NCBI GenBank assembly: GCA_009784615.1
Contig: WRBJ01000002.1
Span: forward strand, 1-64,000
Length of the DNA stretch: 64,000 bases
DNA from: Defluviitaleaceae bacterium
GTDB taxonomy: Bacteria > Bacillota > Clostridia > Lachnospirales > WRAX01
Direction: 5' to 3'
The notes below the pieces were generated by a model, which had not been told where the DNA came from, ran no database searches, and worked only from the letters and a program-made list of their open reading frames with translations. Within the stretch, counting starts at the first letter, position 1, and each line of letters opens with the position of its first letter. The translations under genes were made by a program, and so were the position numbers. This document shows positions 1-64,000 of this stretch, one piece after another.

Positions 1-138
1 CGAGATGCTTTAACTCCCGATATGCCATTTTTCTTGCTCCTATCGCTTTTATGGATTATTGCGCCGTCAATTATTGCACTTGTTGTTTTAATTATGGTTA
101 TGCTTAGAGGTGTGGAGAAAAGAGCGTCTAAACAATGA
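1..138 (+). CDS. C-terminal end of a membrane protein (partial)
   Basis: The window opens inside a gene. Frame 1 is open from base 1 to a TGA at 136-138 and gives the last 45 residues of a protein. About 28 of these form one long hydrophobic stretch rich in Leu, Ile and Val, followed by a short basic tail ending KRASKQ, so the chain probably ends with a membrane helix and a cytoplasmic tail. No family can be named from so short a piece. It is not on the same promoter as the adhesin gene downstream. Confidence 0.55.
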   Translation, partial: RDALTPDMPFFLLLSLLWIIAPSIIALVVLIMVMLRGVEKRASKQ

Positions 139-408
139 GGTATTTTTGTTTTGATTTACTCACAAAATTAGAAAATAATGTAATAAAGGGAAAATCAAGC
201 GTCGGAAGATGAGATTGTTTGTTAGTCGGTTTTATGGTATAATGATACTTCACAATGACGGGCAACCATTGGTCGCCCCTATGAATTCAAGTTATCGTTA
301 TTGCTAATTATGTGACTAAAATGTCTAATTGATATTGAAAAAATCTTGCTTTTTATTTTAGAATGTGTTATACTTGATTTGCAAACAACTATTTATAGGA
401 GTGATTCT
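139..408 (+). promoter_or_regulatory. Intergenic region with two sigma-A-like promoters
   Basis: The first candidate promoter is TTGTTT (215-220), 17 bp, TATAAT (238-243). The second is TTGCTT (346-351), 17 bp, TATACT (369-374), which places a start near 381, about 28 bases before the adhesin ATG. An imperfect hairpin GGGCAACC-ATT-GGTCGCCC lies at 260-278 between them. It has one internal mismatch and no T-run, so it is not a convincing terminator. Confidence 0.5.
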
Positions 409-2601
409 ATGCTATATAAAAAACTACAGCCAATTAACAAGCCTATCAGGCAAAAGCGTCAATATGGTAGAATGACAAGCATTATTGCCTGTGTGCTTAT
501 TATTACAATGGGCTCTTCTTTTATAATATCTGACCTTAATGGTTGGAATTTATTTGCTATGATGAATCCTGCGCCGTTTGATAGTCCTACGCCACCATCT
601 TGGGGGCCGCCAGGGCTTCCTGCTTGGCATAACCCATATCAACACCGTCCTTTTGGGCGTGTGCACGATTTTGGTACATTTGTGTTTGGAGATATGCGTG
701 TTGGCTTTGGCAACAATAATTGGCAAGGGCTTTCTCACGGTGAAAGCGGTATTGCCGTTAGGGGCGATTTATCGTTTTACCGTGACCGTGATTATCTTGA
801 TTTTGGTAAGGCTCACGAGCCTTTTAACGCTCAACTTCCCCATTCTCATCCTATTCCTCGTATGCTTGTTGGCGGTAATTTGTCTGCTGGGGTTACGGGC
901 GGGTCTGCTACATATGCATCTATTTTGTTGCACGGTGGCGACATTTTAATTTCTAGCAACAGCAATATCACCGGTTTATCACGCATAAGTGTTGCTATTG
1001 GCGATGTTGGGTATAGTTATGGCGAGGTGGGGTGGACTTTTGTCGGTGATTTTAGTGCCGTAACACGTTCGCCAAATGTTAATAACTTTTTTAATGATGC
1101 CTATACTTCTTTAAATGCTTTAAATCAAAGGCTTGCTGACCCATCGGGTATGCCGTGGCGTGTGCGTGTTTCTGAAGGTAATTATCGTGATGCACGTGTA
1201 CATCGCAGTAATTATCCATACAATTATTACGAACCATTTGTTTGGCCAGCGGATGGTTGGGGAAATTATGATGTTTTGATTTATGACCTTGTTATAGACT
1301 ATTCTGTATCTGGCGATTATGGTGTGATACGAACGCCATCCATCACCTTTCCGTCGGGTTTTGACCGACTTATTGTTTTTAATGTGCCAAACACCACTGT
1401 TCCTGTTCGCTTTGATATGGACACGGACATTACCAATTCCGTAACGCCTATTCAAGGCTCACGAGAACACGCATTGGGGCGTGCTTTTGGCGATAAAATT
1501 ATGTGGAATTTTCACGGTAATAGCGAAATTATACATTCGAGAGTAAGCGGCGGCGGCGGATATGCCATAATTGGTGGTATCCTTGCGCCTAATTCGGTTT
1601 TCACTGCTAATCAAGGTGGTTATGTAAAAGGACCTTTTGTTGTGCGTGATTTTATTCACGCAGGTAATGGTTTTGAAGTGCATACGCCTATCGTGCCTCC
1701 TTCGTTTGTCCCTGGCGAAGTGCCGCCAGAAACGCCAGATCCAGGCACTACACCACCACCGACTTCGCCACAGCCTACTACACCACCACCTACAGAACTG
1801 CCTACAACAACCGTTCCAGAACCAACAACGGCACAACCTACAACCGAACCACCAACCGAACCACCTACAGATGCACCAACCACTGCCGTTCCGACGACGG
1901 CGCAACCTACAACCGAACCACCAACAGAAGCACCTACAACCGAACCTACAACCGAACCTGTTACAGAAACCCCTACAGATGCACCAACCACTGCCGTTCC
2001 GACGACGGCGCAACCTACAACCGTTGCACCAACCACTATACCTTTTATACCACCAATTATTGAAACTCCTACAACCACTGCTCCTTCTACAACGGCACCG
2101 ACCACTGCGTCTACGACACCTGTGCCGACCACGGTAAGCCCGACGTTTGAATTGCCTACTGTTGTTATTGAAAGCACGCCACCTGATATTACAGACCCCA
2201 CAACAGCCGTGCATACGCCGCCCGAGATTGCGGTACCTACGCCGCCATTAGAGATGACAACGACAACGGCACCAGCGACAGAGCCGCCGACCACTGAACC
2301 TATGACAGATGAGCTTGGTTTTGCCATTATTGGTGAAGGTGGGCGTGAAGAGATTGCCGATACTATCGAGGATGGATTGCAGGTTGGGGATATTCCGCCG
2401 CGTGAAAATCCACAGACCAGCGCAGGGCATTTGCCCGTGGTATATATGCTGTATGGTTTAGGCCTTGCTGTTGTTGTGTCTAGTGTTGGATTAATAGTGT
2501 TACACAAAAGGCATTTGTGGCGTTTGCGTGTACATCGTGCGCTTGTGGCTCGCCGCAGTCGAATGGAAGAATTAGGAATAAGGGATTATAATGAAGAATA
2601 G
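409..2601 (+). CDS. Sortase-anchored adhesin with choice-of-anchor A-type domain
   Basis: This predicted cell-surface protein has about 730 residues. The ATG at 409 is chosen because AGGAG lies 7 bases upstream; an in-frame TTG at 346 overlaps the promoter. A basic N-terminus and hydrophobic helix (about residues 20-45) direct export. Residues of roughly 60-420 resemble the choice-of-anchor A / pAdhesive family (repeated GGN and GGDI-type strands, and the late IMWNF and ILAPN motifs). A Pro/Thr/Glu-rich stalk follows (about 440-640) with TTEPPTE-type repeats. Near the end come NPQTS (bases 2407-2421), a hydrophobic helix and a basic tail. That is the layout of a sortase B substrate. The next gene is a class B sortase overlapping by 11 bases, which supports a dedicated pair. 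Confidence 0.8.
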   Translation: MLYKKLQPINKPIRQKRQYGRMTSIIACVLIITMGSSFIISDLNGWNLFAMMNPAPFDSPTPPSWGPPGLPAWHNPYQHRPFGRVHDFGTFVFGDMRVGFGNNNWQGLSHGESGIAVRGDLSFYRDRDYLDFGKAHEPFNAQLPHSHPIPRMLVGGNLSAGVTGGSATYASILLHGGDILISSNSNITGLSRISVAIGDVGYSYGEVGWTFVGDFSAVTRSPNVNNFFNDAYTSLNALNQRLADPSGMPWRVRVSEGNYRDARVHRSNYPYNYYEPFVWPADGWGNYDVLIYDLVIDYSVSGDYGVIRTPSITFPSGFDRLIVFNVPNTTVPVRFDMDTDITNSVTPIQGSREHALGRAFGDKIMWNFHGNSEIIHSRVSGGGGYAIIGGILAPNSVFTANQGGYVKGPFVVRDFIHAGNGFEVHTPIVPPSFVPGEVPPETPDPGTTPPPTSPQPTTPPPTELPTTTVPEPTTAQPTTEPPTEPPTDAPTTAVPTTAQPTTEPPTEAPTTEPTTEPVTETPTDAPTTAVPTTAQPTTVAPTTIPFIPPIIETPTTTAPSTTAPTTASTTPVPTTVSPTFELPTVVIESTPPDITDPTTAVHTPPEIAVPTPPLEMTTTTAPATEPPTTEPMTDELGFAIIGEGGREEIADTIEDGLQVGDIPPRENPQTSAGHLPVVYMLYGLGLAVVVSSVGLIVLHKRHLWRLRVHRALVARRSRMEELGIRDYNEE
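1864..2023 (+). repeat. 52-bp exact direct repeat in the adhesin stalk
   Basis: The 52 bases at 1864-1915 recur exactly at 1972-2023, 108 bases downstream and in the same reading frame, inside the Thr/Pro-rich stalk. They encode the same run of TDAPTTAVPTTAQ-type residues. Such repeats can recombine and change stalk length. They are coding repeats, not a CRISPR. Confidence 0.85.
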
Positions 2602-3400
2602 GAACGGATATATAAAAAAACCACGGGCAATGTATTTTGCGTTGTCCGTGGTTATTGTGTTTTGTGTGGGTTTTGCGTTGTTTTTGATTTTTGATTATTG
2701 GCGGGTAACTGATATGCCTGTGGCGCAAGCGCAGGGTGAGCATATGATGTTGCAGGTTTTTGAAGGTGACGAGAGCGATATATTTGAAGATGTGCAGGAA
2801 TATGACGCTTTAGAGCCTGAACTTGTTTTTGTACCTAATGTTGATTTTACGGCGTTGCGAGAGCATTATGGCAATGAGGATATTGTCGGACATTTGTGGA
2901 TAGATGGTACTAGCATAGATTATTTTATTACACAAACAGTAGATAATAGTTTTTATTTGTATCACGATATTTGGGGCAATCGCACAAGTGCCGGATGGGT
3001 TTTTTTGGATTATGACGTGGATTTAAACCGAGCAAATCATAATTTGGTAATATATGGGCACAATATGCGGGCTGGCGATAGGTTTCATAATATACGTTTT
3101 TATGCAGATTATGATTTTTTTCGCACGCATAATATAATACATCTTGAAACGGAGTATGAAAGCACTGTTTGGGAAGTTTTTGCGTTTTATGTGGCGAGTA
3201 TTGATTTTCCTTACACGCATATTAATTATGCTAATGATGAGCAATGGACTTTTATGCAACAGGCTTTTTTGGATGCTTCTGTCCATAACACGGGTATTGT
3301 TTTAACGCCTAGTGATAGGGTTTTAACGCTTTCTACTTGCACAACAGACAATAATCCTAATACAAGATTTGTTTTGCAGGCAAGGCTAGTTTTGCCTTAG
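2591..3400 (+). CDS. srtB: Class B sortase
   Basis: This membrane-bound transpeptidase should cut the NPQTS signal of the adhesin encoded just upstream and attach the protein to the cell wall. It has 269 residues with an N-terminal membrane anchor (about 14-35). The catalytic set is visible: His157 in IYGHN, Cys250 in LSTCT and Arg259 in TRFVLQ. The motif style (HLWIDGTSIDY near residue 101, DIWGN near 126) is that of class B enzymes. The ATG at 2591 overlaps the adhesin stop by 11 bases and has AAGGG upstream, so the two genes are probably translationally coupled. The 3' end overlaps the convergent gene at 3386 by 15 bases. Confidence 0.9.
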   Translation: MKNRNGYIKKPRAMYFALSVVIVFCVGFALFLIFDYWRVTDMPVAQAQGEHMMLQVFEGDESDIFEDVQEYDALEPELVFVPNVDFTALREHYGNEDIVGHLWIDGTSIDYFITQTVDNSFYLYHDIWGNRTSAGWVFLDYDVDLNRANHNLVIYGHNMRAGDRFHNIRFYADYDFFRTHNIIHLETEYESTVWEVFAFYVASIDFPYTHINYANDEQWTFMQQAFLDASVHNTGIVLTPSDRVLTLSTCTTDNNPNTRFVLQARLVLP

Positions 3401-3748
3401 GTTGGCAAGATGTTGCAAGCCTTTTTTGTGTAGTCTGTGAATGTGGGAGATTGATATATTTGAAATTTCGGCGGTTTTTTCCCAAGTTATATTGTGTATG
3501 TAGCGGTTGGTGAAGATTTTGCGCATATCGTCGCTTGGTAAATGATTGATTATTTCCTGTACGAGAGTGCTGTTTTTTTGCGCTTGCTCTATATCCTTTG
3601 CAAGTTCGTATAAAAGCGGATTTTCACCGTGGCGTTTTAATAATGTTTGTATTGCTTCGGCGGTGGTTTGGGTGTCTTTTTCGATATTCATACTATCTTT
3701 CAATAGTTTTTCGTAATTTTCGCATTTTTCTGTGTTAATATCTTTCAT
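3386..3748 (-). CDS. Small sigma-region-4-like HTH protein
   Basis: This is a 120-residue, highly charged protein. Its first 80 residues look helical. The last 45 (from LPSDDMRKIF to the end) resemble a sigma-70 region 4 helix-turn-helix: a short ITWEKTAE helix, a turn, then ISISHIHRLHKKG as a recognition helix. Proteins of this size and style (DUF1492 or ArpU/RinA-like) are common late-gene or element regulators in Firmicute phages and ICEs. AAGGAG lies upstream of the ATG. It is divergent from the XRE gene at 3849, and the two share an 85-100 bp control region. Confidence 0.6.
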   Translation of the reverse strand: MKDINTEKCENYEKLLKDSMNIEKDTQTTAEAIQTLLKRHGENPLLYELAKDIEQAQKNSTLVQEIINHLPSDDMRKIFTNRYIHNITWEKTAEISNISISHIHRLHKKGLQHLANLRQN

Positions 3749-3775
3749 ATTGTTATTGTCAGCTCCTTCTCTTTA

Positions 3776-3788
3776 TGATAAAATATCA
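3776..3788. promoter_or_regulatory. Candidate operator between divergent regulators
   Basis: TGATA-AAA-TATCA is a perfect 5+5 bp inverted repeat in the AT-rich gap between the minus-strand sigma-like gene and the plus-strand XRE gene. Its position suits a binding site for the XRE repressor. This is an inference from symmetry and location only. Confidence 0.3.
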
Positions 3789-3848
3789 ATTTAGCAAATA
3801 TTATATCATATTAATATTATTTTGTCAAATTTTATGGATGGTGATTTT

Positions 3849-4196
3849 TTGAACAGGATAAAGGAATTAAGGGAAGAAAAGAAGGTTTTACAGGCAGAGC
3901 TTGCGGCACGTCTTGAGGTTTCGCAGGCGACATTGTCTAATTGGGAACGTGGCGTGCATAATCCTGACCGAGAAAACATTACGAAGCTGGTAGAGATTTT
4001 TGGTTGTAGTATTGATTATTTATTAAAACATTCTGATGTGCGGTTGGCGGTTACCGAAGAAGGTTTGCCTATGGACCAAGCGTATTATCGCATTGCACAG
4101 GAAGCGAAGGAGAATGGAATTAGTCCGCAGGCACTACAAGCTATGATTGACTTTTTGGTGGAGTCTAAGCAAAGGGATGATGATTTTAATGCATAG
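3849..4196 (+). CDS. XRE-family transcriptional regulator
   Basis: This Cro/C1-type DNA-binding protein has about 115 residues. The HTH covers roughly residues 1-60 and shows the usual hallmarks: IKELREEK, AELAARLEVSQATLSNWERG and a later SIDYLLKHSD. TTG 3849 is preferred because GGATGGTG sits 5 bases upstream; ATG 3834 has no ribosome site but is possible. The gene overlaps the ImmA-type peptidase by 8 bases. Paired XRE repressor and ImmA/IrrE protease genes control lysogeny or ICE excision (ImmR-ImmA in ICEBs1), so this protein is probably the repressor cut by its neighbour. Confidence 0.8.
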   Translation: MNRIKELREEKKVLQAELAARLEVSQATLSNWERGVHNPDRENITKLVEIFGCSIDYLLKHSDVRLAVTEEGLPMDQAYYRIAQEAKENGISPQALQAMIDFLVESKQRDDDFNA

Positions 4197-4791
4197 CAAA
4201 ATCTCATATCTTAGCAAGCGAAAATTATATGATTTAATAAATGAAAAAGCCCTAGAATTAGGGCTTAATTTATATTCGCCTAATTATCGTATTGCGTCGC
4301 AAGATTTGGCTATGGAGGTATGTCTTAACCTTGAGATTGTTGAGAAGGATTTGGTTGATGACGGCATATATGGTATTTTGTATCGTGGTAAAAATACTAC
4401 TAGAATTGCGTTAAATTCTCGCAGGTCTTATTATGGCAAAAATTTTGATTGTATGCACGAATTAATGCATTATTGGTTTCACGGAAATGAGTATTTCTTT
4501 TGCAATCACGACCAGAAAAATCATTTGGAATGGCAGGCTAATGAAGGTGCGGCGCAGTTTTTAATGCCTTATCAGAGTTTTATACCAAATTATAGCCTTT
4601 TGCACGATGAATTTTATGTACGGTTTTCGCCTGATGTTGCTTATGATATGCTTATTGGTCGGCTTGCGGCCCAGTATCTTGTGGGCAAGACGGCAGTACA
4701 GTATCGTATTAATGGGCTCTTGCAAGAGATAGGGCAGTATATAGATGGTATAGCGATTGATAAGGTTGAAATACTTGCCCGAAAGCGTTAG
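4189..4791 (+). CDS. ImmA/IrrE-family metallo-endopeptidase
   Basis: The zinc-peptidase motif HELMHYWFH (HExxH) is clear near residue 86, followed by the family's downstream ANEGAAQFLMP segment that supplies a third ligand. The protein is about 200 residues, normal for the family. ATG 4189 is chosen because it overlaps the XRE stop by 8 bases, giving coupling; the open frame extends to 4147 without a better ribosome site. In the best-known pair the protease cleaves its cognate repressor after a stress or quorum signal. No integrase or other element genes lie nearby, so the pair may be a remnant or a domesticated switch. Confidence 0.85.
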   Translation: MHSKISYLSKRKLYDLINEKALELGLNLYSPNYRIASQDLAMEVCLNLEIVEKDLVDDGIYGILYRGKNTTRIALNSRRSYYGKNFDCMHELMHYWFHGNEYFFCNHDQKNHLEWQANEGAAQFLMPYQSFIPNYSLLHDEFYVRFSPDVAYDMLIGRLAAQYLVGKTAVQYRINGLLQEIGQYIDGIAIDKVEILARKR

Positions 4792-4866
4792 TGAGCCTAT
4801 TTTTCAATATCGACATCTTGTCAAACTTTTTTTAAAAATTATTTCTACATTTTTTTAAAAAAGTGG

Positions 4867-4895
4867 TTGACTTTCTTTTGGTGTTTTGGTATAAT
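4867..4895 (+). promoter_or_regulatory. Sigma-A promoter for the cysteine-rich protein unit
   Basis: TTGACT (4867-4872), 17 bp, TATAAT (4890-4895). It lies about 60 bases before the small ORF at 4958 and 150 before the secreted-protein gene at 5047. Confidence 0.75.
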
Positions 4896-4957
4896 GAAAT
4901 TGTACCACAATATACCAATTAATGTAACAGTGAGAAAATGTATGAGGGGGAATGCCT

Positions 4958-5074
4958 ATGCGGGTGGATGATGAGGAGATAGGAGCGGCGGCAGTGCTGC
5001 CAGTTAGCAGAAATATAAATTATATTACCTTGAAAGGAGAATTGGTATGCAAAAGAATGGTAGGAATTTGTTGA
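4958..5074 (+). CDS. Small upstream ORF overlapping the secreted-protein start
   Basis: ATG 4958 has a strong GAGGGGG site 7 bases upstream and opens a 38-codon frame that ends at 5074. It overlaps the start of the next gene (5047) by 28 bases in another frame. The peptide begins with an acidic RVDDEEI stretch and has no recognisable domain. Its first-in-transcript position and overlap suggest a leader peptide that couples or tunes translation of the cysteine-rich protein. It may instead be an unproductive initiation site. Confidence 0.4.
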   Translation: MRVDDEEIGAAAVLPVSRNINYITLKGELVCKRMVGIC

Positions 5075-5889
5075 TATTAATTTTAACATTCGTCGTTGCA
5101 TTTTCATTTATAATTCCATTGCAGGCAGATACAGAAGCACTAGATAATAATTTTGTTTCGTTGCATAATTGTTATGATGATTGCAATGATGTATTAACTC
5201 AAAGTGTTGCTGGATACCCTTCAATCGGAGAAGATGTTACGGCATATGGGCTTATAAATTCTTTCAATCAAAGGCGTGCTGAATTTGATGAACTTTATGA
5301 AATGTTTGGAGATATTGACATTTCTTTTTGGGCAGATAAACACATAGGTGAACACACGCTCGAAAATCTGCAAAATCAAATTGAGCAAAATCTACAACAA
5401 ATGATATATCAAATTCAGCATTTGCAGCAACTAGGGTTGCCTGAATTTGAAGATGCGGATGCCACAATGATAGCGCAAATGTCTGCGTGCTGGCCTAATT
5501 GCAATCCCTCCAACCTTGTAAGAAGGGTAATATCTTCAGCTCCAACGACAGACCCTGGCAGGTGTTGGGCAGTAATACAACACGTTGCTTATGAATGCGG
5601 AATATGTAGCAGAAATTTTGGGGATTCGTATGAGATTATTGGAGATTCCCACGTATGGTGGTCTGCAAGTAACTGCAACACGCTTTGTTTGTTCTGTGGT
5701 TTTAATGCGGGCTCACAATGCGTTTGGACTTCTATAAGTGCCTGTCAAGATAGATGTACTAGATGCAGTGCGATTAGAGGGTCGTGCGATTGGGTTTTTG
5801 AGGGCAATCGCCAAAGATGTCGTCGATGTGGTGATATTATATGGCTGGGGCGTTCGTTTGATGAAGATGAATGGGAATTTGATGAATAG
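5047..5889 (+). CDS. Secreted cysteine-rich protein of unknown function
   Basis: This 280-residue protein has a clear signal peptide: an N-terminal KNGR, then a hydrophobic core to about residue 27 ending LQA. The middle (about 60-130) is probably helical. The last 120 residues hold most of the 17 cysteines, arranged as CxxC-like pairs (CGIC, CLFC, CTRC, CRRC), a pattern seen in zinc ribbons or disulfide-stitched folds. I do not recognise a family. AAAGGAG lies upstream of the ATG. The gene has its own promoter at 4867 and a terminator at 5903, so it is a small independent unit. Confidence 0.65.
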   Translation: MQKNGRNLLILILTFVVAFSFIIPLQADTEALDNNFVSLHNCYDDCNDVLTQSVAGYPSIGEDVTAYGLINSFNQRRAEFDELYEMFGDIDISFWADKHIGEHTLENLQNQIEQNLQQMIYQIQHLQQLGLPEFEDADATMIAQMSACWPNCNPSNLVRRVISSAPTTDPGRCWAVIQHVAYECGICSRNFGDSYEIIGDSHVWWSASNCNTLCLFCGFNAGSQCVWTSISACQDRCTRCSAIRGSCDWVFEGNRQRCRRCGDIIWLGRSFDEDEWEFDE

Positions 5890-5902
5890 CGATTTAACAT
5901 TT

Positions 5903-5934
5903 CAAAAAGCCACTGCAAATGCGGTGGCTTTTTG
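5903..5934. terminator. Bidirectional intrinsic terminator
   Basis: AAAAAGCCAC and GTGGCTTTTT form a GC-topped stem with A- and T-runs on both sides. It lies between the convergent cysteine-rich protein gene and sigE. Confidence 0.8.
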
Positions 5935-5935
5935 G

Positions 5936-6670
5936 TTATACAAACTTGCTCATTTCTTTACGCAGTCGGACTATTATCTTTTTTTCTAGGCGGGAGATGT
6001 AGGATTGGCTTATACCCATCATATCAGCTACTTCTTTTTGAGTTTTTTCTTCGCCGTCGGTGCCTATGCCAAAACGCATTTGTACTATGGATTTTTCTCG
6101 GCTGGTTAGTTTTTCCATTGCGAGATAAAGCATTTGTCGGTCTACTTCGTCCTCTATGTCCCTGTAGATTATGTCTACGTCGGTGCCTAGTATGTCGGAA
6201 AGCAGTAGTTCGTTGCCGTCCCAGTCTACATTTAGCGGTTCGTCTATGCTTACCTCGGTCTTTGTTTTGGCATTGCGGCGTAGGTACATTAGTATTTCGT
6301 TTTCTATGCAACGTGAGGCGTAGGTGGCAAGTTTTATTTTTTTGTCGGTTTTGAAGGTGTTAATGGCTTTTATTAATCCGATTGTACCGATTGATATTAG
6401 GTCTTCGACATTTAAGCCTGTGTTTTCAAATTTTCTAGCTATGTATACTACAAGGCGCAGGTTATGCTCTATTAGGATGTCTTTTGCTTTTGTTGAGTCT
6501 TTGCCGCCTGCACCGAAAAGCTCTAAATAATGGGCTTCTTGGTCGGGTTTTAGCGGCGGCGGCAATACATCGTTGCCGCCTATGTAGTATACCGAGCCTA
6601 AGCGATGGCGCATAAGCCAGCCTTTTATGTTGTCTACCCATTTTCTTATGTTGCCTATAATGCTACTCAA
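5936..6670 (-). CDS. sigE: Sporulation sigma factor sigma-E
   Basis: This is the mother-cell-specific RNA polymerase sigma factor of early sporulation, made as an inactive precursor. The N-terminus has a pro-sequence followed by VYYIGG and LPPPL, as in known pro-sigma-E. Region 2 ([20 protein letters not shown], then [10 protein letters not shown]) and region 4 ([20 protein letters not shown]) are intact. The TTG at 6670 has ATGGGGG upstream; an in-frame TTG at 6679 is the alternative. The gene follows and slightly overlaps spoIIGA, whose product activates it. About 245 residues is the usual length. Confidence 0.93.
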
Positions 6671-7532
6671 TGTCGTCAACCCCCATTAATGCGGAATATT
6701 CACCTTGCTTGTCTAGGGCAAAGTCGCAAATGCCAATAATTATATTTGTGTAAGATTTGTTGCCGATTATGATTTGGTCGGGACGGAACCCTGTTATAAT
6801 GCTGTTTTTTGCCCCTATGCTTTTAAAAGGTATCATACGCAGGCGTGTTTGCCATTTGGAATACGTAAAAGCGTTTGAAATTGCGGTTAGGTCGTTTTCG
6901 GTGCCGTTTTGGTATAGATTGGCGATAGGTTTTGGTAATAATGGTGTTAGGACTTTGATTTCTGCTATGATTACGGGATTTTGCCCTATTGGTTCGACCA
7001 ATGCCATACCTGTATCGACCAAAGCTGTTATTTCTATTTTTTTGTCACCCATATGTATTTCGATATTTTGCAGTTTTTGCTTGTTTACCGCTTTTTTTGC
7101 TATGTAATGACGCACAAATTTTATCCCTCCAAATGATAAAATCATTGCAATAATTAGATTAAGGGGCGTTGCATAGATTACTTGTGCCGCTTGGTTTGAT
7201 GTTGCGTTCATTATCACAAGCACAAGGCCGCCAAGGGCGAAGGCGCAGATGTACGCTATTGCTAGGTCGATAACAAAACGCCGCCAGCCGTGTAAGCCGT
7301 GTACAATTACAATGCTTGGCGCAAGTATGGCAAAAGATGTGAAAACATTTATAAATGGGCGTAATGGTGTGAAAATTAGTATGGTATATAGTAGCGATGC
7401 CGTGATACCGCCCAAAAATAATCGCCAAAGCCGCATACGCCGCTTTGTTAGCAAACAAGCAAGCCATAAAACTGCCGTGTTTATCGCAAAATTAATTAAA
7501 AATATCATATCGGCATAAATGTCAATCGTCAT
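6663..7532 (-). CDS. spoIIGA: Sigma-E processing peptidase SpoIIGA
   Basis: This membrane aspartic protease removes the pro-sequence of sigma-E at the sporulation septum. The N-terminal half has about five hydrophobic helices (to about residue 150). The cytoplasmic half carries the aspartyl-protease motif [12 protein letters not shown]. The protein has about 290 residues, as in other Clostridia. ATG 7532 fits the usual N-terminus ([14 protein letters not shown]); an in-frame TTG at 7547 sits closer to a GGG ribosome site. The stop overlaps the sigE start region, the classic spoIIG operon. TTGTCAAA-like and TCGAA-like sequences upstream (7579-7609) may be Spo0A boxes. Confidence 0.9.
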
Positions 7533-7604
7533 AGGATTATTATACAAGACCCTGCTTGGTGTTTTTTGTAAAAAACGAGGTCGAATATAGAAAATTTTTT
7601 TGAC

Positions 7605-7632
7605 AAAAATAGGGCGACATATAGTCGCCCCG
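7605..7632 (-). terminator. Terminator after pepD
   Basis: GGGCGAC (7612-7618) and GTCGCCC (7624-7630) form a 7-bp GC stem that, read on the minus strand, is followed by TATTTTTG. It ends the pepD transcript just upstream of spoIIGA. Confidence 0.75.
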
Positions 7633-7638
7633 CAATGT

Positions 7639-9090
7639 TTATTTTAATTGAGCCAGGACTTCTTTTAGAAAGTCGTAACAGCGTTCTGTGCTTAGAATTG
7701 ATGCGTGTTCGTTTGGGGTGTGAAGCTCGAAATTGTCTGGTCCGAAGGCTATCATATCTAACTCTTGTAGTTTTTCAGCGAAAATGCCACATTCTAGCCC
7801 TGCGTGAATTGCCATTGTTTTTGGAGCTTTTCCGAATTTTTGTTCCCATATTTTAACAAAAGTATCACGAATTGGGGATATTGGAGCATATTGCCAGCCT
7901 GGGTAGCCGTCTGTAATGGTGGCGTTTGCACCAAAGGCGATTGCGGTTGTGGCTATACGGTGACAAAGAGCGTTTTTTCGGGTTTCTACGGATGAGCGTA
8001 TGGCGCAGGTTATGAAAATTTCATTTTCGCATGTAGTAATTACGCCCAAATTGTTGGATGTTTCGACCAGACCAGCTACGTCTGCGCTAAAATGGTCTAT
8101 GCCGTTTGGCATAAGCAAAACCAGATTTAACAGATTTTTCTGTGATTGTTCGGATAATATTGTTTTTTCGGTAATTTCTTCGAGATTTACTTTTAGGAAA
8201 AGGTCTGGTTCGGGTGTAATGTATTCTGCTTTTAGTATTGCCTCGATTTGGCTAATTTGTTTTAGAAAATCATTTTCGTTTGCCTGTGGTATAAAAACCT
8301 TTGCAAAGGCTTCACGTGGGATGGCGTTATCTTTGCTTCCGCCGCTTATTTCGTTGATATAAAGCGGTACTGTGATATTGTGTAATACGCGGTTTAATAT
8401 CTTGTTGGAATTGCCACGCTCTAAATTAATATCCATACCGCTATGGCCGCCTTTTAAACCACCTATAAAAATTGTGTATGTGGCAAAATCGCCGTTAGGA
8501 AGCGGTGTTTTTTCTATAGGCAATGCAATATTGACACGTGCGCCGCCTGCACAGCCTGTTATAAAAATGCCTTCATCGCTGTTGTCTATATTGATGAAAG
8601 TTTTGCCTTTCAAGCTACTTGCATCAAGAGCTTTTGCGCCGTCCATCCCTGCTTCTTCGACGGTGGTAAGGACGACCTCTAGTGCAGGATGTGCAAGGCT
8701 TTTGTCAGCAAGTATTGCCATAGCCATAGCCGCACCAATACCATTGTCGCCGCCTAGGGTTGTTCCCCTAGCTTTTACAAAATCGCCGTCTATGTATATG
8801 TCTATGCCTTGTGTTTCAAAGTCAAATTCTACGTCGGCGTTTTTCTCGCACACCATATCAATATGCGCTTGCATAATTACGGCTGATGCGTTTTCGTAGC
8901 CCGCTGTAGCGGGTTTTTTGATTATAAGGTTCCACATTGCGTCTTGTTGTACGTCCAGACCCAAATCTTTTGCCCACGCCAAAATGCGGTTGCTTAGAGC
9001 CTTTTCGTTCCAAGAGCCGTGTGGTATGGAACATATCATCTCAAAAATTTCAAAAACATCTTTTGGTTTGCAATTTGCCAAAACAGCCAT
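7639..9090 (-). CDS. pepD: Aminoacyl-histidine dipeptidase (M20 family)
   Basis: This cytosolic two-metal peptidase cleaves Xaa-His dipeptides such as carnosine. The metal-site segments of the M20 fold are present: MQAHIDMVCEK near residue 75, TTLGGDNGIG near 115, and TTVEEAGMDGA with the general-base Glu near 145. A lid-domain GGLKGGHSGMD motif follows near 200. Length (483 residues) is normal. ATG 9090 has AAGGGGTG upstream; the open frame reaches a GTG at 9099. Freed histidine could feed the hut genes in this window. Confidence 0.92.
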   Translation of the reverse strand: MAVLANCKPKDVFEIFEMICSIPHGSWNEKALSNRILAWAKDLGLDVQQDAMWNLIIKKPATAGYENASAVIMQAHIDMVCEKNADVEFDFETQGIDIYIDGDFVKARGTTLGGDNGIGAAMAMAILADKSLAHPALEVVLTTVEEAGMDGAKALDASSLKGKTFINIDNSDEGIFITGCAGGARVNIALPIEKTPLPNGDFATYTIFIGGLKGGHSGMDINLERGNSNKILNRVLHNITVPLYINEISGGSKDNAIPREAFAKVFIPQANENDFLKQISQIEAILKAEYITPEPDLFLKVNLEEITEKTILSEQSQKNLLNLVLLMPNGIDHFSADVAGLVETSNNLGVITTCENEIFITCAIRSSVETRKNALCHRIATTAIAFGANATITDGYPGWQYAPISPIRDTFVKIWEQKFGKAPKTMAIHAGLECGIFAEKLQELDMIAFGPDNFELHTPNEHASILSTERCYDFLKEVLAQLK

Positions 9091-9120
9091 TGTAAACACC
9101 CCTTATTGTTTGATATTTCC

Positions 9121-9149
9121 ATTATAGCCCAGCTTTGGTTAGAATGCAA
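9121..9149 (-). promoter_or_regulatory. Sigma-A promoter for pepD
   Basis: On the minus strand TTGCAT (9144-9149), 17 bp, TATAAT (9121-9126), about 30 bases before the pepD ATG. Confidence 0.75.
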
Positions 9150-9186
9150 GTATAATGTGAAAGTTTTTGTCTTAGAAACCCACCCT

Positions 9187-9238
9187 TAAAAAGCAACCAA
9201 CCCCAAACCGCTAGAGATGGTTTGGGGTTGGTTGCTTG
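9187..9238 (-). terminator. Strong 19-bp hairpin terminator
   Basis: The arms at 9191-9209 and 9219-9237 are perfectly complementary over 19 bp with a 9-base loop. On the minus strand the stem is followed by a short T-run. It sits 10 bases after the stop of the small membrane protein gene at 9247. Confidence 0.85.
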
Positions 9239-9246
9239 TTTAATTA

Positions 9247-9501
9247 TCAATCTTGCTTTTGTTCATCTTGCATAGGTTTTTCAGGCTCAGTCCAAAATAA
9301 GTTTACAATTAATGCAAAAAGCATAGCCATTGTAGGTAACGATATCCATCCAAGCCTTAAAATCAATGTAAGAAAGCCCTCGCCAACAATCCACCTATCA
9401 AACCAAAAGTATCTAGTTATCATTGAAAACAATGTAAAAAATATACATACCGATGATATTCTCTTAGCTTTAGTTTTTGAAAACTTTTTTATTGATTTCA
9501 A
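9247..9501 (-). CDS. Small two-helix membrane protein
   Basis: This protein has 84 residues: a very basic N-terminus, two predicted membrane helices (about 17-34 and 42-68) and a charged tail. The start is TTG 9501 with GAGG 7 bases upstream. I do not recognise a family. It follows the small secreted protein gene at 9930 after 55 bases on the same strand and ends at a strong terminator, so the two are probably co-transcribed. A role protecting the cell from, or handling, the secreted neighbour is possible but unproven. Confidence 0.55.
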   Translation of the reverse strand: MKSIKKFSKTKAKRISSVCIFFTLFSMITRYFWFDRWIVGEGFLTLILRLGWISLPTMAMLFALIVNLFWTEPEKPMQDEQKQD

Positions 9502-9555
9502 ATTAAAACCTCGCTTTGTTTGAACGTGTTGTTATGACTTTGAAATTTTAAATGG

Positions 9556-9930
9556 CTACTGAGCTGCGTGCCATCCATTGACAAATCCGACATTAAAAAT
9601 CATTCCGCCAATAGGTCCGAAAACTGTTATAGCGGCAAGCATAAACGTGTTCGCCATTGTGCTGTTCAGGTCTTGACCTGCGTTCGCAGTAAATTCACCC
9701 ATTTGTTGACCTGCCTCATTTGCGAGTGCTCCTGCGGCAAGTATTAATGCAATTGCCTCGATAATGCCAACAGCTGGAGCTATCTCGATGTATTCCATCT
9801 CTACTGGCTCAACTATTTCATATTCTTCATAAGGCGTATGTAAAGCCTCTGCAAATACCCCAACAGGCATAGCCATAAAAACCATAACCATCGCCAAAGC
9901 AACAGCGGTTAATCTAATTAATTTCTTCAT
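9556..9930 (-). CDS. Small secreted protein with hydrophobic Gly/Ala-rich C-terminus
   Basis: The protein has 124 residues. ATG 9930 has AAGGAGG upstream and begins a textbook signal peptide (MKKLIR, then hydrophobic, ending VFAEA near residue 28). Next is an acidic stretch (YEEYEIVEPVEMEYIE), then about 75 residues rich in Ala, Gly and hydrophobics, including an Ile/Ala-rich helix and a late TVFGPIGGMIF segment. After cleavage the mature part would be an amphiphilic, membrane-active-looking peptide, loosely like secreted bacteriocins. No specific family is recognised. A small membrane protein gene follows on the same strand. Confidence 0.6.
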   Translation of the reverse strand: MKKLIRLTAVALAMVMVFMAMPVGVFAEALHTPYEEYEIVEPVEMEYIEIAPAVGIIEAIALILAAGALANEAGQQMGEFTANAGQDLNSTMANTFMLAAITVFGPIGGMIFNVGFVNGWHAAQ

Positions 9931-10045
9931 ACGGAAGTTCCTCCTTATAATCAAAATATTCACCTAAGAAAACCATTGACACAGTTTCCTTACATACTTG
10001 CCTTGCCAAAGATATTTCGTCATCGCTTTCCGTTTCTAACTTCAA
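9914..10045 (-). CDS. Small ORF overlapping the secreted-protein start
   Basis: A 43-codon frame opens at TTG 10045 (11 bases after GAGGGG) and stops at 9914, overlapping the secreted-protein gene start (9930) by 17 bases. A GTG at 10054 is in the same frame but too close to the ribosome site. The peptide is acidic at the start (ETESDDEIS) and end. The arrangement mirrors the 4958 ORF ahead of the other secreted protein. A translational-coupling leader is possible, but the peptide itself may be meaningless. Confidence 0.3.
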   Translation of the reverse strand: MKLETESDDEISLARQVCKETVSMVFLGEYFDYKEELPYEEIN

Positions 10046-10097
10046 GGTAACCACATCCCCTCGTGTACACATATATGTAATTCAACGTTGTGGTTAC

Positions 10098-10128
10098 ATT
10101 ATAACACACACACATCCATACAAGTCAA
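10098..10128 (-). promoter_or_regulatory. Promoter for the small secreted protein unit
   Basis: On the minus strand TTGACT (10123-10128), 19 bp, TATAAT (10098-10103), with TGT directly before the -10, which gives an extended -10 that compensates for the long spacer. Transcription would start near 10091 and cross the small ORF first. Confidence 0.65.
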
Positions 10129-10330
10129 TACCTTTTGTTAAAAAAATCAAATATTTTTTTAAATATTGCCAAATATTATTTTTTGATTGGTGATTTTGAC
10201 TTTGATTGGTTGAAACGTTGATTTTTCGGGGACTATTTTATGATTTAAATATAAAATATGCCGATGATGTTTATTATTTGTTTTCATTGCAAGCTATGGA
10301 CAAAAGCAATCCCTACGATACAATACCACT

Positions 10331-10447
10331 ATGAGACCAATAATAATAGACGAAAATCGTCAATGCCCAAAATGCGGCAAAGCAGAAAACCAAATAAACA
10401 AAGGGTTTAACCGTTCAGGAACACGGCGTGCTAAGTGGAGTTGTTGA
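10331..10447 (+). pseudogene. Zinc-finger N-terminus of a transposase (remnant)
   Basis: A 38-codon frame has a CPKCGK pair, then KGFNRSGTRRAKWSC. This matches the N-terminal zinc ribbon of IS1/IS1595-type InsA-like transposases, where the second Cys pair normally follows (YRCKxC). Here the frame stops right after the first Cys of the second pair and nothing transposase-like continues in any frame. It is probably a decayed insertion-sequence scrap. The surrounding 10150-10490 is AT-rich and otherwise empty. Confidence 0.5.
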
Positions 10448-10491
10448 TTTTATTTAGGTGTTTGGTTGTCCGTAGCCCTATCTTTTGTTGC

Positions 10492-10520
10492 TTGATTTTT
10501 TCATTGGTTTGTGCTAATAT
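10492..10520 (+). promoter_or_regulatory. Promoter for the WG-repeat gene
   Basis: TTGATT (10492-10497), 17 bp, TAATAT (10515-10520), 30 bases before the ATG at 10550. Confidence 0.5.
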
Positions 10521-10549
10521 AAGAATATAAAATTTTAAGGGGGAAGTTT

Positions 10550-11485
10550 ATGCGAAAGTTAAAGTATAGTTTGGGCATAGTTGTATGCTTGTTGTTTGTA
10601 GGCGGTATAATAGTAAATGCCGACCAAGGTGGCATTTTTTCCGAGTTTTATCACACTTTCCCATTTTATAACAATCGTGCCGTGGTATTAAATAATGCAC
10701 AACAACCCGCCGTTATCGACACAAACGGGCGTATTATAATACCTTTCGGTATGTATGACGAAATCAGCGACAACACCTTTAACTCAAACCGTGCCGTAGT
10801 GCGCCGTGGCGGTCTTTGGGGTGTTATCGACACAAACGGGCGCACTGTAATACCATTTGGCGAATATGACCGTATAATGACCTTTAACCAAGGCATTGCA
10901 CCTGCGGCAATAGGTATACGATGGGGCTTTATCGACATTAACGGCAACCGTATACTACCTTTTATCTATGATGGCGTAGCACCATTTATCGGAGATTATC
11001 TGCGGGTACACCAGCGTAACCGCTGGTCGTTAATACCTATAAATACGCTGTTGCAACAACCACGTACATATTATACGTATGAAACCGACCTGCGGGATGT
11101 TCCACGCCATATCCTAGAAAACTTCACAGTAATTAACCCCATAAACCAAGCAATTAACCTGAAAGGCACATATGACTTTATTAATCCTTTTTACAATGGT
11201 CGCTCGCTTGCTGTACGTGGCAATGAAATAGGCTTTATTGATATGCAGGGCAATGTCATTGTACCGTTTGGGATATACCAAGAAGCCAGTAATTTTAACA
11301 ATTTCCGTGCCGTTGTGCAAAATATGGCTGGAGAATGGGGCGTTATTAATATTGATGGTGACATTATAGTACCTTTTGGGATATATGACGAAATATCGGG
11401 CTTTGTGCAAAATGCCAGTTGGGCAAGAATGGGGGATGCTTGGGGAATATTAGACATCAACGGAGTATGGTTTGAAATGCTGTAA
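10550..11485 (+). CDS. Secreted WG-repeat protein
   Basis: This protein has 311 residues with a signal peptide (basic start, hydrophobic to about residue 24, then NADQ). The rest is built from about 6-7 tandem repeats of roughly 35 residues. Each carries a strand such as WGVIDTNGRTVIPFGEYDRI, which is the WG/KWG beta-repeat. One central stretch (about 165-200) departs from the pattern. WG-repeat proteins form surface or ligand-binding beta structures and their substrates are rarely known. AGGGGGAAG lies upstream of the ATG. The kinase-like gene follows 44 bases later on the same strand. Confidence 0.8.
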   Translation: MRKLKYSLGIVVCLLFVGGIIVNADQGGIFSEFYHTFPFYNNRAVVLNNAQQPAVIDTNGRIIIPFGMYDEISDNTFNSNRAVVRRGGLWGVIDTNGRTVIPFGEYDRIMTFNQGIAPAAIGIRWGFIDINGNRILPFIYDGVAPFIGDYLRVHQRNRWSLIPINTLLQQPRTYYTYETDLRDVPRHILENFTVINPINQAINLKGTYDFINPFYNGRSLAVRGNEIGFIDMQGNVIVPFGIYQEASNFNNFRAVVQNMAGEWGVINIDGDIIVPFGIYDEISGFVQNASWARMGDAWGILDINGVWFEML

Positions 11486-11529
11486 TGATGGGTTTATGCT
11501 GATACTTACTTATAAAGTTGAGGATAAAA

Positions 11530-12408
11530 ATGATTATCAACGATGACAAAATAATAGAACATTTTGGGGCGGAGTTTTATAATAAAGTTATTGCAAATTT
11601 GCCAAAATACGCCGAACGATGGGATTTGTCTAACTTTGAACAGATAGATTATTATTCTTTAAGCTGTCTGTTTACTTGTGTTTCGACGGAATATGATGCT
11701 TGTGTGCTTAAATTTGGCACGCATTTAGATATGGTGGAAGATGAGTATCATATGTTGAAAGACTATGATGGAAATGGATTGTGCAAGGTGTATGAAGTTG
11801 ATGTTGATAATGGGGTTTTATTAATTGAGCGCATTACGCCTGGAACACAGCTATGTGAAGAACCTAACCAAAATATACGAATTGATGAATTTTGCCTATT
11901 GTTTCAGAAACTTCACAAGCCCTCTATGTATAAAGATAAATATTTGACATATATGGAGAGGGCAAGCGAAGTTGTTGCTTTCATAAAAACTCGTTCAGAT
12001 TATGTTGAATTATATCATAAAATGGTAAAAGCAGAGGAAATACTCCATCCGTTGTGGGAAAAATATACAAAAAGATTGCTTTTGCACGGTGATTTGCACC
12101 ACGAAAACATTTTGCTTGGTAAAGATGGTTATTGTGCTATTGACCCTGTGGGCATTATAGGCGACCCTGTATTTGACATATCGATGTTTATCATAGATGA
12201 AGTAGATTGGGATAAGGAAGGTAATTACGACTATATTGTAAGAACTATTTCAGAAAAACTTGATATTTGTGAGAAGGATATAAGGGCATTGGTTTATGCT
12301 GAGTTATGTTTGTTGAACTGCTTGTTTGTGGAAGATGGCGAATATGACGAAGTGGACTTGGATGAGATAATATTGGTAGAGCGTATGATGAATAGCGAAG
12401 CCGTTTGA
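11530..12408 (+). CDS. Aminoglycoside 6-phosphotransferase / hydroxyurea-kinase-like protein
   Basis: This is a protein-kinase-fold small-molecule kinase. The catalytic loop LLHGDLHHENILLG (about residues 185-198), followed by AIDPVGIIGDPVFDIS with the metal-binding Asp, matches the APH(6)/hydroxyurea kinase group (streptomycin 6-kinase family) better than choline kinases. Length (292 residues) fits. ATG 11530 has GAGG 6 bases upstream. The substrate cannot be told from sequence, and distant members are often not resistance genes. It ends at a shared terminator with the grd operon. Confidence 0.75.
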   Translation: MIINDDKIIEHFGAEFYNKVIANLPKYAERWDLSNFEQIDYYSLSCLFTCVSTEYDACVLKFGTHLDMVEDEYHMLKDYDGNGLCKVYEVDVDNGVLLIERITPGTQLCEEPNQNIRIDEFCLLFQKLHKPSMYKDKYLTYMERASEVVAFIKTRSDYVELYHKMVKAEEILHPLWEKYTKRLLLHGDLHHENILLGKDGYCAIDPVGIIGDPVFDISMFIIDEVDWDKEGNYDYIVRTISEKLDICEKDIRALVYAELCLLNCLFVEDGEYDEVDLDEIILVERMMNSEAV

Positions 12409-12427
12409 CTTTCCTAATAACTATAAA

Positions 12428-12466
12428 ATAAAAAACCGGATAATTATTTTATTATCCGGTTTTTTA
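12428..12466. terminator. Bidirectional terminator ending the grd operon
   Basis: ACCGGATAAT and ATTATCCGGT form a 10-bp stem with a 6-base loop, flanked by A- and T-runs. It lies between the convergent kinase gene and grdD. Confidence 0.9.
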
Positions 12467-12471
12467 TTGTT

Positions 12472-13590
12472 TTATTCGCCTAAGAAGCCCTTGTCTATTA
12501 GGATTTTTTTGGCTTTGTCGATATTTGCTTCGTTTACTTGCACTACTGGACCTGTGCAACCCATACCGCTTTGGGCGTAGATTTTTTCACGCCAAAGTGC
12601 CATAACTGCATCTTCTAGGTCGGTTATTTCTATGCCGCTTACTTCGGCTGTTGTTACTTCTTTTGGTGGCTCTACAACGGCTTCTTCTGCAGTTGGAACG
12701 GCTTTTGTGGTTAGTTTGGTCAAAATTGCCTGCAAGCCTGCCTTTTTGGCGGCGGCAAATTCTGCTTTAGCTACCGCACCCCAATTACCTTTTACTAGGC
12801 TTGCGGCGTATTCTATTGCACCTGCTATAACAGGTGCGCCGCTGGCACGTGATACTATTAACACAAGATTGTTAAAGCCTTCGCCAATGCCGGGACCATA
12901 TCCGTAACCGAGAGATTCGTAAGCACCGCCTGTTGTAAAGGAGGATAATAGCTTCATCAGCACATTACCTGTTAGGCTGTCGCAGACCATTATGTCGCAG
13001 GGGTTGTTTAAAGCGTCATTGCCACGCATTATAAACCCGCCGTCATCACGTTTTGATGTGGCGAAACTAATGGGGTAGCCGCCTTTTTTAAGCTCTTGTA
13101 AAGCCATCTCTACTTTACGTGCGCCGTCGATGTTTAAAATGCCGATTGTTGGGTTTTCTATACCATCGGCTTTGGCGGCGATAATGCCGTATATGGCATT
13201 TTTGACCATACCTGCGACACGGTCGGTGTCGGATGTGCCTGTGGTTGTAGCGATATACATTACACGACCTGTTGCGGGTGTAATAACTTTGCCGACCGTG
13301 GCAACGCCGATTGGGAAGTTATAATGCATTGCCACACAACCATCAATGTCGCCTGTAGCAAGCATTTTTTCCATTTTGGATATGCTTTCGGCTTCGGTGG
13401 CTTCGTTAATCCATTCGGTGGGGATGCCTTTGCGGTTTGCTATGGTTAAGGCGTTTTGCAATTCGTCTGCGCCGTGTTCACTACTTGCCGCCATTAAGCC
13501 GATTTTTGCAGTGGCAAATGAACCTGTTTCTAAGCCTTGCGCCATATCTAAAAAGGTTTTTGCGATTGTTTTTTTAATTTGTTCTGACAT
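12472..13590 (-). CDS. grdD: Glycine reductase component C, subunit GrdD
   Basis: GrdD acts with GrdC in protein C, which takes the carboxymethyl-selenoether formed on GrdA and releases acetyl phosphate. The protein has 372 residues and a PlsX-like fold region: GLMAASSEHGADEL near residue 31, later ILNIDGARKVEMALQEL and ILVCDSLTGNV-type segments. It has the late GMGCTGPV motif with the cysteine that carries the acetyl group in this family. GGGGGTG lies upstream of the ATG. It is the last gene of the operon, 12 bases after grdC. Confidence 0.93.
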   Translation of the reverse strand: MSEQIKKTIAKTFLDMAQGLETGSFATAKIGLMAASSEHGADELQNALTIANRKGIPTEWINEATEAESISKMEKMLATGDIDGCVAMHYNFPIGVATVGKVITPATGRVMYIATTTGTSDTDRVAGMVKNAIYGIIAAKADGIENPTIGILNIDGARKVEMALQELKKGGYPISFATSKRDDGGFIMRGNDALNNPCDIMVCDSLTGNVLMKLLSSFTTGGAYESLGYGYGPGIGEGFNNLVLIVSRASGAPVIAGAIEYAASLVKGNWGAVAKAEFAAAKKAGLQAILTKLTTKAVPTAEEAVVEPPKEVTTAEVSGIEITDLEDAVMALWREKIYAQSGMGCTGPVVQVNEANIDKAKKILIDKGFLGE

Positions 13591-13602
13591 TACAGCACCC
13601 CC

Positions 13603-15138
13603 TTATTCTGCTAATAAGCCTTTGGCAAAATCACGAAGGCTTTCGGCTATAAGTGAGCGTACTTGTTCTTCGGATACGCCGCTTGATGAAGTTGCTCCAC
13701 TATTTTTTTGCACAACAAAGCTCGCACCGTCAAAAAGATTTGTCATTCTGCCAAGGAAAAGTGAGCCCTTACCTATAATCATTGCGCGGGTAATGTCGCC
13801 TGCCATAATTTGTTCGCGGGCAAAGCCAAGGAAAGGCACGCCAGAAGGAATATGACCTTGTGTTGGTGCAAAGCCTGGCATACCGTGCTTTTTAAGGAAG
13901 TCGGGAATGTCAGTACGAGCCATTTCACCACGCATAACGGCTAATGCACCTATCATTTTAAAGTTAGCGTCTGGAACATCGCCAGCACCCGCTGGTTTTG
14001 TAACATCTGGGTTTTGCATTTCTGCACTGAATTTGTCAACATCGATAATTTTTAAGCCCAGCTTTTCTAAAGGCGTAGAAACTAGAGCCTCGGTAACCTT
14101 TTGCGGGGCAGAGCCAGAGCCAACGCTGTGCCAACCTATTGCTTCGTTTAAAATTTCGGGTGATACGCCGTCGTTTTCGGAGATAAGTACGGCGAAGCCG
14201 CCGATAACATCTTCAAGCGCAGGCATATCTTTTTTTACGTGGTCTTTGCCGTTCATACCCAATTTTGCGACAGAGCCGCCGGCGGCAACGACAACGTGTT
14301 TGTATGTGCCAGCTTTGACCATTGAAGCGGCGGTGATTAAAGAGTGGGTTGGGGCGGCACAAAACGCACGTATGTCAGAGCCTGTGGCAGATGTGAAGCC
14401 TACTATTTCTGCGACGGATTTTGCTAAGTTGCCGCCACCGCGCTGGTTCATATCGCCGACAGCTTCTTCAGAGCAGTCGATTATCATTTGAATTTCATCA
14501 AGAGCAATATCGCAATTATCCATTAAATGTAATACAGATAACACGGCAGTTGCTTTTGAAATGAGGTTTTCTAGGATGATATGCGATGACAAATTCTCGT
14601 CAATATTATGTGCTTTTTTAACACAACCAATGAGCTTGTGGTCTTGATAAAGCCCTTCTGCGCCGTGGTTTTTTACCAAATCTTCAATTTGGGCTATCTC
14701 AAAGCCTTTTTTAAGACGACCCAAAATATCATCACGTTTTCCGATGATTGGGTGGCTTTGCATTGCAATGCGAAGTCCTGCTGAAAAACCTTCTTCAAGC
14801 AAAACTAATTCAAAACTATCGCAAATGTCTATAAGGGCGTAAAGTTCTTGTTGCGGCATAATTTCGCCGAATTTTGCAAAGCGTTGCTTTTGTACGGGGT
14901 TTTTGTACCAAGGCTCTGCAACGTCGTGCAAGTCGCTTGGGGTCATACCGCCGATATAGGTTTGGTTTGGTGCGTAATTTACCACATCCTCGTATTTTTG
15001 AAGATGGTTTGGTAGCTTTTGTAAATATTCACTATCCGGCGCAACAATGCGCTCTGTTGTTTGTGTAGTGCCGCCGTGCACCAAACAATCAGGTGCGTGT
15101 GTAAGCGTATAAGCCACTTTTTTAATTACTGCATTCAT
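13603..15138 (-). CDS. grdC: Glycine reductase component C, subunit GrdC
   Basis: This is the larger subunit of the acetyl-phosphate-forming component of glycine/sarcosine/betaine reductase. The protein has 511 residues. It begins with the conserved LTHAPDCLVHGGT segment and has a thiolase/FabH-like core with DIRAFCAAPTHSLI near residue 260 and VVVAAGGSVAKLGMNGKDH near 290. AGGAGG lies upstream of the ATG. It is separated from grdA by a 99-base gap with a GC-rich hairpin, and precedes grdD by 12 bases. Confidence 0.95.
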   Translation of the reverse strand: MNAVIKKVAYTLTHAPDCLVHGGTTQTTERIVAPDSEYLQKLPNHLQKYEDVVNYAPNQTYIGGMTPSDLHDVAEPWYKNPVQKQRFAKFGEIMPQQELYALIDICDSFELVLLEEGFSAGLRIAMQSHPIIGKRDDILGRLKKGFEIAQIEDLVKNHGAEGLYQDHKLIGCVKKAHNIDENLSSHIILENLISKATAVLSVLHLMDNCDIALDEIQMIIDCSEEAVGDMNQRGGGNLAKSVAEIVGFTSATGSDIRAFCAAPTHSLITAASMVKAGTYKHVVVAAGGSVAKLGMNGKDHVKKDMPALEDVIGGFAVLISENDGVSPEILNEAIGWHSVGSGSAPQKVTEALVSTPLEKLGLKIIDVDKFSAEMQNPDVTKPAGAGDVPDANFKMIGALAVMRGEMARTDIPDFLKKHGMPGFAPTQGHIPSGVPFLGFAREQIMAGDITRAMIIGKGSLFLGRMTNLFDGASFVVQKNSGATSSSGVSEEQVRSLIAESLRDFAKGLLAE

Positions 15139-15204
15139 TTTTTATCCTCCTGCTTTAAGATTTTGACAACATCATTGTCGGGTCAGCCATATAAAAACAA
15201 TCAA

Positions 15205-15228
15205 GCGGAGCGGAATTTTCCGCCCCGC
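15205..15228 (-). terminator. GC-rich hairpin between grdA and grdC (partial terminator?)
   Basis: GCGGAGCGGAA and TTCCGCCCCGC pair over 11 bp (one G-T) with a 2-base loop. On the minus strand it is followed by TTGATTGTTTTTAT. It sits 10 bases after the grdA stop. It may stop part of the transcripts or protect the upstream mRNA end, which would give more GrdA than GrdC/D. Confidence 0.6.
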
Positions 15229-15237
15229 CTAGGTTGC

Positions 15238-15708
15238 TTAATACTTAGTATGCTCTTTACGAATGGCTTCCATTTCAGAAGCGATTTCGTCAAGGTTAAG
15301 AACCATTTCCATCATACCGACCTGTGCATCATAAGCGTCGGCATCAAGATGTGCTTTAAATTCTTCTTCACAAATGTGGTATACTTTCAATCCCAACGGG
15401 ACTGATGTCAATGGACCTGCAAAGGTTGGGTCGCCTGCTGTTACTGTTTCAGCAGCAATTCCGCTTGCTTCGCCTTCAGCGGCACCTAAAACAACGATGA
15501 TGTTTTGGGGACCGTGAGTTTCAGCAAGTGATTTTACCCTTTCTTGATTTTCCAAATCCATTGCGCCAGCCGCCGTTCAGACAAAGCATTCTGTGGCAGA
15601 AAAAACAATTTCGCCGCCAGACGCTTTTATTACTTCTTCGATGGCTGGACCCGGTATACCATCTCTGTCACCTAGAGCGATAACCTTTTTGCCTGCAAAA
15701 AAGCTCAT
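15238..15708 (-). CDS. grdA: Glycine reductase selenoprotein A (GrdA), UGA = selenocysteine
   Basis: This small carrier selenoprotein accepts the carboxymethyl group from protein B and delivers it to protein C. The frame runs from ATG 15708 (CTCC-rich ribosome site AGGAGG upstream) through an in-frame TGA at 15577-15579 to 15238. The TGA is codon 44 and sits in [13 protein letters not shown], exactly the conserved selenocysteine site of GrdA. Length with the readthrough is 156 residues, normal for GrdA. A caller that stops at TGA would report only residues after 48. A small GATTT-GGA-AAATC hairpin (15546-15558) lies 18 bases past the UGA. Confidence 0.97.
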
Positions 15709-15735
15709 AGCCTTTCCTCCTTAATTAATGATATA

Positions 15736-16182
15736 TCATTGCTTGCGCAAGATAGCGATAATGGGGTTAAAGATGATGATATTAATAACCATTGCCCAGA
15801 AAAACGCTAATGCACAAAGGGCGGTGTTCATCGCAAAACGCTCTATGTCTTGAAGGTTTCCAAGCATTAAGACAAACCCGATGGTGAAAACCAAAACCCC
15901 TGTGTATATCGTGGTTTTGCGCAATAGCTCGAATAAAACGATTAGTTTTTCACGGTTCTGCGTTAAAAAGGCTTTATCCTTATTAAAAATTGCAAAAATG
16001 CCCGAGAAAAAGAGGTTCACGTTGCCAGTTATGACGGTAACAGCAAATAGCGTAAAGCCAAATGTAATTATGGTTGGTCCGTCAAGGAATGCGGCAATTG
16101 AGTGAATTTCCAAATTGCCATTAATTAGTGTGATAAAAACGACACCAAACACAAAAATTAGCAAACCGACCAAAAATTTCAT
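15736..16182 (-). CDS. Four-helix membrane protein inside the grd operon (MotA-like)
   Basis: This protein has about 148 residues with four predicted membrane helices. ATG 16182 has GGGGAGG upstream; an open frame reaches 16212. The first half (IAAFLDGPTIITFGFTL) and the last helices (LGNLQDIERFAMNTALCAL, then NPIIAIL) resemble the start and end of the MotA/TolQ/ExbB flagellar or ion-channel family, but the protein is much shorter and the usual proton-channel motif is not evident. It sits 13 bases after trxA and 27 before grdA, so it is co-expressed with glycine reductase. Function unknown. Confidence 0.6.
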   Translation of the reverse strand: MKFLVGLLIFVFGVVFITLINGNLEIHSIAAFLDGPTIITFGFTLFAVTVITGNVNLFFSGIFAIFNKDKAFLTQNREKLIVLFELLRKTTIYTGVLVFTIGFVLMLGNLQDIERFAMNTALCALAFFWAMVINIIIFNPIIAILRKQ

Positions 16183-16195
16183 AGCTTTTCCTCCC

Positions 16196-16513
16196 CTAAA
16201 TGTGGCGACCAATCATCTCTTCGATACTTGTTTCGTTCATACCCTCTTTGCCAAGGCGTTCTAGTTCTTCGCCGTTTTCATAAACAACAGCCGCAGGCAA
16301 GCCCATAACTTTAAGGCTCATTGAAAGACGTTTTGCTTTTGTTGTGTTAAGGATGGCAAAGCGCAATTTGTCGCCGTATTTTTCGGCGCATTGCATAACG
16401 AAGGGCTTTATAGCCTCACAAGGCACACATCCGTCGCCGCTAAACATTACAAAAGATTTGCCGCTAACATCCATAATTTCTGCTTGAAAATTCTCTTTGT
16501 CTAAATATAACAT
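16196..16513 (-). CDS. trxA: Thioredoxin of the glycine reductase system
   Basis: This 105-residue thioredoxin has the active site GCVPC in place of the usual WCGPC. That variant is typical of thioredoxins from glycine reductase operons, where the protein donates electrons to reduce the oxidised GrdA after each turnover. A cis-proline region (VMGLPAAVVYENG) and the final helix are present. GGGAGG lies upstream of the ATG. It follows grdB by 16 bases. No thioredoxin reductase gene is visible in the window, so reducing power must come from a partner encoded elsewhere. Confidence 0.93.
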   Translation of the reverse strand: MLYLDKENFQAEIMDVSGKSFVMFSGDGCVPCEAIKPFVMQCAEKYGDKLRFAILNTTKAKRLSMSLKVMGLPAAVVYENGEELERLGKEGMNETSIEEMIGRHI

Positions 16514-16529
16514 TTAAAAAACCTCCCTC

Positions 16530-17831
16530 CTATTCAAAAATAGTCTGCCCATCAACCTCTGTAGCTAATGCATTAAGAGATTTTTCTACGATTTTTCTAC
16601 GCAAAGCGACTTCATCACTGTGTGGCATTTTTGGGTCGCCTAACGGGTAGGGTATTGCCACCGCAGGAACAATACGGTTTGCGCCTACTGTCATAGAAAT
16701 AGGTGTAATTGTACAAATGTGAACAACGGCAATGCCTGCACGTTCGATTTCTTTCACCATCGTTGCACCGCAACGAGTACATGTGCCTCAGGTAGAGGTT
16801 AGAATAACGGCATTAACGCCGTCTGCAAGCAGTTTTTCAGCAATTTCTTGACCAAAAGCCGCAGAAGATTTTACTGCAGTGCCATTACCTGTAGTGGTGT
16901 AATATTTTGGATGGATAGAGCCGATTTTGCCTTCTTTTTGAAGCTCGAAAAGCACGTCATAAGGCAATACTCTGTAACTGTCAACGTTGGCATAGACTGG
17001 GTCGTATCCGCCGTGCGCTGTTTCGTATACATCTTGTGGGGTGCTACCTATTTGAGCATATTCATATTCGCCATATTTGCTGGCAGATGAGGACTCTATG
17101 CGGTCTGGATTGCCTTTTGGCACAATGCCGCCAGATGTAACGATTGCAAAACGAGCCTTAGAAAGGTCTTTAATAGCCGCCGCAGGTGCAACACGGTCAA
17201 AGGCTGGCATTGGAAATTCTGTAGTAAAAGGTTTGCCTGCCATTTTTTTCAAAAGCATATTCACAGCACGTTCAGAACCACGCTTTTCTTCAAAGAAGTT
17301 AAGGCGTGTGCCGTTTGGCAAATAACCGTCGATAATGCTTGCTTTAACTTCTTCGCCACGGGCTAGTTTTAATGCGAAATTAGCCATTTTTGGTGCGGCA
17401 TCACGCATACCAGAGGCAGAATTTTTAGTAGCGATGATATATACGCTATCTTTAAACATTTCTGCACCAGGGTTTTCTTCATACATACCTGTTACAACTG
17501 GAATTTCAAATTTTTCTTGAACAGCCTTAGCAACAGAGCCACAAGCTACGCCATAACGACCAGCGTTAAAAGCAGGACCAGCGATAAACACATCTGGTTT
17601 AATTTGCTCTACAAAACCAAGAATGGTTGCCGTTGCATCTGCCTGATTTTCTGCAAAAAAGCTGTCGCCGCAGATAATTGTGTGGGTAATTTGCGCCGCA
17701 TCACCAAAAGCCGCCATCAAAGCCTGCCCAGGACCAACGATGCCTTCACGCATTTCGGGCTTGTGGTCGGCCATTTCTTCGCCGCCGATGCCCGCATAAA
17801 ATTGGTTAATATAATGTACAATTTTAATCAT
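16530..17831 (-). CDS. grdB: Glycine reductase protein B selenoprotein subunit GrdB, UGA = selenocysteine
   Basis: GrdB is the substrate-binding selenoprotein of component B; it attacks the glycine Schiff base held on the GrdE-derived pyruvoyl subunit. The frame starts at ATG 17831 (AAGGAGG upstream) and reads through TGA at 16788-16790 to 16530, giving 433 residues. The TGA is codon 348 in the motif TST-U-GTCTRCGAT, the known GrdB site. Without readthrough the gene looks like two ORFs split at 16788. A CGTTGC-GGT-GCAACG hairpin (16761-16775) lies 12 bases after the UGA and is a SECIS candidate. Confidence 0.97.
16761..16775 (-). promoter_or_regulatory. Candidate SECIS hairpin in grdB
   Basis: CGTTGC and GCAACG form a perfect 6-bp stem with a 3-base GGT loop, 12 bases downstream of the selenocysteine UGA. 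Bacterial SECIS elements are short hairpins just after the UGA with a G-containing apical loop, so both position and loop fit. The family allows wide variation and this is an inference. Confidence 0.5.
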
Positions 17832-17858
17832 TTTTCGTGTTTTCCTCCTTATCAAAGA

Positions 17859-19139
17859 TTATCTTGCAGAATGTCTGCTAAAGCCTAATTCGTTTGTTGC
17901 GCCGATAATTGCCTGAAGCTCTACAACAATAGAGCCGTCAGCAAGTGTGTTATTTTCAAAACCACCTGCGATAACGTCAACCTCGGCAAGGCTACCGATG
18001 ACTTTATCCATTTTTGGCAAAGTGATAACTTCGTTGGCGTTGCCGCCTGTAACAACGGCATTTGCAGCGATGTCTACGTCAGCAAGAGATTGTGAAGTGC
18101 CGTCACGACCAGCATATTCATCAGTAACAATAACTGTTGGAACGCCCACGGCTTCAACTTTTTTGCAGTTCATCATAAGGTCGGTATCGGGGTTACCAAA
18201 GCCTTCTTGTGTGATGACAACACCGTCAAATTCCATAATAGCGCAAAGTTTTGCTGTCCAATCGCTGGAGCGTTCTTTGTCCATCAAGAAAACATTTTCG
18301 TTGGTAATAATCATACCTGCAAAGATAAGCTCTTTACCGTGTTTTGCAAACAAGTCTTTGATAACAGGGTTGTTTTGGTGGTGATAAGTAGTGTTTTTGT
18401 CGCAAGCAGAAACACAGTTACCGCTTACAATTGCACCATCCATAACCTCTGTTGGGTTAATCATTGTGGTTAAGCTGTTTTTCATATCCACACCATAAAC
18501 ATATGTGTCATGCAACAAACCTTGCGTTTGTAACATTTGCACATAGCCAACCCGTGGCAAATCTGGATACATCTCTTTTGCTTTAAGCATACCATATGTT
18601 TCATAAGTTTCTACACAATCGGGCGTTACTTCTCTACCCAAATCGCCTAAATACACAGCAACTTTAAAGCCTGCCATACGTAAAGCCTGCTCGTATTCGT
18701 GCTGAGGCAAATCTTTTTTAGGTGTAAAAATTAATACCAAATTGTTTGTTTCAGAAAAAGGTGTATAAGCCGCACCAGGACCGCTCATATCAATAATACC
18801 TTCTTGGAAGCCTACGATTGCGCCGCAGGTAACAACAGCAGAGCCACGCAAAACGTGTGTACGCCCATTGCCTACGGTTTTAACTTTTCCAAGCATACCA
18901 GGGAAAATTTCCAAATCCGAGCCTACTTTACAACGTGGCTCAATAACATCCTTAACGGGTGCTATACGCACGCTTTCGCCAGGACGGGCAATGTCAAGCT
19001 GAATATCCGCAATACGGGCATCTTCTAAAACCAGTTTGCGTACAGCTTCGGCTTCAACATATAACACGCCAGCCGCAACTTTGGATGTATCAGAAAACTG
19101 CACATCCTTAATGTCGATATAACCAACTTCCAGTTTCAT
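17859..19139 (-). CDS. grdE: Glycine reductase protein B proprotein GrdE
   Basis: GrdE is a proprotein that self-cleaves at an internal Asn-Cys bond; the new N-terminal Cys becomes a pyruvoyl group that binds glycine as a Schiff base. The cleavage site is visible as SGNCVSACD, with Cys at residue 242 counted from ATG 19139, the same position as in the characterised Eubacterium acidaminophilum protein. ATG 19139 has AGGAGG upstream; the open frame continues to 19226 without support. Length 426 is normal. It has its own promoter inside the end of grdX and is followed 27 bases later by grdB. Confidence 0.95.
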   Translation of the reverse strand: MKLEVGYIDIKDVQFSDTSKVAAGVLYVEAEAVRKLVLEDARIADIQLDIARPGESVRIAPVKDVIEPRCKVGSDLEIFPGMLGKVKTVGNGRTHVLRGSAVVTCGAIVGFQEGIIDMSGPGAAYTPFSETNNLVLIFTPKKDLPQHEYEQALRMAGFKVAVYLGDLGREVTPDCVETYETYGMLKAKEMYPDLPRVGYVQMLQTQGLLHDTYVYGVDMKNSLTTMINPTEVMDGAIVSGNCVSACDKNTTYHHQNNPVIKDLFAKHGKELIFAGMIITNENVFLMDKERSSDWTAKLCAIMEFDGVVITQEGFGNPDTDLMMNCKKVEAVGVPTVIVTDEYAGRDGTSQSLADVDIAANAVVTGGNANEVITLPKMDKVIGSLAEVDVIAGGFENNTLADGSIVVELQAIIGATNELGFSRHSAR

Positions 19140-19184
19140 TGGTTTCCTCCTACAAATAATAGATTTTTTACCACATATATTTAC

Positions 19185-19213
19185 ATTATAATTGAAAACA
19201 CAGTCTATGCTAA
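19185..19213 (-). promoter_or_regulatory. Internal promoter for grdE and downstream genes
   Basis: On the minus strand TTAGCA (19208-19213), 17 bp, TATAAT (19185-19190), in the 77-base gap after grdX. It would let the enzyme genes be expressed separately from grdX. Confidence 0.5.
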
Positions 19214-19216
19214 TCC

Positions 19217-19558
19217 TCATTTGCAAACTAGAGCAAAATCAAGTGCCGCAAAATCTTCAAGATGCTCTTTTGGTTCGGGTCTTGTAGATTTTTCGTATTG
19301 TGCTATGGTATGTTCTATTGCATTGATAAAAGCAAGGTTTGGCGTGGTGGCTTCTGCGGTAATAACAATAGATTTATATGGGCTATGCCCCGGCGGCAAA
19401 CCGCCCGCTGTTGGGTGTGTAATAAGGCTATGACCTAAATGTACAAAACCTCGCGCACACTTCAAAATCTCCAAAGCAGATACCTCGGAGAAGCGAACAT
19501 CATATAAATTTCCCAAACGCCCTTTGCAAAGCGGATTATTAGTAACCAAAATATTCAT
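19217..19558 (-). CDS. grdX: GrdX family protein
   Basis: GrdX is a small conserved protein found at the head of glycine and related reductase operons; its function is not established. This copy has 113 residues and shows the family pattern: MNILVTNNP start, a GHSLITHP segment near residue 42 and a SPYKSIVIT strand near 60. No Shine-Dalgarno sequence precedes the ATG. Instead a promoter -10 ends just 6 bases upstream, so the mRNA probably starts at or next to the ATG (leaderless). It is the first gene of the grd operon. Confidence 0.88.
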   Translation of the reverse strand: MNILVTNNPLCKGRLGNLYDVRFSEVSALEILKCARGFVHLGHSLITHPTAGGLPPGHSPYKSIVITAEATTPNLAFINAIEHTIAQYEKSTRPEPKEHLEDFAALDFALVCK

Positions 19559-19564
19559 ATGTTA

Positions 19565-19594
19565 AGTATATCACAAGCAAACACGTTTCGTCAA
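19565..19594 (-). promoter_or_regulatory. grd operon promoter, probably giving a leaderless mRNA
   Basis: On the minus strand TTGACG (19589-19594), 18 bp, TATACT (19565-19570). Only 6 bases separate the -10 from the grdX ATG. The -35 overlaps the stop region of the patatin-like gene upstream. Confidence 0.7.
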
Positions 19595-20463
19595 GGGGTA
19601 TTATTACCTGTTTTTTGGCTGGAGGACATTCTTTTTTTAAAAACCTTTGTTATGTTGTTAAAAGCCACATCGCCTGTTAATCTAAAAGACTTTTTTTCTC
19701 TGCCTTTATTATATTCTGCAATTTTTTGTCGGATGGCAACAACATCATCAAAACCATTTTCAAAAATTTCTTTAAGGGTTTCTAATGTAGTATTATATCC
19801 TGTAGAAATCATATCTTCCACGGCTTCTTGACCAAAGCTCATTGTGCCTTTTACAAATCTCGTATCCAAAAAATTTATTTTAATTAACTTAGAATCAAAT
19901 TCATCATTTTCAAAAGCTACATTATCATTATCAAAATGTACAACAATTGCATAATCCATATCAATGCCCAAAAGCGGCTTGACGGGGATGTTGTCAATAA
20001 GAGCACCATCTACATATTTATCGCCGTCAATTTCTATAGCTTTTGCAAAAACGGGCAAAGTAACGCTTGCCACCAAAAAATCCTGCAAACGCTCTCCGAC
20101 CACATCATTTAGCGTAATATATTCTACACTGCGTTTGCTTAAATTTAAAAAAGTAGCGTAAAACAAAGGTTCGGAAACGCTTTGCTCTACCGCAATGCTG
20201 TCAACAGTATCTTTAATAAAATTAGACCGCATATAAGCCTTTGCAAATGACCTAAAGCCCGTAAATTCTACATTACGCCAAACATCCTCTATGACACCCA
20301 ATTTATCCACACAATAAGCAAAAGCATTAATAACAGCAATGCTGGATGCGCTAATATAAGCCAAAGACTGCCCACCAAAAAAATCCCGCACCGCCTTTAG
20401 CACACCAACCTGATAAGCCCCCTTTGCAAAACCACCAGACATAACCAGCCCAATTTTAGGCAA
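19591..20463 (-). CDS. Patatin-like phospholipase family protein
   Basis: This is a patatin-fold lipid hydrolase of about 290 residues. The N-terminal oxyanion segment (GLVMSGGFAKGAYQVGVL) and the Asp of the dyad in KYVDGALIDNIPV (DGA) are clear. The nucleophile elbow reads ASSIAVIN instead of the usual GTSxGAIN: the Ser is kept but both flanking glycines are Ala. TTG 20463 is preferred because GGAG lies 8 bases upstream; ATG 20469 and TTG 20481 are alternatives. It has its own promoter (20492-20520) and sits directly upstream of grdX on the same strand. Confidence 0.8.
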   Translation of the reverse strand: MPKIGLVMSGGFAKGAYQVGVLKAVRDFFGGQSLAYISASSIAVINAFAYCVDKLGVIEDVWRNVEFTGFRSFAKAYMRSNFIKDTVDSIAVEQSVSEPLFYATFLNLSKRSVEYITLNDVVGERLQDFLVASVTLPVFAKAIEIDGDKYVDGALIDNIPVKPLLGIDMDYAIVVHFDNDNVAFENDEFDSKLIKINFLDTRFVKGTMSFGQEAVEDMISTGYNTTLETLKEIFENGFDDVVAIRQKIAEYNKGREKKSFRLTGDVAFNNITKVFKKRMSSSQKTGNNTP

Positions 20464-20491
20464 AATCATCACTCCAATCAAAATCCCAATA

Positions 20492-20520
20492 ATTATATCA
20501 TAACAAAACAGTCTTGTAAA
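20492..20520 (-). promoter_or_regulatory. Promoter for the patatin-like gene
   Basis: On the minus strand TTTACA (20515-20520), 17 bp, TATAAT (20492-20497). Confidence 0.65.
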
Positions 20521-20534
20521 TAGTCGGATAATTA

Positions 20535-20563
20535 TTGCGTTTTTAGGAGCTATGTTATATAAT
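20535..20563 (+). promoter_or_regulatory. Promoter for the AbiJ-like gene
   Basis: TTGCGT (20535-20540), 17 bp, TATAAT (20558-20563), about 33 bases before the ATG at 20596 and divergent from the patatin-gene promoter. Confidence 0.6.
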
Positions 20564-20595
20564 GCACTTAATAATCAAAATTAAGGGGGAAAACG

Positions 20596-21480
20596 ATGAG
20601 CAATGCGAATGAGTTTGAAGTGAGTGTACGTGGTGGTTTTTCTGATAGAATGGGCATTAAGAAAGAAAATACGCAGATACAGCTAACTGATTTTGATAGC
20701 CGTACCCGAACCGCAATTATTAATTTAATTGCGCTTTCGTGGAAGTTTTTTGATGAATATAATGGCAAAACTAATAATCGGAATAAATCAAACGTATTCC
20801 TTCAGAATGTTCTCGCAAATTTATATAATAAACAGGTTGATTATAGCGGAAAGTATTATCACGAAGTTGTTTTGGGACAAGTGTATAGTGATATTAATAA
20901 TGGCGAATATCACACCGTTCTCACGATTATTGAATTTATTTCTAATGAATTTATTGATAATTGCTACCCTTTGAAAGAGCTTCGCAGTTATTTCAACATA
21001 ACTTTTGAAAAAGAGTTTGCTGGCTATCGCTTTGTTAATAAAGAAATAGTGCCGATTACCGATGAAATAGAGGTTAATGAAATTGAAACGGCAAGTAACT
21101 CGCCATATGAAGAGGTTAATGAACATCTTAGTAAATCTTTAAAATTTCTATCCGACAGAGAAAAAGCCGATTATAAAAATTCAATAAAAGAGAGCATAAG
21201 TTCTGTTGAAAGAATTTGTTCAATCATCATCGGCAAACAAACAGAATTGAGCAAAGCATTGAAAAAATTGGAAGAAGCAGGATTGAATATACACCCAGCA
21301 TTAAAATCTGCTTTCATCATTTTATATGGATATACATCTGATGCATCGGGGGTTCGTCATTCTGGACAACTGGGCGGAGCAAATTCAACTTTTGAAGAAG
21401 CGAAGTTTATGTTGGTGTCTTGTTGTGCATTTGTGAATTATATTATAGGTGCAATTAGCAAATTAAACTTGACCAATTAA
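20596..21480 (+). CDS. AbiJ-like abortive-infection protein
   Basis: This 294-residue protein looks like the AbiJ_NTD4 group. The N-terminus reads FSDRMGIKKENTQIQ and continues with the helical LRNxLW-like region (TRTAIINLIALSWKFF). The C-terminal 120 residues resemble a HEPN-type domain of abortive-infection proteins: ADYKNSIKESISSVERIC, then HPALKSAFIILYGYTSD and GVRHSGQLGG. Such proteins are phage-defence effectors, probably RNases that shut down infected cells. The gene stands alone, with its own promoter and terminator, as expected for a solitary defence gene. AAGGGGGA lies upstream of the ATG. Confidence 0.72.
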   Translation: MSNANEFEVSVRGGFSDRMGIKKENTQIQLTDFDSRTRTAIINLIALSWKFFDEYNGKTNNRNKSNVFLQNVLANLYNKQVDYSGKYYHEVVLGQVYSDINNGEYHTVLTIIEFISNEFIDNCYPLKELRSYFNITFEKEFAGYRFVNKEIVPITDEIEVNEIETASNSPYEEVNEHLSKSLKFLSDREKADYKNSIKESISSVERICSIIIGKQTELSKALKKLEEAGLNIHPALKSAFIILYGYTSDASGVRHSGQLGGANSTFEEAKFMLVSCCAFVNYIIGAISKLNLTN

Positions 21481-21482
21481 AT

Positions 21483-21518
21483 ATAACCCCTTGCGTTGTT
21501 GCGACGCAAGGGGTTATT
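21483..21518. terminator. Bidirectional terminator
   Basis: ATAACCCCTTGCGT and ACGCAAGGGGTTAT form a 14-bp stem with a 7-base loop between the convergent AbiJ-like gene and hutH. Confidence 0.9.
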
Positions 21519-21532
21519 AAATTATATATGCA

Positions 21533-23029
21533 TTATGAGCTTAAAAGATTTGTATCAATCAACGCAGAAACCTTTTCTATATCATAATACATTTCTCGGT
21601 CATCGGTTAAGATTGGGGATACAGAGCGTATCAAATTATATGCGTGCGACGTACCTTTGCCTAGTTTTGCAGGTTCGGATAAGTCAATGCCCTGCGCGGC
21701 GCACAAAAGCTCTATTGAAAGCACTTTCTTTAAATTAAATAATATTTCCGTTGCCTTGCGGGCGGCTATGGTTCCCATAGATACGTGGTCTTCTTGGTTG
21801 GCGGATGATGGGATAGAATCCACGCTGGCAGGGTGCGACAATACTTTATTTTCGCTAACCAAAGCGGCAGCAGAATATTGTGCTATCATAAAACCGCTGT
21901 TAAGCCCGCCGTGTTTGGTTAAAAATGCGGGTAAACCGTTTGATAATGCAGGGTTTACGAGCCTTTCAATACGGCGTTCGGATACATTTGCAAGCTCTGA
22001 CATAGCTATCGCCAAAAAGTCCATAGCAAGCGCAATTGGTTGCCCGTGGAAGTTTCCGCCGGATATAGGACCCATTTCTCCCAAAATAATAGGGTTGTCT
22101 GTAACAGAGTTAATTTCTATTAATACACGTTCTTCCGCATAGGTTAATGCATCTTTGCTTGCACCGTGTATTTGAGGTATGCAACGCAGGCTATATGCGT
22201 CCTGTACACGTAGCTCGCCCTGCTTTGTAACTTTTTCGCTACCTTCAAGCAACGCAAGAATATTTTGCGCAGTGGCGACCTGCCCTTTGTGTGGGCGCAA
22301 GGCGTGTAAAGACGGTGTAAATGCGCAGGTTATGCCACGCAGAGCCTCCATTGACAACGCCGCCGCAATATCTGCCGTTTGTACCAAATTTTTTGCGTCA
22401 TATAATGCTAAAACCGCAAGCGCAGTCATTGCTTGTGTGCCGTTTATCAGCGCAAGTCCCTCTTTTGCTGCAAGCTGTACAGGTGTTATGCCTGCTAATT
22501 TCATAGCTTCTGCGCCCGACATTAATTCGCCGTTATAAAAAGCCTCGCCCAAACCAATTAGGGGTAAAACCATATGTGATAGCGGTGCTAAATCACCGCT
22601 TGCGCCAAGCGAGCCTTTTTCTGGCACACAAGGCACAACGCCTGCATTAAGCATATCGACCATAGTTTGCAAAACTTCAAGGCGTATGCCCGAAAAGCCT
22701 GTGGATAATGAATTTATACGAAGTAAAAGCATAGCTCGCACAACGTCAACAGATAGCCAAGTACCAACGCCGCAAGCGTGGCTTACTATCAAATTGCGTT
22801 GCAAAGCCGCCGTATCTTCGGCAGAAATAGTAACCTTTGAAAACTCGCCGAAGCCTGTGTTTATGCCATACACAACACGTCCGCTTTCTACAATTTCATC
22901 CACCATTGCACGGCTGGCGTTAATATGCTCGATTGCATTGGGCGCAATGCCAACCAAAGCCCCACCGCAAGCCACCGCAATAACATCTTCCAACTTCAAA
23001 CTAACACCATCAAGCAAAATCTTATCCAT
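21533..23029 (-). CDS. hutH: Histidine ammonia-lyase
   Basis: HutH removes ammonia from L-histidine to give urocanate, the first step of histidine breakdown, in the cytoplasm. The Ala143-Ser144-Gly145 triad that cyclises into the MIO cofactor is present in GSLGASGDLAPL. The N-terminal YGINTGFGEFSKV loop with the active-site Tyr is intact. Length 498 is normal. AAGGAG lies 9 bases before the ATG. It is transcribed divergently from hutU, and consensus promoters for both lie in the 140-bp gap. Confidence 0.97.
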   Translation of the reverse strand: MDKILLDGVSLKLEDVIAVACGGALVGIAPNAIEHINASRAMVDEIVESGRVVYGINTGFGEFSKVTISAEDTAALQRNLIVSHACGVGTWLSVDVVRAMLLLRINSLSTGFSGIRLEVLQTMVDMLNAGVVPCVPEKGSLGASGDLAPLSHMVLPLIGLGEAFYNGELMSGAEAMKLAGITPVQLAAKEGLALINGTQAMTALAVLALYDAKNLVQTADIAAALSMEALRGITCAFTPSLHALRPHKGQVATAQNILALLEGSEKVTKQGELRVQDAYSLRCIPQIHGASKDALTYAEERVLIEINSVTDNPIILGEMGPISGGNFHGQPIALAMDFLAIAMSELANVSERRIERLVNPALSNGLPAFLTKHGGLNSGFMIAQYSAAALVSENKVLSHPASVDSIPSSANQEDHVSMGTIAARKATEILFNLKKVLSIELLCAAQGIDLSEPAKLGKGTSHAYNLIRSVSPILTDDREMYYDIEKVSALIDTNLLSS

Positions 23030-23063
23030 AAATAAATTCTCCTTAGCAAAATTCGTTGCAAAT

Positions 23064-23092
23064 ATTATATATCACCTCAATACTTTTTTCAA
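23064..23092 (-). promoter_or_regulatory. hutH promoter
   Basis: On the minus strand TTGAAA (23087-23092), 17 bp, TATAAT (23064-23069), about 35 bases before the hutH ATG. Confidence 0.75.
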
Positions 23093-23107
23093 GTTATATT
23101 TGCAGTA

Positions 23108-23136
23108 TTGACAAAACTTTCGCAATCGGTTACGAT
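23108..23136 (+). promoter_or_regulatory. hutU operon promoter
   Basis: TTGACA (23108-23113), 17 bp, TACGAT (23131-23136). The -35 is perfect and the -10 weak, which suits an activated promoter. It faces away from the hutH promoter only 16 bases away, so one regulator could govern both. Confidence 0.55.
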
Positions 23137-23169
23137 ATAAACAATAATAATTTTGCGGAGGTATTAAAG

Positions 23170-25155
23170 ATGGATATAAAATTAAGCAATGTTTTGCCGG
23201 AATACCCAAAATTTGAGCAAGGCATACGACGTGCGCCTGACAGAGGCTTTAGATTGAACGAAGCACAAGCACAGCTTGCTTTAGCAAACGCCTTGCGCTA
23301 TGTGCCTGAAGAATTGCACGAGGAGCTTGCGCCAGAATTTATGGACGAATTAGTAGAATATGGGCGCATTTATGCCTATCGTTATCGTCCCGTGGGGCGT
23401 ATTTGGGGCAAACCCATAGACCAGTACGAAGGCAAATGCTTAGAAGGTAAGGCTTTTCAAGTGATGATGGATAATAATTTGGACTTTGAAATTGCCCTTT
23501 ATCCTTACGAGCTTATAACATATGGCGAAACGGGTGCAGTATGCCAAAATTGGTTGCAATACCGCCTTATTGTCGAATATTTAAAAGAGTTAACCCACGA
23601 TTTAACGCTTGTAATACAAAGCGGACACCCGCTTGGGCTTTTTCCGTCCCATCCTTTGGCACCTCGTGTTATCATCACAAATGGTTTGATGATGGGTATA
23701 TTTGACAATTTAGAAGACTTTGAAATTGCTGCACAGCTGGGTGTTACAAATTATGGTCAAATGACAGCGGGCGGTTGGATGTATATTGGACCGCAAGGCA
23801 TAGTGCACGGAACATACAATACCATACTAAATGCAGGGCGTTTGAAGCTAGGTTTGGGTATAGATGAAGACCTTTCTGGTAGACTTTTTGTATCAAGCGG
23901 GCTGGGCGGAATGAGTGGCGCACAACCAAAAGCCGCAGAAATAGCGGGCGCCGTGGCAATTATAGCCGAAGTAGACCCAAGCCGCATAGAAACCCGCCAC
24001 AGCCAAGGATGGGTAAAAGCCGTATGCCACAGCCCATCAGAAGCATTTGCGCTTGCAAAAAAATATCAGCTTGACCGTGAGCCATATTCGATAGCATATG
24101 CAGGCAATATTGTGGATTTGATACAATATGCGGTTGTAACAAAAACGCATATAGATTTGCTGACCGACCAAACATCCTGCCACGATGTGTATAATGGCGG
24201 ATATTGTCCGCAAATTAGCTTTGAAGAACGCACAAAGCTGTTAAGTACCGACCGTGAAAAGTTTAGAAAACTGGTTAATGAAACTTTAGTAAAGCATTAT
24301 GCTAATATTAAAATACTTGTTGAACACGGCACATATTTCTTTGATTACGGCAACAGCTTCCTTAAAGCGTTGTATGATTGCGGTGTTAAGGATATTAGCA
24401 AAAACGGTGTGGACGAAAAAGACGGATTTATCTATCCATCATATGTTGAGGATATTTTAGGACCGGAATTATTTGATTATGGCTATGGTCCTTTTAGATG
24501 GATTTGTCTTTCAGGCAATCCTGAAGATTTGCGCAAAACCGATGAGGCGGCGAAATCTTGCATAGACCCACACCGCCGCCACGCCGATATGGATAACTAT
24601 AGATGGATAGAAGATGCCGAGAAAAACGCCCTTGTTGTGGGGACATTAGCCCGAATACTATACCAAGACGCAGAAGGTCGCACCGCAATTGCCCTAAAAT
24701 TTAACGAAATGGTAAGAAACGGCGAAGTGGGTCCGATAATGCTAGGGCGTGACCACCACGACACAGGCGGCACGGACAGCCCTTTTCGTGAAACATCTAA
24801 TATAAAAGACGGTAGCAATATGACGGCAGATATGGCGACGCAGAGCTTTGCGGGCAATGCCGCCCGTGGTATGAGCCTAATTGCCTTGCATAACGGCGGC
24901 GGTGTTGGTATTGGCAAATCTATCAACGGTGGTTTTGGCTTGGTGCTAGATGGTAGCGAACGCATTGACGAAATAATAAAATCTGCTATGATGTGGGATG
25001 TAACGGTTGGTGTTGCCCGACGTAGCTGGGCAAAAAACCCCAATGCAATTGAAACAATAAAAGAATACAACCAAAACCACGCAGGACACGTAACTCTGCC
25101 TAATATAGCAAATAAAAACCTTCTTGCCAAAACTGTCAAAGAAGCCCTGAAATAA
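23170..25155 (+). CDS. hutU: Urocanate hydratase
   Basis: HutU adds water to urocanate to form 4-imidazolone-5-propanoate, using a tightly bound NAD+. The start at ATG 23170 has GGAGG upstream; the longer open frame to 23056 runs back into the promoter and is not real. The protein has 661 residues, the long clostridial type. Conserved stretches include YGQMTAGGWMYIGPQGIVHGT near residue 200, SSGLGGMSGAQPKA near 243, DQTSCHDVYNGGYCP with the active-site Cys near 340, and GRDHHDTGGTDSPFRET near 530. It heads the hutU-(small ORF)-ftcD-hutI-fchA operon. Confidence 0.96.
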   Translation: MDIKLSNVLPEYPKFEQGIRRAPDRGFRLNEAQAQLALANALRYVPEELHEELAPEFMDELVEYGRIYAYRYRPVGRIWGKPIDQYEGKCLEGKAFQVMMDNNLDFEIALYPYELITYGETGAVCQNWLQYRLIVEYLKELTHDLTLVIQSGHPLGLFPSHPLAPRVIITNGLMMGIFDNLEDFEIAAQLGVTNYGQMTAGGWMYIGPQGIVHGTYNTILNAGRLKLGLGIDEDLSGRLFVSSGLGGMSGAQPKAAEIAGAVAIIAEVDPSRIETRHSQGWVKAVCHSPSEAFALAKKYQLDREPYSIAYAGNIVDLIQYAVVTKTHIDLLTDQTSCHDVYNGGYCPQISFEERTKLLSTDREKFRKLVNETLVKHYANIKILVEHGTYFFDYGNSFLKALYDCGVKDISKNGVDEKDGFIYPSYVEDILGPELFDYGYGPFRWICLSGNPEDLRKTDEAAKSCIDPHRRHADMDNYRWIEDAEKNALVVGTLARILYQDAEGRTAIALKFNEMVRNGEVGPIMLGRDHHDTGGTDSPFRETSNIKDGSNMTADMATQSFAGNAARGMSLIALHNGGGVGIGKSINGGFGLVLDGSERIDEIIKSAMMWDVTVGVARRSWAKNPNAIETIKEYNQNHAGHVTLPNIANKNLLAKTVKEALK

Positions 25156-25187
25156 CAATGTTTTCAAAGACTGTATGGGGTGATAGA

Positions 25188-25385
25188 ATGGAAATTTTAA
25201 TGATTGTTTGGTGGTTGGTTACTATAGTTCAAACATTTTTGAATTATGGAACGGCATATCGCCTAACACGTGACAATGGTAATAATGGAGCTTCGCTATT
25301 TGCGTGGATGCTTTTGCTTAGTTTTGCGGCTTTAATCCCAGGCCTTTGTATCTTTCTTTGGTGGAAATTTAGAGATAAAGAGTAG
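25188..25385 (+). CDS. Small two-helix membrane protein in the hut operon
   Basis: This 65-residue protein has two membrane helices (about 1-20 and 40-58) and a charged tail. ATG 25188 has GGGGTG 6 bases upstream; an open frame extends to 25158. The gene lies 32 bases after hutU and 41 before ftcD on the same strand. No known family is recognised. Its place in the operon hints at a link with histidine or urocanate uptake, but it is far too small to be a transporter itself. Confidence 0.5.
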   Translation: MEILMIVWWLVTIVQTFLNYGTAYRLTRDNGNNGASLFAWMLLLSFAALIPGLCIFLWWKFRDKE

Positions 25386-25426
25386 CTATAATTTGCAATA
25401 AAAAATCAAATTTAAGGAGATAAAAA

Positions 25427-26323
25427 ATGACAAAATTAGTACAATGCATACCCAACTTTAGCGTTGGGCGGGATGAGGTTATTATCGAAGGTTTGGCGGA
25501 TATTTTGCGCAATAGTGTGGGTTGTACGTTGTTGGATTACAGCGCAGATGCAAGCCACAACCGCAGTGTGTTTACTTTTGTAGGCTCGCCCGAAGGGGCT
25601 GTTAATGCGGCGGTTGCGCTTGCAAAATTTGCCGCTGAAAAAATTGATATGACGGCGCATAGTGGCGAACATCCACGTATGGGTGCAACGGACGTTATAC
25701 CTTTTGTGCCTGTAAAAAATATGACGATGGATGAAGCTATAGAGGTTGCAAAAACTGTTGCAGAGCGTATTTGGAACGAGGTGCAAGTGCCAATATATCT
25801 TTACGAGGAAGCGGCAACGGCTGATAACCGCAAAAACCTTGCAACGGTACGGCGTGGCGAATTTGAAGGTATGGCAGAAAAAATGCAAAAAAAGGTATGG
25901 CAACCAGATTTTGGCGATACCGCACCGCACAAAACAGCGGGTGTTACTGCTGTCGGTGCACGTCAGCCGCTTATTGCTTTTAATGTAAACCTATCCACCA
26001 ATAATCTTGACATTGCAAACAGCATTGCAAAGGCTGTGCGTGGTTCGTCTGGTGGCTTAAAGCACGTAAAGGGCATTGGTATTTATATAGAGGAAAGAGA
26101 TATGGCGCAGGTTTCTATGAACCTTGTAAATTACGAAATTAACCCAATTTATCGAGTTTTAGAGCTTATACGTATGGAAGCCGCCCGTTATGGCGTAGCG
26201 GTTATTGGTACAGAGCTTATTGGGCTTGCCCCTGCAAAAGCCCTAATTTCAAGTGCAGAGCATTATTTGCAAATTGAAAACTTTGATTTTGATAAACAAG
26301 TATTAGAAAATCATCTGCTATAG
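25427..26323 (+). CDS. ftcD: Glutamate formimidoyltransferase
   Basis: This enzyme moves the formimino group of N-formimino-L-glutamate to tetrahydrofolate, releasing glutamate. The protein has 298 residues, only the formiminotransferase half of the bifunctional mammalian enzyme; the cyclodeaminase half is the separate gene fchA in the same operon. Typical motifs are CIPNFSVGRD at the start, DYSADASHNRSVFTF near 40, and HSGEHPRMGATDVIPF with the catalytic His near 80. AAGGAG lies upstream of the ATG. Confidence 0.96.
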   Translation: MTKLVQCIPNFSVGRDEVIIEGLADILRNSVGCTLLDYSADASHNRSVFTFVGSPEGAVNAAVALAKFAAEKIDMTAHSGEHPRMGATDVIPFVPVKNMTMDEAIEVAKTVAERIWNEVQVPIYLYEEAATADNRKNLATVRRGEFEGMAEKMQKKVWQPDFGDTAPHKTAGVTAVGARQPLIAFNVNLSTNNLDIANSIAKAVRGSSGGLKHVKGIGIYIEERDMAQVSMNLVNYEINPIYRVLELIRMEAARYGVAVIGTELIGLAPAKALISSAEHYLQIENFDFDKQVLENHLL

Positions 26324-26331
26324 GAGATTTT

Positions 26332-27567
26332 ATGTTTGATATTATGATAAAAAATGCTAATTTAGCAACGCCGCAAGGCAATATGCCGAAAAGCGGCAAA
26401 GCACAGGGCGAGATATTAATACAAAACAATGTAGATATAGGCATATTAGACGGTAAAATTGCCAAAATTGCACCACGGGGTGAGCTTGGTACACCTGCAC
26501 AAGAAGTTATAAACGCTCGTGGAAGGCTTGTAACACCGGGCTTGGTTGACAGCCACACGCATTTGGTTTTCGGTGGATTTAGGCAAAACGAATTACAAAT
26601 GAAGCTGGCAGGTGCGCAGTATTTGGAGATTTTGGCGGCAGGTGGCGGTATTTTATCAACGGTAAAAGCCACACGTGCCGCAAGTTTTGATGAGCTTTGT
26701 GATAAAGCAGAGGGCTTTTTAAACGATATGATAGACCACGGCACAACCACAACAGAAGTCAAAAGCGGTTACGGGCTTGATTTTGAAACAGAGCTTAAAC
26801 AGCTTGAAGTGGTGCGTAAGTTAAATATACACCACGATATGGATTTGGTGGCGACATTTATGGGTGCACACGCTGTACCGACAAAATTTGCGGGCAATGC
26901 AGACGGTTATGTTAATTTGCTTATAAACGAAATTATTCCAAAAATGGCAGATGAAGGACTTGCGGAATTTTGCGATATTTTTTGCGAAGATAGTGTTTTT
27001 AATGTCGAACAAAGCCGTCGTATACTGCAAGCCGCAAAAAAGCACGGTTTTAAGCTAAAAATCCACGCTGACGAGATTGTGGATTTGGGCGGAGCAAAAC
27101 TTGCCGCAGAGCTTGGTGCAACATCTGCCGAACATCTTATTGCCGCTTCTGATGAGGGTTTGCAGGCTTTGGCTCAAAGCGATACAATTGCTATTTTGTT
27201 ACCCGCTACTAGCTTTTATCTTGGCAAGCCTTATGCAAGGGCTAGGGATATGGTAAATTTGGGCATACCTGTGGCTATTGCAAGCGATTTTAACCCTGGT
27301 AGCTCGCCTAGCTTTAATATGCAGCTTGCCCTAACTCTTGCCTATATTGGCTATCGTCTGCACCCTTGCGAGGCATTAACTGCCGCTACGCTAAACGGTG
27401 CTTGCGCCATTGGCTTAGGTGAAACAAAAGGCACTATCGAGGTTGGCAAAGATGCGGACATTGTAGTTTGGGATTGTCCCGATTTAGACTATTTGTTTTA
27501 TAGATTTGGGAATAATCAAGTATACACAGTAATTAAAAATGGAGGAGTAACATATGAAATTGATTGA
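26332..27567 (+). CDS. hutI: Imidazolonepropionase
   Basis: HutI hydrolyses 4-imidazolone-5-propanoate to N-formimino-L-glutamate. It is a metal-dependent amidohydrolase of 411 residues. The metal ligands are visible: DSHTHLVFGG near residue 77, GAHAVP near 178, KIHADEIVDLGGA near 245, and SDFNPGSSPS near 322. GGAG lies upstream of the ATG, 8 bases after ftcD. It overlaps fchA by 14 bases. The operon lists hutI after ftcD although it acts before it in the pathway. Confidence 0.96.
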   Translation: MFDIMIKNANLATPQGNMPKSGKAQGEILIQNNVDIGILDGKIAKIAPRGELGTPAQEVINARGRLVTPGLVDSHTHLVFGGFRQNELQMKLAGAQYLEILAAGGGILSTVKATRAASFDELCDKAEGFLNDMIDHGTTTTEVKSGYGLDFETELKQLEVVRKLNIHHDMDLVATFMGAHAVPTKFAGNADGYVNLLINEIIPKMADEGLAEFCDIFCEDSVFNVEQSRRILQAAKKHGFKLKIHADEIVDLGGAKLAAELGATSAEHLIAASDEGLQALAQSDTIAILLPATSFYLGKPYARARDMVNLGIPVAIASDFNPGSSPSFNMQLALTLAYIGYRLHPCEALTAATLNGACAIGLGETKGTIEVGKDADIVVWDCPDLDYLFYRFGNNQVYTVIKNGGVTYEID

Positions 27568-28183
27568 TTTAAATGTAGCAGATTTTGCGATAAAACTAGC
27601 GTCTAGCGAGCCAACGCCAGGCGGTGGCTCTGCGGCGGCGTTGTCGGGCGTTATGGGTACGGCATTGTTGCGTATGGTCTGCAATTTAACCACAGGGCGT
27701 AAAAAATATGCCGAACACGAGGAGCTAATGCAAGAAATTTTGGCGAAAACCGAGGAAAAATGCACGGCATTGCTTGCGGCGATTGATGCTGATGCTGACG
27801 CATATGATGGTGTTTCGGCGGCGTTTAAAATGCCTAAAGAAACAGATGATGAAAAAAAGGCTCGTTCTGCCGCTATTCAAGAAGCGTTAAAAGCCGCCAC
27901 TTTATCGCCTTTTGCTATTTTGGAGCATTGTGGTGCTGTGCTTGCCCTTGCTTACAAAGCTAAAGGGTGTACAAATACCAATGCCGCAAGCGATTTGGGC
28001 GTGGCGGCAATGAACCTAAAAATCGCTATGGATGGGGCTTGGCTTAATATGCTTATCAATATTTCGGGCATAAAAGATGAGGTTTTTTGTGAAGATTTAA
28101 AGGCGAAAGCGCAGACCGCTATAAATCAAGCTGAAAATCAAGTAAAAGAGATTATTGCGCAGGTTATGTTGGAAATTTCTTAA
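27554..28183 (+). CDS. fchA: Formimidoyltetrahydrofolate cyclodeaminase
   Basis: This enzyme turns 5-formimino-THF into 5,10-methenyl-THF plus ammonia, returning the histidine-derived carbon to the folate pool. The protein has 209 residues of the FTCD C-terminal/cyclodeaminase family. TPGGGSAAALSGVMGTAL near residue 20 and the later KGCTNTNAASDLGVAA segment are conserved. GGAGGAG lies just upstream of the ATG, inside the hutI 3' end, with a 14-base overlap. It is the last gene of the hut operon. Confidence 0.95.
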   Translation: MKLIDLNVADFAIKLASSEPTPGGGSAAALSGVMGTALLRMVCNLTTGRKKYAEHEELMQEILAKTEEKCTALLAAIDADADAYDGVSAAFKMPKETDDEKKARSAAIQEALKAATLSPFAILEHCGAVLALAYKAKGCTNTNAASDLGVAAMNLKIAMDGAWLNMLINISGIKDEVFCEDLKAKAQTAINQAENQVKEIIAQVMLEIS

Positions 28184-28205
28184 TCAATGGGAAGTGCGAA
28201 AATAT

Positions 28206-28250
28206 ACAAAACAGGGACAGCTTCTTGAGAAAGAATTGCCCCTGTTTTTA
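28206..28250. terminator. Bidirectional terminator after fchA
   Basis: AAAACAGGG (28208-28216) pairs with CCCTGTTTT (28240-28248); T-rich and A-rich flanks allow use in both directions between the convergent fchA and AI-2E-type permease genes. Confidence 0.75.
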
Positions 28251-28252
28251 TA

Positions 28253-29398
28253 TTACTTGCTTTTGCTATTTGCGCCGAATTTTCTTCGTTCGTAGTAGGT
28301 TACGGTGGAGTCGAAGATGTCTTTTAGTAGGGCTAGGACGGGGATTGCAAGAATCATCCCCAAAATGCCTGCGATTGCGCCGCCTACTATTATGCTGATG
28401 ATGATGAGAAGCGGCGAGAGTTTGAACGAGCTACCCAGCAAGCGGGGTTGTACAAAATGTACGTCAATTTGTTGTATGCCTATTAGTACAGCGGCAGAGA
28501 TTAGACCCATTGGCAAACCTTGCGTGAAGCCCACGACGAGAATTGCGAGAATTGTACCAAAGATTGAACCGAACATTGGCACATAGTTGAATATGCCTAG
28601 CATAATGCCAAGGACGAGTGCGAAAGGCGAACCCATTATCCATAATGCGATGGTACACATTGTGCCTAGAATAAGTCCGTCAAGTGTTTGTGTGCGGACG
28701 TATTGGCGGAAGTATTTGTTGAGTCTAAAGGTAACTTCGCCGACGGTTTCTACTGTGTTTTTTGGAGTGAAAACACGCAATATCTTTTTGAAAAAGACTT
28801 TGATTTTGTCTTTTTCTACCAAAATGTAAAGCGATGAAATGAAGGCAATTACTGCGCCCCAAAGCGTGCTACCTAAGCCCGTTATAAAGCTCCAAAAATC
28901 GATGTCTTCGAAACTGAAGTTTGCAAAGAAAGTGCTAAGTGTACCCAAAATATCGGTCGGGTCAATATCATCTGGCAAAAGTCCCATATTTTGTATATTT
29001 TCGATAAGGTTAATGATATTTTGCTCATATGTGGGCAGGTTGTAATTAAAAATTTCGATAGAATCTCTAATTGCTGGGATGATGAAGCTAATGGTTAACG
29101 CCAAAATGCCCAAAGCCGCTAACAATACGATGAACAAGGACAGTCTGCGTTGACGGCGTTGTACGAAGCTGTTTTTGGATTTGGCAAGCCAGCGTTGCAC
29201 ACTGCCGCAAGGTATGTTGATGACATATGCCATCAAAAAACCATAGAAAAACGGTGAAATAACGCCCCAAGTCCATACAATAGCATCGCCGACAAGATTT
29301 ATAGAACTTATTAGGCGAAAAGCAATGATTACCGCCACTGCAAGGAAAAAATAAGGTATTAATTGTTTGGTTTTTTCGATTATCTGGGATTTTGTCAT
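28253..29398 (-). CDS. AI-2E family transporter (PerM/YtvI type)
   Basis: This integral membrane protein has 381 residues and about seven to eight helices. It belongs to the UPF0118/AI-2E transporter family by its conserved C-terminal half: FNYVPMFGSIFGTI near residue 270, GIQQIDVHFVQPRLLGSS near 310, and LSPLLIIISIIVGG. Members have been linked to autoinducer-2 export, Na+/H+ exchange or sporulation (YtvI), so the substrate is uncertain. GGGGGTAATCTAA lies upstream of the ATG. It shares a terminator with the hut operon. Confidence 0.88.
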   Translation of the reverse strand: MTKSQIIEKTKQLIPYFFLAVAVIIAFRLISSINLVGDAIVWTWGVISPFFYGFLMAYVINIPCGSVQRWLAKSKNSFVQRRQRRLSLFIVLLAALGILALTISFIIPAIRDSIEIFNYNLPTYEQNIINLIENIQNMGLLPDDIDPTDILGTLSTFFANFSFEDIDFWSFITGLGSTLWGAVIAFISSLYILVEKDKIKVFFKKILRVFTPKNTVETVGEVTFRLNKYFRQYVRTQTLDGLILGTMCTIALWIMGSPFALVLGIMLGIFNYVPMFGSIFGTILAILVVGFTQGLPMGLISAAVLIGIQQIDVHFVQPRLLGSSFKLSPLLIIISIIVGGAIAGILGMILAIPVLALLKDIFDSTVTYYERRKFGANSKSK

Positions 29399-29413
29399 TT
29401 AGATTACCCCCTA

Positions 29414-29442
29414 TTGCAAAATTATACATAATATGATATGTT
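29414..29442 (+). promoter_or_regulatory. Candidate promoter for the 29474 small ORF
   Basis: TTGCAA (29414-29419), 17 bp, TATGTT (29437-29442). It would start transcription about 25 bases before a perfect AAGGAGGTG ribosome site. Confidence 0.45.
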
Positions 29443-29473
29443 TGCGTTATCCCAACTGAAAGGAGGTGGGATT

Positions 29474-29644
29474 ATGTTAAAAAACTCCATAAAGTACATC
29501 TTAGATGCGCTGAAAAATTTAATCGACTGCTCGGTTAAATACAATACCCCGACTTTCACCGAGTCGGGGTATTGCTTCGTTCATCCCAAGAAATCGGGTA
29601 GGAAAATGTTAAAAACTCTCCAAAGTTTATACTATATAGTATAA
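29474..29644 (+). CDS. Small amphipathic peptide gene containing a 12-bp hairpin
   Basis: The AAGGAGGTG ribosome site and ATG 29474 open a 56-codon frame. The first 22 residues (LKNSIKYILDALKNLI) look like an amphipathic, possibly membrane-active helix; the rest is basic. The coding DNA holds a perfect 12-bp stem (29543-29554 with 29562-29573, loop of 7) with no T-run after it. The stop lies within a 20-bp palindrome. It could be a toxin-like or regulatory peptide, or a leader RNA with an incidental ORF. No family is recognised. Confidence 0.4.
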   Translation: MLKNSIKYILDALKNLIDCSVKYNTPTFTESGYCFVHPKKSGRKMLKTLQSLYYIV

Positions 29645-29645
29645 A
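29626..29645. repeat. 20-bp perfect palindrome
   Basis: TTTATACTATATAGTATAAA is its own reverse complement. A partial copy (CATATAGTATAG) follows at once. It lies 30 bases past the glyA stop, so it could be an operator or simply an AT-rich hairpin ending glyA transcription. Confidence 0.6.
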
Positions 29646-29674
29646 CCATATAGTATAGGGATGTCAAGTGTTTT

Positions 29675-31177
29675 TTAGATTGAAAAATATTTATTGAAAA
29701 AGTCAAGGTTAATTTCGGGGTAGAGCAGGTATTTATCCAAAAGTGCCTTGATTTCTGCAATAGCGGCTTGTTTTACATCTGCGTCGATGATATGGTTGCG
29801 TTTGGAAGCGGCACCCGATTTTGTTTTTGCGGGTTTTGTAGCTTTTAGCACACGGGCGATAATGGCGGCGATTTGGTGCATATCTGTTGTGTTCATACCA
29901 AGGGTTGTTAACGCAGGTGTGCCAAGGCGCAGACCAGAAGCCAAAAGCGGGCCTTGCGGGTCGAATGGGATGGTGTTGCGGTTAAGGGTCATACCACATT
30001 CACGCAACACGTGTTCGCCTTGGAAGCCTGTAATACCAAGCGGTGAGATATTTACAAGCACGATATGGTTGTCTGTGCCTCCTGTTAAAACCGTCAATCC
30101 CTCGTCGGCAAGACCTGCGGCAAGAGCTTGTGCATTTTCGATAACACGCTTTGCATAATCTTTATATTCTGGTGTATTTGCCTCTTTAAAGGCAATTGCT
30201 TTTGCCGCCATAACATGCGGCAATGGTCCGCCTAAAACGTGCGGGCAGCCTTTGTCTACTTGTTCTGCAAGAGCTTCGTCATTGCAAAGAACCATACCAC
30301 CACGTGGTCCACGTAGGGTTTTGTGGGTTGTTGTGGTTAAGATGTGGGCATAAGGTACAGGGTTATATTTGCCTGTGATGGCACCGCCTGCCACAAGACC
30401 AGCAAAATGCGCCATATCTACCATAAGCACTGCACCGACTTCGTCTGCTAATTTGCGGCATATTTCGTAGTCTATATTACGGGTATATGCCGAAAAGCCC
30501 ACCAAAAATATTAGTGGTTTAATTTCGTGCAATTGTTTACGTAGTTCGTCATATTCTAAAAGACCAGTTTCTTTATTAACGTGGTATGCATAAGCGTCGA
30601 ACATAAGAGCGGAAGCATTATGTCTGAAGCCATGCGTTAAATGCCCGCCGCTGTAGAGGTGCATGCCTAACAGTTTTTGGTTGCCCATTTCTTTGCGTAA
30701 TTCGCTCCATTGTTCGTCGGTTAGGTTAAGGATATTTGTTTCGCCTAATTTCTCTAAAACAGGGGTTTGTACTTTACTGCGCAAAATTGCCCAAAAAGCA
30801 ACCAAATTTGCGTCTGCACCAGAATGTGGTTGAACATAAGCGTGTTTAGCACCAAAAAGAGCCACGGCTTCCTTGCGGGCGATGTCTTCGATTTCATCCA
30901 CATTATCGCAACCTGCGTAATAACGCGTGCCGACAAAGCCTTCGGCGTATTTGTCGGTTAAAAGGTTAGCCATAGCGGATTGCACATTGGGCGAACAGAA
31001 GTTTTCGCTGGCAATTAGTTTTAGATGACTGCGTTGGTCGGCTAGTTCTTTAATAATGCTTGCCGCAATTTTTGGGTTGCCTTTTGCAACAGCATCGATA
31101 TTTGCTGTAAAGGTCAGCATTTCGGCATTTAGTTCTTGCCCTGCGGTTGCTTGTAAATAATCCTTTAATATTTGCAT
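29675..31177 (-). CDS. glyA: Serine hydroxymethyltransferase, long form
   Basis: GlyA interconverts serine and glycine with tetrahydrofolate and pyridoxal phosphate. The PLP lysine is in TTTTHKTLRGPRGG near residue 280, and KLIASENFCSP near 53 and MVDMAHFAGLVAGG near 250 are intact. The chain has 500 residues against about 415 in most bacteria. The extra length is an N-terminal extension, an insert at about 130-165 and an insert near the C-terminus rich in Lys and Ala. This long form is known in some spirochaetes, Chlamydiae and Clostridia. The promoter is at 31211. It can feed glycine to the Grd system. Confidence 0.95.
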   Translation of the reverse strand: MQILKDYLQATAGQELNAEMLTFTANIDAVAKGNPKIAASIIKELADQRSHLKLIASENFCSPNVQSAMANLLTDKYAEGFVGTRYYAGCDNVDEIEDIARKEAVALFGAKHAYVQPHSGADANLVAFWAILRSKVQTPVLEKLGETNILNLTDEQWSELRKEMGNQKLLGMHLYSGGHLTHGFRHNASALMFDAYAYHVNKETGLLEYDELRKQLHEIKPLIFLVGFSAYTRNIDYEICRKLADEVGAVLMVDMAHFAGLVAGGAITGKYNPVPYAHILTTTTHKTLRGPRGGMVLCNDEALAEQVDKGCPHVLGGPLPHVMAAKAIAFKEANTPEYKDYAKRVIENAQALAAGLADEGLTVLTGGTDNHIVLVNISPLGITGFQGEHVLRECGMTLNRNTIPFDPQGPLLASGLRLGTPALTTLGMNTTDMHQIAAIIARVLKATKPAKTKSGAASKRNHIIDADVKQAAIAEIKALLDKYLLYPEINLDFFNKYFSI

Positions 31178-31210
31178 TTTGGTTTCCTCCTAAAGGTAAT
31201 AGATAAAACC

Positions 31211-31239
31211 ATTATATCCCAAACCAATAATAATTTCAA
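31211..31239 (-). promoter_or_regulatory. glyA promoter
   Basis: On the minus strand TTGAAA (31234-31239), 17 bp, TATAAT (31211-31216), about 34 bases before the glyA ATG. No glycine riboswitch is seen between them. Confidence 0.75.
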
Positions 31240-31258
31240 GTACAATTAAAAAATAATG

Positions 31259-31287
31259 TTGATATTTCCGACTATAGATGTTACAAT
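31259..31287 (+). promoter_or_regulatory. Promoter for the Hpt-receiver-GGDEF operon
   Basis: TTGATA (31259-31264), 17 bp, TACAAT (31282-31287), followed by GGAGG and the Hpt ATG at 31315. Confidence 0.65.
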
Positions 31288-31314
31288 AAAACAAATGCAT
31301 TATGGAGGTTTGAA

Positions 31315-31845
31315 ATGGCTGATATTTACAACACTGATATGGATGCAATGTATAGGGATTTTTTGCGCAACCAAAGCGGGGCTACAGAGCTTTTTAAAAC
31401 CTCTTTGCATAACCAAGATTTTAAAACGGCTCATCGCATAGCTCATACGCTTAAAAGTCTTGCGGCATTGATGAATGAAGCAAATTTATCAAATATTGCT
31501 AGAAAAATTGAAGATGGATTGCGACGTGATAAAGAGCCTACAAAACTCGAAATTCAAGAGCTGGAATACGAAATGAACAGAATTTTGACAGGCATAGCCA
31601 GATATGTCGAAAAAAATCCTATATTAAAAGCCGCTGATAATGCCGATTTTGATAAATTTGTCGCTACAAAACTGTTTAATGAGCTTGCTATAGGCTTATC
31701 ACAAAAGCGTGGCGATGTGCTTGATACAATAGACAAATTGCAAACAATACCGCAAACTGATGAGTTAATAATGGCTTTGGAGGATTTTGAATTTGAAAAG
31801 GCATTAATTGCGCTAAAACAATTACGGCAAAATTTGGAGGTATAA
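31315..31845 (+). CDS. Hpt (histidine phosphotransfer) domain protein
   Basis: This stand-alone phosphorelay carrier has 176 residues. The phospho-accepting His44 lies in AHTLKSLAAL, the signature helix of Hpt domains, and the four-helix bundle fits residues 1-110. The last 65 residues are helical and of unknown role. GGAGG lies upstream of the ATG. It is followed after 2 bases by a receiver protein and then by a receiver-GGDEF protein, the likely phosphate acceptors. No histidine kinase gene is in the window, so the donor is encoded elsewhere. Confidence 0.85.
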   Translation: MADIYNTDMDAMYRDFLRNQSGATELFKTSLHNQDFKTAHRIAHTLKSLAALMNEANLSNIARKIEDGLRRDKEPTKLEIQELEYEMNRILTGIARYVEKNPILKAADNADFDKFVATKLFNELAIGLSQKRGDVLDTIDKLQTIPQTDELIMALEDFEFEKALIALKQLRQNLEV

Positions 31846-31847
31846 AA

Positions 31848-32261
31848 ATGTCCAAAAAAGGCAGTGTTTTGGCAATAGACGATGCTCCGATGATTTTGCG
31901 ATTGCTAAGCGATATTTTAAAAGAAGATTATGATATTTTTATATCTAAAAACGGTGAGAACGGCGTAAAATTGGCGGTTGAAAATTTGCCCGATGTTGTT
32001 TTGCTTGACGTAACGATGCCTAATCTATCAGGATTTGATGTTATTAAAATACTTAAACAAAATGACAAAACAAAAAATATTCCCGTTATATTTATTACAG
32101 GCGATGACAGCAATAATGTTGAAAGCGAAGGGTATGCTCTTGGTGCAGTAGACTATATTAAAAAACCATTTGTAACGACTGTTGTAAAACATAAAGTGGA
32201 TTTTGTAATGGAATTTGTGCGTATGAGGCACGCATTGGCTGATGAGGGGATTGTTTTATGA
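31848..32261 (+). CDS. Single-domain response regulator (CheY-like)
   Basis: This receiver has 137 residues and no output domain. The acidic pair (IDD near residue 11), the phospho-accepting Asp in VVLLDVTMP (near 54), the Thr/Ser switch (FITGDD) and the KKPF lysine (near 106) are all present. It overlaps the next gene by 4 bases (ATGA). With the Hpt protein before it, it probably passes phosphate or acts as a phosphate sink in a multistep relay controlling the diguanylate cyclase. Confidence 0.9.
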   Translation: MSKKGSVLAIDDAPMILRLLSDILKEDYDIFISKNGENGVKLAVENLPDVVLLDVTMPNLSGFDVIKILKQNDKTKNIPVIFITGDDSNNVESEGYALGAVDYIKKPFVTTVVKHKVDFVMEFVRMRHALADEGIVL

Positions 32262-33208
32262 AGGAATATTTGGATGATAAGCAAAGGGAGCGGGTACTGA
32301 TTGTAGACGACACGCCTGCACATTTACGTTCTTTAAGTAGAATTTTAACAGAGCTTTATGATGTGGTTATAGCAAAAACGGGCGAAGAAGCCCTTGAAAT
32401 GGTAACAAAAACTGATATAGATTTGATTTTGTTAGATTTGGTATTGCCGGGCATATCCGGTTTTGAGGTTTTAGCAAAACTTAAAATTAACGAAGAAACC
32501 AAGCGTATACCCGTTATCTTTATAACGTCAAGCGATTCGCCGGAAGATGAAATGCAAGGACTTGCTTTAGGTGCGGCGGATTATATACGAAAGCCTTTTA
32601 TCGACATTATTGTCAAAATGCGTATTGCTTTGCAAATGCAATTGATACAGCAAATGCGTATTATAGAAAGCTATGGCTTTAGGGACGGTTTGACGGGTGT
32701 TAATAACCGACGTAGCTTTGACCAAATGATTGGTGCAGAATGGGCAAGAGCCGTCCGCAATAAAGAACCGCTTGGTATGCTTTTGCTTGATATTGACTAT
32801 TTTAAAAAGTTTAATGACACATATGGTCATCTTAACGGTGATGCTTGTCTTAAAACTGTGGCGCATATTATGCGAGATTCCGTCAAGCGCGGTGGTGATT
32901 TTGTTTTCCGTTGGGGTGGTGAAGAATTTGCAATATTGTTGCCTAATACGCATATATGCGGTACTGTAGCCGTTGCCGAACAAATACGTAAAAACATAGA
33001 AAACGCTCCAATAAAATTGGACAGCGGCGATGTATACGTTACAATAAGTATTGGCGCAGGTGCAATAATTCCTCAAAACGAAATGCAAAAAACCGAATTT
33101 AAAGAATTTTACGAATATATTGATAAAGCTCTGTACAAAGCCAAAGCAAATGGGCGCAATAGGGTGGAAACAATTTGCGGTTTTGGACAAAAACAGGAAT
33201 GTGATTAG
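32258..33208 (+). CDS. Response regulator diguanylate cyclase (REC-GGDEF)
   Basis: Phosphorylation of the N-terminal receiver (LIVDDTPAH, DLILLDLVLPG, RKPF; residues 1-125) should activate the C-terminal GGDEF domain (about 145-310) to make cyclic di-GMP. The active site reads GGEEF. An inhibitory-site RxxD (RGGD) lies 5 residues before it, so product feedback is expected. The substrate-binding FKKFNDTYGHLNGD motif is intact. 316 residues is typical. The preceding gene overlaps by 4 bases. Confidence 0.93.
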   Translation: MKEYLDDKQRERVLIVDDTPAHLRSLSRILTELYDVVIAKTGEEALEMVTKTDIDLILLDLVLPGISGFEVLAKLKINEETKRIPVIFITSSDSPEDEMQGLALGAADYIRKPFIDIIVKMRIALQMQLIQQMRIIESYGFRDGLTGVNNRRSFDQMIGAEWARAVRNKEPLGMLLLDIDYFKKFNDTYGHLNGDACLKTVAHIMRDSVKRGGDFVFRWGGEEFAILLPNTHICGTVAVAEQIRKNIENAPIKLDSGDVYVTISIGAGAIIPQNEMQKTEFKEFYEYIDKALYKAKANGRNRVETICGFGQKQECD

Positions 33209-33280
33209 GCTTGTAAAACTTATATAATTATTGAATAAATAACAATACAAAAAAACTTATAGAAAAATTGAAAAAAGTGC

Positions 33281-33309
33281 TTGCATTTTTTTAAAGGATG
33301 TGATATTAT
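33281..33309 (+). promoter_or_regulatory. tRNA-Arg promoter
   Basis: TTGCAT (33281-33286), 17 bp, TATTAT (33304-33309), placing the start about 13 bases before the tRNA. Confidence 0.65.
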
Positions 33310-33328
33310 GTTTAATGTTGCATCTAGT

Positions 33329-33402
<74 letters not shown>

Positions 33403-33420
33403 TTATTTAGAAATTTTGCG

Positions 33421-33456
33421 ATACCCCATCGGATGGCTCCGTTGGGGTATTTTTTG
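33421..33456 (+). terminator. Terminator after tRNA-Arg
   Basis: ATACCCC (33421-33427) and GGGGTAT (33444-33450) form the stem, followed directly by TTTTTT. Confidence 0.85.
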
Positions 33457-33474
33457 TAAATAGGAGGTGTTTTG

Positions 33475-35346
33475 ATGGCTTTGAGCTTTGAAGATATGCT
33501 GGTTGCTAATATGCAAGAATTTAGAGAATTAGAAAATTCTGCACCGCCGGTTGGTTTGAGCAAAGAAGGTTTGATGGAATTTTTGCAAATGCGTGCAGCA
33601 CAAAATGCAGAAATTATGGAGGATAATATTGTAATTATCAATAATCATCTTACGCCTTTATTAAAAAATCCGCATAATATTGCCATTGCACAAGCCGACA
33701 CATTGTTTGAACTGGCTAAAAAGCTATTTGCACTAGAGGTTAGCCTTGATGGGTCGTTAGCGTTTGAAATTCACAAAGCCCTTATTGCAAATGCAAAACA
33801 TAATAATGACATAGACCGTGCTGTGCGTAGCCAATACTTTGCAGGTATAATCTTACAGCACTTCAACCGCTATTTAAGTCAAAGGGCAAATAGTGAAAAT
33901 TTTGCTCTTAATGCGGCGAAATATTTTGAAGATGCCGCTGTACACCGTCATAATTATCAAAATATCGACAACAAAGAAACACGTATGTACATAAATCGTT
34001 GTCTAGGTAATATCTATGTAGCTACAGCAGTTTTGCGCCACAATTGGGAATATAAGGAAGCTAGCGAAATATTTTTTAATGCAGTTGATACAGCTATTGA
34101 TTTTTGGAATCGCGAAGATATAAGAGCGGTTGACCCCGATTTTCCTTGGGAGATGTTTATTACCAATGCACACCAAAATGTTTGTGGCTGGCTGGATATG
34201 TTGCGTAGCAAAAAAAGACAAGAGCGTAACGGTGAGCTTGCAAAGCGAATTTATGATAGTTTTGAATATATGTCAAAGCCCAATGCAGTTGTAAATATTA
34301 ATAGATTTTGGTCAGAAATACGTACACAATACGTATCGGCTGCAACAAAATATTTTGTTGATAAAATAGATTTGAATGAAATGCTTGACGTTTTGCACCA
34401 AATACATTATAAATCTAAATACGGTGATTATTCCAGCAATGGTCAATTTACAATGATTTCGATGGGGATGGCTTTAATTAGTCATTTAAAAGAATTAGGT
34501 GACGATACAGAAGGTGAAAGAAACGAGATAATAAAGCGCATTTTTAATTATTTTGAAAATGCACCAAGCGGCATCGACCGTCAAGAATTAAATGGTTATT
34601 TAAGTATGCTTGCACTCGGCTTTGGCAGAGAAAAAAATATAGGTACGCAAGAATATATTAGTCTGTTGTTGCGCTTTTCTTCGTATAGCCATATGACTAC
34701 ATATACACATTCTGTGCAGGTTAAAGACCTTACTGCAATTGTTACAGAGCATTTTCTTAATACTGAGCCCGAGCTTTTTATTGGTGCATTAGGAAAACAA
34801 AATGTTGATGAAATTCTTTCAAGCAAGACCGAAATTCTTGAGGCGGCTTGTCGTGCGGCATTGTGTCACGATATAGGCAAAATTTATTATTATGATACAA
34901 TTTCGTTATGCGCTAGAAAGCTGTATGATTACGAATTTGATACGATTAAGGAGCATGTGCATCCACACCAATTGCTTGAAAAAGGCGATGATGAGCTAAT
35001 GCAATGTATTTTGGATGCTATACAAGGACACCATCGTTATTATGATGGTGTAGGTGGCTATCCTATATGGTTTGATAACGCAACATCTGCAAACAAATTT
35101 ATTATAGACATAGTGTCTATATGCGATTCTGTTGACGCTGCCACGGATGCAATCGGGCGAAGTCACACAAAAATCCTTACGCTAGATAAAGTCATCAAAG
35201 AAATTAACGACCAGGCGGGTACACGCTACAATCCAATAATAGCAAAAGCGTTATATAACCCGCTTATTAGAGCAAAAATTAGCAGATGTATTACAATGGG
35301 CAGAAGAAATGCGTATTATGAAGCGTATTTGAGCATAACGAAGTAG
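33475..35346 (+). CDS. HD-GYP-like domain protein with long helical N-terminus
   Basis: This protein has about 620 residues. The N-terminal 430 are helical and TPR-like, with no recognised family. The last 190 form an HD-domain phosphohydrolase: CHDIGK, then HVHPH, GHHRYYDGVGGYP, ICDSVDAATD and a final GTRYNPIIAKAL. This order matches HD-GYP c-di-GMP phosphodiesterases, although the GYP signature is interrupted (DGVGGYP). ATG 33475 has AGGAGG 7 bases upstream. It follows the REC-GGDEF operon, with a tRNA between, so a matched c-di-GMP maker and breaker is plausible. Confidence 0.8.
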   Translation: MALSFEDMLVANMQEFRELENSAPPVGLSKEGLMEFLQMRAAQNAEIMEDNIVIINNHLTPLLKNPHNIAIAQADTLFELAKKLFALEVSLDGSLAFEIHKALIANAKHNNDIDRAVRSQYFAGIILQHFNRYLSQRANSENFALNAAKYFEDAAVHRHNYQNIDNKETRMYINRCLGNIYVATAVLRHNWEYKEASEIFFNAVDTAIDFWNREDIRAVDPDFPWEMFITNAHQNVCGWLDMLRSKKRQERNGELAKRIYDSFEYMSKPNAVVNINRFWSEIRTQYVSAATKYFVDKIDLNEMLDVLHQIHYKSKYGDYSSNGQFTMISMGMALISHLKELGDDTEGERNEIIKRIFNYFENAPSGIDRQELNGYLSMLALGFGREKNIGTQEYISLLLRFSSYSHMTTYTHSVQVKDLTAIVTEHFLNTEPELFIGALGKQNVDEILSSKTEILEAACRAALCHDIGKIYYYDTISLCARKLYDYEFDTIKEHVHPHQLLEKGDDELMQCILDAIQGHHRYYDGVGGYPIWFDNATSANKFIIDIVSICDSVDAATDAIGRSHTKILTLDKVIKEINDQAGTRYNPIIAKALYNPLIRAKISRCITMGRRNAYYEAYLSITK

Positions 35347-35350
35347 TAGA

Positions 35351-35386
35351 ATAACCCCTGTCATTTATTTAATGACAGGGGTTTAA
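35351..35386 (+). terminator. Terminator after the HD-GYP-like gene
   Basis: AACCCCTGTCATT and AATGACAGGGGTT pair over 13 bp with a 5-base loop. Confidence 0.85.
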
Positions 35387-35388
35387 GT

Positions 35389-35553
35389 TAGGGCGTGTTC
35401 GATATTCCATTACGCCAGCTTTTTGGCTTATTTCCCGCTAGGACTGCGTCAAGCCCTCCTAACAAAAGTTTTGGCTTTGCGTCGTCGGACTTTCTTTGCC
35501 TAGTGAAAAAACGCTCGGAAATCTGACGAAAGTGAATTATCGAACACGCCCTA
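35389..35553. mobile_element. MITE-like element with 16-bp terminal inverted repeats
   Basis: The ends TAGGGCGTGTTCGATA (35389-35404) and its exact complement (35538-35553) bound 165 bases with no ORF. Similarity between the ends continues imperfectly inward for another 15 bases (TTCnnTTnCGnCAG on both). The outermost TA on each side is probably a target-site duplication, which points to an IS630/Tc1 or IS5 (IS427 group) transposase acting in trans. No such transposase is in the window. Confidence 0.75.
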
Positions 35554-35565
35554 GTCTGCAATCAA

Positions 35566-36342
35566 TTATGCGTGATAGATTTTTTCTGCAAAGCTGTGCC
35601 AACCTTGGTTATATATGGATTTTAAAGATTTTATACTGCTAATTAGATAACCAAATGCAGATATAGCGGCAAATTTATCCCAATATTTTCCTGAATTAGC
35701 TTCGACAAGATATTGCTGTTGTGTTTGCGGGTTGGTTTCTTGTAAAGCGACAGCAAGACGGGATTTTGCTATACTCCAATATCCGTTATGTTCGTCGGTT
35801 GGAGTAAAGTCCGTCATATTGTCTTCAAAGGAAAGCAAATGCGCAAAGCCTTCGTGGAAAGCGATATAATTAAGGCTGTTGTAATAATCCAAATTACTGG
35901 CGGGATAATCGTTATTAATTAGCACGTGTACAATTTCATATGTTAAAAAATTTCTTGCAATCTCGTTCAAATTATAGCCTTGCGTTAAGTAATTTGCAAA
36001 ATTTATTAAATCGAAGATGATATATTGTTCGTTATTATAATGGCGAACCATTGCGTCGTACATTGACGGGCAACCTACAACAAGCAAGACGTTAACATTT
36101 TGTACAACCGTAGAAGTATCGCCAAAAATATCCACAATTAAATCGGTGTTTAAAAATCTAAAATTTTGGCAGATTAACATTAATTGGCTGTAAACCACTG
36201 TAACTTCTGCAATGCGGCTTGTATCAGGTTCTAAGAAGATATGCTTACCGTCTTCAATCAAAAAATAAACCCAATGTTTAGAATATTTAACACTGGGTTC
36301 GCTATTAAGATATATTTCCACAATGCTTGTATCAATTTTCAT
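35566..36342 (-). CDS. Degenerate gluzincin-like protein (unknown function)
   Basis: This 258-residue protein has no signal peptide and no certain family. Residues 132-141 read FLTYEIVHVL, which fits the helix of a zinc peptidase (HExxH) but with Tyr135 in place of the first His. Residues 162-170 read FHEGFAHLL, like the downstream EGxAxxL segment that supplies the third ligand in gluzincins. The protein may therefore keep the fold without normal catalysis. It starts 6 bases after the nitrilase-like gene, whose own catalytic residues are also altered. The two are surely co-transcribed. Confidence 0.5.
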   Translation of the reverse strand: MKIDTSIVEIYLNSEPSVKYSKHWVYFLIEDGKHIFLEPDTSRIAEVTVVYSQLMLICQNFRFLNTDLIVDIFGDTSTVVQNVNVLLVVGCPSMYDAMVRHYNNEQYIIFDLINFANYLTQGYNLNEIARNFLTYEIVHVLINNDYPASNLDYYNSLNYIAFHEGFAHLLSFEDNMTDFTPTDEHNGYWSIAKSRLAVALQETNPQTQQQYLVEANSGKYWDKFAAISAFGYLISSIKSLKSIYNQGWHSFAEKIYHA

Positions 36343-36348
36343 ATCATA

Positions 36349-37113
36349 TTACCCCGCATTAATTGTACCATTAAGCATATCCTCGGTGTATAGCGGCAAT
36401 TGGGCTAAAAGTTCGCCACCACGGTTGGTTATAAATGCGCCGCCGTGGAACATATTGCGCTTTTCGATAAAATTGGACATTAGGGTTGTTGCACCGATTT
36501 GTGCAAGGCGTGGTTGATATTCTGGCCAAAAATTTACTTCCCAATCCATTTGCGGGTCTATATATGCCCATTCAAAATTACTGCTCATTGGTAGCAATAG
36601 CAGGTCAAGCTCTGCATTTTTGGCTTGTCTTAGCGCATTTGGGTCGAAAAGGTCGGTGCCTATTAAAAAGCCAACTTTGCCCCAAGGTGTGTCGAAGGTA
36701 GGATAACCTTCGCCGGAGCCGAAATTGTGCGGGGGATTTTTCCATAGCCAGCCCTTTGAAATGCGGCGATAATGCAATACAATTTTACCAGTGTTGTCAA
36801 TTAAAATGGCAGAATTGTACATCATCATACCGTCGGATTCAAAAAAGCCGAAGGCAACCCAAATTTCCTGCGTTTTTGCGGCGTGACGAAAAGTCTTTAT
36901 TGTGTCCGAATTTATAGACACAGAAAAAGGAAAATCCCTTGAAACATTATTTGTAACCACCAAGCCTGAAAGAGCCATCTCGGGCAACAGAACAAGCTCT
37001 GCACCGTCCGAGGCGGCTCTGCGGATGTGTTGCAACATATTTTTAACATTACCGTCAAGCCACCCTGTGGTAATCTTTGGAGCGACTACGGCTACACGAA
37101 CGCTATTTTTCAT
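36349..37113 (-). CDS. Nitrilase-superfamily protein lacking the catalytic Cys
   Basis: The protein has 254 residues with the carbon-nitrogen hydrolase fold. The general-base Glu45 is kept in LLPEMALSG. The position of the catalytic Lys (YRKxHL) reads YRRIS, with Arg117. The position of the catalytic Cys (ICYDxxF) reads IGTDLFD, with Gly152. Without the nucleophile it cannot work as a normal amidase or nitrilase, so it is probably a pseudoenzyme with a binding or regulatory role. GGAG lies upstream of the ATG. It sits between a GNAT gene (15 bases before) and the degenerate peptidase-like gene. Confidence 0.75.
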   Translation of the reverse strand: MKNSVRVAVVAPKITTGWLDGNVKNMLQHIRRAASDGAELVLLPEMALSGLVVTNNVSRDFPFSVSINSDTIKTFRHAAKTQEIWVAFGFFESDGMMMYNSAILIDNTGKIVLHYRRISKGWLWKNPPHNFGSGEGYPTFDTPWGKVGFLIGTDLFDPNALRQAKNAELDLLLLPMSSNFEWAYIDPQMDWEVNFWPEYQPRLAQIGATTLMSNFIEKRNMFHGGAFITNRGGELLAQLPLYTEDMLNGTINAG

Positions 37114-37128
37114 TTTAATCTCCGATGC

Positions 37129-37575
37129 TTAGTTATGCATAAACACAATTTGCCTTTTTATCTTAAAGCCATTTTTTTCATAAAATTTTACTGATGGCTT
37201 GTCTTCTTCAGTATTTAAAGACATATTGCCAACATTTTCTTTTTTTAGTTGTAAATCAATATGCTCAATTAAACGACTGCCCAACCCTTGCCCTTGAACT
37301 GATGGGTTTACGCTAAATTCATCAATAAAAAATTCTTTAAAATCCATATAGGTCATTATCCGTCCGATGCACATACCAACCACGGTGTCTGCATCTGCAA
37401 TCACATAGCCCCTTGACATTCTGCTTGCCATCATTTCGTCTATACGTTCAAAAGCCTGTTGGTACGTCCAATGTTCGCACCAAGGCTCTTTCCCAAAGGT
37501 TTCAACCAGCGATTTTGCACACATATCATAATCTGTTTTGTTTATTTCTCTAATTGCATAATTCTTATCATTCAC
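37129..37575 (-). CDS. GNAT-family N-acetyltransferase
   Basis: This acetyl-CoA-dependent acyltransferase has 148 residues. The pyrophosphate-binding loop VQGQGLGSRLIEH follows the strand IDEFSVNPS, and the late FYEKNGFK is typical. The N-terminal EPWCEHWTYQQAFERI segment resembles AAC(6')-like and related small GNATs, but the substrate is unknown. The start is a GTG at 37573-37575 with AAAGGAAG upstream. It is the first gene of an operon with the two degenerate hydrolases. Confidence 0.82.
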   Translation of the reverse strand: MNDKNYAIREINKTDYDMCAKSLVETFGKEPWCEHWTYQQAFERIDEMMASRMSRGYVIADADTVVGMCIGRIMTYMDFKEFFIDEFSVNPSVQGQGLGSRLIEHIDLQLKKENVGNMSLNTEEDKPSVKFYEKNGFKIKRQIVFMHN

Positions 37576-37612
37576 TGCTTTTGCTTCCTTTCAAATTCAT
37601 AAAACATAGAAT

Positions 37613-37640
37613 ATTCGGGCGACAGGACTGCCGCCCGAAT
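37613..37640 (-). terminator. Hairpin after tsf
   Basis: ATTCGGGCG (37613-37621) and CGCCCGAAT (37632-37640) form a perfect 9-bp stem 10 bases past the tsf stop. The following minus-strand bases (ATTCTATGTTTT) make only a weak T-run. Confidence 0.6.
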
Positions 37641-37649
37641 AGAGGTTTT

Positions 37650-38579
37650 TTAGCCTTGCATTGCTTTTGCAACTTCTTCTGCAAAGTCTTCTTGTTTTTT
37701 CTCGATACCTGCACCACGCTCGAAACATTCAAAAGATACAAGGTCAATTTCTGCACCAATTTCTTTCGCAACGCTGTCGATATAAGCCTTAACGGTCATT
37801 TGTGGGTCTTTTACATAATCTTGCTCCATCAAACAGATTTCTTTAAGCTGTTTGTTTAAGCGACCTTTGACCATATTTTCGATAACATTAGCTGGTTTTG
37901 ACGTATTAGCTGGGTCGTTTTTAGCCGCTGCTTCTAAAATGCGGGTTTCGTCTGCGATATAGGCATCGTCAACGTCAGTGGTCTTAAGGTATTTAGGGAA
38001 CAATGCCGCAATTTGCATACAAAGGTTTTTTCCCATTTCTTGCAATTTTGCAACATCTCCTGTAGAATTAATAACTAAAAGCACGCCGATTTTACCGCCG
38101 CCGTGAACATAGCTTGCGATAACGCCTGTGTTGTTGTTAATACGTGCAAAACGGCGGATGTTAAGGTTTTCGCCGATTGTGGCGATTTTAGATTTAAGCA
38201 CTTCTTGTACAGTGCCGCCGCCTTTTGCCCATTGCTCTGCCATAAAAGCGTCAAGTTCGTTTGCGTTTGAATTGTATAGTTGCTCAACAACTTCATCAAC
38301 ATATTCGGTAAAAGCAGGGGATTTTGCCGCAAAATCTGTTTCGCAGTTAAGCTCTACCATAACGGCTTTGCTATTATCTGCGGCTATTTTTAAAGATACT
38401 AAGCCTTCAGCTGCAATGCGACCAGATTTTTTTTCTGCCGCCGCCAAGCCTTTTTCACGTAAAAACTCGACAGCCTTTTTCATATCACCGCCGACTTCTT
38501 CCAATGCCTTTTTGCAGTCAGACATACCAGAGCCGGTCATTTCACGTAATTCTTTAATCATTGCCGGGGTTACAGCCAT
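37650..38579 (-). CDS. tsf: Translation elongation factor Ts
   Basis: EF-Ts is the nucleotide exchange factor for EF-Tu. The N-terminal UBA-like domain (IKELREMTGSGMSDCKKALEE) and the following FLREKGLAAAEKKSGR linker are standard, and the core has the TDF motif in LNCETDFAAKS. Length 309 is typical. ATG 38579 has GGAGG 8 bases upstream; the frame is open to 38594 but that is unneeded. It follows rpsB by 27 bases, the usual rpsB-tsf operon. Confidence 0.97.
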   Translation of the reverse strand: MAVTPAMIKELREMTGSGMSDCKKALEEVGGDMKKAVEFLREKGLAAAEKKSGRIAAEGLVSLKIAADNSKAVMVELNCETDFAAKSPAFTEYVDEVVEQLYNSNANELDAFMAEQWAKGGGTVQEVLKSKIATIGENLNIRRFARINNNTGVIASYVHGGGKIGVLLVINSTGDVAKLQEMGKNLCMQIAALFPKYLKTTDVDDAYIADETRILEAAAKNDPANTSKPANVIENMVKGRLNKQLKEICLMEQDYVKDPQMTVKAYIDSVAKEIGAEIDLVSFECFERGAGIEKKQEDFAEEVAKAMQG

Positions 38580-38606
38580 ATATATTTCCTCCAAATTCTG
38601 TCATTA

Positions 38607-39374
38607 TTATTGTTGGTCTGCTAAAATTTGCTCATCGCCGATTTCGCCGTCTTCGTAATATTCTTCTTCGGCGTATTCGCCTTCAGAAATTTCACCTTGA
38701 CGGGTTTCGATAACAGCGTCAGCCAAAACGCTCGCAATTAGCTTTACAGCACGGATTGCATCGTCATTGCCGGGGATAACATAATCCACTTCGTCTGGGT
38801 CGCAGTTTGTGTCAACGATAGCAACAACAGGAATACCAAGGTTTTGCGCTTCTTTGATGGCAAGATGTTCTTTGCGAGTGTCAACAATAAAAATAACGTC
38901 AGGAATTTGCTTCATTTCCTTGATACCACCAAGGTTCTTGTCCAATTTAGATTTTTCGTGCAACAATTTCGCTACTTCTTTTTTGGTTAAAGCATCAAAC
39001 GTGCCGTCTTCTTCCATTTTTTCTAAATCTTTTAGACGTTTAATACGGCTTTGGATAGTTTGGAAGTTTGTTAACATACCACCCAACCAACGTTCGTTGA
39101 TATAGTACATACCGCAACGTACAGCTTCTTCCCTAATGCTGTCTTGTGCTTGCTTTTTTGTACCGACAAAAAGCATTGTGCCGCCGTCTTTTAAAATTTC
39201 GGCAACAGCACGGTATGCGTCGTCAACTTTTTTCACCGTTTTTTGTAAGTCGATGATGTAAATGCCGTTTCTTTCAGCAAAGATATACTCTGCCATTTTT
39301 GGGTTCCAGCGTCTTGTTTGATGACCAAAGTGAACCCCCGCTTCTAAAAGCGATTTCATTGATATTACGCCCAT
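38607..39374 (-). CDS. rpsB: 30S ribosomal protein S2
   Basis: S2 binds the small subunit head and is needed for S1 or mRNA docking. The start is ATG 39374 with GGAGGTG upstream, giving [20 protein letters not shown]. The longer frame to 39470 crosses the leader RNA. The conserved [13 protein letters not shown] and [17 protein letters not shown] motifs are present. The tail is acidic (EEEYYEDGE). The leader (39375-39451) can form a pseudoknot next to the ribosome site. It heads the rpsB-tsf operon. Confidence 0.97.
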
Positions 39375-39383
39375 AAGGCACCT

Positions 39384-39436
39384 CCAGATTTTTCCTCCGT
39401 GGTTCTTAACTTTTCCATCTGGAAATCTAAACCACG
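39384..39436 (-). promoter_or_regulatory. Candidate pseudoknot in the rpsB leader
   Basis: Two stems interleave: CCAGAT/ATCTGG (39417-39422 with 39384-39389) and CGTGGTT/AACCACG (39430-39436 with 39398-39404). The order on the mRNA is b', a', b, a, which is an H-type pseudoknot. The last strand abuts the GGAGG of rpsB, so folding would affect ribosome access. It begins about 15 bases after the predicted transcription start. Confidence 0.5.
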
Positions 39437-39458
39437 TGTGATTTTTTATAACCCAAGC

Positions 39459-39487
39459 ATTATAACACAATGCTCAAGTCATTGCAA
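39459..39487 (-). promoter_or_regulatory. rpsB promoter
   Basis: On the minus strand TTGCAA (39482-39487), 17 bp, TATAAT (39459-39464). Confidence 0.75.
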
Positions 39488-39520
39488 GCGTTTTTTTGCA
39501 TTTTGTGTTTACTTTTCAAT

Positions 39521-39715
39521 TTACAAACGCACACAACCCTTTTTTATATCCCTAACGCTAAGACGGCATAATGTTTGACCTTTTGCGTTTTTTAAAACTA
39601 TTATGCGACCGACGGGTAATGCTTTTTTAGGTTTGCGTTTTGGTGTTGTTGGATTTTTGCGTTTTGTTGTTCTGCTTTCATCATCAAAAGCGAATGGGGA
39701 TGCGATGAATGCCAA
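39521..39715 (-). CDS. Small basic protein of unknown function
   Basis: TTG 39715 lies 7 bases after AAAGGTGG and opens a 64-codon frame. It starts hydrophobic (AFIASPFAF), then is strongly basic with a KRKNPTTPKRKPKK run, and ends in RIIVLKNAKGQTLCRLSVRD. The last part could be a small beta domain. The open frame extends to a GTG at 39853, but that region looks like structured leader RNA. A consensus promoter lies 215 bases upstream (39930). No family is recognised. Confidence 0.4.
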   Translation of the reverse strand: MAFIASPFAFDDESRTTKRKNPTTPKRKPKKALPVGRIIVLKNAKGQTLCRLSVRDIKKGCVRL

Positions 39716-39929
39716 TAAAAAAACCACCTTTCTTGCCCTTTTGTCAGCTTGAAAGATTTGCTTGACAAATAGACCTGAAGTGTGATAACCTACACCTAGG
39801 TCTTTGGGCCTAATTGGGCTTGTTTGGGTGGGTACTTTGTTGGAGTGTGACACCCAAACAAGCTTCTTTTATTAAACCCCTCTTGCTCCTTGATGTGTGT
39901 AAGGAGAGAGAATTTATGGCTTGATGACC
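39716..39929 (-). promoter_or_regulatory. Long structured 5' leader with a 13-bp stem
   Basis: This 200-base stretch follows the promoter at 39930 and precedes the small ORF at 39715. GCTTGTTTGGGTG (39818-39830) and CACCCAAACAAGC (39851-39863) pair perfectly over 13 bp. A second hairpin, TTTGTCA/TGACAAA, lies close to the ribosome site. It does not match a riboswitch class I know. Confidence 0.45.
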
Positions 39930-39958
39930 ATTATATACCATTGGTCTTTTGTTGTCAA
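39930..39958 (-). promoter_or_regulatory. Consensus sigma-A promoter
   Basis: On the minus strand TTGACA (39953-39958), 17 bp, TATAAT (39930-39935), a perfect match at both hexamers. It drives the leader and small ORF below. Confidence 0.8.
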
Positions 39959-40001
39959 GGGTATTTTTAGGAGATAAGGGGGCGCAATATATTGTGTTCC
40001 C

Positions 40002-40985
40002 TTACACTATATTGTGTTTTTTTGCTATGCGTATGTCGTCGCCGAAGAAGTGCAGAGATGTGTAATTGCCGTAAATGCGGGATGCTACACGGTCGGAATA
40101 TGATGTTGCTATGTCGGTGGGTGTTAGATTTGTTGATATTATTGTAGGTTTTTTGGCAAGATGGCGGCTGTTGATAAAGCTAAACAGCTCGCTGTCTGTT
40201 ACCACCGTGGCAAATTCGGAGCCTAGGTCGTCTATTATTAGCAAATCTGCGTCATATGCAAAGCTAATTGGTGCGGCGTTTTTGTCAGATTTGCGGTTAA
40301 AACGCTCGTCCTCTACGTGCCTAAAAAGTTGTGGAGCGGTGGTGTATAGCACGGTACGCCCGTTTTGCAACAATTCGCCAGCAATGCAATTTGTTAAAAA
40401 GGTTTTGCCAAGCCCCGATTGTCCGTAAAACAATAGGTTTTCAAAGTTTTTGCCAAAATCCTCTACAAAATTTAGGGCTATTTCCCAAACTTTCATCATA
40501 TTTTTGCGTGGGCTAATACCAAAATTCTCATCATTTGTATCACTGTAATAATTCATATTAAATGCGTCAAAATTTTCATCGGCGAAGATTTTTCCAAGGT
40601 TCGACATATCAAAATAACGGGTTATTAGGCGTTGTTTTAGGCAATTGCAATGTTCGTCGTTTGTAAAGCCTGTATCTAGGCAGCTTTGGCATTTATATAC
40701 ATCCTTAAAAAAGCTGTCATCATATCCATTGTCATATAGCAATTTTTTACGCTCTGATAATAAAATAGTGCTTTTATCACGGATTTCAGCAATTTTATCG
40801 TCATTATCGTATTTTTTTAAAGCCATTTGTGCTAAAGCAAGTCCCGATTGCGAAAGGGAGTCGTCAATTTCTTTAACACGTGGCAAACGCTCGTATAATA
40901 AGGCTTTGCGTGCCGCCAGCTTGCGTCTTGCCGCCAGCTTATTTTTATCAACTTCCCGCAGAATTTCTTCAAAAATGACATTCAC
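40002..40985 (-). CDS. DnaC/DnaI-type replicative helicase loader
   Basis: This AAA+ ATPase has 327 residues and probably loads the replicative helicase at origins or restart sites. The N-terminal half is helical with a zinc site (CQSC, then CNC near residues 98-115). The C-terminal ATPase has Walker A GQSGLGKT near 191, Walker B LLIIDDLG near 253, sensor ISTNLT near 290 and an Arg-finger region SDRVASRI. It starts 10 bases after the CoaC-DnaD fusion gene, matching the common dnaD-dnaI/dnaC gene order in Clostridia. Confidence 0.9.
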   Translation of the reverse strand: MNVIFEEILREVDKNKLAARRKLAARKALLYERLPRVKEIDDSLSQSGLALAQMALKKYDNDDKIAEIRDKSTILLSERKKLLYDNGYDDSFFKDVYKCQSCLDTGFTNDEHCNCLKQRLITRYFDMSNLGKIFADENFDAFNMNYYSDTNDENFGISPRKNMMKVWEIALNFVEDFGKNFENLLFYGQSGLGKTFLTNCIAGELLQNGRTVLYTTAPQLFRHVEDERFNRKSDKNAAPISFAYDADLLIIDDLGSEFATVVTDSELFSFINSRHLAKKPTIISTNLTPTDIATSYSDRVASRIYGNYTSLHFFGDDIRIAKKHNIV

Positions 40986-40995
40986 TAAAAAACAC

Positions 40996-42276
40996 CTACT
41001 TTCCTAGCTTTCTATCCACATATTCACGCTCTAATTGCGCTAATCTTTCGTGGTCGTATGTTCGACCTTTAAAGTTTTGAAAACGTCTTGGTTGAACTGC
41101 TTTCTCTATCTTACGTTTAAACGGGTTAATCTCTTTGTCTTCAAAATATTGTTTTTCTAAAACCTCAATTTGTTCTGGTGTGGTGATATTTTGTTTTCGC
41201 CATTTGTTTAAAATGCCGTCAGCATAAGGAAAATTTGCCGTTGCTTTATTTATAATTGTTTTTTCGCAAGCAAGCTGAATAATTTGCATAGAATATCCAT
41301 CTTCTTTAATCCAACGCTGCATATATTCTATTTCTTTGTTAATTGGTTCGCGACCGCTGTTGCCTAGCCAGCGCATTATATTGCGGTATTCGTTGTTAAA
41401 CAAACGTATATATTCCTCTGCTTCATCTGCGTCGGCTATGCCACGCTCTGCCCAATTTTGCGCCACACTTTTAATGTAGTTATTGGCTTTCTTGCCATTA
41501 TCAACACAATATTGTAGTAAAAATTCGATAACATCAATTTCTAATCCCATATCAAGATAAATTTCTAAAAACATTTGGCGTTCACGTTCTTGAAGCGGCT
41601 TGCCAAGTATTTCTTCCGCCATTTCAAAAAGTACCCTAACGTTGGGGTTTTGCAAATGTCGCTCGACTTCCTCGATTGTATAAGAAACTTCTTTTATAAT
41701 AGGTTTTACTTCGTCATTTTTAATTATTGCTTCTTTGCTGGAAGATGTAGAAAATTCATTAATTTTAGCAACAATATCCGCCACATCCGCCATAGACCCT
41801 TTACCGACATCGCCGCAAGCTAGACGGGATTCTTTTGGGTCGACAAAATGGTAACCGTATGCTTCTAATTTTTTGATATTTGCTTGCACAATGGGGTTTT
41901 CGTACATTGCTGTATTCATTGCAGGGCAAATGATTACGGGGGATTTGGTTGCCATTACCACTGTTGACAGCATATCGTCTGCAATACCATTTGCAATTTT
42001 GCCTATAATATTTGCGCTTGCGGGTGCAATAACAAAGACATCGGCACGTTGGGCAAGTGATATATGCCGTATGTCTTCATATATAATTGTTTCAAACATT
42101 TCTGTATAAACACGGCGTTTTGTAAGACTTTGTAATAATAAAGGCGTAACAAATTTTGTTGCGGCGTTTGTCATTATAGTATCCACTGTATCACCTTGTT
42201 TTGCTAGCAAATTAGCTAATTCTGCCGCCTTATATGCTGCTACCGAGCCAGTTATACCCAATACAATATTTAACAT
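40996..42276 (-). CDS. Fusion of phosphopantothenoylcysteine decarboxylase (CoaC) and DnaD domains
   Basis: This single 426-codon frame carries two unrelated proteins. Residues 1-175 are a flavin-dependent CoaC: ITGSVAAYK, the catalytic His71 in IRHISLAQ, PAMN (118-121) and the substrate clamp with Cys154 in ACGDVGKG. After a Ser/Lys/Glu linker (176-205), residues about 208-285 and 295-370 are two DnaD/DnaB_2 domains: LGKPLQERERQMF with NNYIKSVAQNW, then GREPINKEIEYMQRW with YADGILNKW. A basic tail follows. No stop or frameshift separates the parts. It overlaps coaB by 7 bases and is followed 10 bases later by the helicase-loader gene. CoaC-type activity looks intact; DnaD normally primes helicase loading. 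Confidence 0.85.
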   Translation of the reverse strand: MLNIVLGITGSVAAYKAAELANLLAKQGDTVDTIMTNAATKFVTPLLLQSLTKRRVYTEMFETIIYEDIRHISLAQRADVFVIAPASANIIGKIANGIADDMLSTVVMATKSPVIICPAMNTAMYENPIVQANIKKLEAYGYHFVDPKESRLACGDVGKGSMADVADIVAKINEFSTSSSKEAIIKNDEVKPIIKEVSYTIEEVERHLQNPNVRVLFEMAEEILGKPLQERERQMFLEIYLDMGLEIDVIEFLLQYCVDNGKKANNYIKSVAQNWAERGIADADEAEEYIRLFNNEYRNIMRWLGNSGREPINKEIEYMQRWIKEDGYSMQIIQLACEKTIINKATANFPYADGILNKWRKQNITTPEQIEVLEKQYFEDKEINPFKRKIEKAVQPRRFQNFKGRTYDHERLAQLEREYVDRKLGK

Positions 42277-42902
42277 AATTTTAATACCTCTTTTACTATT
42301 GCCTGAGCAATATTTTGTTTACCTTCGTATATATTAAAACTTCCATTTTTTGCTACTAAATAACCTAAATGTCCATTAGGCGTAAGATTTGATGTGTCGT
42401 TTGCCAGTACAAAATCGCAATTATTTTTCGTCATCAAAGCCTTTGCCTTGCCTAAAGTTTCTTCTTGTGAAAGTCCTGATGTTAGCTTAAAACCAACAAT
42501 TATAGCATTTGGAGCAAGTGTACGCAATTTCCCAATGGTTTTGGGAATTTTTTCTAAAATAAGTGTAATTTCATCATTATCAGAACTAATTTTACCAACA
42601 TTTTTGCCTTTAACACGATAATCGGAAACAGCCATTGCGTGGATAATGGCGCAAATATCACCTTTAGCAAAAACTTTTGCCAAAGCAATATCCAAATCCG
42701 CCGCAGAACTAATTATAATCTCCTTAACGCCGTTTAAATTCGGACTTACAGCGTTTTTTCCTCTAATATAAATAATTTCGCAATCTTTTGTAAAAAATGC
42801 CTCTGCAATCTCTGCGCCCAATTGACCTGTAGAATTATTAATAATACTGCGAACAGCGTCAATCTTTTCAATCGTGCCGCCTGCCGTAATAACAATTTTC
42901 AT
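42270..42902 (-). CDS. coaB: Phosphopantothenate-cysteine ligase (CoaB)
   Basis: CoaB joins cysteine to 4'-phosphopantothenate in coenzyme A synthesis; the product is the substrate of CoaC. The protein has 210 residues, a stand-alone form as in streptococci. Its start (MKIVITAGGTIEKIDAVRSIINNSTGQLG) has the GGTxExID nucleotide-binding pattern, and HAMAVSDYRV near residue 87, then GFKLTSG near 137 and VLANDTSNL near 165 are conserved. It overlaps the CoaC-DnaD fusion gene by 7 bases, so both halves of the CoA step are made together. Confidence 0.9.
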   Translation of the reverse strand: MKIVITAGGTIEKIDAVRSIINNSTGQLGAEIAEAFFTKDCEIIYIRGKNAVSPNLNGVKEIIISSAADLDIALAKVFAKGDICAIIHAMAVSDYRVKGKNVGKISSDNDEITLILEKIPKTIGKLRTLAPNAIIVGFKLTSGLSQEETLGKAKALMTKNNCDFVLANDTSNLTPNGHLGYLVAKNGSFNIYEGKQNIAQAIVKEVLKLC

Positions 42903-42917
42903 AAAATCACCTCGATA

Positions 42918-45491
42918 TTACAATATACCACGGCGGCGTGCAAAAATCAATATAACAAACACAACAAGCGACCCGCCGCTAATCGCTAGTCCAATATAAT
43001 ACGCACTATTATGATACACAAATTCTATATGATGACTGCCGGCAGGCACATTAACCGCTGCCATTGCGCCATCTATTGCCACTACATCAATCCGTTCACC
43101 ATCTATAAACGCCCGCCAATTGCCAGTATACGGTATGGAAGTATACATTAAACCGCCATTGGTTGTGGTAATATTGCCAGCAATTCGTGTTTCGCTAAAA
43201 TGTGCTAGCTCCCAAACTTCGCTTGCGAGTATAGCGAAGCCTTCTTCAAACAGTTCGCGGTTCAAAATACCCACAAAAGTTTGGACAGAGCCACGTCTTG
43301 TAGTGGTTTCGGATTGTAATGTAACCATATCACCTTCGCCAAAAGAACCAATGCGGAAAAGATGAGCTTCATTAAAAGAGGCGTTGATATTGCGTACAAG
43401 CTGTTCATCATAACCGACTGTAACTTTTATGCCATTGGTGCTTGTTATGCGGATATATGCGTAAAGTTCAGTGTTTTCGGGCATTAGATAGTTAAAGCGG
43501 AAAATGCCGTCTGTTTGGTCGTTATCCATTGTAAATGTCCATTCTTTGCCATCAACGCCCACAACGTGCAGATTTTCGTGTCCTACGTGAATAACACGCA
43601 TAAGCGTAAACAAATCGCCGTCAAGCCCTGTTGCAAGGCGGAATAAATTGTTTTGAGAATTAAATGGATTATGTGTATCGCCCACATAATAGGCTGTTTC
43701 TGGACGAACAATAAAGCCAAGTGGCAAATGATGGGAGTTTTCCATTAACACAACACTGCTCTCATTAGCAATGCGATTCCAGAATACGCCGTCATCAGCT
43801 GGGTTATCAAGCCTGTCCACCAGATAGCGCATATTTAAAAAAGCGGGTGTAAGCGGCGAAGTTTCGGCAAAGGCATAGCTGTTGCCTGCCGACCAATTGA
43901 CCAAACCCAAGCCGTTCATAAATCGCAGGGTGTTTTGGTTTGCCATTGATGAAAATAGCGAAATGCCTTGCACGTTGTACATTGCGGGGTCGTTTGTTCC
44001 CCAACGGGCGGTGAAATCTGTTCTAAAAAAATCATTCTCGGGAGGTTGACGATGCCGTAAAACCGTCTGAACATTATCATAAGCCCACGGATACTCACCA
44101 CGGTTTGTCGTATAGCTACCCTGAACTAGACTTGTAAATGACGCAAGAAAGACCTCTGCAAGCACTATAACGCATAGCAAAATTTTTGCGGTTGAAATGG
44201 CTCTTGAACTAGCCGCACCACGTAGGACGACAAAAATTGAAATGAACATAAACGCACCAATGCCCAGCCATAGCACGTGTTGGTTGCTGTGTTGGCTGAA
44301 AAATGCAAGGGTTAAGAAAGCTACCGCACCAATGCACATTGCGGCGAGATGGCGGATTTGTATACCATTTTTTGTTAATAGTATATATGCACGATATGCC
44401 ATAACAATCATTACAAACGAGATTAAGAAGGTGTAGCGATAGGGAAGACCGTGGGTTACGGAAAAACCGTGCCAGATGAAATTTAACACATTGATATTTG
44501 TGCTGATTAGCATAAAGGTGGCGGCTATAGAATAGCCAATTTTTTCACGCAAAGAAATTTTTGATAGCAAAAACACGGGGTACAACATAATGGCGATTAG
44601 TCCGCTGTAGATATTTGGTAGTCCGCCGTGGCTAATGCCTGCTGTTGGCGTAATTGCGGCGAAGCCACCTAAAGCATCAATAAAGCTATGGTTAAAGGCA
44701 AAAGATGGGATGCTCATTTCTGCTGTGGCTCGTCCTGTTTGTTGCAATGCCGAATATACGGGTAACGTAAGGAAGGCGGTAAGACCAATTGAGATTGCGG
44801 CACAGATTGTTACGGTTAGCAAACACATTAAAAACTGCCGTAAATTAGGCTTGTATCGAAGCGACAGTAAAATAAACATAATTGATACAAAAATACATAC
44901 GAAAAAACCTATATAAAAGTTAAAGACGACCGAAAGTGCAAGTGAAATAACAAAAAGGGAAAATTTGCCTTCTGTAATAAGGCGATGTAAACCCAAAATA
45001 ACAAGAGGCAATGTTGCGAAGGTATCCATCCACATAATATTCCAATAAAAGGCGGTTGACCAAGCGCAAAGCGCATAAAGTGCGGCAAAGGCGACAATCA
45101 TCACATCATCACGTTTATATAAATATCGCAGATACAACGACATAAAAAAGCCTGCAAAGCCTATTTTTATCACCAAAAACAACGTTATTACTTCACGCAG
45201 ATATTGATGTGGGAAAAGTGCCGCCAAAAAATTAAAAGGACTTGCCAGATAATAGCCAATATGCGCCAAATAATCGTGTCCGCCGCCCGACGTAAACGAC
45301 CATAACAACGAGCCACCATCACGCAAGCGATGCCATAGTTCGCTTATAAACGGATAGTATTGATGCCAAAAATCTACAATCAAAATTTGCCCGTCACTAA
45401 AGGGATAAACGCCTTTAAATGCGAGCATAATCGTAAAAATGAACATTGGAATAACTGCGGATAATATGTGTATGATTATTCTTTTGTTCAT
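42918..45491 (-). CDS. YfhO-family membrane protein
   Basis: This large protein has 857 residues with about 12 membrane helices in the first 470, an extracellular domain (about 480-820) and a final helix with a basic RRRG end. YfhO-type features include the early DGQILIVDFWHQYYPF segment (helix 1 loop), ARWGTNDPAMYN in the large domain, and the late PYTGNWRAFIDGE and VPAGSHHIEFVY. YfhO of Bacillus is tied to lipoteichoic-acid or glycolipid modification with a GT-C fold. The gene follows ytaF on the same strand. Confidence 0.87.
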   Translation of the reverse strand: MNKRIIIHILSAVIPMFIFTIMLAFKGVYPFSDGQILIVDFWHQYYPFISELWHRLRDGGSLLWSFTSGGGHDYLAHIGYYLASPFNFLAALFPHQYLREVITLFLVIKIGFAGFFMSLYLRYLYKRDDVMIVAFAALYALCAWSTAFYWNIMWMDTFATLPLVILGLHRLITEGKFSLFVISLALSVVFNFYIGFFVCIFVSIMFILLSLRYKPNLRQFLMCLLTVTICAAISIGLTAFLTLPVYSALQQTGRATAEMSIPSFAFNHSFIDALGGFAAITPTAGISHGGLPNIYSGLIAIMLYPVFLLSKISLREKIGYSIAATFMLISTNINVLNFIWHGFSVTHGLPYRYTFLISFVMIVMAYRAYILLTKNGIQIRHLAAMCIGAVAFLTLAFFSQHSNQHVLWLGIGAFMFISIFVVLRGAASSRAISTAKILLCVIVLAEVFLASFTSLVQGSYTTNRGEYPWAYDNVQTVLRHRQPPENDFFRTDFTARWGTNDPAMYNVQGISLFSSMANQNTLRFMNGLGLVNWSAGNSYAFAETSPLTPAFLNMRYLVDRLDNPADDGVFWNRIANESSVVLMENSHHLPLGFIVRPETAYYVGDTHNPFNSQNNLFRLATGLDGDLFTLMRVIHVGHENLHVVGVDGKEWTFTMDNDQTDGIFRFNYLMPENTELYAYIRITSTNGIKVTVGYDEQLVRNINASFNEAHLFRIGSFGEGDMVTLQSETTTRRGSVQTFVGILNRELFEEGFAILASEVWELAHFSETRIAGNITTTNGGLMYTSIPYTGNWRAFIDGERIDVVAIDGAMAAVNVPAGSHHIEFVYHNSAYYIGLAISGGSLVVFVILIFARRRGIL

Positions 45492-45507
45492 AAAACCATC
45501 CTTTTTT

Positions 45508-46053
45508 CTAAAGTAATCTGAAAATACCCATTGCTATTAAAATGATACCTGACGCAATTGTCCAACCCTTGCCACCTGCCGATTTGATACGTAATAATGT
45601 TGCAAATCCATTGCCTAATGCAAGAAAACCTATTTGAAAAACGGCAACTAAAATTGGCAAAAAGATTATGGAAATACCTAAAGAAGCAGCGACAAGTCCA
45701 ACACCCATAGAATCTAGCGAAAGCACCAGCGCAAGTTGCAAAGAACCTTTTTTTGTAATTTTTTCGGGAAGTGTGCCATTTTCTTTTTTAAGAATAGCGC
45801 TACCACCAATCCACAACCCAAGCAAAATCAACCATAATGCCGAAATATTCTCAGCCAAATCGGGTGATAAAAAACTAGCGATAACATTGCCAAAAAAAAC
45901 CGACAAACCCATCACCGCAAGAGATATAACGAAAAGTATTGCGTATGTGAAAAAATCTAGCTTTTGGCGGCGCAAACCGCTTGCTATTCCCATACCTAAC
46001 GCATCCAAACTTAAAGTTATAGCCAAAATAATTGCCACAAAACCACCGCCCAT
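45508..46053 (-). CDS. ytaF: Sporulation membrane protein YtaF / MntP-like
   Basis: This 181-residue protein has six predicted helices in two related halves, each with a LSLDxxGxG motif (LSLDALGMGIASG near residue 14, LSLDSMGVGLVAA near 112). It belongs to the YtaF/MntP family; MntP exports Mn2+, while YtaF is a sporulation-associated relative. ATG 46053 is listed; GTG 46038, with GGCGGTGG just upstream, is a good alternative that fits the family's start. It lies 16 bases upstream of the YfhO-type gene. Confidence 0.8.
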   Translation of the reverse strand: MGGGFVAIILAITLSLDALGMGIASGLRRQKLDFFTYAILFVISLAVMGLSVFFGNVIASFLSPDLAENISALWLILLGLWIGGSAILKKENGTLPEKITKKGSLQLALVLSLDSMGVGLVAASLGISIIFLPILVAVFQIGFLALGNGFATLLRIKSAGGKGWTIASGIILIAMGIFRLL

Positions 46054-46096
46054 TAAACATATCTATACATTCTATGGTTAGTTGGTAAAAACGTGA

Positions 46097-47416
46097 TTAA
46101 ATAAGCTCTGCAAGGTCATTTTTATTATTTAGAGAAGGGTTTTCGATTACGGCGGCAAGCAGTTTTGTAAGGATTTCTCCTATTTCTTTGCCCTCGTTCA
46201 GACCTGTTAGACGTATAATGTCCTTGCCCGAAAGTGCCAAATCTTTTATGCTTACAGGTTCGTGAGAGGATATAATTTCTTCAAATAATGTAGAAGTTTT
46301 GGCTATAGTATACAATCGGTCGGCAGCTTTATCGCTTTTGGCTAAATTGTCGGCACGCTGGAAAATTAAAAGTTCACGTAGGGTTTGGGCGCCGTGTTTG
46401 TTTATAAACCGCTTAATTCCTGTTTTGTCGGGGCGAACGATATTATCGTGCAAGCGGATAATATTAACAGTATCATTTTTTATTATATTATCGAAGCATA
46501 AATGACGTAGGGCTTTTGTTGCCAGCTCTGCCGAAAATTTTGCGTGACTGTAGAAATGGTCTATGCCTTTGTCGTCTGTGGTTTTGGTTTGGGGTTTGCC
46601 TGTGTCGTGAAAAATGGCGGCTAGGCGTTGGTGTAATACAGGCGGAGTGTTGCGCAAAACCTCTAAAGTATGTTCATAAACATCGTAAAGATGATAGGCA
46701 TTGGATTGTTCAACGCCACGTAATTTCGCAAAATCTGGCAAAATGACATCCGCACAATCGTTTAAAAATACTTTTATGCCATTAAAATTTTGTGCTACAA
46801 GCAATTTTGAAAGCTCTGCGCCAATGCGTTCTCTAGCGATTTTATCTAAATTGCATCTACCTACAACTGCGGCGGCTTGGGTATTTTCTTCTAAAGAAAA
46901 GCCCAAAACTGCGGCAAAGCGATATGCACGAATAATGCGCAAATAATCTTCTGCGAAACGCTCGGTTGCGTTGCCTACGCAACGTATTAAGCTCGCCCGC
47001 AAATCGTCTATCCCGCCGAAATAATCTACAAGCCCATTTTTTGGCGAATATGCTATTGCGTTTATCGTAAAATCACGACGGCGCAAATCTTCACGCAGGT
47101 CTGATGTAAAGCTGACTTGGTCGGGTCTGCGACCGTCGCCATATGTTCCATCAATACGGTAAGTGGTAATTTCATAATACTGTCCGTGAGATTTTACTGC
47201 TACGGTGCCGTGTCGACTACCTATTTGTATTTGCTTACATTCGCCGAAAATTTGTGTGATTTCGGATGGTAGAGCGGGGGTTGTAATGTCCCAATCAAGC
47301 GGAGTTTTGCCCAAAAGAGAGTCACGAACACAACCGCCGACGGCAAAGGCTTCAAAGCCTGCCACTTGCAGTTTTTCGATAATCTCATTTGCACCTGATG
47401 GTATATTAATAATCAT
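46097..47416 (-). CDS. cca: CCA tRNA nucleotidyltransferase with HD domain
   Basis: This enzyme adds or repairs the 3' CCA of tRNAs, which matters here because the tRNA-Arg gene in this window lacks CCA. The class II polymerase head shows GGCVRDSLLGK near 28, DWDITT with the metal-binding Asp residues near 41, and RRDFTINAIAY near 112. An HD domain (HDTGKP near 270) occupies the C-terminal part. Length 439 is typical. It overlaps the topoisomerase-like gene by 11 bases. Confidence 0.95.
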   Translation of the reverse strand: MIINIPSGANEIIEKLQVAGFEAFAVGGCVRDSLLGKTPLDWDITTPALPSEITQIFGECKQIQIGSRHGTVAVKSHGQYYEITTYRIDGTYGDGRRPDQVSFTSDLREDLRRRDFTINAIAYSPKNGLVDYFGGIDDLRASLIRCVGNATERFAEDYLRIIRAYRFAAVLGFSLEENTQAAAVVGRCNLDKIARERIGAELSKLLVAQNFNGIKVFLNDCADVILPDFAKLRGVEQSNAYHLYDVYEHTLEVLRNTPPVLHQRLAAIFHDTGKPQTKTTDDKGIDHFYSHAKFSAELATKALRHLCFDNIIKNDTVNIIRLHDNIVRPDKTGIKRFINKHGAQTLRELLIFQRADNLAKSDKAADRLYTIAKTSTLFEEIISSHEPVSIKDLALSGKDIIRLTGLNEGKEIGEILTKLLAAVIENPSLNNKNDLAELI

Positions 47417-49607
47417 TATAAATCCTCAGCTGATTGTCATTGTTTTCAAGTAAAAGACCAGAAGATGGGAGCTTGTCAACCCTAAAATCATCAGTATTTT
47501 CGGGAGATTTACCCAAATTCCATTCTACTGTATTTTTGCCTAGTTTTACAAACTGCACACCGCCAGCATTTTTAGCCGAGTATGTAGGCAATAATTCTGT
47601 ATTAAAAATGAAACCTTTTTCGTTCTTTTTTGTATCCTTTGATGTCACGAAATAGTCTTTATTTTCTGATAGATATTCGATATAGCGAAGCGGGAATTTA
47701 TCAGAATATGCGTTGATTAATTTTTTGCGGTTGGTTTGTGTGGCATAGCTTGCTAGTGTAACCATAGCCGCCTTGCCATTATCAAAGGCAAAAAACAGAT
47801 GTCCTGCATAATCGGTTGTTGCTACCACATAAATTATTTTTTCATCATCATCACATTGCAGTATATTATTTAAATACATACCGAGTTGACTGGGCTTACT
47901 GTCTTCCAGTTCGTGTGCCTTCATTTTATATACATTGTGCTTATTTGTGAAGAATAAAATATCATCAACATTTTGTGCAGATACTTGTTGGATTATTGCG
48001 TCATCTTCTTTAATGTATATAGTAGGATTGCTACGTAAAGGTGTGGTATGTATCTTTTTAAAATAATTTTCTTTCGTTAAATACAGCATCACAGGATAAT
48101 CTTGAATAAATATTTGTGGTTTAATATCTAAAGGCAAAGCCTCTACAATTTGAGTTTTGCGCTCTATTGCGTATTTTTTGATTATTTCTTTTTGTTCAGT
48201 GGATATTATGCCTAATAACTTGCTTTCGTCTGCCAAAATACCTGCAATTTTTTCTATTTCCTTATTTAGCGCGTCCTGTTCGCCTACACGTTTTAGCAAA
48301 TATTCTTGATTAAGATTGCGCAGACGTATTTCTGCAATAAATTCTGCTTGTATTTTATCAATACCGAAACCCGTACAAAGATTGGGGATAACATCCTTTT
48401 CTTTTTTGCTTTCGCGGATGATAGCAATTGCCTTATCAATGTCAAGCAAAATCTTGGCAAGACCTTCTAAAAGATGTAATTTTTCTTTATTTTTAACCAA
48501 ATCAAAATTAAGCCTGCCCAAAATGCAACCTTTGCGGAAATCTATCCAATGTCGTAAAATTTCTTTAACACCCAATGTCATTGGGCGACCATTTATAAGA
48601 AGGTTAAAATTACACGAAAAGCTGTCCATCAGCGAAGTTTGGGCGAAAAGGCGTTGCATTACGGCTTCGGCATCTGCCGATTTTTTAATGTCAACTGCAA
48701 TTTTTAAGCCCTTTAAATCGGTTTCGTCTCGCACATCTGTAATTTCACGTAATTTTCCACTTTTTACTAATGCGTGGATTTTATCAATAATCGCCTCGAT
48801 TGTTGTTGTATAGGGAATTTCTGTAATTTCTATACAAGAGTTTTTTGTATCAAAATTCCAAACGGCACGCATTTTAAAACTGCCACGCCCTGTTTCGTTG
48901 ATTTTTGCTATTTCATCAGAGTTATATAATAGCTCTGCGCCTGTTGAAAAATCGGGTATAAGCGGCGTTATTTCTCCAGTTTTTATTAGCGAAATAATTG
49001 CTTCGCAAACTTCTGTTAAATTAAACGAACAAATATTGCTTGCCATACCTACTGCGATGCCTACATTTGGTGTAACGAGCACATTTGGAAAGGTTGTAGG
49101 TAAAAGCACGGGTTCTAACATTGTGCCGTTGTAGTTATCTACAAATTGTACGGTATCTTTGTCAATATCTTTAAAAATTTCGGTGCAAATGCCCGCCAGC
49201 TTTACCTCGGTATAACGGCTGGCGGCATAAGCCATATCACGTGAATATGACTTGCCGAAATTGCCTTTACTGTCAATAAATGGGTGCAAAAGACTTTCGT
49301 TGCCACGGGTAAGGCGTACAAGTGTTTCGTAAATAGCCCCTTCACCGTGAGGATTAAGTCGCATTGTGGTACCTACCACATCAGCAGATTTCATACGGTT
49401 GCCCGTTAGTAGCCCCATTTTGTACATAGTATATAACAACTTGCGGTGTGCAGGTTTAAAACCGTCTATCTCTGGAATGGCACGAGATACAATAACGCTC
49501 ATTGCATATGGCATATAATTGCTTTCTAATGTCTGCACAATCCCTTTTAAAATCGGCGGTGCTTCTTCGTAAACTGTTATTTTTTCAACCTTTTTTCGTT
49601 TGGACAT
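47406..49607 (-). CDS. Type IIA topoisomerase subunit A (ParC/GyrA-like)
   Basis: This is the DNA breakage-reunion subunit. The catalytic Tyr132 is in AASRYTEVKL, with the preceding Arg, and the quinolone-region helix GTTMRLNPHGEGAIYETL is standard. The chain of 733 residues is short, with a reduced, divergent C-terminal beta-pinwheel. The partner ATPase subunit gene (parE/gyrB type) is not adjacent, unlike in most genomes. The family has a clostridial branch that is neither clear GyrA nor ParC. AAGGGG lies upstream of the ATG, with a consensus promoter at 49637. Confidence 0.88.
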   Translation of the reverse strand: MSKRKKVEKITVYEEAPPILKGIVQTLESNYMPYAMSVIVSRAIPEIDGFKPAHRKLLYTMYKMGLLTGNRMKSADVVGTTMRLNPHGEGAIYETLVRLTRGNESLLHPFIDSKGNFGKSYSRDMAYAASRYTEVKLAGICTEIFKDIDKDTVQFVDNYNGTMLEPVLLPTTFPNVLVTPNVGIAVGMASNICSFNLTEVCEAIISLIKTGEITPLIPDFSTGAELLYNSDEIAKINETGRGSFKMRAVWNFDTKNSCIEITEIPYTTTIEAIIDKIHALVKSGKLREITDVRDETDLKGLKIAVDIKKSADAEAVMQRLFAQTSLMDSFSCNFNLLINGRPMTLGVKEILRHWIDFRKGCILGRLNFDLVKNKEKLHLLEGLAKILLDIDKAIAIIRESKKEKDVIPNLCTGFGIDKIQAEFIAEIRLRNLNQEYLLKRVGEQDALNKEIEKIAGILADESKLLGIISTEQKEIIKKYAIERKTQIVEALPLDIKPQIFIQDYPVMLYLTKENYFKKIHTTPLRSNPTIYIKEDDAIIQQVSAQNVDDILFFTNKHNVYKMKAHELEDSKPSQLGMYLNNILQCDDDEKIIYVVATTDYAGHLFFAFDNGKAAMVTLASYATQTNRKKLINAYSDKFPLRYIEYLSENKDYFVTSKDTKKNEKGFIFNTELLPTYSAKNAGGVQFVKLGKNTVEWNLGKSPENTDDFRVDKLPSSGLLLENNDNQLRIYNDY

Positions 49608-49636
49608 CTTTATCCCCTTGCTTTCATAATTTCTTA

Positions 49637-49665
49637 ATTATAATGCTAAAACTCTTGCAAGTCAA
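49637..49665 (-). promoter_or_regulatory. Topoisomerase gene promoter
   Basis: On the minus strand TTGACT (49660-49665), 17 bp, TATAAT (49637-49642). Its -35 shares base 49660 with the -35 of the divergent pyrE promoter. Confidence 0.7.
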
Positions 49666-49683
49666 GTCAAGACATTGTATAAT
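49655..49683 (+). promoter_or_regulatory. pyrE promoter
   Basis: TTGCAA (49655-49660), 17 bp, TATAAT (49678-49683), 30 bases before the pyrE ATG and back to back with the topoisomerase promoter. Confidence 0.75.
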
Positions 49684-49712
49684 GAACAAAAATATTTTTG
49701 AGGTGGATACAT

Positions 49713-50294
49713 ATGCTTACAGAAAACCGTATTGAGGAGATTTTGCGCCAAAGCGGCGCATTGCTTGAAGGGCATTTTATTTTAACCAGCGGTCGTCATG
49801 CCAGCCGCTATATGCAATGTGCAAAGATATTGCAATATCCCAATTTTACACAGGAGATTGTGGGGCATTTGAAGCACGGCTTTGCAGGTGATGATGTGGA
49901 TATGGTGATTGCGCCTGCTGTTGGCGGCATTGTGTTGGGTTACGAGCTTGCTCGGCAAATGGGCGTGCAATCGTTGTTTACCGAGCGTGAAAATGGCGTG
50001 ATGAAATTGCGTCGTGGTTTTGAAATACCTGTTGGTGCTAAGGTTTTGGTGGCCGAGGATGTGGTAACCACAGGTGGTAGTGTACGTGAGGTTATAGAAG
50101 TTGCAAAGGCGGCGGGTGCGGTGATTGTAGGTGTTGCTTTGCTTGTAGATAGAAGCGGCGGTACAATTGATTTTGGCGTGAAAAAAGTTGCAGCATATAG
50201 GACGGCAATACCATCGTATGAATCGGATGATTGCCCATTGTGTAAAGATGGCGCAATGCCTGCAATTAAGCCTGGTTCTCGCTTTATAAAATAG
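49713..50294 (+). CDS. pyrE: Orotate phosphoribosyltransferase
   Basis: PyrE joins orotate to PRPP to form OMP in pyrimidine synthesis. The protein has 193 residues. The PRPP loop VLVAEDVVTTGGSVREV is near 112 and LTSGRHASRYMQC is near 25. The C-terminal CPLCK pair is typical of the Thermus/clostridial subgroup. ATG 49713 has GAGGTGG upstream; the frame extends to 49698 without support. It stands apart from other pyr genes. Confidence 0.95.
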   Translation: MLTENRIEEILRQSGALLEGHFILTSGRHASRYMQCAKILQYPNFTQEIVGHLKHGFAGDDVDMVIAPAVGGIVLGYELARQMGVQSLFTERENGVMKLRRGFEIPVGAKVLVAEDVVTTGGSVREVIEVAKAAGAVIVGVALLVDRSGGTIDFGVKKVAAYRTAIPSYESDDCPLCKDGAMPAIKPGSRFIK

Positions 50295-50358
50295 CATATT
50301 TTAACAAAATTTTTCCCGCCTTTTTGCGCAAGATAAATAAAAAAGAGGTGGGATTTTT

Positions 50359-51003
50359 ATGTTTAGATTTTTGGGAATTATTGTCGTTGCGCTTTTATTT
50401 TTAGCGGGATGCGGTGCAAATACCGCCAATGATATTAGTGGGGTTGTCGAGGTTGAAGCGGCGGAACGCATTGATTATTCACATACGGGCGAAACGATGA
50501 AATCGGCATCGCCAGAACAAGTTGCAGAGCCACAGATGCAACCGCAATGGACATTGATGACAAATGGCACATATACAAGCAATTTTGACATTAAGCAAAA
50601 AAACCGCACGCATAATCTTGATGTGTCGGCGAAAACGCTGGATGGTACGATTGTTGCACCTGGCGAAACATTTTCGTTTAATGAAATAATTGGAAAAGCT
50701 ACACGTGATAAGGGTTATAAGCTGGCTAAAATATTCATTAAAGGAAAAGAAGAACAAGGTCTTGGCGGTGGCATTTGCCAGTTGTCATCAACCCTTTATA
50801 ACGCCGCAGAGCAAGCAGGGCTTGAGATTGTAGAACGTCATCCACATTCACGACGTGTTTATTATGTGCCAGAAAATCGTGATGCGGCAGTGGCTTATGG
50901 TGGTGTTGATTTAAAAATTAAAAATAATACTGATAAACCGGTGAGAATACATTCCCGTGTTCAAAATGATGAGTGTATAGTAGAAATGCATATACAAATA
51001 TGA
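50359..51003 (+). CDS. VanW-family lipoprotein
   Basis: This 214-residue protein has a lipoprotein signal peptide ending LAGC (Cys18). The C-terminal 130 residues are a VanW domain: TKTLDGTIVAPGETFSFN-type start, then KEEQGLGGGICQLSSTLYNAA and HSRRVYYVPENRDAAV. VanW is an accessory gene of some vancomycin clusters, but the domain is common in Clostridia and its role is unknown; a cell-envelope function is likely. AGAGGTGGG lies upstream of the ATG. It follows pyrE by 64 bases. Confidence 0.88.
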   Translation: MFRFLGIIVVALLFLAGCGANTANDISGVVEVEAAERIDYSHTGETMKSASPEQVAEPQMQPQWTLMTNGTYTSNFDIKQKNRTHNLDVSAKTLDGTIVAPGETFSFNEIIGKATRDKGYKLAKIFIKGKEEQGLGGGICQLSSTLYNAAEQAGLEIVERHPHSRRVYYVPENRDAAVAYGGVDLKIKNNTDKPVRIHSRVQNDECIVEMHIQI

Positions 51004-51004
51004 A

Positions 51005-51038
51005 AAAACGCCGCTTTGCTAATGCAAGCGGCGTTTTT
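51005..51038. terminator. Terminator after the VanW-type gene
   Basis: AAAACGCCGCTT and AAGCGGCGTTTT pair over 12 bp with a 9-base loop and have A- and T-runs on both sides. Its plus-strand end overlaps the 3' codons of the convergent gene at 51019. Confidence 0.9.
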
Positions 51039-51273
51039 GATTTGCCAATTTTTCGTTGCCACGTTTAAAGTTGCCTGTTGCTTTAGCCATAATTAATTGT
51101 GCATTAAAATCGTCGGAATTTTTGATTTCTTCAATAAAGTTCAGCGCTTTGTTACTGCTCAATATAACTACCTGTTTGCCGTGGTATGATATAAAGACCT
51201 TTTTATCCTTTGTTATGCGGTATGTGAAAACTTCGCTATCAAACACGCTCTTTTTATCGACGGGATTATTCAT
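51019..51273 (-). CDS. Small conserved protein of unknown function
   Basis: This is an 84-residue basic protein with predicted alpha/beta structure: TYRITKDKKVFISYHGKQVVIL near the start and KATGNFKRGNEKL near the end. I do not recognise a family beyond a conserved look. The ATG has AGGAGG upstream. It begins 8 bases after the ABC transporter stop, so it is in that transporter's operon. The last codons run through a terminator stem. Confidence 0.6.
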   Translation of the reverse strand: MNNPVDKKSVFDSEVFTYRITKDKKVFISYHGKQVVILSSNKALNFIEEIKNSDDFNAQLIMAKATGNFKRGNEKLANQKRRLH

Positions 51274-51281
51274 ACTACCTC

Positions 51282-52871
51282 CTATCGTTCGTCTAATCGA
51301 ACTATTTTATCGAATAACGATTGGAAACGCTCATCGTTTTCGTGTGTTATTGCAATAACTGTTAAATCTTTGTCTTTAAAAATATCTGCTAGGATTGCGC
51401 AAGCGGTTTCTAAATCTACACCCGATGTTATTTCATCTAGTATCAATACTTTTGGCTTATGCAAAAGAGCACGGGCAAGCACAATGCGCTGTTTTTGCCC
51501 GCCTGATAAACCTGACGTGTTAGAGATTTGGCGTTGCAAATCTTCTTCGGTTGGCAAAAAGTCGCTGACACGGGTTACTGACAGGGCGTAATTCAAATCT
51601 TCTTGCGGCGGGCGTTCGCCGAAGAATGTTAGGTTGTTTATGGCTGTATCGCTGAACAAATATGGGTCTTGTCGTACATAGCGCACGATTTTGTTATAAT
51701 CGCTTATGCTAATATCCCGCAATTCTTGCCCGTCTACGGTTATTGTTCCATCGTACTCTAAAAATTCGAGAGCAAGCGCACGGGCTATACTTGTTTTGCC
51801 GTAGCCAGACGGTGCAAAAACAGCATATTTGCCGCCTTTTTTAAAGCTCAAATCCAAATCCTTTACAACATATGCATCTTCGTCATATTTTAATCCAAGC
51901 CCTTTGATTTCGATTATATTGTTAAAGTTCGGTAAATTGCTCTTTGACGGTTCTTGCTCTGCTTTTTCTTTTGCTTTTTCATACAAGCCTTTTGCGGCAC
52001 GCATACCATTTAAACCTTCTACAAATTGGATGGTTGGCCAACCCACGTTTTGCACTAATACGAACATTGCCATCATATCACCAAAGCCAAAATCGGGGTT
52101 GGTGATGACGAAATATGAACCTATGCCGATGGTAGCAAATGTAACAAAGAAATTGGAATATCCTGTAACGAAATTAGCCAATACCTCGTAAAATTCGGCT
52201 TTCATTCTAGCTCGCTCGTTTCTGCGGTTTACTTTTTCGTGGCGTTGCATAAAGATTTCTTGCTTGTCGTATGCAATAATTTCGCGCTGGCCTTGCAAAC
52301 ATTCGCGTGCGATATTTACATATTCGGCAGAATCTTCTGAATATGCCTTTGTACGGGCGTTTAATCCTTTTCCGAATGGAGCGGAAACCAATGTCAACAA
52401 GCCCATAACGCCCAAAACAGCAAGAGCCAACAATGGGTTCAGCCACAACATAGCACCCAGCGAAAAAATGATGGATGATATGCGCAGGGCAATCAACGCT
52501 TTGTGACGGAAGTATTTATCACGTAGCACATCAATGTCTACTGTGAAATACGATAAATCTTTTGTGCTGTCTTCAGCCGGTGTTTTTAGTCTGCGGCCAA
52601 ATAAAAACTTCATACGCTCGCGACGGGCTATGTACAGCATTTCAAACGTATAAGCAAGTCTAAAACGCACTGCTATTAAGTCGGAAAAGAAGTTGATGGG
52701 GAATAATGCCGCTTGCCAAATTATAGCGGTTATCAACACTGTCATATTTCCGCTGTCGGCGGCATTGCCCATCTCTCTAAACAAAAACGCCTGCACTACG
52801 CCAAATATAGCGGCGATTATTGAAAAAATTATTGCCGCCGTCATATTAAATTGTGATTTCTTTGTCTTCAT
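51282..52871 (-). CDS. ABC transporter, fused permease and ATPase
   Basis: This half-transporter has about 530 residues. Six membrane helices occupy residues 1-300. The ATPase has Walker A APSGYGKTS near 362, signature LSGGQKQR near 460, Walker B VLILDEITSG near 478 and the switch His in AITHEND. It is an exporter-type ABC protein (lipid, peptide or drug) that would work as a homodimer. ATG 52871 has GGGAG upstream; the open frame to 52937 crosses the promoter. The substrate is unknown. Confidence 0.9.
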   Translation of the reverse strand: MKTKKSQFNMTAAIIFSIIAAIFGVVQAFLFREMGNAADSGNMTVLITAIIWQAALFPINFFSDLIAVRFRLAYTFEMLYIARRERMKFLFGRRLKTPAEDSTKDLSYFTVDIDVLRDKYFRHKALIALRISSIIFSLGAMLWLNPLLALAVLGVMGLLTLVSAPFGKGLNARTKAYSEDSAEYVNIARECLQGQREIIAYDKQEIFMQRHEKVNRRNERARMKAEFYEVLANFVTGYSNFFVTFATIGIGSYFVITNPDFGFGDMMAMFVLVQNVGWPTIQFVEGLNGMRAAKGLYEKAKEKAEQEPSKSNLPNFNNIIEIKGLGLKYDEDAYVVKDLDLSFKKGGKYAVFAPSGYGKTSIARALALEFLEYDGTITVDGQELRDISISDYNKIVRYVRQDPYLFSDTAINNLTFFGERPPQEDLNYALSVTRVSDFLPTEEDLQRQISNTSGLSGGQKQRIVLARALLHKPKVLILDEITSGVDLETACAILADIFKDKDLTVIAITHENDERFQSLFDKIVRLDER

Positions 52872-52908
52872 AAATTTCTCCCTTATAACATAATTACCAG
52901 CAAAGTTA

Positions 52909-52937
52909 ATTGTAACATCGCAATATGGCAAATGCAA
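52909..52937 (-). promoter_or_regulatory. Promoter for the ABC transporter gene
   Basis: On the minus strand TTGCAT (52932-52937), 17 bp, TACAAT (52909-52914). Confidence 0.6.
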
Positions 52938-52953
52938 TCAACCAATGGTTGAA

Positions 52954-53358
52954 TTATTCATCAGTCAATGCGTTTAAAATCTTTTTAATTTCAACATCTG
53001 CCACAATTTTGCCGTGAACCTTGCAACAACCAACAACATTACGAACATCGTCCGCTGTTACCGATGTGCCAATTGCCAAAATGCCAATTATCCTAATACG
53101 CAATTTTTTGCCTGTGCTTTGCAAACGTATAATATCACCCTTGCTAAGGTTAATAATGCCAACACCAGACAATGTTTGTTTGCCATTATCTTCTTGCTGT
53201 ATAAAATGTGTAAACTCGCTACTATAACCTTCCAAAGACTTGCGAGCCGCATTGCGCATAAAATCGCTGCGGCTGTCAAACAACCCACGGCTAACCAAAT
53301 AGTCAATCTGTCCAAGCTCGACAGGATTTAAATTTATGCTTATTTTTTCGGTCTTCAT
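52954..53358 (-). CDS. Ribbon-helix-helix DNA-binding protein
   Basis: This protein has 134 residues. The first 45 form a CopG/MetJ-like ribbon-helix-helix: strand KISINLNPVELGQIDYLV, then SRSDFMRNAARKSL. The rest is a separate domain with a strand-rich core (GVGIINLSKGDIIRLQ, LRIRIIGILAIG) that may sense a ligand or oligomerise. GGAAGGAG lies upstream of the ATG. An inverted repeat over its own -10 suggests autorepression. The ABC transporter lies downstream and may be a target. Confidence 0.7.
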   Translation of the reverse strand: MKTEKISINLNPVELGQIDYLVSRGLFDSRSDFMRNAARKSLEGYSSEFTHFIQQEDNGKQTLSGVGIINLSKGDIIRLQSTGKKLRIRIIGILAIGTSVTADDVRNVVGCCKVHGKIVADVEIKKILNALTDE

Positions 53359-53376
53359 AAGTTTACTCCTTCCAAA

Positions 53377-53419
53377 TAGAATACATTAGCATTCTACCAG
53401 ACTACTAAATGGATGTCAA
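53377..53419 (-). promoter_or_regulatory. RHH gene promoter with overlapping operator
   Basis: On the minus strand TTGACA (53414-53419), 17 bp, TAGAAT (53391-53396). TAGAAT and ATTCTA (53377-53396) form an inverted repeat that includes the -10, the usual place for self-repression. Confidence 0.5.
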
Positions 53420-53551
53420 GTATAAGTTATTATGCAAATTATGTCGGGCAAGCTGGGTTGCTTCGGGGTTAGATTTAATCTTAAAAATACTTGCAACTTT
53501 TTTAACAATATTGTGCAACGAATAAATTATCAAAAAAATTGAAATTAAAGA

Positions 53552-53580
53552 TTGATTTTTTGTGCAAGATATATTATAAT
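53552..53580 (+). promoter_or_regulatory. Promoter of the FMN-binding lipoprotein gene
   Basis: TTGATT (53552-53557), 17 bp, TATAAT (53575-53580). It gives a leader of about 165 bases before the ATG at 53754. Confidence 0.7.
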
Positions 53581-53593
53581 GATTTAAGTAACA

Positions 53594-53728
53594 TATCGGA
53601 CGACCATTAAAACCTTGCTGTTGTGGGCATAAAGCCGCAGTTTAGTATTTTTATGTAAGATTGCGAATTAATTAACGCAATGGCATAAAACGGCGACCGA
53701 TAAAAAAATAAAACAGGGCAAAATGCCC
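53594..53728 (+). ncRNA. Structured 5' leader RNA (three-way junction) of unknown class
   Basis: A closing stem, TATCGG-a-CG-a-CC (53594-53605) with GGCG-a-CCGATA (53692-53702), encloses two hairpins. One is TGTGG/CCGCA (53622-53639). The other is TATG plus ATTGCG (53652-53665) with CGCAAT plus CATA (53676-53687). A separate GGGCA-AAA-TGCCC hairpin (53716-53728) sits before the ribosome site. The layout looks like a cis-regulatory RNA, but I cannot match it to a known riboswitch. Confidence 0.45.
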
Positions 53729-53753
53729 AACATATCAAGGGAGGATATCCAAA

Positions 53754-55412
53754 ATGAAAAAAACAAAATTGCTTGGCATTGTTTTTGCTGCAGCACTTGG
53801 TTTGGTTTTGGCAGCTTGCGTTTATGATGGCGAGTTTGTACCAGGCGAAACAGGCGCAGTAACTTTACCAGCCAGCGTGTTGCCAAATGCAACAGCAACA
53901 TTTACACCAGGTACTTACACAGGTACCGCTTTCGTTACTAACGTAGGTGGCGGACAATGGAGAGGTCAAACACCTATGGTTGTTGACGTAACTTTCTCTG
54001 CTAACCAAATTGTTAGCATCAACCTTGTAAGCCACGGCGAATCTAGATATGCGCCAAACTCTTATATGTATCGTGCATATCCAGGCGTTGCTGACACTAT
54101 CTTGGTAGAGCAATCTACTCTTGGTGTACGTTTTGATGTTGAAGGCGACCGTAATGCGGCTAACTTCAATGCTGGTCGTGACAATGCTATCAACGTTTTC
54201 ACTGGTGGCACTAACACCCAAGAAATCATTGTTTTGGCTGTTGAAGACGCTATCCGTCAAGCTGGCGTAGAGCCAAGCGCACTTAACCGTGTAAACCAAA
54301 TTGAGAATATGACTGCTCCTATTATGGGTGACCGTTTTATTCCAGGTATGCAATTTGTTTATGTTCCTGCTGGTGTTTATCGTGTAGCAGACCCAACTGC
54401 TTTGGCACTTGAGTTAATTCCTATTGACACTGCTTGGACTACTGACATTTCAAATGCTACACGTCAAGAGTTTGGCGTATTGCATAACAACTTGCGCAGA
54501 TACTTTGATGACAATGCAGTTGCTTTAGGTTTGGCTACTGCAACAAACGTAACTTATCCACATGCTGACACAGTAAGTGCTGGTCTTGCTCGTGCATTAA
54601 ATGCCACTTTTGGCTATAATCTTGAAGCTAACGACCCTAACCCACTTGCAGGCAACTCTCGTGGTACTTGGATTCAAGTTTCTTTTGGTCGTAACGTGTT
54701 CTATATAGGTGAATCTGCTGGTACTGCAGGCGATTTCTTCTCTGGCCTGTTTAATGGTGGTACTGGCGATTCCGCTCACGAAGGTGCGCCACAAGCTCTT
54801 GAAACAGTTGGTAACAATACTTTAGGTAACTACTGGTGGTCACAAGTGGCTTCTCGTGTTGCAAACGACCAACAGTCTGCACACGGTATTGACGCTCCTG
54901 ACGTTTCTTCTAATGCTACAATGAGCGCAAGAGGTCTTCGCGTAGCTCTTGAAACTGCTATGCGTCGTGCAGGTGCTAATCCAGCTAACATCACTCCAAT
55001 TCCACACTCTCCATTCTATCGTGCATATAGCTACAACAACGATGGTCGCACTGAAGGCGTTATGCTTGTTCCAGGTTTCCACCAAGTGTCTATTTCTGAA
55101 AGCGTAAACCTTGATATTACTCTTGACCGTGAAGTTATCCGCGTGTTGTGGATACGTGGTGCTAGTGCTGAAACTGTACCAGGTTGGGATAATGCAAACT
55201 GGACTGCTTTCCGTAACAGTATCCTATTTGCTTATGCGCAAACATTTGCAAATGGCGGACGTAGTATTGAAGCTCTTGCTGAAATCACACCAATGGAAGG
55301 CGTAGATGTTGCTTTCTCTAACGCTGTTTTGGACGCTATTAGAGGTGTTATTAACAATAACAACCTAGACAATGTTAACCAAGCTGGTCGTTTGGGTCAT
55401 TTTAACTATTAA
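53754..55412 (+). CDS. FMN-binding-domain lipoprotein
   Basis: This 552-residue lipoprotein has a signal peptide ending LAAC (Cys22). Residues about 50-170 match an FMN-binding domain: PGTYTGTAF, then VVDVTFSANQIVSI and a late GGTNTQEIIVLAVEDAI, where most family members have SGAT-(Y/F)-TS and carry FMN on the Thr. The remaining 380 residues contain two more sections with similar AVALATA and ALRxAxxxAxGxNP-like helices and may be degenerate repeats. Codons favour C-ending forms more than its neighbours, suggesting high expression. It may pass electrons outside the cell. The gene has a structured leader and a terminator at 55430. Confidence 0.75.
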   Translation: MKKTKLLGIVFAAALGLVLAACVYDGEFVPGETGAVTLPASVLPNATATFTPGTYTGTAFVTNVGGGQWRGQTPMVVDVTFSANQIVSINLVSHGESRYAPNSYMYRAYPGVADTILVEQSTLGVRFDVEGDRNAANFNAGRDNAINVFTGGTNTQEIIVLAVEDAIRQAGVEPSALNRVNQIENMTAPIMGDRFIPGMQFVYVPAGVYRVADPTALALELIPIDTAWTTDISNATRQEFGVLHNNLRRYFDDNAVALGLATATNVTYPHADTVSAGLARALNATFGYNLEANDPNPLAGNSRGTWIQVSFGRNVFYIGESAGTAGDFFSGLFNGGTGDSAHEGAPQALETVGNNTLGNYWWSQVASRVANDQQSAHGIDAPDVSSNATMSARGLRVALETAMRRAGANPANITPIPHSPFYRAYSYNNDGRTEGVMLVPGFHQVSISESVNLDITLDREVIRVLWIRGASAETVPGWDNANWTAFRNSILFAYAQTFANGGRSIEALAEITPMEGVDVAFSNAVLDAIRGVINNNNLDNVNQAGRLGHFNY

Positions 55413-55429
55413 GAAATAGCAAGATATTA

Positions 55430-55457
55430 AAGAAGGCGGGATACCGCCTTCTTTTTT
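55430..55457 (+). terminator. Terminator after the FMN-binding lipoprotein gene
   Basis: AGAAGGCGG (55431-55439) and CCGCCTTCT (55444-55452) pair over 9 bp with a GATA-type loop, followed by TTTTT. Confidence 0.9.
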
Positions 55458-55461
55458 GTGC

Positions 55462-55490
55462 TTGACATTTTATTTAGTTTTGGCTATTAT
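55462..55490 (+). promoter_or_regulatory. rqcH promoter
   Basis: TTGACA (55462-55467), 17 bp, TATTAT (55485-55490), directly after the preceding terminator. Confidence 0.7.
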
Positions 55491-55543
55491 ATTAACGATG
55501 CAGACACATATTTGATGTCTGTTTTGAGGGGAGGGCGGTATAA

Positions 55544-57202
55544 ATGGCTTTTGATGGTATAGCGGTGGCGGCTTTGGTGGCTGAGGTTTCTGGTAAAGTG
55601 GTTGGTGGGCGTATTGATAAAATTAATATGCCTGAGAAGGACGAGATAGTAATGACGGTGCGGTCGCAAGGTGGAAATTTACGTTTGTTGTTGTCTTGCA
55701 ATGCGAGCTTCCCACGATTGCATTTGACTGCGGCGGCAAAGGAAAATCCTATCACTGCACCGCTTTTTTGTATGATGTTGCGCAAGCATTTGCAAGGTGG
55801 GCGCATTATAGCTATAACACAACCCACCTTAGAGCGTATTGTGCGTATAGATATTGATGCATATAACGAGATGGGGGATTTGGTACGAAAAACACTTGTG
55901 CTTGAGATTATGGGACGGCATAGCAATATAATTTTGATTGATGGTGATATGGTGCTTGATTGTATTAAGCATATTTCGCTTGGGACAAGCGTACGCCCTA
56001 TGTTGCCTGGGCGGCAGTATTTGCCTGTGCCGTCGCAGGATAAGAAAAGCCCATTTGAACTAGATAAGGCAAGTTTTACTTATCCACTTGATTATATAGG
56101 AATTAGCAAGTTTAGTTCAGGTATTTTTGAACAAATGATGGGTAAGTTATACGATAATTTTGCAGGTGTAATGCAAGATGTTGCGGAGGGCAAGTTTTTT
56201 CCTTATATTTTGTTTAACAATGCTAATAATCCTCAAGAATTTGCATTTTTTGGGCGAGAAGTTTTTGGAGAAGAATTTACGCGTGTATTTGCATCTTCTT
56301 CTGATATGGTCGAGTTTTATTATGGTGCAAAAGATACGCAAGATAGGGTTAGGCAACGGTCGGCGGATATGCGGCGTGTGGTGAGCAATTTGATAGAGCG
56401 TTGTGTTAAAAAGGCTGATGTTCATCAAAAAACCTTGCGAGATATTGCGGATAAAGACCGCTTGCGACTTTTTGGTGAGCTGATAAATGCCAATATTTAC
56501 GCCATCCCAAGCGGTGCAAGGTCTGTGCGTTTGCAGAATTTTTATGACGAAAATTGGGCGGAAATTGATGTACCGCTTGATGTACAAAAATCTGCTGTTG
56601 AAAATGCGCAGATGTATTTTAAAAAATATAATAAACAAAAGCGTACAGTCGATGCGCTTGTTGTGCAAATGGCGCAAAATGAGGAAGAATTGGCGTATTT
56701 GGAAGCGGTGATGCAGTCGATAGAGCAGGCGGAAAATGTGGCGGATTTGGTGCAGATTAGGGAAGAGTTGCAACAAGAGGGCTTTATTAAGAAAGCAAAA
56801 ACAAAGGGCAAGCAAAAAGCACCGCTTGCAACGAAGCCGTTGCATTTTACATCCAGTGATGGTTTTGATATATTTGTAGGCAAAAATAACCAGCAAAACG
56901 ACCAATTGACCAAAGCTGCGGATGGTGCGGATATTTGGCTTCATACAAAAAACTATCCTGGTAGCCACGTGATTATACGTAACAAAAATGGCGAGGTAAG
57001 CCAGCAAGCCTTAGAAGAAGCGGCAAATTTAGCCGCATATTATTCTAAAGCCCGAAATTCAAGTATGGTTGCCGTGGATTATTGCCCACGCAAAAATGTT
57101 AAAAAACCAGCCAAAGCCAAACCGGGTATGGTAATATATGATAATTATAAAACTGCTTATATAACACCAAAAGAACCATCGCAGACTAATGGAGGCAACT
57201 AA
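55544..57202 (+). CDS. rqcH: Ribosome quality-control protein RqcH (NFACT family)
   Basis: RqcH binds stalled 50S subunits and adds Ala tails to the trapped nascent chain to mark it for decay. The protein has 552 residues. The NFACT-N domain starts MAFDGIAVAALVAE with the usual VGGRIDKI, and GRHSNIILID lies near residue 123. A coiled coil spans about 280-420. The C-terminal NFACT-R domain holds DIWLHTKNYPGSHVII near 463. It was formerly called fibronectin-binding protein A. GGGAGGG lies upstream of the ATG. It overlaps the AraC gene by 1 base. Confidence 0.93.
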   Translation: MAFDGIAVAALVAEVSGKVVGGRIDKINMPEKDEIVMTVRSQGGNLRLLLSCNASFPRLHLTAAAKENPITAPLFCMMLRKHLQGGRIIAITQPTLERIVRIDIDAYNEMGDLVRKTLVLEIMGRHSNIILIDGDMVLDCIKHISLGTSVRPMLPGRQYLPVPSQDKKSPFELDKASFTYPLDYIGISKFSSGIFEQMMGKLYDNFAGVMQDVAEGKFFPYILFNNANNPQEFAFFGREVFGEEFTRVFASSSDMVEFYYGAKDTQDRVRQRSADMRRVVSNLIERCVKKADVHQKTLRDIADKDRLRLFGELINANIYAIPSGARSVRLQNFYDENWAEIDVPLDVQKSAVENAQMYFKKYNKQKRTVDALVVQMAQNEEELAYLEAVMQSIEQAENVADLVQIREELQQEGFIKKAKTKGKQKAPLATKPLHFTSSDGFDIFVGKNNQQNDQLTKAADGADIWLHTKNYPGSHVIIRNKNGEVSQQALEEAANLAAYYSKARNSSMVAVDYCPRKNVKKPAKAKPGMVIYDNYKTAYITPKEPSQTNGGN

Positions 57203-57975
57203 TGTATTATCCTCTACAAATCCCGTATATCTTGAAGGATGAACATTTGAAGCATATTAGCTATTGCGAAGAAATCGCTGATGCATTGGAGGATTTTGTT
57301 ATATGTATATGGCAATTGACACCTCGGTCGTCTGCAAATGTATTTGTCAATAACATAATAGCTACAGATGGATGTATTGATTTGGTTGTTAATTTTACTA
57401 AAAAACAAATAGGGTTTGTGGGTATGAGCAAAACCAATTTTAACTTTAAAATAAGTACGCAAGAGCATTTTTTTGGAGCTAGGATGAAACCGGGGACATT
57501 TCACCAAATAACTAATTTATCGGCAACGCTTGCTATGGATAGCTTTGTTTCCCTTAAAGCTGTCGATATAAATTTTGATACAAAAACCTTTTTTGCACTG
57601 TCTTTTGAAGGGGCTAAAGAAGTTTTTATTAAATACTTGAAAGAAATTTTTGACGATGAAAAGCCAAATGAATATGTTATGCTGTTTGATAAGTTAAGCA
57701 ATGAATTACCGAGATTTGCTTCTGAAGTTTATAAAATGCTAAACCTAAGCCCAAGGCAATGTCAACGTAATTTTTTGAAACATTTTGGAATAAATCCGCA
57801 ATTAGCCCTTTCGATAATTCGTTTTCAGCATTGTCTTAAAATTCTTACGTCGGGAACAAAAACAAATGATGTGCTAGAGAGTATCGCATATTACGACCAA
57901 TCTCATTTTATCAAAGAATTTAAGCGCAATATAGGGCTTACGCCACAAGAATATTTGGCACGTTGCAAAAGATGA
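57202..57975 (+). CDS. AraC-family transcriptional regulator
   Basis: The protein has 257 residues. The C-terminal 100 form the AraC double HTH: MLNLSPRQCQRNFLKHFGI near 186-204 and IAYYDQSHFIKEFKRNIGLTPQEY near 230-253. The N-terminal domain (about 1-140) has a DUF6597-like feel with strands and FFGARMKPGTF, and probably binds a small ligand. The ATG shares its A with the rqcH stop (TAATG), so translation is coupled. The VOC protein 73 bases downstream may be its target. Confidence 0.88.
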   Translation: MYYPLQIPYILKDEHLKHISYCEEIADALEDFVICIWQLTPRSSANVFVNNIIATDGCIDLVVNFTKKQIGFVGMSKTNFNFKISTQEHFFGARMKPGTFHQITNLSATLAMDSFVSLKAVDINFDTKTFFALSFEGAKEVFIKYLKEIFDDEKPNEYVMLFDKLSNELPRFASEVYKMLNLSPRQCQRNFLKHFGINPQLALSIIRFQHCLKILTSGTKTNDVLESIAYYDQSHFIKEFKRNIGLTPQEYLARCKR

Positions 57976-58047
57976 CGTATTTTTACTATACATTGATATT
58001 TAGTTAGGCTAAAATTAAAGCATATTTTAATTTTGGGAGGAAAGAAA

Positions 58048-58452
58048 ATGAATTTTAATGGAATTAGTGTGCGTATTTTAGTACGCAAAGATTTTGGTGA
58101 ATATTTTGATTTTTGCACAGAAAAATTGGGATTGATACCAGTGTGGGGCGATAGCAGCGGACCTTATGCATCTTTTGCGATGCGTGAAAACGAGAAGCCT
58201 TGTATTGCAATATTTGTAGGAAAAAACACAGAAATATGGAAGGGATATAAGCAACCGCCCCACACGACATCACCCGATACAATTGCGGCGATAATAACAT
58301 CAAGTAATTTTGAAGAAGATTATAACAAGCTAAAAAAGCAAGGTGTAGAATTTTTGGATGAGTCGCAGTTTGTTTCGGGATGGGAAATGCTTTGTGTGTA
58401 TTTTAGAGACCCCGAAGGCAATCTATTTGAGCTAAACAACGGCGAAATATAG
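58048..58452 (+). CDS. VOC (glyoxalase/bleomycin-resistance) family protein
   Basis: This small metalloenzyme or binding protein has 134 residues and two beta-alpha-beta-beta-beta halves. The first, VRILVRKDFGEYFDFCTEKLGLIPVWG, and the second, ending VYFRDPEGNLFEL with the usual Glu ligand, mark the fold. ATG 58048 has GGGAGG 7 bases upstream. The exact substrate is unknown. It stands downstream of an AraC regulator. Confidence 0.85.
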   Translation: MNFNGISVRILVRKDFGEYFDFCTEKLGLIPVWGDSSGPYASFAMRENEKPCIAIFVGKNTEIWKGYKQPPHTTSPDTIAAIITSSNFEEDYNKLKKQGVEFLDESQFVSGWEMLCVYFRDPEGNLFELNNGEI

Positions 58453-58473
58453 CAAGGCATATGACGAACCTCG

Positions 58474-58549
58474 AAACAGTGCGTGCAAGCCACAAATGTA
58501 GGGACACAATATATTGTGTCCCTACATTTGTGGCTTGCACGCACTGTTT
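58474..58549. repeat. 76-bp perfect palindrome
   Basis: The 38 bases at 58474-58511 are exactly complementary to 58512-58549 with no loop. The core is GGGACACAATATATTGTGTCCC. It follows the VOC gene stop by 21 bases and would form a very strong hairpin on either strand, so it may terminate transcription for both converging genes. Its length and GC-rich arms are unlike the ordinary terminators here and suggest a small palindromic repeat element. Confidence 0.9.
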
Positions 58550-58613
58550 GTCAACAATGCACAGGAATCCGCATTTCCCATTGATATTTCAGAGCAGTTT
58601 TGTGGTGTTTTGT

Positions 58614-59360
58614 TTATCTATGGTTCGCAGCTTGTTGTACTGCACGCTGCATCATATTTACATAACTTTGGTTGCCGTTGTGTGTACGGCTACCGCTAAA
58701 ATGCAGGCAGATATGCCCATTAAGACCATTATCACGTATGGTAGAGCCTGCGTGCGGCATTGTGTTTATTGCGGCGGCTATTGTGCGACCATTGATGGTA
58801 ACTAGAACTGGGCGAGGATCCCAAGACCATACGCCAGATGTTTGGCGCAGGGTGTTTGTGTTGGTTTGGGTTAAAGTTTCAACATCGGCGTGGTTGCCAG
58901 CAGACATAACCCGTACTGTATATGTAAGACCGCTTCCTATATCGTAGACCTGTATTAATGTGCCTGTTGAAATAATACTGCGGACTTCGTTCCACGGTGT
59001 AAGCTCGATTTCGCCTGTGGGTATGCTTGCGGCGGTTGGCTGTCGTATGTAACGGCGGGCGACGTAGCCGCTAAGCTCGCCGGCTGTTATATGAGTGAAT
59101 TCGTTATTACAACCCATATCCGATACCTCTACACGTGTGCCAGCGGATAAAGTTGTGATTATGTCGTGTGCCGTAGATGGTCCGCTACGCAAGCGCAAAT
59201 TGTCTGTGGTAATAAATTGGTTGCGAATTTCTTCCGTTTCTTCTATAACATATGTAGAATTTCCGCCTTCGTAATTATCGGCAATTGCCGTTGTTGCAAA
59301 TGTTACAAATACTGCCGCTACTGTTGTAATAATTAAGCCTAAAATTTTTGATTTTTTCAT
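58614..59360 (-). CDS. Secreted SH3-domain protein with conserved His-rich domain
   Basis: This protein has about 248 residues. A signal peptide ends near ATTAIADN (residue 28). A bacterial SH3 domain follows (NLRLRSGPSTAHDIITTL, about 50-110), which usually binds cell wall. The C-terminal 140 residues carry a domain common in clostridial wall proteins: GNHADVETLT, WSWDPRPVLVTING, NTMPHAGSTIRDNG and GHICLHFSGSRTHN. Its repeated His residues suggest a metal site and perhaps a wall-active enzyme, but this is unproven. ATG 59360 has GAGGTAGG upstream; the open frame to 59405 is not used. Confidence 0.75.
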   Translation of the reverse strand: MKKSKILGLIITTVAAVFVTFATTAIADNYEGGNSTYVIEETEEIRNQFITTDNLRLRSGPSTAHDIITTLSAGTRVEVSDMGCNNEFTHITAGELSGYVARRYIRQPTAASIPTGEIELTPWNEVRSIISTGTLIQVYDIGSGLTYTVRVMSAGNHADVETLTQTNTNTLRQTSGVWSWDPRPVLVTINGRTIAAAINTMPHAGSTIRDNGLNGHICLHFSGSRTHNGNQSYVNMMQRAVQQAANHR

Positions 59361-59436
59361 TAATGAACCTACCTCTTTCGTATTTTTTGTAATATTTAGC
59401 CGCAAATGTTACGGACTTTTGTAATAATTTTAATAT

Positions 59437-59465
59437 ATTGTAACATTGATGTAACATTTTGTCAA
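59437..59465 (-). promoter_or_regulatory. Promoter of the SH3-domain gene
   Basis: On the minus strand TTGACA (59460-59465), 17 bp, TACAAT (59437-59442). A 9-bp stem CAAGGGAAA/TTTCCCTTG (59463-59491) overlaps the -35. The 59492-59548 stretch is AT-rich and otherwise empty. Confidence 0.7.
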
Positions 59466-59548
59466 GGGAAATTTTTGCGAAGTTTCCCTTGAATATTGCA
59501 ATGTTTTGTTGAAAAGCAAAATTTTTTGAAAATTTTTTGAAAAAAATC

Positions 59549-59600
59549 TTGACAGAGGGGGGGGGATTATGATATGGTATTATTATGCAGTTAGCTAACT
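59549..59600 (+). promoter_or_regulatory. Promoter with a downstream palindromic operator
   Basis: TTGACA (59549-59554), 18 bp including a run of nine G, then TATGGT (59573-59578). The 12-bp palindrome AGTTAGCTAACT (59589-59600) lies at about +5, the place of a repressor site. It drives the 59634 peptide and, by readthrough, the ABC transporter genes. Confidence 0.5.
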
Positions 59601-59633
59601 TGCCAAATTACATAGCAAGGAGGTGCGACAACG

Positions 59634-59684
59634 ATGGATGTTATTTTTGGAATACTCGCCGCCATATGGTTATACCTGCATTAG
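59634..59684 (+). CDS. 16-residue hydrophobic peptide (leader or toxin-like)
   Basis: An ideal AAGGAGGTG (59617-59625) precedes ATG 59634 by 8 bases. The frame encodes MDVIFGILAAIWLYLH and stops at 59684, an almost wholly hydrophobic peptide long enough for one membrane pass. It has a promoter before it and a hairpin terminator after it, and 80 bases later an ABC transporter begins without its own promoter. It may be a leader peptide for attenuation, or a small type I toxin-like peptide. No family is recognised. Confidence 0.5.
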   Translation: MDVIFGILAAIWLYLH

Positions 59685-59705
59685 TAAGATAAAAATGCAA
59701 CAAGC

Positions 59706-59732
59706 TCCACCGCAGTTTTGCGGTGGGGTTTG
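59706..59732 (+). terminator. Hairpin between the 16-aa peptide and the ABC genes
   Basis: CCACCGCA and TGCGGTGG pair over 8 bp with a 4-base loop (59707-59726), followed by GGTTTGTG, a weak T-run. It fits an attenuator that is partly read through. Confidence 0.6.
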
Positions 59733-59764
59733 TGTGCTTTAAATAAATTTAAGGGGGACACACG

Positions 59765-60502
59765 ATGGAAAACTCACTTGAAGTTAAAAATCTAACGAAA
59801 TATTATGGTAGTTTTAAATTAAGCGATGTAAGTTTTAACATTCCTCTTGGTGGTATAGTGGGGCTTGTAGGAGCAAACGGAGCTGGCAAGACGACTACCT
59901 TAAACTTAATTCAGAATATCATTAGAAAAGATAATGGCGAAGTCTTGTTTTTCGGGAAGCCGAGCGAGGATAGAATACCGCAAAATGTGGCGGTTGTTGC
60001 TGATAATATTTATTATGAGAAAGGCTGGAAGGTGTCCGAGCTAAATAAAATAGTTAAAAGGTTTTATGATAACTGGAATCAAGCAGAATTTGAAAGGCTT
60101 ATTGAAAAATTTGCGCTTGATAAAAGCAAAGCGATAGGACAGTTAAGCAAGGGTATGAGCATAAAGTTGATGATAGCCGTTGCCCTTTCACGCAACGCAC
60201 GTTTATTAATTTTAGATGAACCAACAAGCGGACTAGACCCAATTGCACGTGATGAGCTTTGTGGAATTTTATTAGATTTTGTTTCTGATAAAACAAAGAG
60301 CGTGCTTTTTTCTACACATATTACATCTGATTTAGAAAAGATTGCGGATGATGTGGTTTTTTTAGTTAATGGCGAAATTCGCCTTAATGATAAAAAAGAT
60401 AATATAATAAGGAAGTTTTCTAATGATGAACTTAAAACGCTAGATGATATAATAATACACTTGCACGAAAAAGAGGGGGTTCGTTATGAAAAAGACGCTT
60501 AA
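59765..60502 (+). CDS. ABC transporter ATP-binding protein
   Basis: This 245-residue ATPase has Walker A GANGAGKTT near residue 40, signature LSKGM near 130 (the usual GGQ is replaced by KGM), Walker B LLILDEPTSGLDP near 148 and a switch His in STHIT. It resembles the YtrB/BcrA-type ATPases of drug or bacitracin-like exporters. AAGGGGG lies upstream of the ATG. It overlaps its membrane partner gene by 17 bases, so they form one transporter. Confidence 0.92.
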   Translation: MENSLEVKNLTKYYGSFKLSDVSFNIPLGGIVGLVGANGAGKTTTLNLIQNIIRKDNGEVLFFGKPSEDRIPQNVAVVADNIYYEKGWKVSELNKIVKRFYDNWNQAEFERLIEKFALDKSKAIGQLSKGMSIKLMIAVALSRNARLLILDEPTSGLDPIARDELCGILLDFVSDKTKSVLFSTHITSDLEKIADDVVFLVNGEIRLNDKKDNIIRKFSNDELKTLDDIIIHLHEKEGVRYEKDA

Positions 60503-61151
60503 TTTTATGTTGCTTGATATGCAATCTATAAAAGGTGCTTTTGGTTTAAAGATGTTCATTGCCTTTGCGGTGCTAACAGTAACTGGATACACGTCTATGG
60601 GTGTTGGCGGTATATTTTTTGGCGGTGTTTTTATTATAACGCAATTTTGCACACAACCTTTTTCTGATGGTGCAGATGGTCTTGATAGATTTTACATAAC
60701 CCTTTCACTTTCCAGAAAGCAAGTGGTTTTTGGAAGGTATTTATTTGTTTTGTCTTTTATGGCTTTGGCTACTTTATTATATCTTGTCGTAGGCGTGGTT
60801 TTGCCTTTAATATTAGGCTCGGGCGTAACTTTTGAACATCTTCCAATGATGTTTGTGATATATTTTATATCAAACTTTACTCTTTCTGTTTCTTTGCCAG
60901 TCTTGTTTAATCTTGGTTTTAAAAAAGCAAGACCTATAGCACAGCTTTTTCCACTTTTAACGGTTTTGGCTATAGCACTTTTTAATGTAGGAAGTGAAAA
61001 CGGTGTCGAAAGCAATGTTGCTGGAATTTTGAATTACTTCAATACTTTACCGAGCGGTGTATTGGTTTTGTTTGCGGTGCTTATCTGCTTCATTATATTT
61101 ACGGTTTCGTTATTTGTATCTTTAAAATTATATGCAAAACGAGAATTTTAA
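60486..61151 (+). CDS. ABC-2 type transporter permease
   Basis: This 221-residue membrane protein has six predicted helices (for example 20-40, 45-58, 87-112, 120-140, 145-165, 190-215). It fits the ABC2_membrane_5 family, small permeases that pair with YtrB/BcrA-type ATPases. AGAGGGGGTT lies upstream of the ATG, inside the ATPase gene. Substrate unknown; the leader peptide upstream hints at induction by a translation- or membrane-active compound. Confidence 0.85.
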   Translation: MKKTLNFMLLDMQSIKGAFGLKMFIAFAVLTVTGYTSMGVGGIFFGGVFIITQFCTQPFSDGADGLDRFYITLSLSRKQVVFGRYLFVLSFMALATLLYLVVGVVLPLILGSGVTFEHLPMMFVIYFISNFTLSVSLPVLFNLGFKKARPIAQLFPLLTVLAIALFNVGSENGVESNVAGILNYFNTLPSGVLVLFAVLICFIIFTVSLFVSLKLYAKREF

Positions 61152-61200
61152 GCTCAATATAAAAACGATATAAAAAAATGAAATTTTTTGAAAAAAGTGC

Positions 61201-61229
61201 TTGACACAATGGTCTTGTTGTGATATTAT
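61201..61229 (+). promoter_or_regulatory. S10 ribosomal operon promoter
   Basis: TTGACA (61201-61206), 17 bp, TATTAT (61224-61229). It produces a leader of about 350 bases before rpsJ. Confidence 0.75.
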
Positions 61230-61235
61230 GGTTTT

Positions 61236-61583
61236 TATGTGTGCGACATCTAAGCTATGAAGCGTGAGGTTGCTGGTCTTTGACTGGGTTTTCCGTGGAG
61301 CGATTTGGGCTAATCCCGAGCGATGGTTGCAATGCGTATTTGATTATGTGTTTCATTTAGAGCTGGTTTGTGTAACGAAGCTCGAAACACTCGGGTGCGT
61401 GTTTTGCAAATGTCGGAGGGGTTTGGCGTGTAGCCAAGCCACTTTTTTATGTTAGTGAGCTGATATAGTTTTATGTAAGGCAAAGCCTTAAAAACAAAAT
61501 TATATTAAGCATAAGTCGGCACGATATGGTATGCGGACGTTGCCCGTAAAACCAAGGACATTTTGCAAAAGGAGGTTACAAAC
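61236..61583 (+). promoter_or_regulatory. Long S10-operon leader with an internal terminator
   Basis: This 350-base untranslated region precedes rpsJ. It contains a terminator-type hairpin, GGTTTGGC/GCCAAGCC (61420-61440), followed by ACTTTTTTAT, and a small AAGGC-AAA-GCCTT hairpin (about 61478-61490). No gene is seen in it. Terminator-in-leader layout points to transcription attenuation of the ribosomal operon. Confidence 0.55.
61420..61448 (+). terminator. Attenuator-type terminator before rpsJ
   Basis: GGTTTGGC (61420-61427) pairs with GCCAAGCC (61433-61440) over 8 bp (one G-T) with a 5-base loop, then a T6 run (61443-61448). Confidence 0.7.
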
Positions 61584-61892
61584 TTGTCAAACAAAATTAG
61601 AATTTGCTTAAAGGCGTATGACCACAAAATTATTGACGCATCTGTGGCGCAAATTATTGACACAGCCAAAAAAAATGGCGCAGAGGTAAAAGGACCTATT
61701 CCTATGCCTACACGCCGTGAAGTGGTTACTATACTTCGTGCTGTGCATAAATACAAAGACAGCCGCGAGCAATTTGAACAACGCACCCACAAGCGTTTGA
61801 TTGATATTTTGGGAACAACACCAAAATTAGTTGAAGCGTTGGGCAGATTAGATTTGCCTGAAGGTGTTGGGATTACTGTAAAAACTATGTAA
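61584..61892 (+). CDS. rpsJ: 30S ribosomal protein S10
   Basis: S10 also serves as NusE in antitermination. The protein has 102 residues: [20 protein letters not shown] at the start, then [15 protein letters not shown] near 41 and RTHKRLIDI near 70. The start is TTG 61584 with AAAGGAGG upstream; the in-frame extension to 61563 is the ribosome site itself. It is the first gene of the S10 operon. Confidence 0.97.
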
Positions 61893-61936
61893 TTATTTCA
61901 AGAACCGCTAGGTTCCGCTGAAGGAGGAAATGTAAA

Positions 61937-62593
61937 GTGTTAAAACCAAAAAAAGCGATTTTGGCTAGAAAAATTGGTATGACGCAGGTTTTTGCCGATA
62001 ATGGCGAATTAGTGCCTGTAACTGTTTTGGAAGCAGGACCTTGTGTGGTTGTGCAAAAAAAGACAGTAGAAAATGACGGCTATGCCGCAGTAAAAGTAGG
62101 CTTTAAAGAGGCGAGGGTAAATGCCCGTGGCAATGTGTATCTAAACAAACCTGACAGAGGGCAGTTTGATAAAGCTGGCGTGGCTTATAAAAAATATTTG
62201 CGTGAATTTAGATTTGAAGATTGCGACCAATATGAAGTTGGTGCTACAATTGACGCTGGTATCTTTGAAGCAGGCGAAAAAGTCGATATAACTGGCACAT
62301 CTAAAGGTAAAGGTTATGCGGGTGTTATCAAACGCTACGGCTTTGGAAGAGGTCCAGAAACGCACGGCTCTAAACATCACAGAGCGTTAGGCTCTATGGG
62401 TCCTGGTACAACGCCAGCACGTGTGCGTAAAGGCAAACCAATGTCTGGACGTATGGGCGGTGAACAGGTAACCACACAGAATCTGCAAGTAGTGCGTGTA
62501 GATGCAGAGCGCAACCTTATTTTGGTAAAAGGTGCAGTACCTGGACCAAAGGGTAAAATGGTTAGCATTAAAAATACAACGAAAAATAAATAA
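61937..62593 (+). CDS. rplC: 50S ribosomal protein L3
   Basis: L3 helps shape the peptidyl transferase centre. The start is GTG 61937 with AAGGAGG upstream. The protein has 218 residues. [42 protein letters not shown] and [13 protein letters not shown] are conserved. It follows rpsJ by 44 bases. Confidence 0.97.
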
Positions 62594-62616
62594 TTTTGTA
62601 AGAAAGGAGAGTTATT

Positions 62617-63243
62617 GTGGCTACAGTTGATATATTGAAAATGGACGGCAGTGTTGCTGGCAAATTAGAGCTTAATGATGCAGTTTTTGGCGTTGAACCT
62701 AACGAAGACGTTGTACATCTTGCCGTTGTCCAATATTTGGCAAACCAGCGTCAAGGCACACAATCTGCTAAAACAAGAGCAGAAGTGCGTGGCGGCGGAG
62801 CTAAGCCTCGTCCGCAAAAAGGTACTGGTCGTGCTAGACAAGGTACTATAAGAGCACCGCATTGGACTGGCGGTGGTGTAGTGTTTGCACCGAAACCACG
62901 TGATTATAGCTTTAAGTTAAACAAAAAAGTTAAACGTCTTGCTATGAAAAGTGTTTTGTCCAGCAAAGCGGCAAGCGGCAAAATCTTAGTGATGGACGAG
63001 CTTACACTAGGCGGCGTTAAAACAAAAGATATGGTTAAAGTGCTTGGCAACATAAAAGCTAACAAGCCGTTGATTGTTATGAATGATGACGATAATACAA
63101 AAAATGTAGTATTGTCTGCAAGAAATATTCCCGACGTTAAAACTGCTGGTGTAAACACTATCAATGTTTATGATATTTTAAAACACGATAATTTGGTTAT
63201 TACCAAAGAAGCGGTAAACAAGATTCAGGAGGTGTATGCATAA
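62617..63243 (+). CDS. rplD: 50S ribosomal protein L4
   Basis: L4 lines the exit tunnel and in some bacteria represses its own operon through the leader. The start is GTG 62617 with AAGGAGAG upstream. The protein has 208 residues; the tunnel loop shows RGGGAKPRPQKGTGRARQGT and the body ends in NVYDILKHDNLVITKEAV. Its stop overlaps the rplW ATG by 1 base. Confidence 0.97.
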   Translation: MATVDILKMDGSVAGKLELNDAVFGVEPNEDVVHLAVVQYLANQRQGTQSAKTRAEVRGGGAKPRPQKGTGRARQGTIRAPHWTGGGVVFAPKPRDYSFKLNKKVKRLAMKSVLSSKAASGKILVMDELTLGGVKTKDMVKVLGNIKANKPLIVMNDDDNTKNVVLSARNIPDVKTAGVNTINVYDILKHDNLVITKEAVNKIQEVYA

Positions 63244-63545
63244 TGGCTGATTTGAAATATTATGACATCATCTTAAAGCCTGTTATCACTGAAAAATCAA
63301 TGGATACTATGGCTGATAAAAGGTATGCTTTCTATGTTCATCCACAAGCTACCAAAAATCAAGTAAAAGAAGCTGTGGAAAAAATGTTTGAGGGCACAAA
63401 AGTTGAAAAAGTAAACACAATGAACCTTCAAGGCAAGAAAAAACGCCAAAGAAGCTGGAAATACGGCAAAACGGCTAGACGTAAAAAAGCTATTATTCAG
63501 CTTACACAAGGCAGTAAAGATATTGAATTATTCCAAGGAATGTAA
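63243..63545 (+). CDS. rplW: 50S ribosomal protein L23
   Basis: L23 sits at the exit of the ribosomal tunnel, where signal recognition particle and trigger factor dock. The protein has 100 residues: YDIILKPVITEKSMD at the start and NTMNLQGKKKRQRSWKYGKT near 59-78. The ribosome site GGAGG lies inside rplD, and the ATG overlaps its stop. Confidence 0.97.
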   Translation: MADLKYYDIILKPVITEKSMDTMADKRYAFYVHPQATKNQVKEAVEKMFEGTKVEKVNTMNLQGKKKRQRSWKYGKTARRKKAIIQLTQGSKDIELFQGM

Positions 63546-63567
63546 TTAAGAAAAGGATGTGAAAATT

Positions 63568-64000
63568 TTGGGTATTAAACGTTTTAGACCCTATACGCCA
63601 TCCCGCCGTCATATGACAAGTTTGGATTTTGCGGAGATAACAACAAAAAATGCTCCTGAAAAAAGCCTTACAAAGCATTTGAGAAAACATTCGGGACGGA
63701 ATAATCAGGGCAGAATAACCGTTCGTCATCGTGGCGGCGGTCATAAAATTAAATATCGTGTTATTGACTTTAAGCGTACAAAAGACGATATTTTTGCAAC
63801 AGTTAAAACTATTGAATATGACCCAAACCGCACTGCAAACATTGCCCTTTTGGCTTATGCAGACGGTGAAAAGCGCTACATCATTGCTCCTGCCGGACTT
63901 AAAGTTGGCGACAAATTGATGAATGGCGTTAATGCGGAAATACACGTAGGCAACTGTTTGCCAATGACGCATATTCCGCTTGGCTCTACTATTCATAATA
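63568..64000 (+). CDS. rplB: 50S ribosomal protein L2 (partial, runs off the end)
   Basis: L2 is needed for peptidyl transfer and subunit joining. The start is TTG 63568 with AAGGATGT upstream, giving [16 protein letters not shown]. The frame is open to the last base (about 144 residues, roughly half of L2). [24 protein letters not shown]-type N-terminal sequence and the [14 protein letters not shown] end seen here are typical. No ATG opens the frame, so ATG-only searches miss it. It follows rplW by 22 bases. Confidence 0.95.

Follow-up and report, generated by a model that had tools for sequence, protein, structure and literature searches.

In Bacillus subtilis, the N-terminal domain of DnaD (DDBH1) makes the tetramer and contacts domain I of DnaA, and both of these functions are essential (PMC10201431); in addition, tetramerization is required for the specific binding of single-stranded DNA by the DnaD tails (PMC10201434). 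The DDBH2 domains of these proteins are marked by the motif YxxxIxxxW (PMC5204125). The CoaC-type flavoproteins of coenzyme A synthesis are trimers or dodecamers, and in the CoaBC dodecamer, CoaC forms the core and CoaB is located at the edges (PMC7794376).

Here we describe a gene in which these two families are joined in a single open reading frame. It was found in a 64,000-nucleotide stretch of DNA from a Defluviitaleaceae bacterium (positions 1 to 64,000 of contig WRBJ01000002.1, hereafter the window). Both parts of the encoded protein belong to known families; the domain architecture, which is confined to one clade, is new to us, and a search of the literature found no description of a CoaC-DnaD fusion. 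The fusion protein is a variant of the DnaD-type initiation proteins that lacks DDBH1, one of the features by which membership in the canonical family is judged.

Architecture of the fusion protein and its locus

The fusion gene starts with the ATG at position 42276 of the minus strand and terminates with the stop codon at 40996-40998, whereas the plus strand across the same region contains many stops. In the encoded protein, a complete CoaC domain is connected by a short and variable linker to two DnaB_2/DDBH2 domains, which are followed by a basic DnaD tail (Table 1). The initial annotation had proposed, with no indication of the strand, an uninterrupted frame at these coordinates with a complete-looking CoaC and two C-terminal DnaD/DnaB_2 domains, CoaC standing in place of the N-terminal winged helix of DnaD, and had placed it between coaB and a helicase loader gene, so that a coaB-coaC unit and a dnaD-loader unit are merged; all these features were borne out by the analysis described below.

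Table 1. Features of the fusion gene and the adjoining genes in the window
Feature	Coordinates	Strand	Size or residues	Evidence and remarks
coaC::dnaD fusion gene	40996..42276	-	426 aa	single open frame; full length in G010, G011, G013 and G015
CoaC (PPC decarboxylase) domain	41752..42276	-	residues 1-175	His71, PAMN 118-121, Cys154; PF02441, TIGR02113/TIGR00521
Linker, variable, probably disordered	41683..41751	-	residues 176-198	length variation, pLDDT
First DnaB_2/DDBH2	41407..41628	-	residues 217-290	PF07261; motif Y267-xxx-V271-xxx-W275
Second DnaB_2/DDBH2	41137..41340	-	residues ~313-380	PF07261/TIGR01446 and model helices; motif Y351-xxx-I355-xxx-W359
Basic DnaD C-terminal tail	40999..41136	-	residues 381-426	disordered, then helix 409-425
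coaB	42270..42902	-	210 aa	PF04127, PRK06732; overlaps fusion start by 7 bp
DnaC/DnaI-type helicase loader ATPase	40002..40985	-	327 aa	NF005304/PRK06835, E 3.4e-109

In the CoaC half, the Pfam Flavoprotein profile matches residues 3-173 (E 1.9e-36) and the NCBIfam CoaC and CoaBC models match residues 3-178, with scores below the respective cut-offs (212.9 against 261.4 for coaC_strep, and 211.7, just below 219.7, for coaBC). Human PPCDC (1QZU) and AtHAL3a (1E20) can be aligned with the whole of this half, and the catalytic His, the PAMN motif and the flap Cys are all in place; the top Foldseek match is the CoaBC structure 6TGV. A search for the DFP domain (PF04127) within the fusion gave no match, CoaB being encoded by a separate gene. 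In the DnaD half, DnaB_2 is matched in two stretches (residues 217-290 and about 313-371; E 4.3e-36, with the protein score above the Pfam cut-off), and the NCBIfam DnaD_dom model is likewise matched twice. The last 45 amino acids have a pI of 10.2 and are conserved with the tails of stand-alone DnaD proteins from sister genera.

In the predicted structure of the single chain (mean pLDDT 72.7, pTM 0.42), the N-terminal half forms an alpha/beta domain resembling CoaC. The linker is modeled with low confidence at residues 178-197 (pLDDT < 50) and is followed by an all-helical region spanning residues 201-380 and a tail helix. A winged helix hidden between CoaC and the first DDBH2 was considered and ruled out, given that the linker residues form a low-confidence coil in the model.

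The loader gene begins with a GTG codon 10 bp past the fusion stop. Both neighbors are preserved in all five genomes in which the fusion was identified (see below), with coaB upstream and the helicase loader directly downstream. Across the order, most relatives have frames of ~400 amino acids at CoaC, as is typical of fused CoaBC; in the fusion clade, the CoaB and CoaC parts are separate, in the order coaB-coaC, with PRK06732 and the streptococcal-type models as their nearest matches.

Elsewhere in the window, an Rfam SECIS_4 element (16750-16787, minus strand) lies inside a frame (16530-17855, minus strand) that is open if one TGA encodes selenocysteine (motif TSTUGTCTRCG). We take this frame to resemble GrdB of glycine/sarcosine/betaine reductase; it is followed by a thioredoxin-like gene (16196-16513). 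An S10-Clostridia ribosomal-protein leader RNA is present at 61249-61319 on the plus strand.

Distribution and origin of the fusion

The same architecture was sought in related genomes, as the initial annotation had suggested, and full-length, stop-free fusions were identified in four of these, one from genus g10 (G010) and three from genus g11 (G011, G013 and G015), with 58-63% identity to the window protein. Counting that of the window, the fusion thus spans three genera. All four are Defluviitaleaceae metagenome-assembled genomes by record, and their sample codes correspond to the termites Embiratermes neotenicus, Labiotermes labralis and Cornitermes (PMC7024585). His71, PAMN and Cys154 are kept in all five fusions, and so is the first DDBH2 motif (Y267 to W275); the second YxxxIxxxW motif is also present in each, with the last W replaced by Y in G010. 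The linker ranges from 21 to 30 amino acids, in frame every time, and is poorly conserved and fast-evolving (11-58% identity among the fusions). Wherever dS could be estimated, dN was well below dS in both the CoaC and the DnaD halves, many of the comparisons being saturated. The fusion is therefore real and conserved within one termite-gut lineage.

Under strict E-value cut-offs, which diverged fusions could escape, a spanning match appeared in these five of the 392 genomes searched from the order and in no others; equally strict searches of 391 genomes from the class and 399 from the phylum found no fusion besides that of the window (the three genome sets are overlapping samples). A contig pattern scan recovered the four additional fusions together with three unfused relatives from the same family and one distant DnaD relative.

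In the sister genus g4 (G004 and G014), coaC and dnaD are separate genes in the order coaB - coaC - dnaD - loader, and the coaC stop overlaps the dnaD start by 4 bp (ATGA). The initial annotation had anticipated that separate genes in close relatives would point to an artefact. Such genes do exist, as just described; the conclusion drawn from them does not hold, given that conservation of the fusion across three genera identifies the g4 arrangement as the probable ancestral state. The g4 DnaD starts with about 105-110 residues that have no counterpart in the fused DnaD part and that fold as helix-helix-strand-helix-helix-strand-strand (HHEHHEE), that is, a winged helix. Foldseek matches this extension only to generic winged helices, with the N-terminal domain of B. 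subtilis DnaD (2V79) at rank 12 (E 0.04), one of many weak matches, so that we apply the name DDBH1 chiefly because of the position of the extension and its association with DDBH2 domains; a sequence search of the PDB with the DDBH1 profile returned nothing useful. The profile matches six unfused genomes of the family (G004, G014, G007, G008, G009 and G002), including the distant genera g2, g8 and g9. By sequence and profile search, DDBH1 is absent from all five fusion genomes; the profile also misses the divergent G006. Relocation of DDBH1 to another site in the fusion genomes was rejected on the strength of the same searches.

In the fused proteins, CoaC continues to its natural end and is followed by the linker just ahead of the DnaD motif YSLxD/E. 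Taken together, the g4 layout and the lack of DDBH1 in the fusion genomes suggest that, most likely, a single in-frame deletion removed the coaC stop along with DDBH1. In phylogenetic analysis, the unfused sisters group together in the DnaD tree (support 94/92) and the fused genomes are united in the loader tree (97/95), with G003 inside this group; the CoaC tree alone leaves the fused group without resolution, and in single-gene trees, support for the fused branch itself is about 60%, which is modest for a single origin.

Two assemblies are interrupted at this locus. The G003 contigs break within coaB (L057, C146) and within the DnaD tail (C105), and neither coaC nor DDBH1 was found in this assembly; together with its position in the loader tree, this suggests that G003 probably harbors a further, sixth fusion that falls into a gap of the assembly. 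For G001, which belongs to the genus of the window, contig C4 stops at CoaC residue 83 and C99 starts inside the loader, and the fusion is expected to lie in the gap between the two. In G007 (91% complete; L049, C65), the loader and a dnaD gene that includes DDBH1 are present, whereas coaB and coaC were found nowhere in the assembly; loss of these CoA steps and an assembly gap are both possible.

Possible role of CoaC in the fused protein

A second CoaC or a second DnaD was detected in none of the five genomes with the fusion. Although these genomes are incomplete, the agreement among all five makes it likely that each half of the fusion is the sole copy. All five genomes encode CoaD, indicating that the CoA pathway is in use, as well as a replicative helicase. 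DnaA was found in G010, G011 and G015, and in G001; none was detected in the window assembly, which is 86.5% complete, or in G013, in both cases probably because of a gap. These observations imply that both halves of the fusion are likely to be in service.

We infer that the fusion is an essential bifunctional protein, with both enzymatic activity and a role in replication, that arose by one deletion and in which the CoaC trimer or dodecamer has taken over the oligomer-scaffold job of DDBH1; we hold this reading, the best available explanation, with moderate confidence. The N-terminal half would serve as the phosphopantothenoylcysteine decarboxylase of the cell, and the C-terminal half (DDBH2-DDBH2-tail) as its only DnaD-type accessory helicase-loading factor, working with the adjoining loader. 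Starting from an ancestral coaC-(ATGA)-dnaD operon, a single event would have joined CoaC to the interdomain linker of DnaD itself. DnaD occupies the place usually taken by CoaB, C-terminal to CoaC, and a CoaC core could present several DDBH2/tail units to single-stranded DNA and the loader, in the same manner as CoaB is arranged around the core of CoaBC. Because CoaC oligomers are known elsewhere, CoaC could perform the multimerization otherwise provided by DDBH1, and by this analogy, the data are consistent with a DnaD part whose oligomeric state is set by CoaC, as the initial annotation had surmised. Two points argue against CoaC as a scaffold. The symmetry of a CoaC trimer or dodecamer differs from that of the DnaD tetramer, and a takeover by CoaC would leave the binding of DnaA domain I, performed by DDBH1 in B. 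subtilis, unaccounted for, although domain I itself is kept. This domain of DnaA still carries its SW motif in both the fused and the unfused genomes. A change in DnaA domain I matching the loss of DDBH1 was sought and rejected: apart from the retention of the SW motif, the third-contact position varies alike in both groups. We take this alignment position to be equivalent to Phe49 of B. subtilis DnaA.

The genetics would be explained equally well if the deletion simply joined two translationally coupled neighbors, with DDBH1 being dispensable, the two halves acting independently on a flexible leash and CoaC having no part in replication. The two genes already adjoin and overlap in the sister genus, the linker is disordered and evolves fast, and the CoaC of the window remains ~73-75% identical to the stand-alone g4 CoaC, with the key sites unchanged. 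What such a passive joining leaves unexplained is why the loss of DDBH1 was possible at all: the unfused relatives keep this domain and B. subtilis cannot do without it (PMC10201431), it disappeared together with the gain of a known oligomerizer, and the fusion has persisted over at least three genera. On balance, we consider this account rather unlikely.

A bolder version of the scaffold reading, in which CoaC would be the obligatory oligomerization core of a DnaD factor and would make helicase loading at the origin dependent on CoA synthesis or the flavin state, with the recruitment by DnaA rewired for want of the DnaA-binding domain, appears decidedly unlikely. Gating of the helicase loading by DnaD through the substrate, CoA or the FMN redox state in CoaC, a link of the kind that the initial annotation had raised, is possible but unsupported, and in our estimate improbable. 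The two halves are physically joined, CoA thioesters regulate CoaBC (PMC7794376), and central metabolism influences replication in other bacteria (PMC10427196); yet the CoaC domain is little changed and shows no sensory feature beyond those of ordinary CoaC, the described site for allosteric inhibitors of CoaBC sits in CoaB, here a separate protein, and tight allostery is hard to reconcile with a disordered linker. Highly improbable is the separate action of two proteins of ordinary size, produced either by cleavage of the linker, which would be accessible to proteases, or by translation of the DnaD half from one of the in-frame ATG, GTG or TTG codons within and after the linker: none of these codons is conserved in position or in ribosome-binding site across the five fusions, and a separate DnaD consisting of DDBH2 domains would have no known oligomerizer. 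Finally, an assembly chimera or sequencing error, which might be suspected given that all the genomes appear to be metagenome assemblies, has a negligible chance of being the explanation, since the frame is open across the junction in five separate genomes that diverge from the window protein to the extent given above and change the length of the linker in frame.

The fusion physically joins CoA synthesis and replication initiation in one protein. A lineage that discarded DDBH1 for an oligomeric enzyme may separate tetramerization from the DnaA-binding role of this domain, and poses the question whether oligomerization alone is enough and by what route DnaA would recruit the helicase machinery.

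Comparison with described systems

By position, the fusion is the same gene as C. difficile CD3653 (DDBH1-DDBH2-DDBH2), which likewise contains two DDBH2 domains with YxxxIxxxW motifs and is located beside a helicase loader (PMC5204125); the fusion differs in having CoaC at the N-terminus in place of the DDBH1 winged helix. With B. subtilis DnaD, it has in common DDBH2 and the C-terminal tail; the latter protein, in contrast, contains DDBH1, which is responsible for tetramerization and DnaA binding, and one DDBH2, with no enzyme domain. From the side of CoA synthesis, the stand-alone CoaC of genus g4 (TIGR02113 type) shares its catalytic residues with the CoaC of the window, but is unfused and ends in a stop that overlaps the dnaD start. 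In the M. smegmatis CoaBC (6TGV), CoaC is N-terminal and carries a second protein on its C-terminus, as in the fusion; here, however, the C-terminal partner is the DDBH2-DDBH2 part of DnaD, and CoaB is the product of the separate upstream gene.
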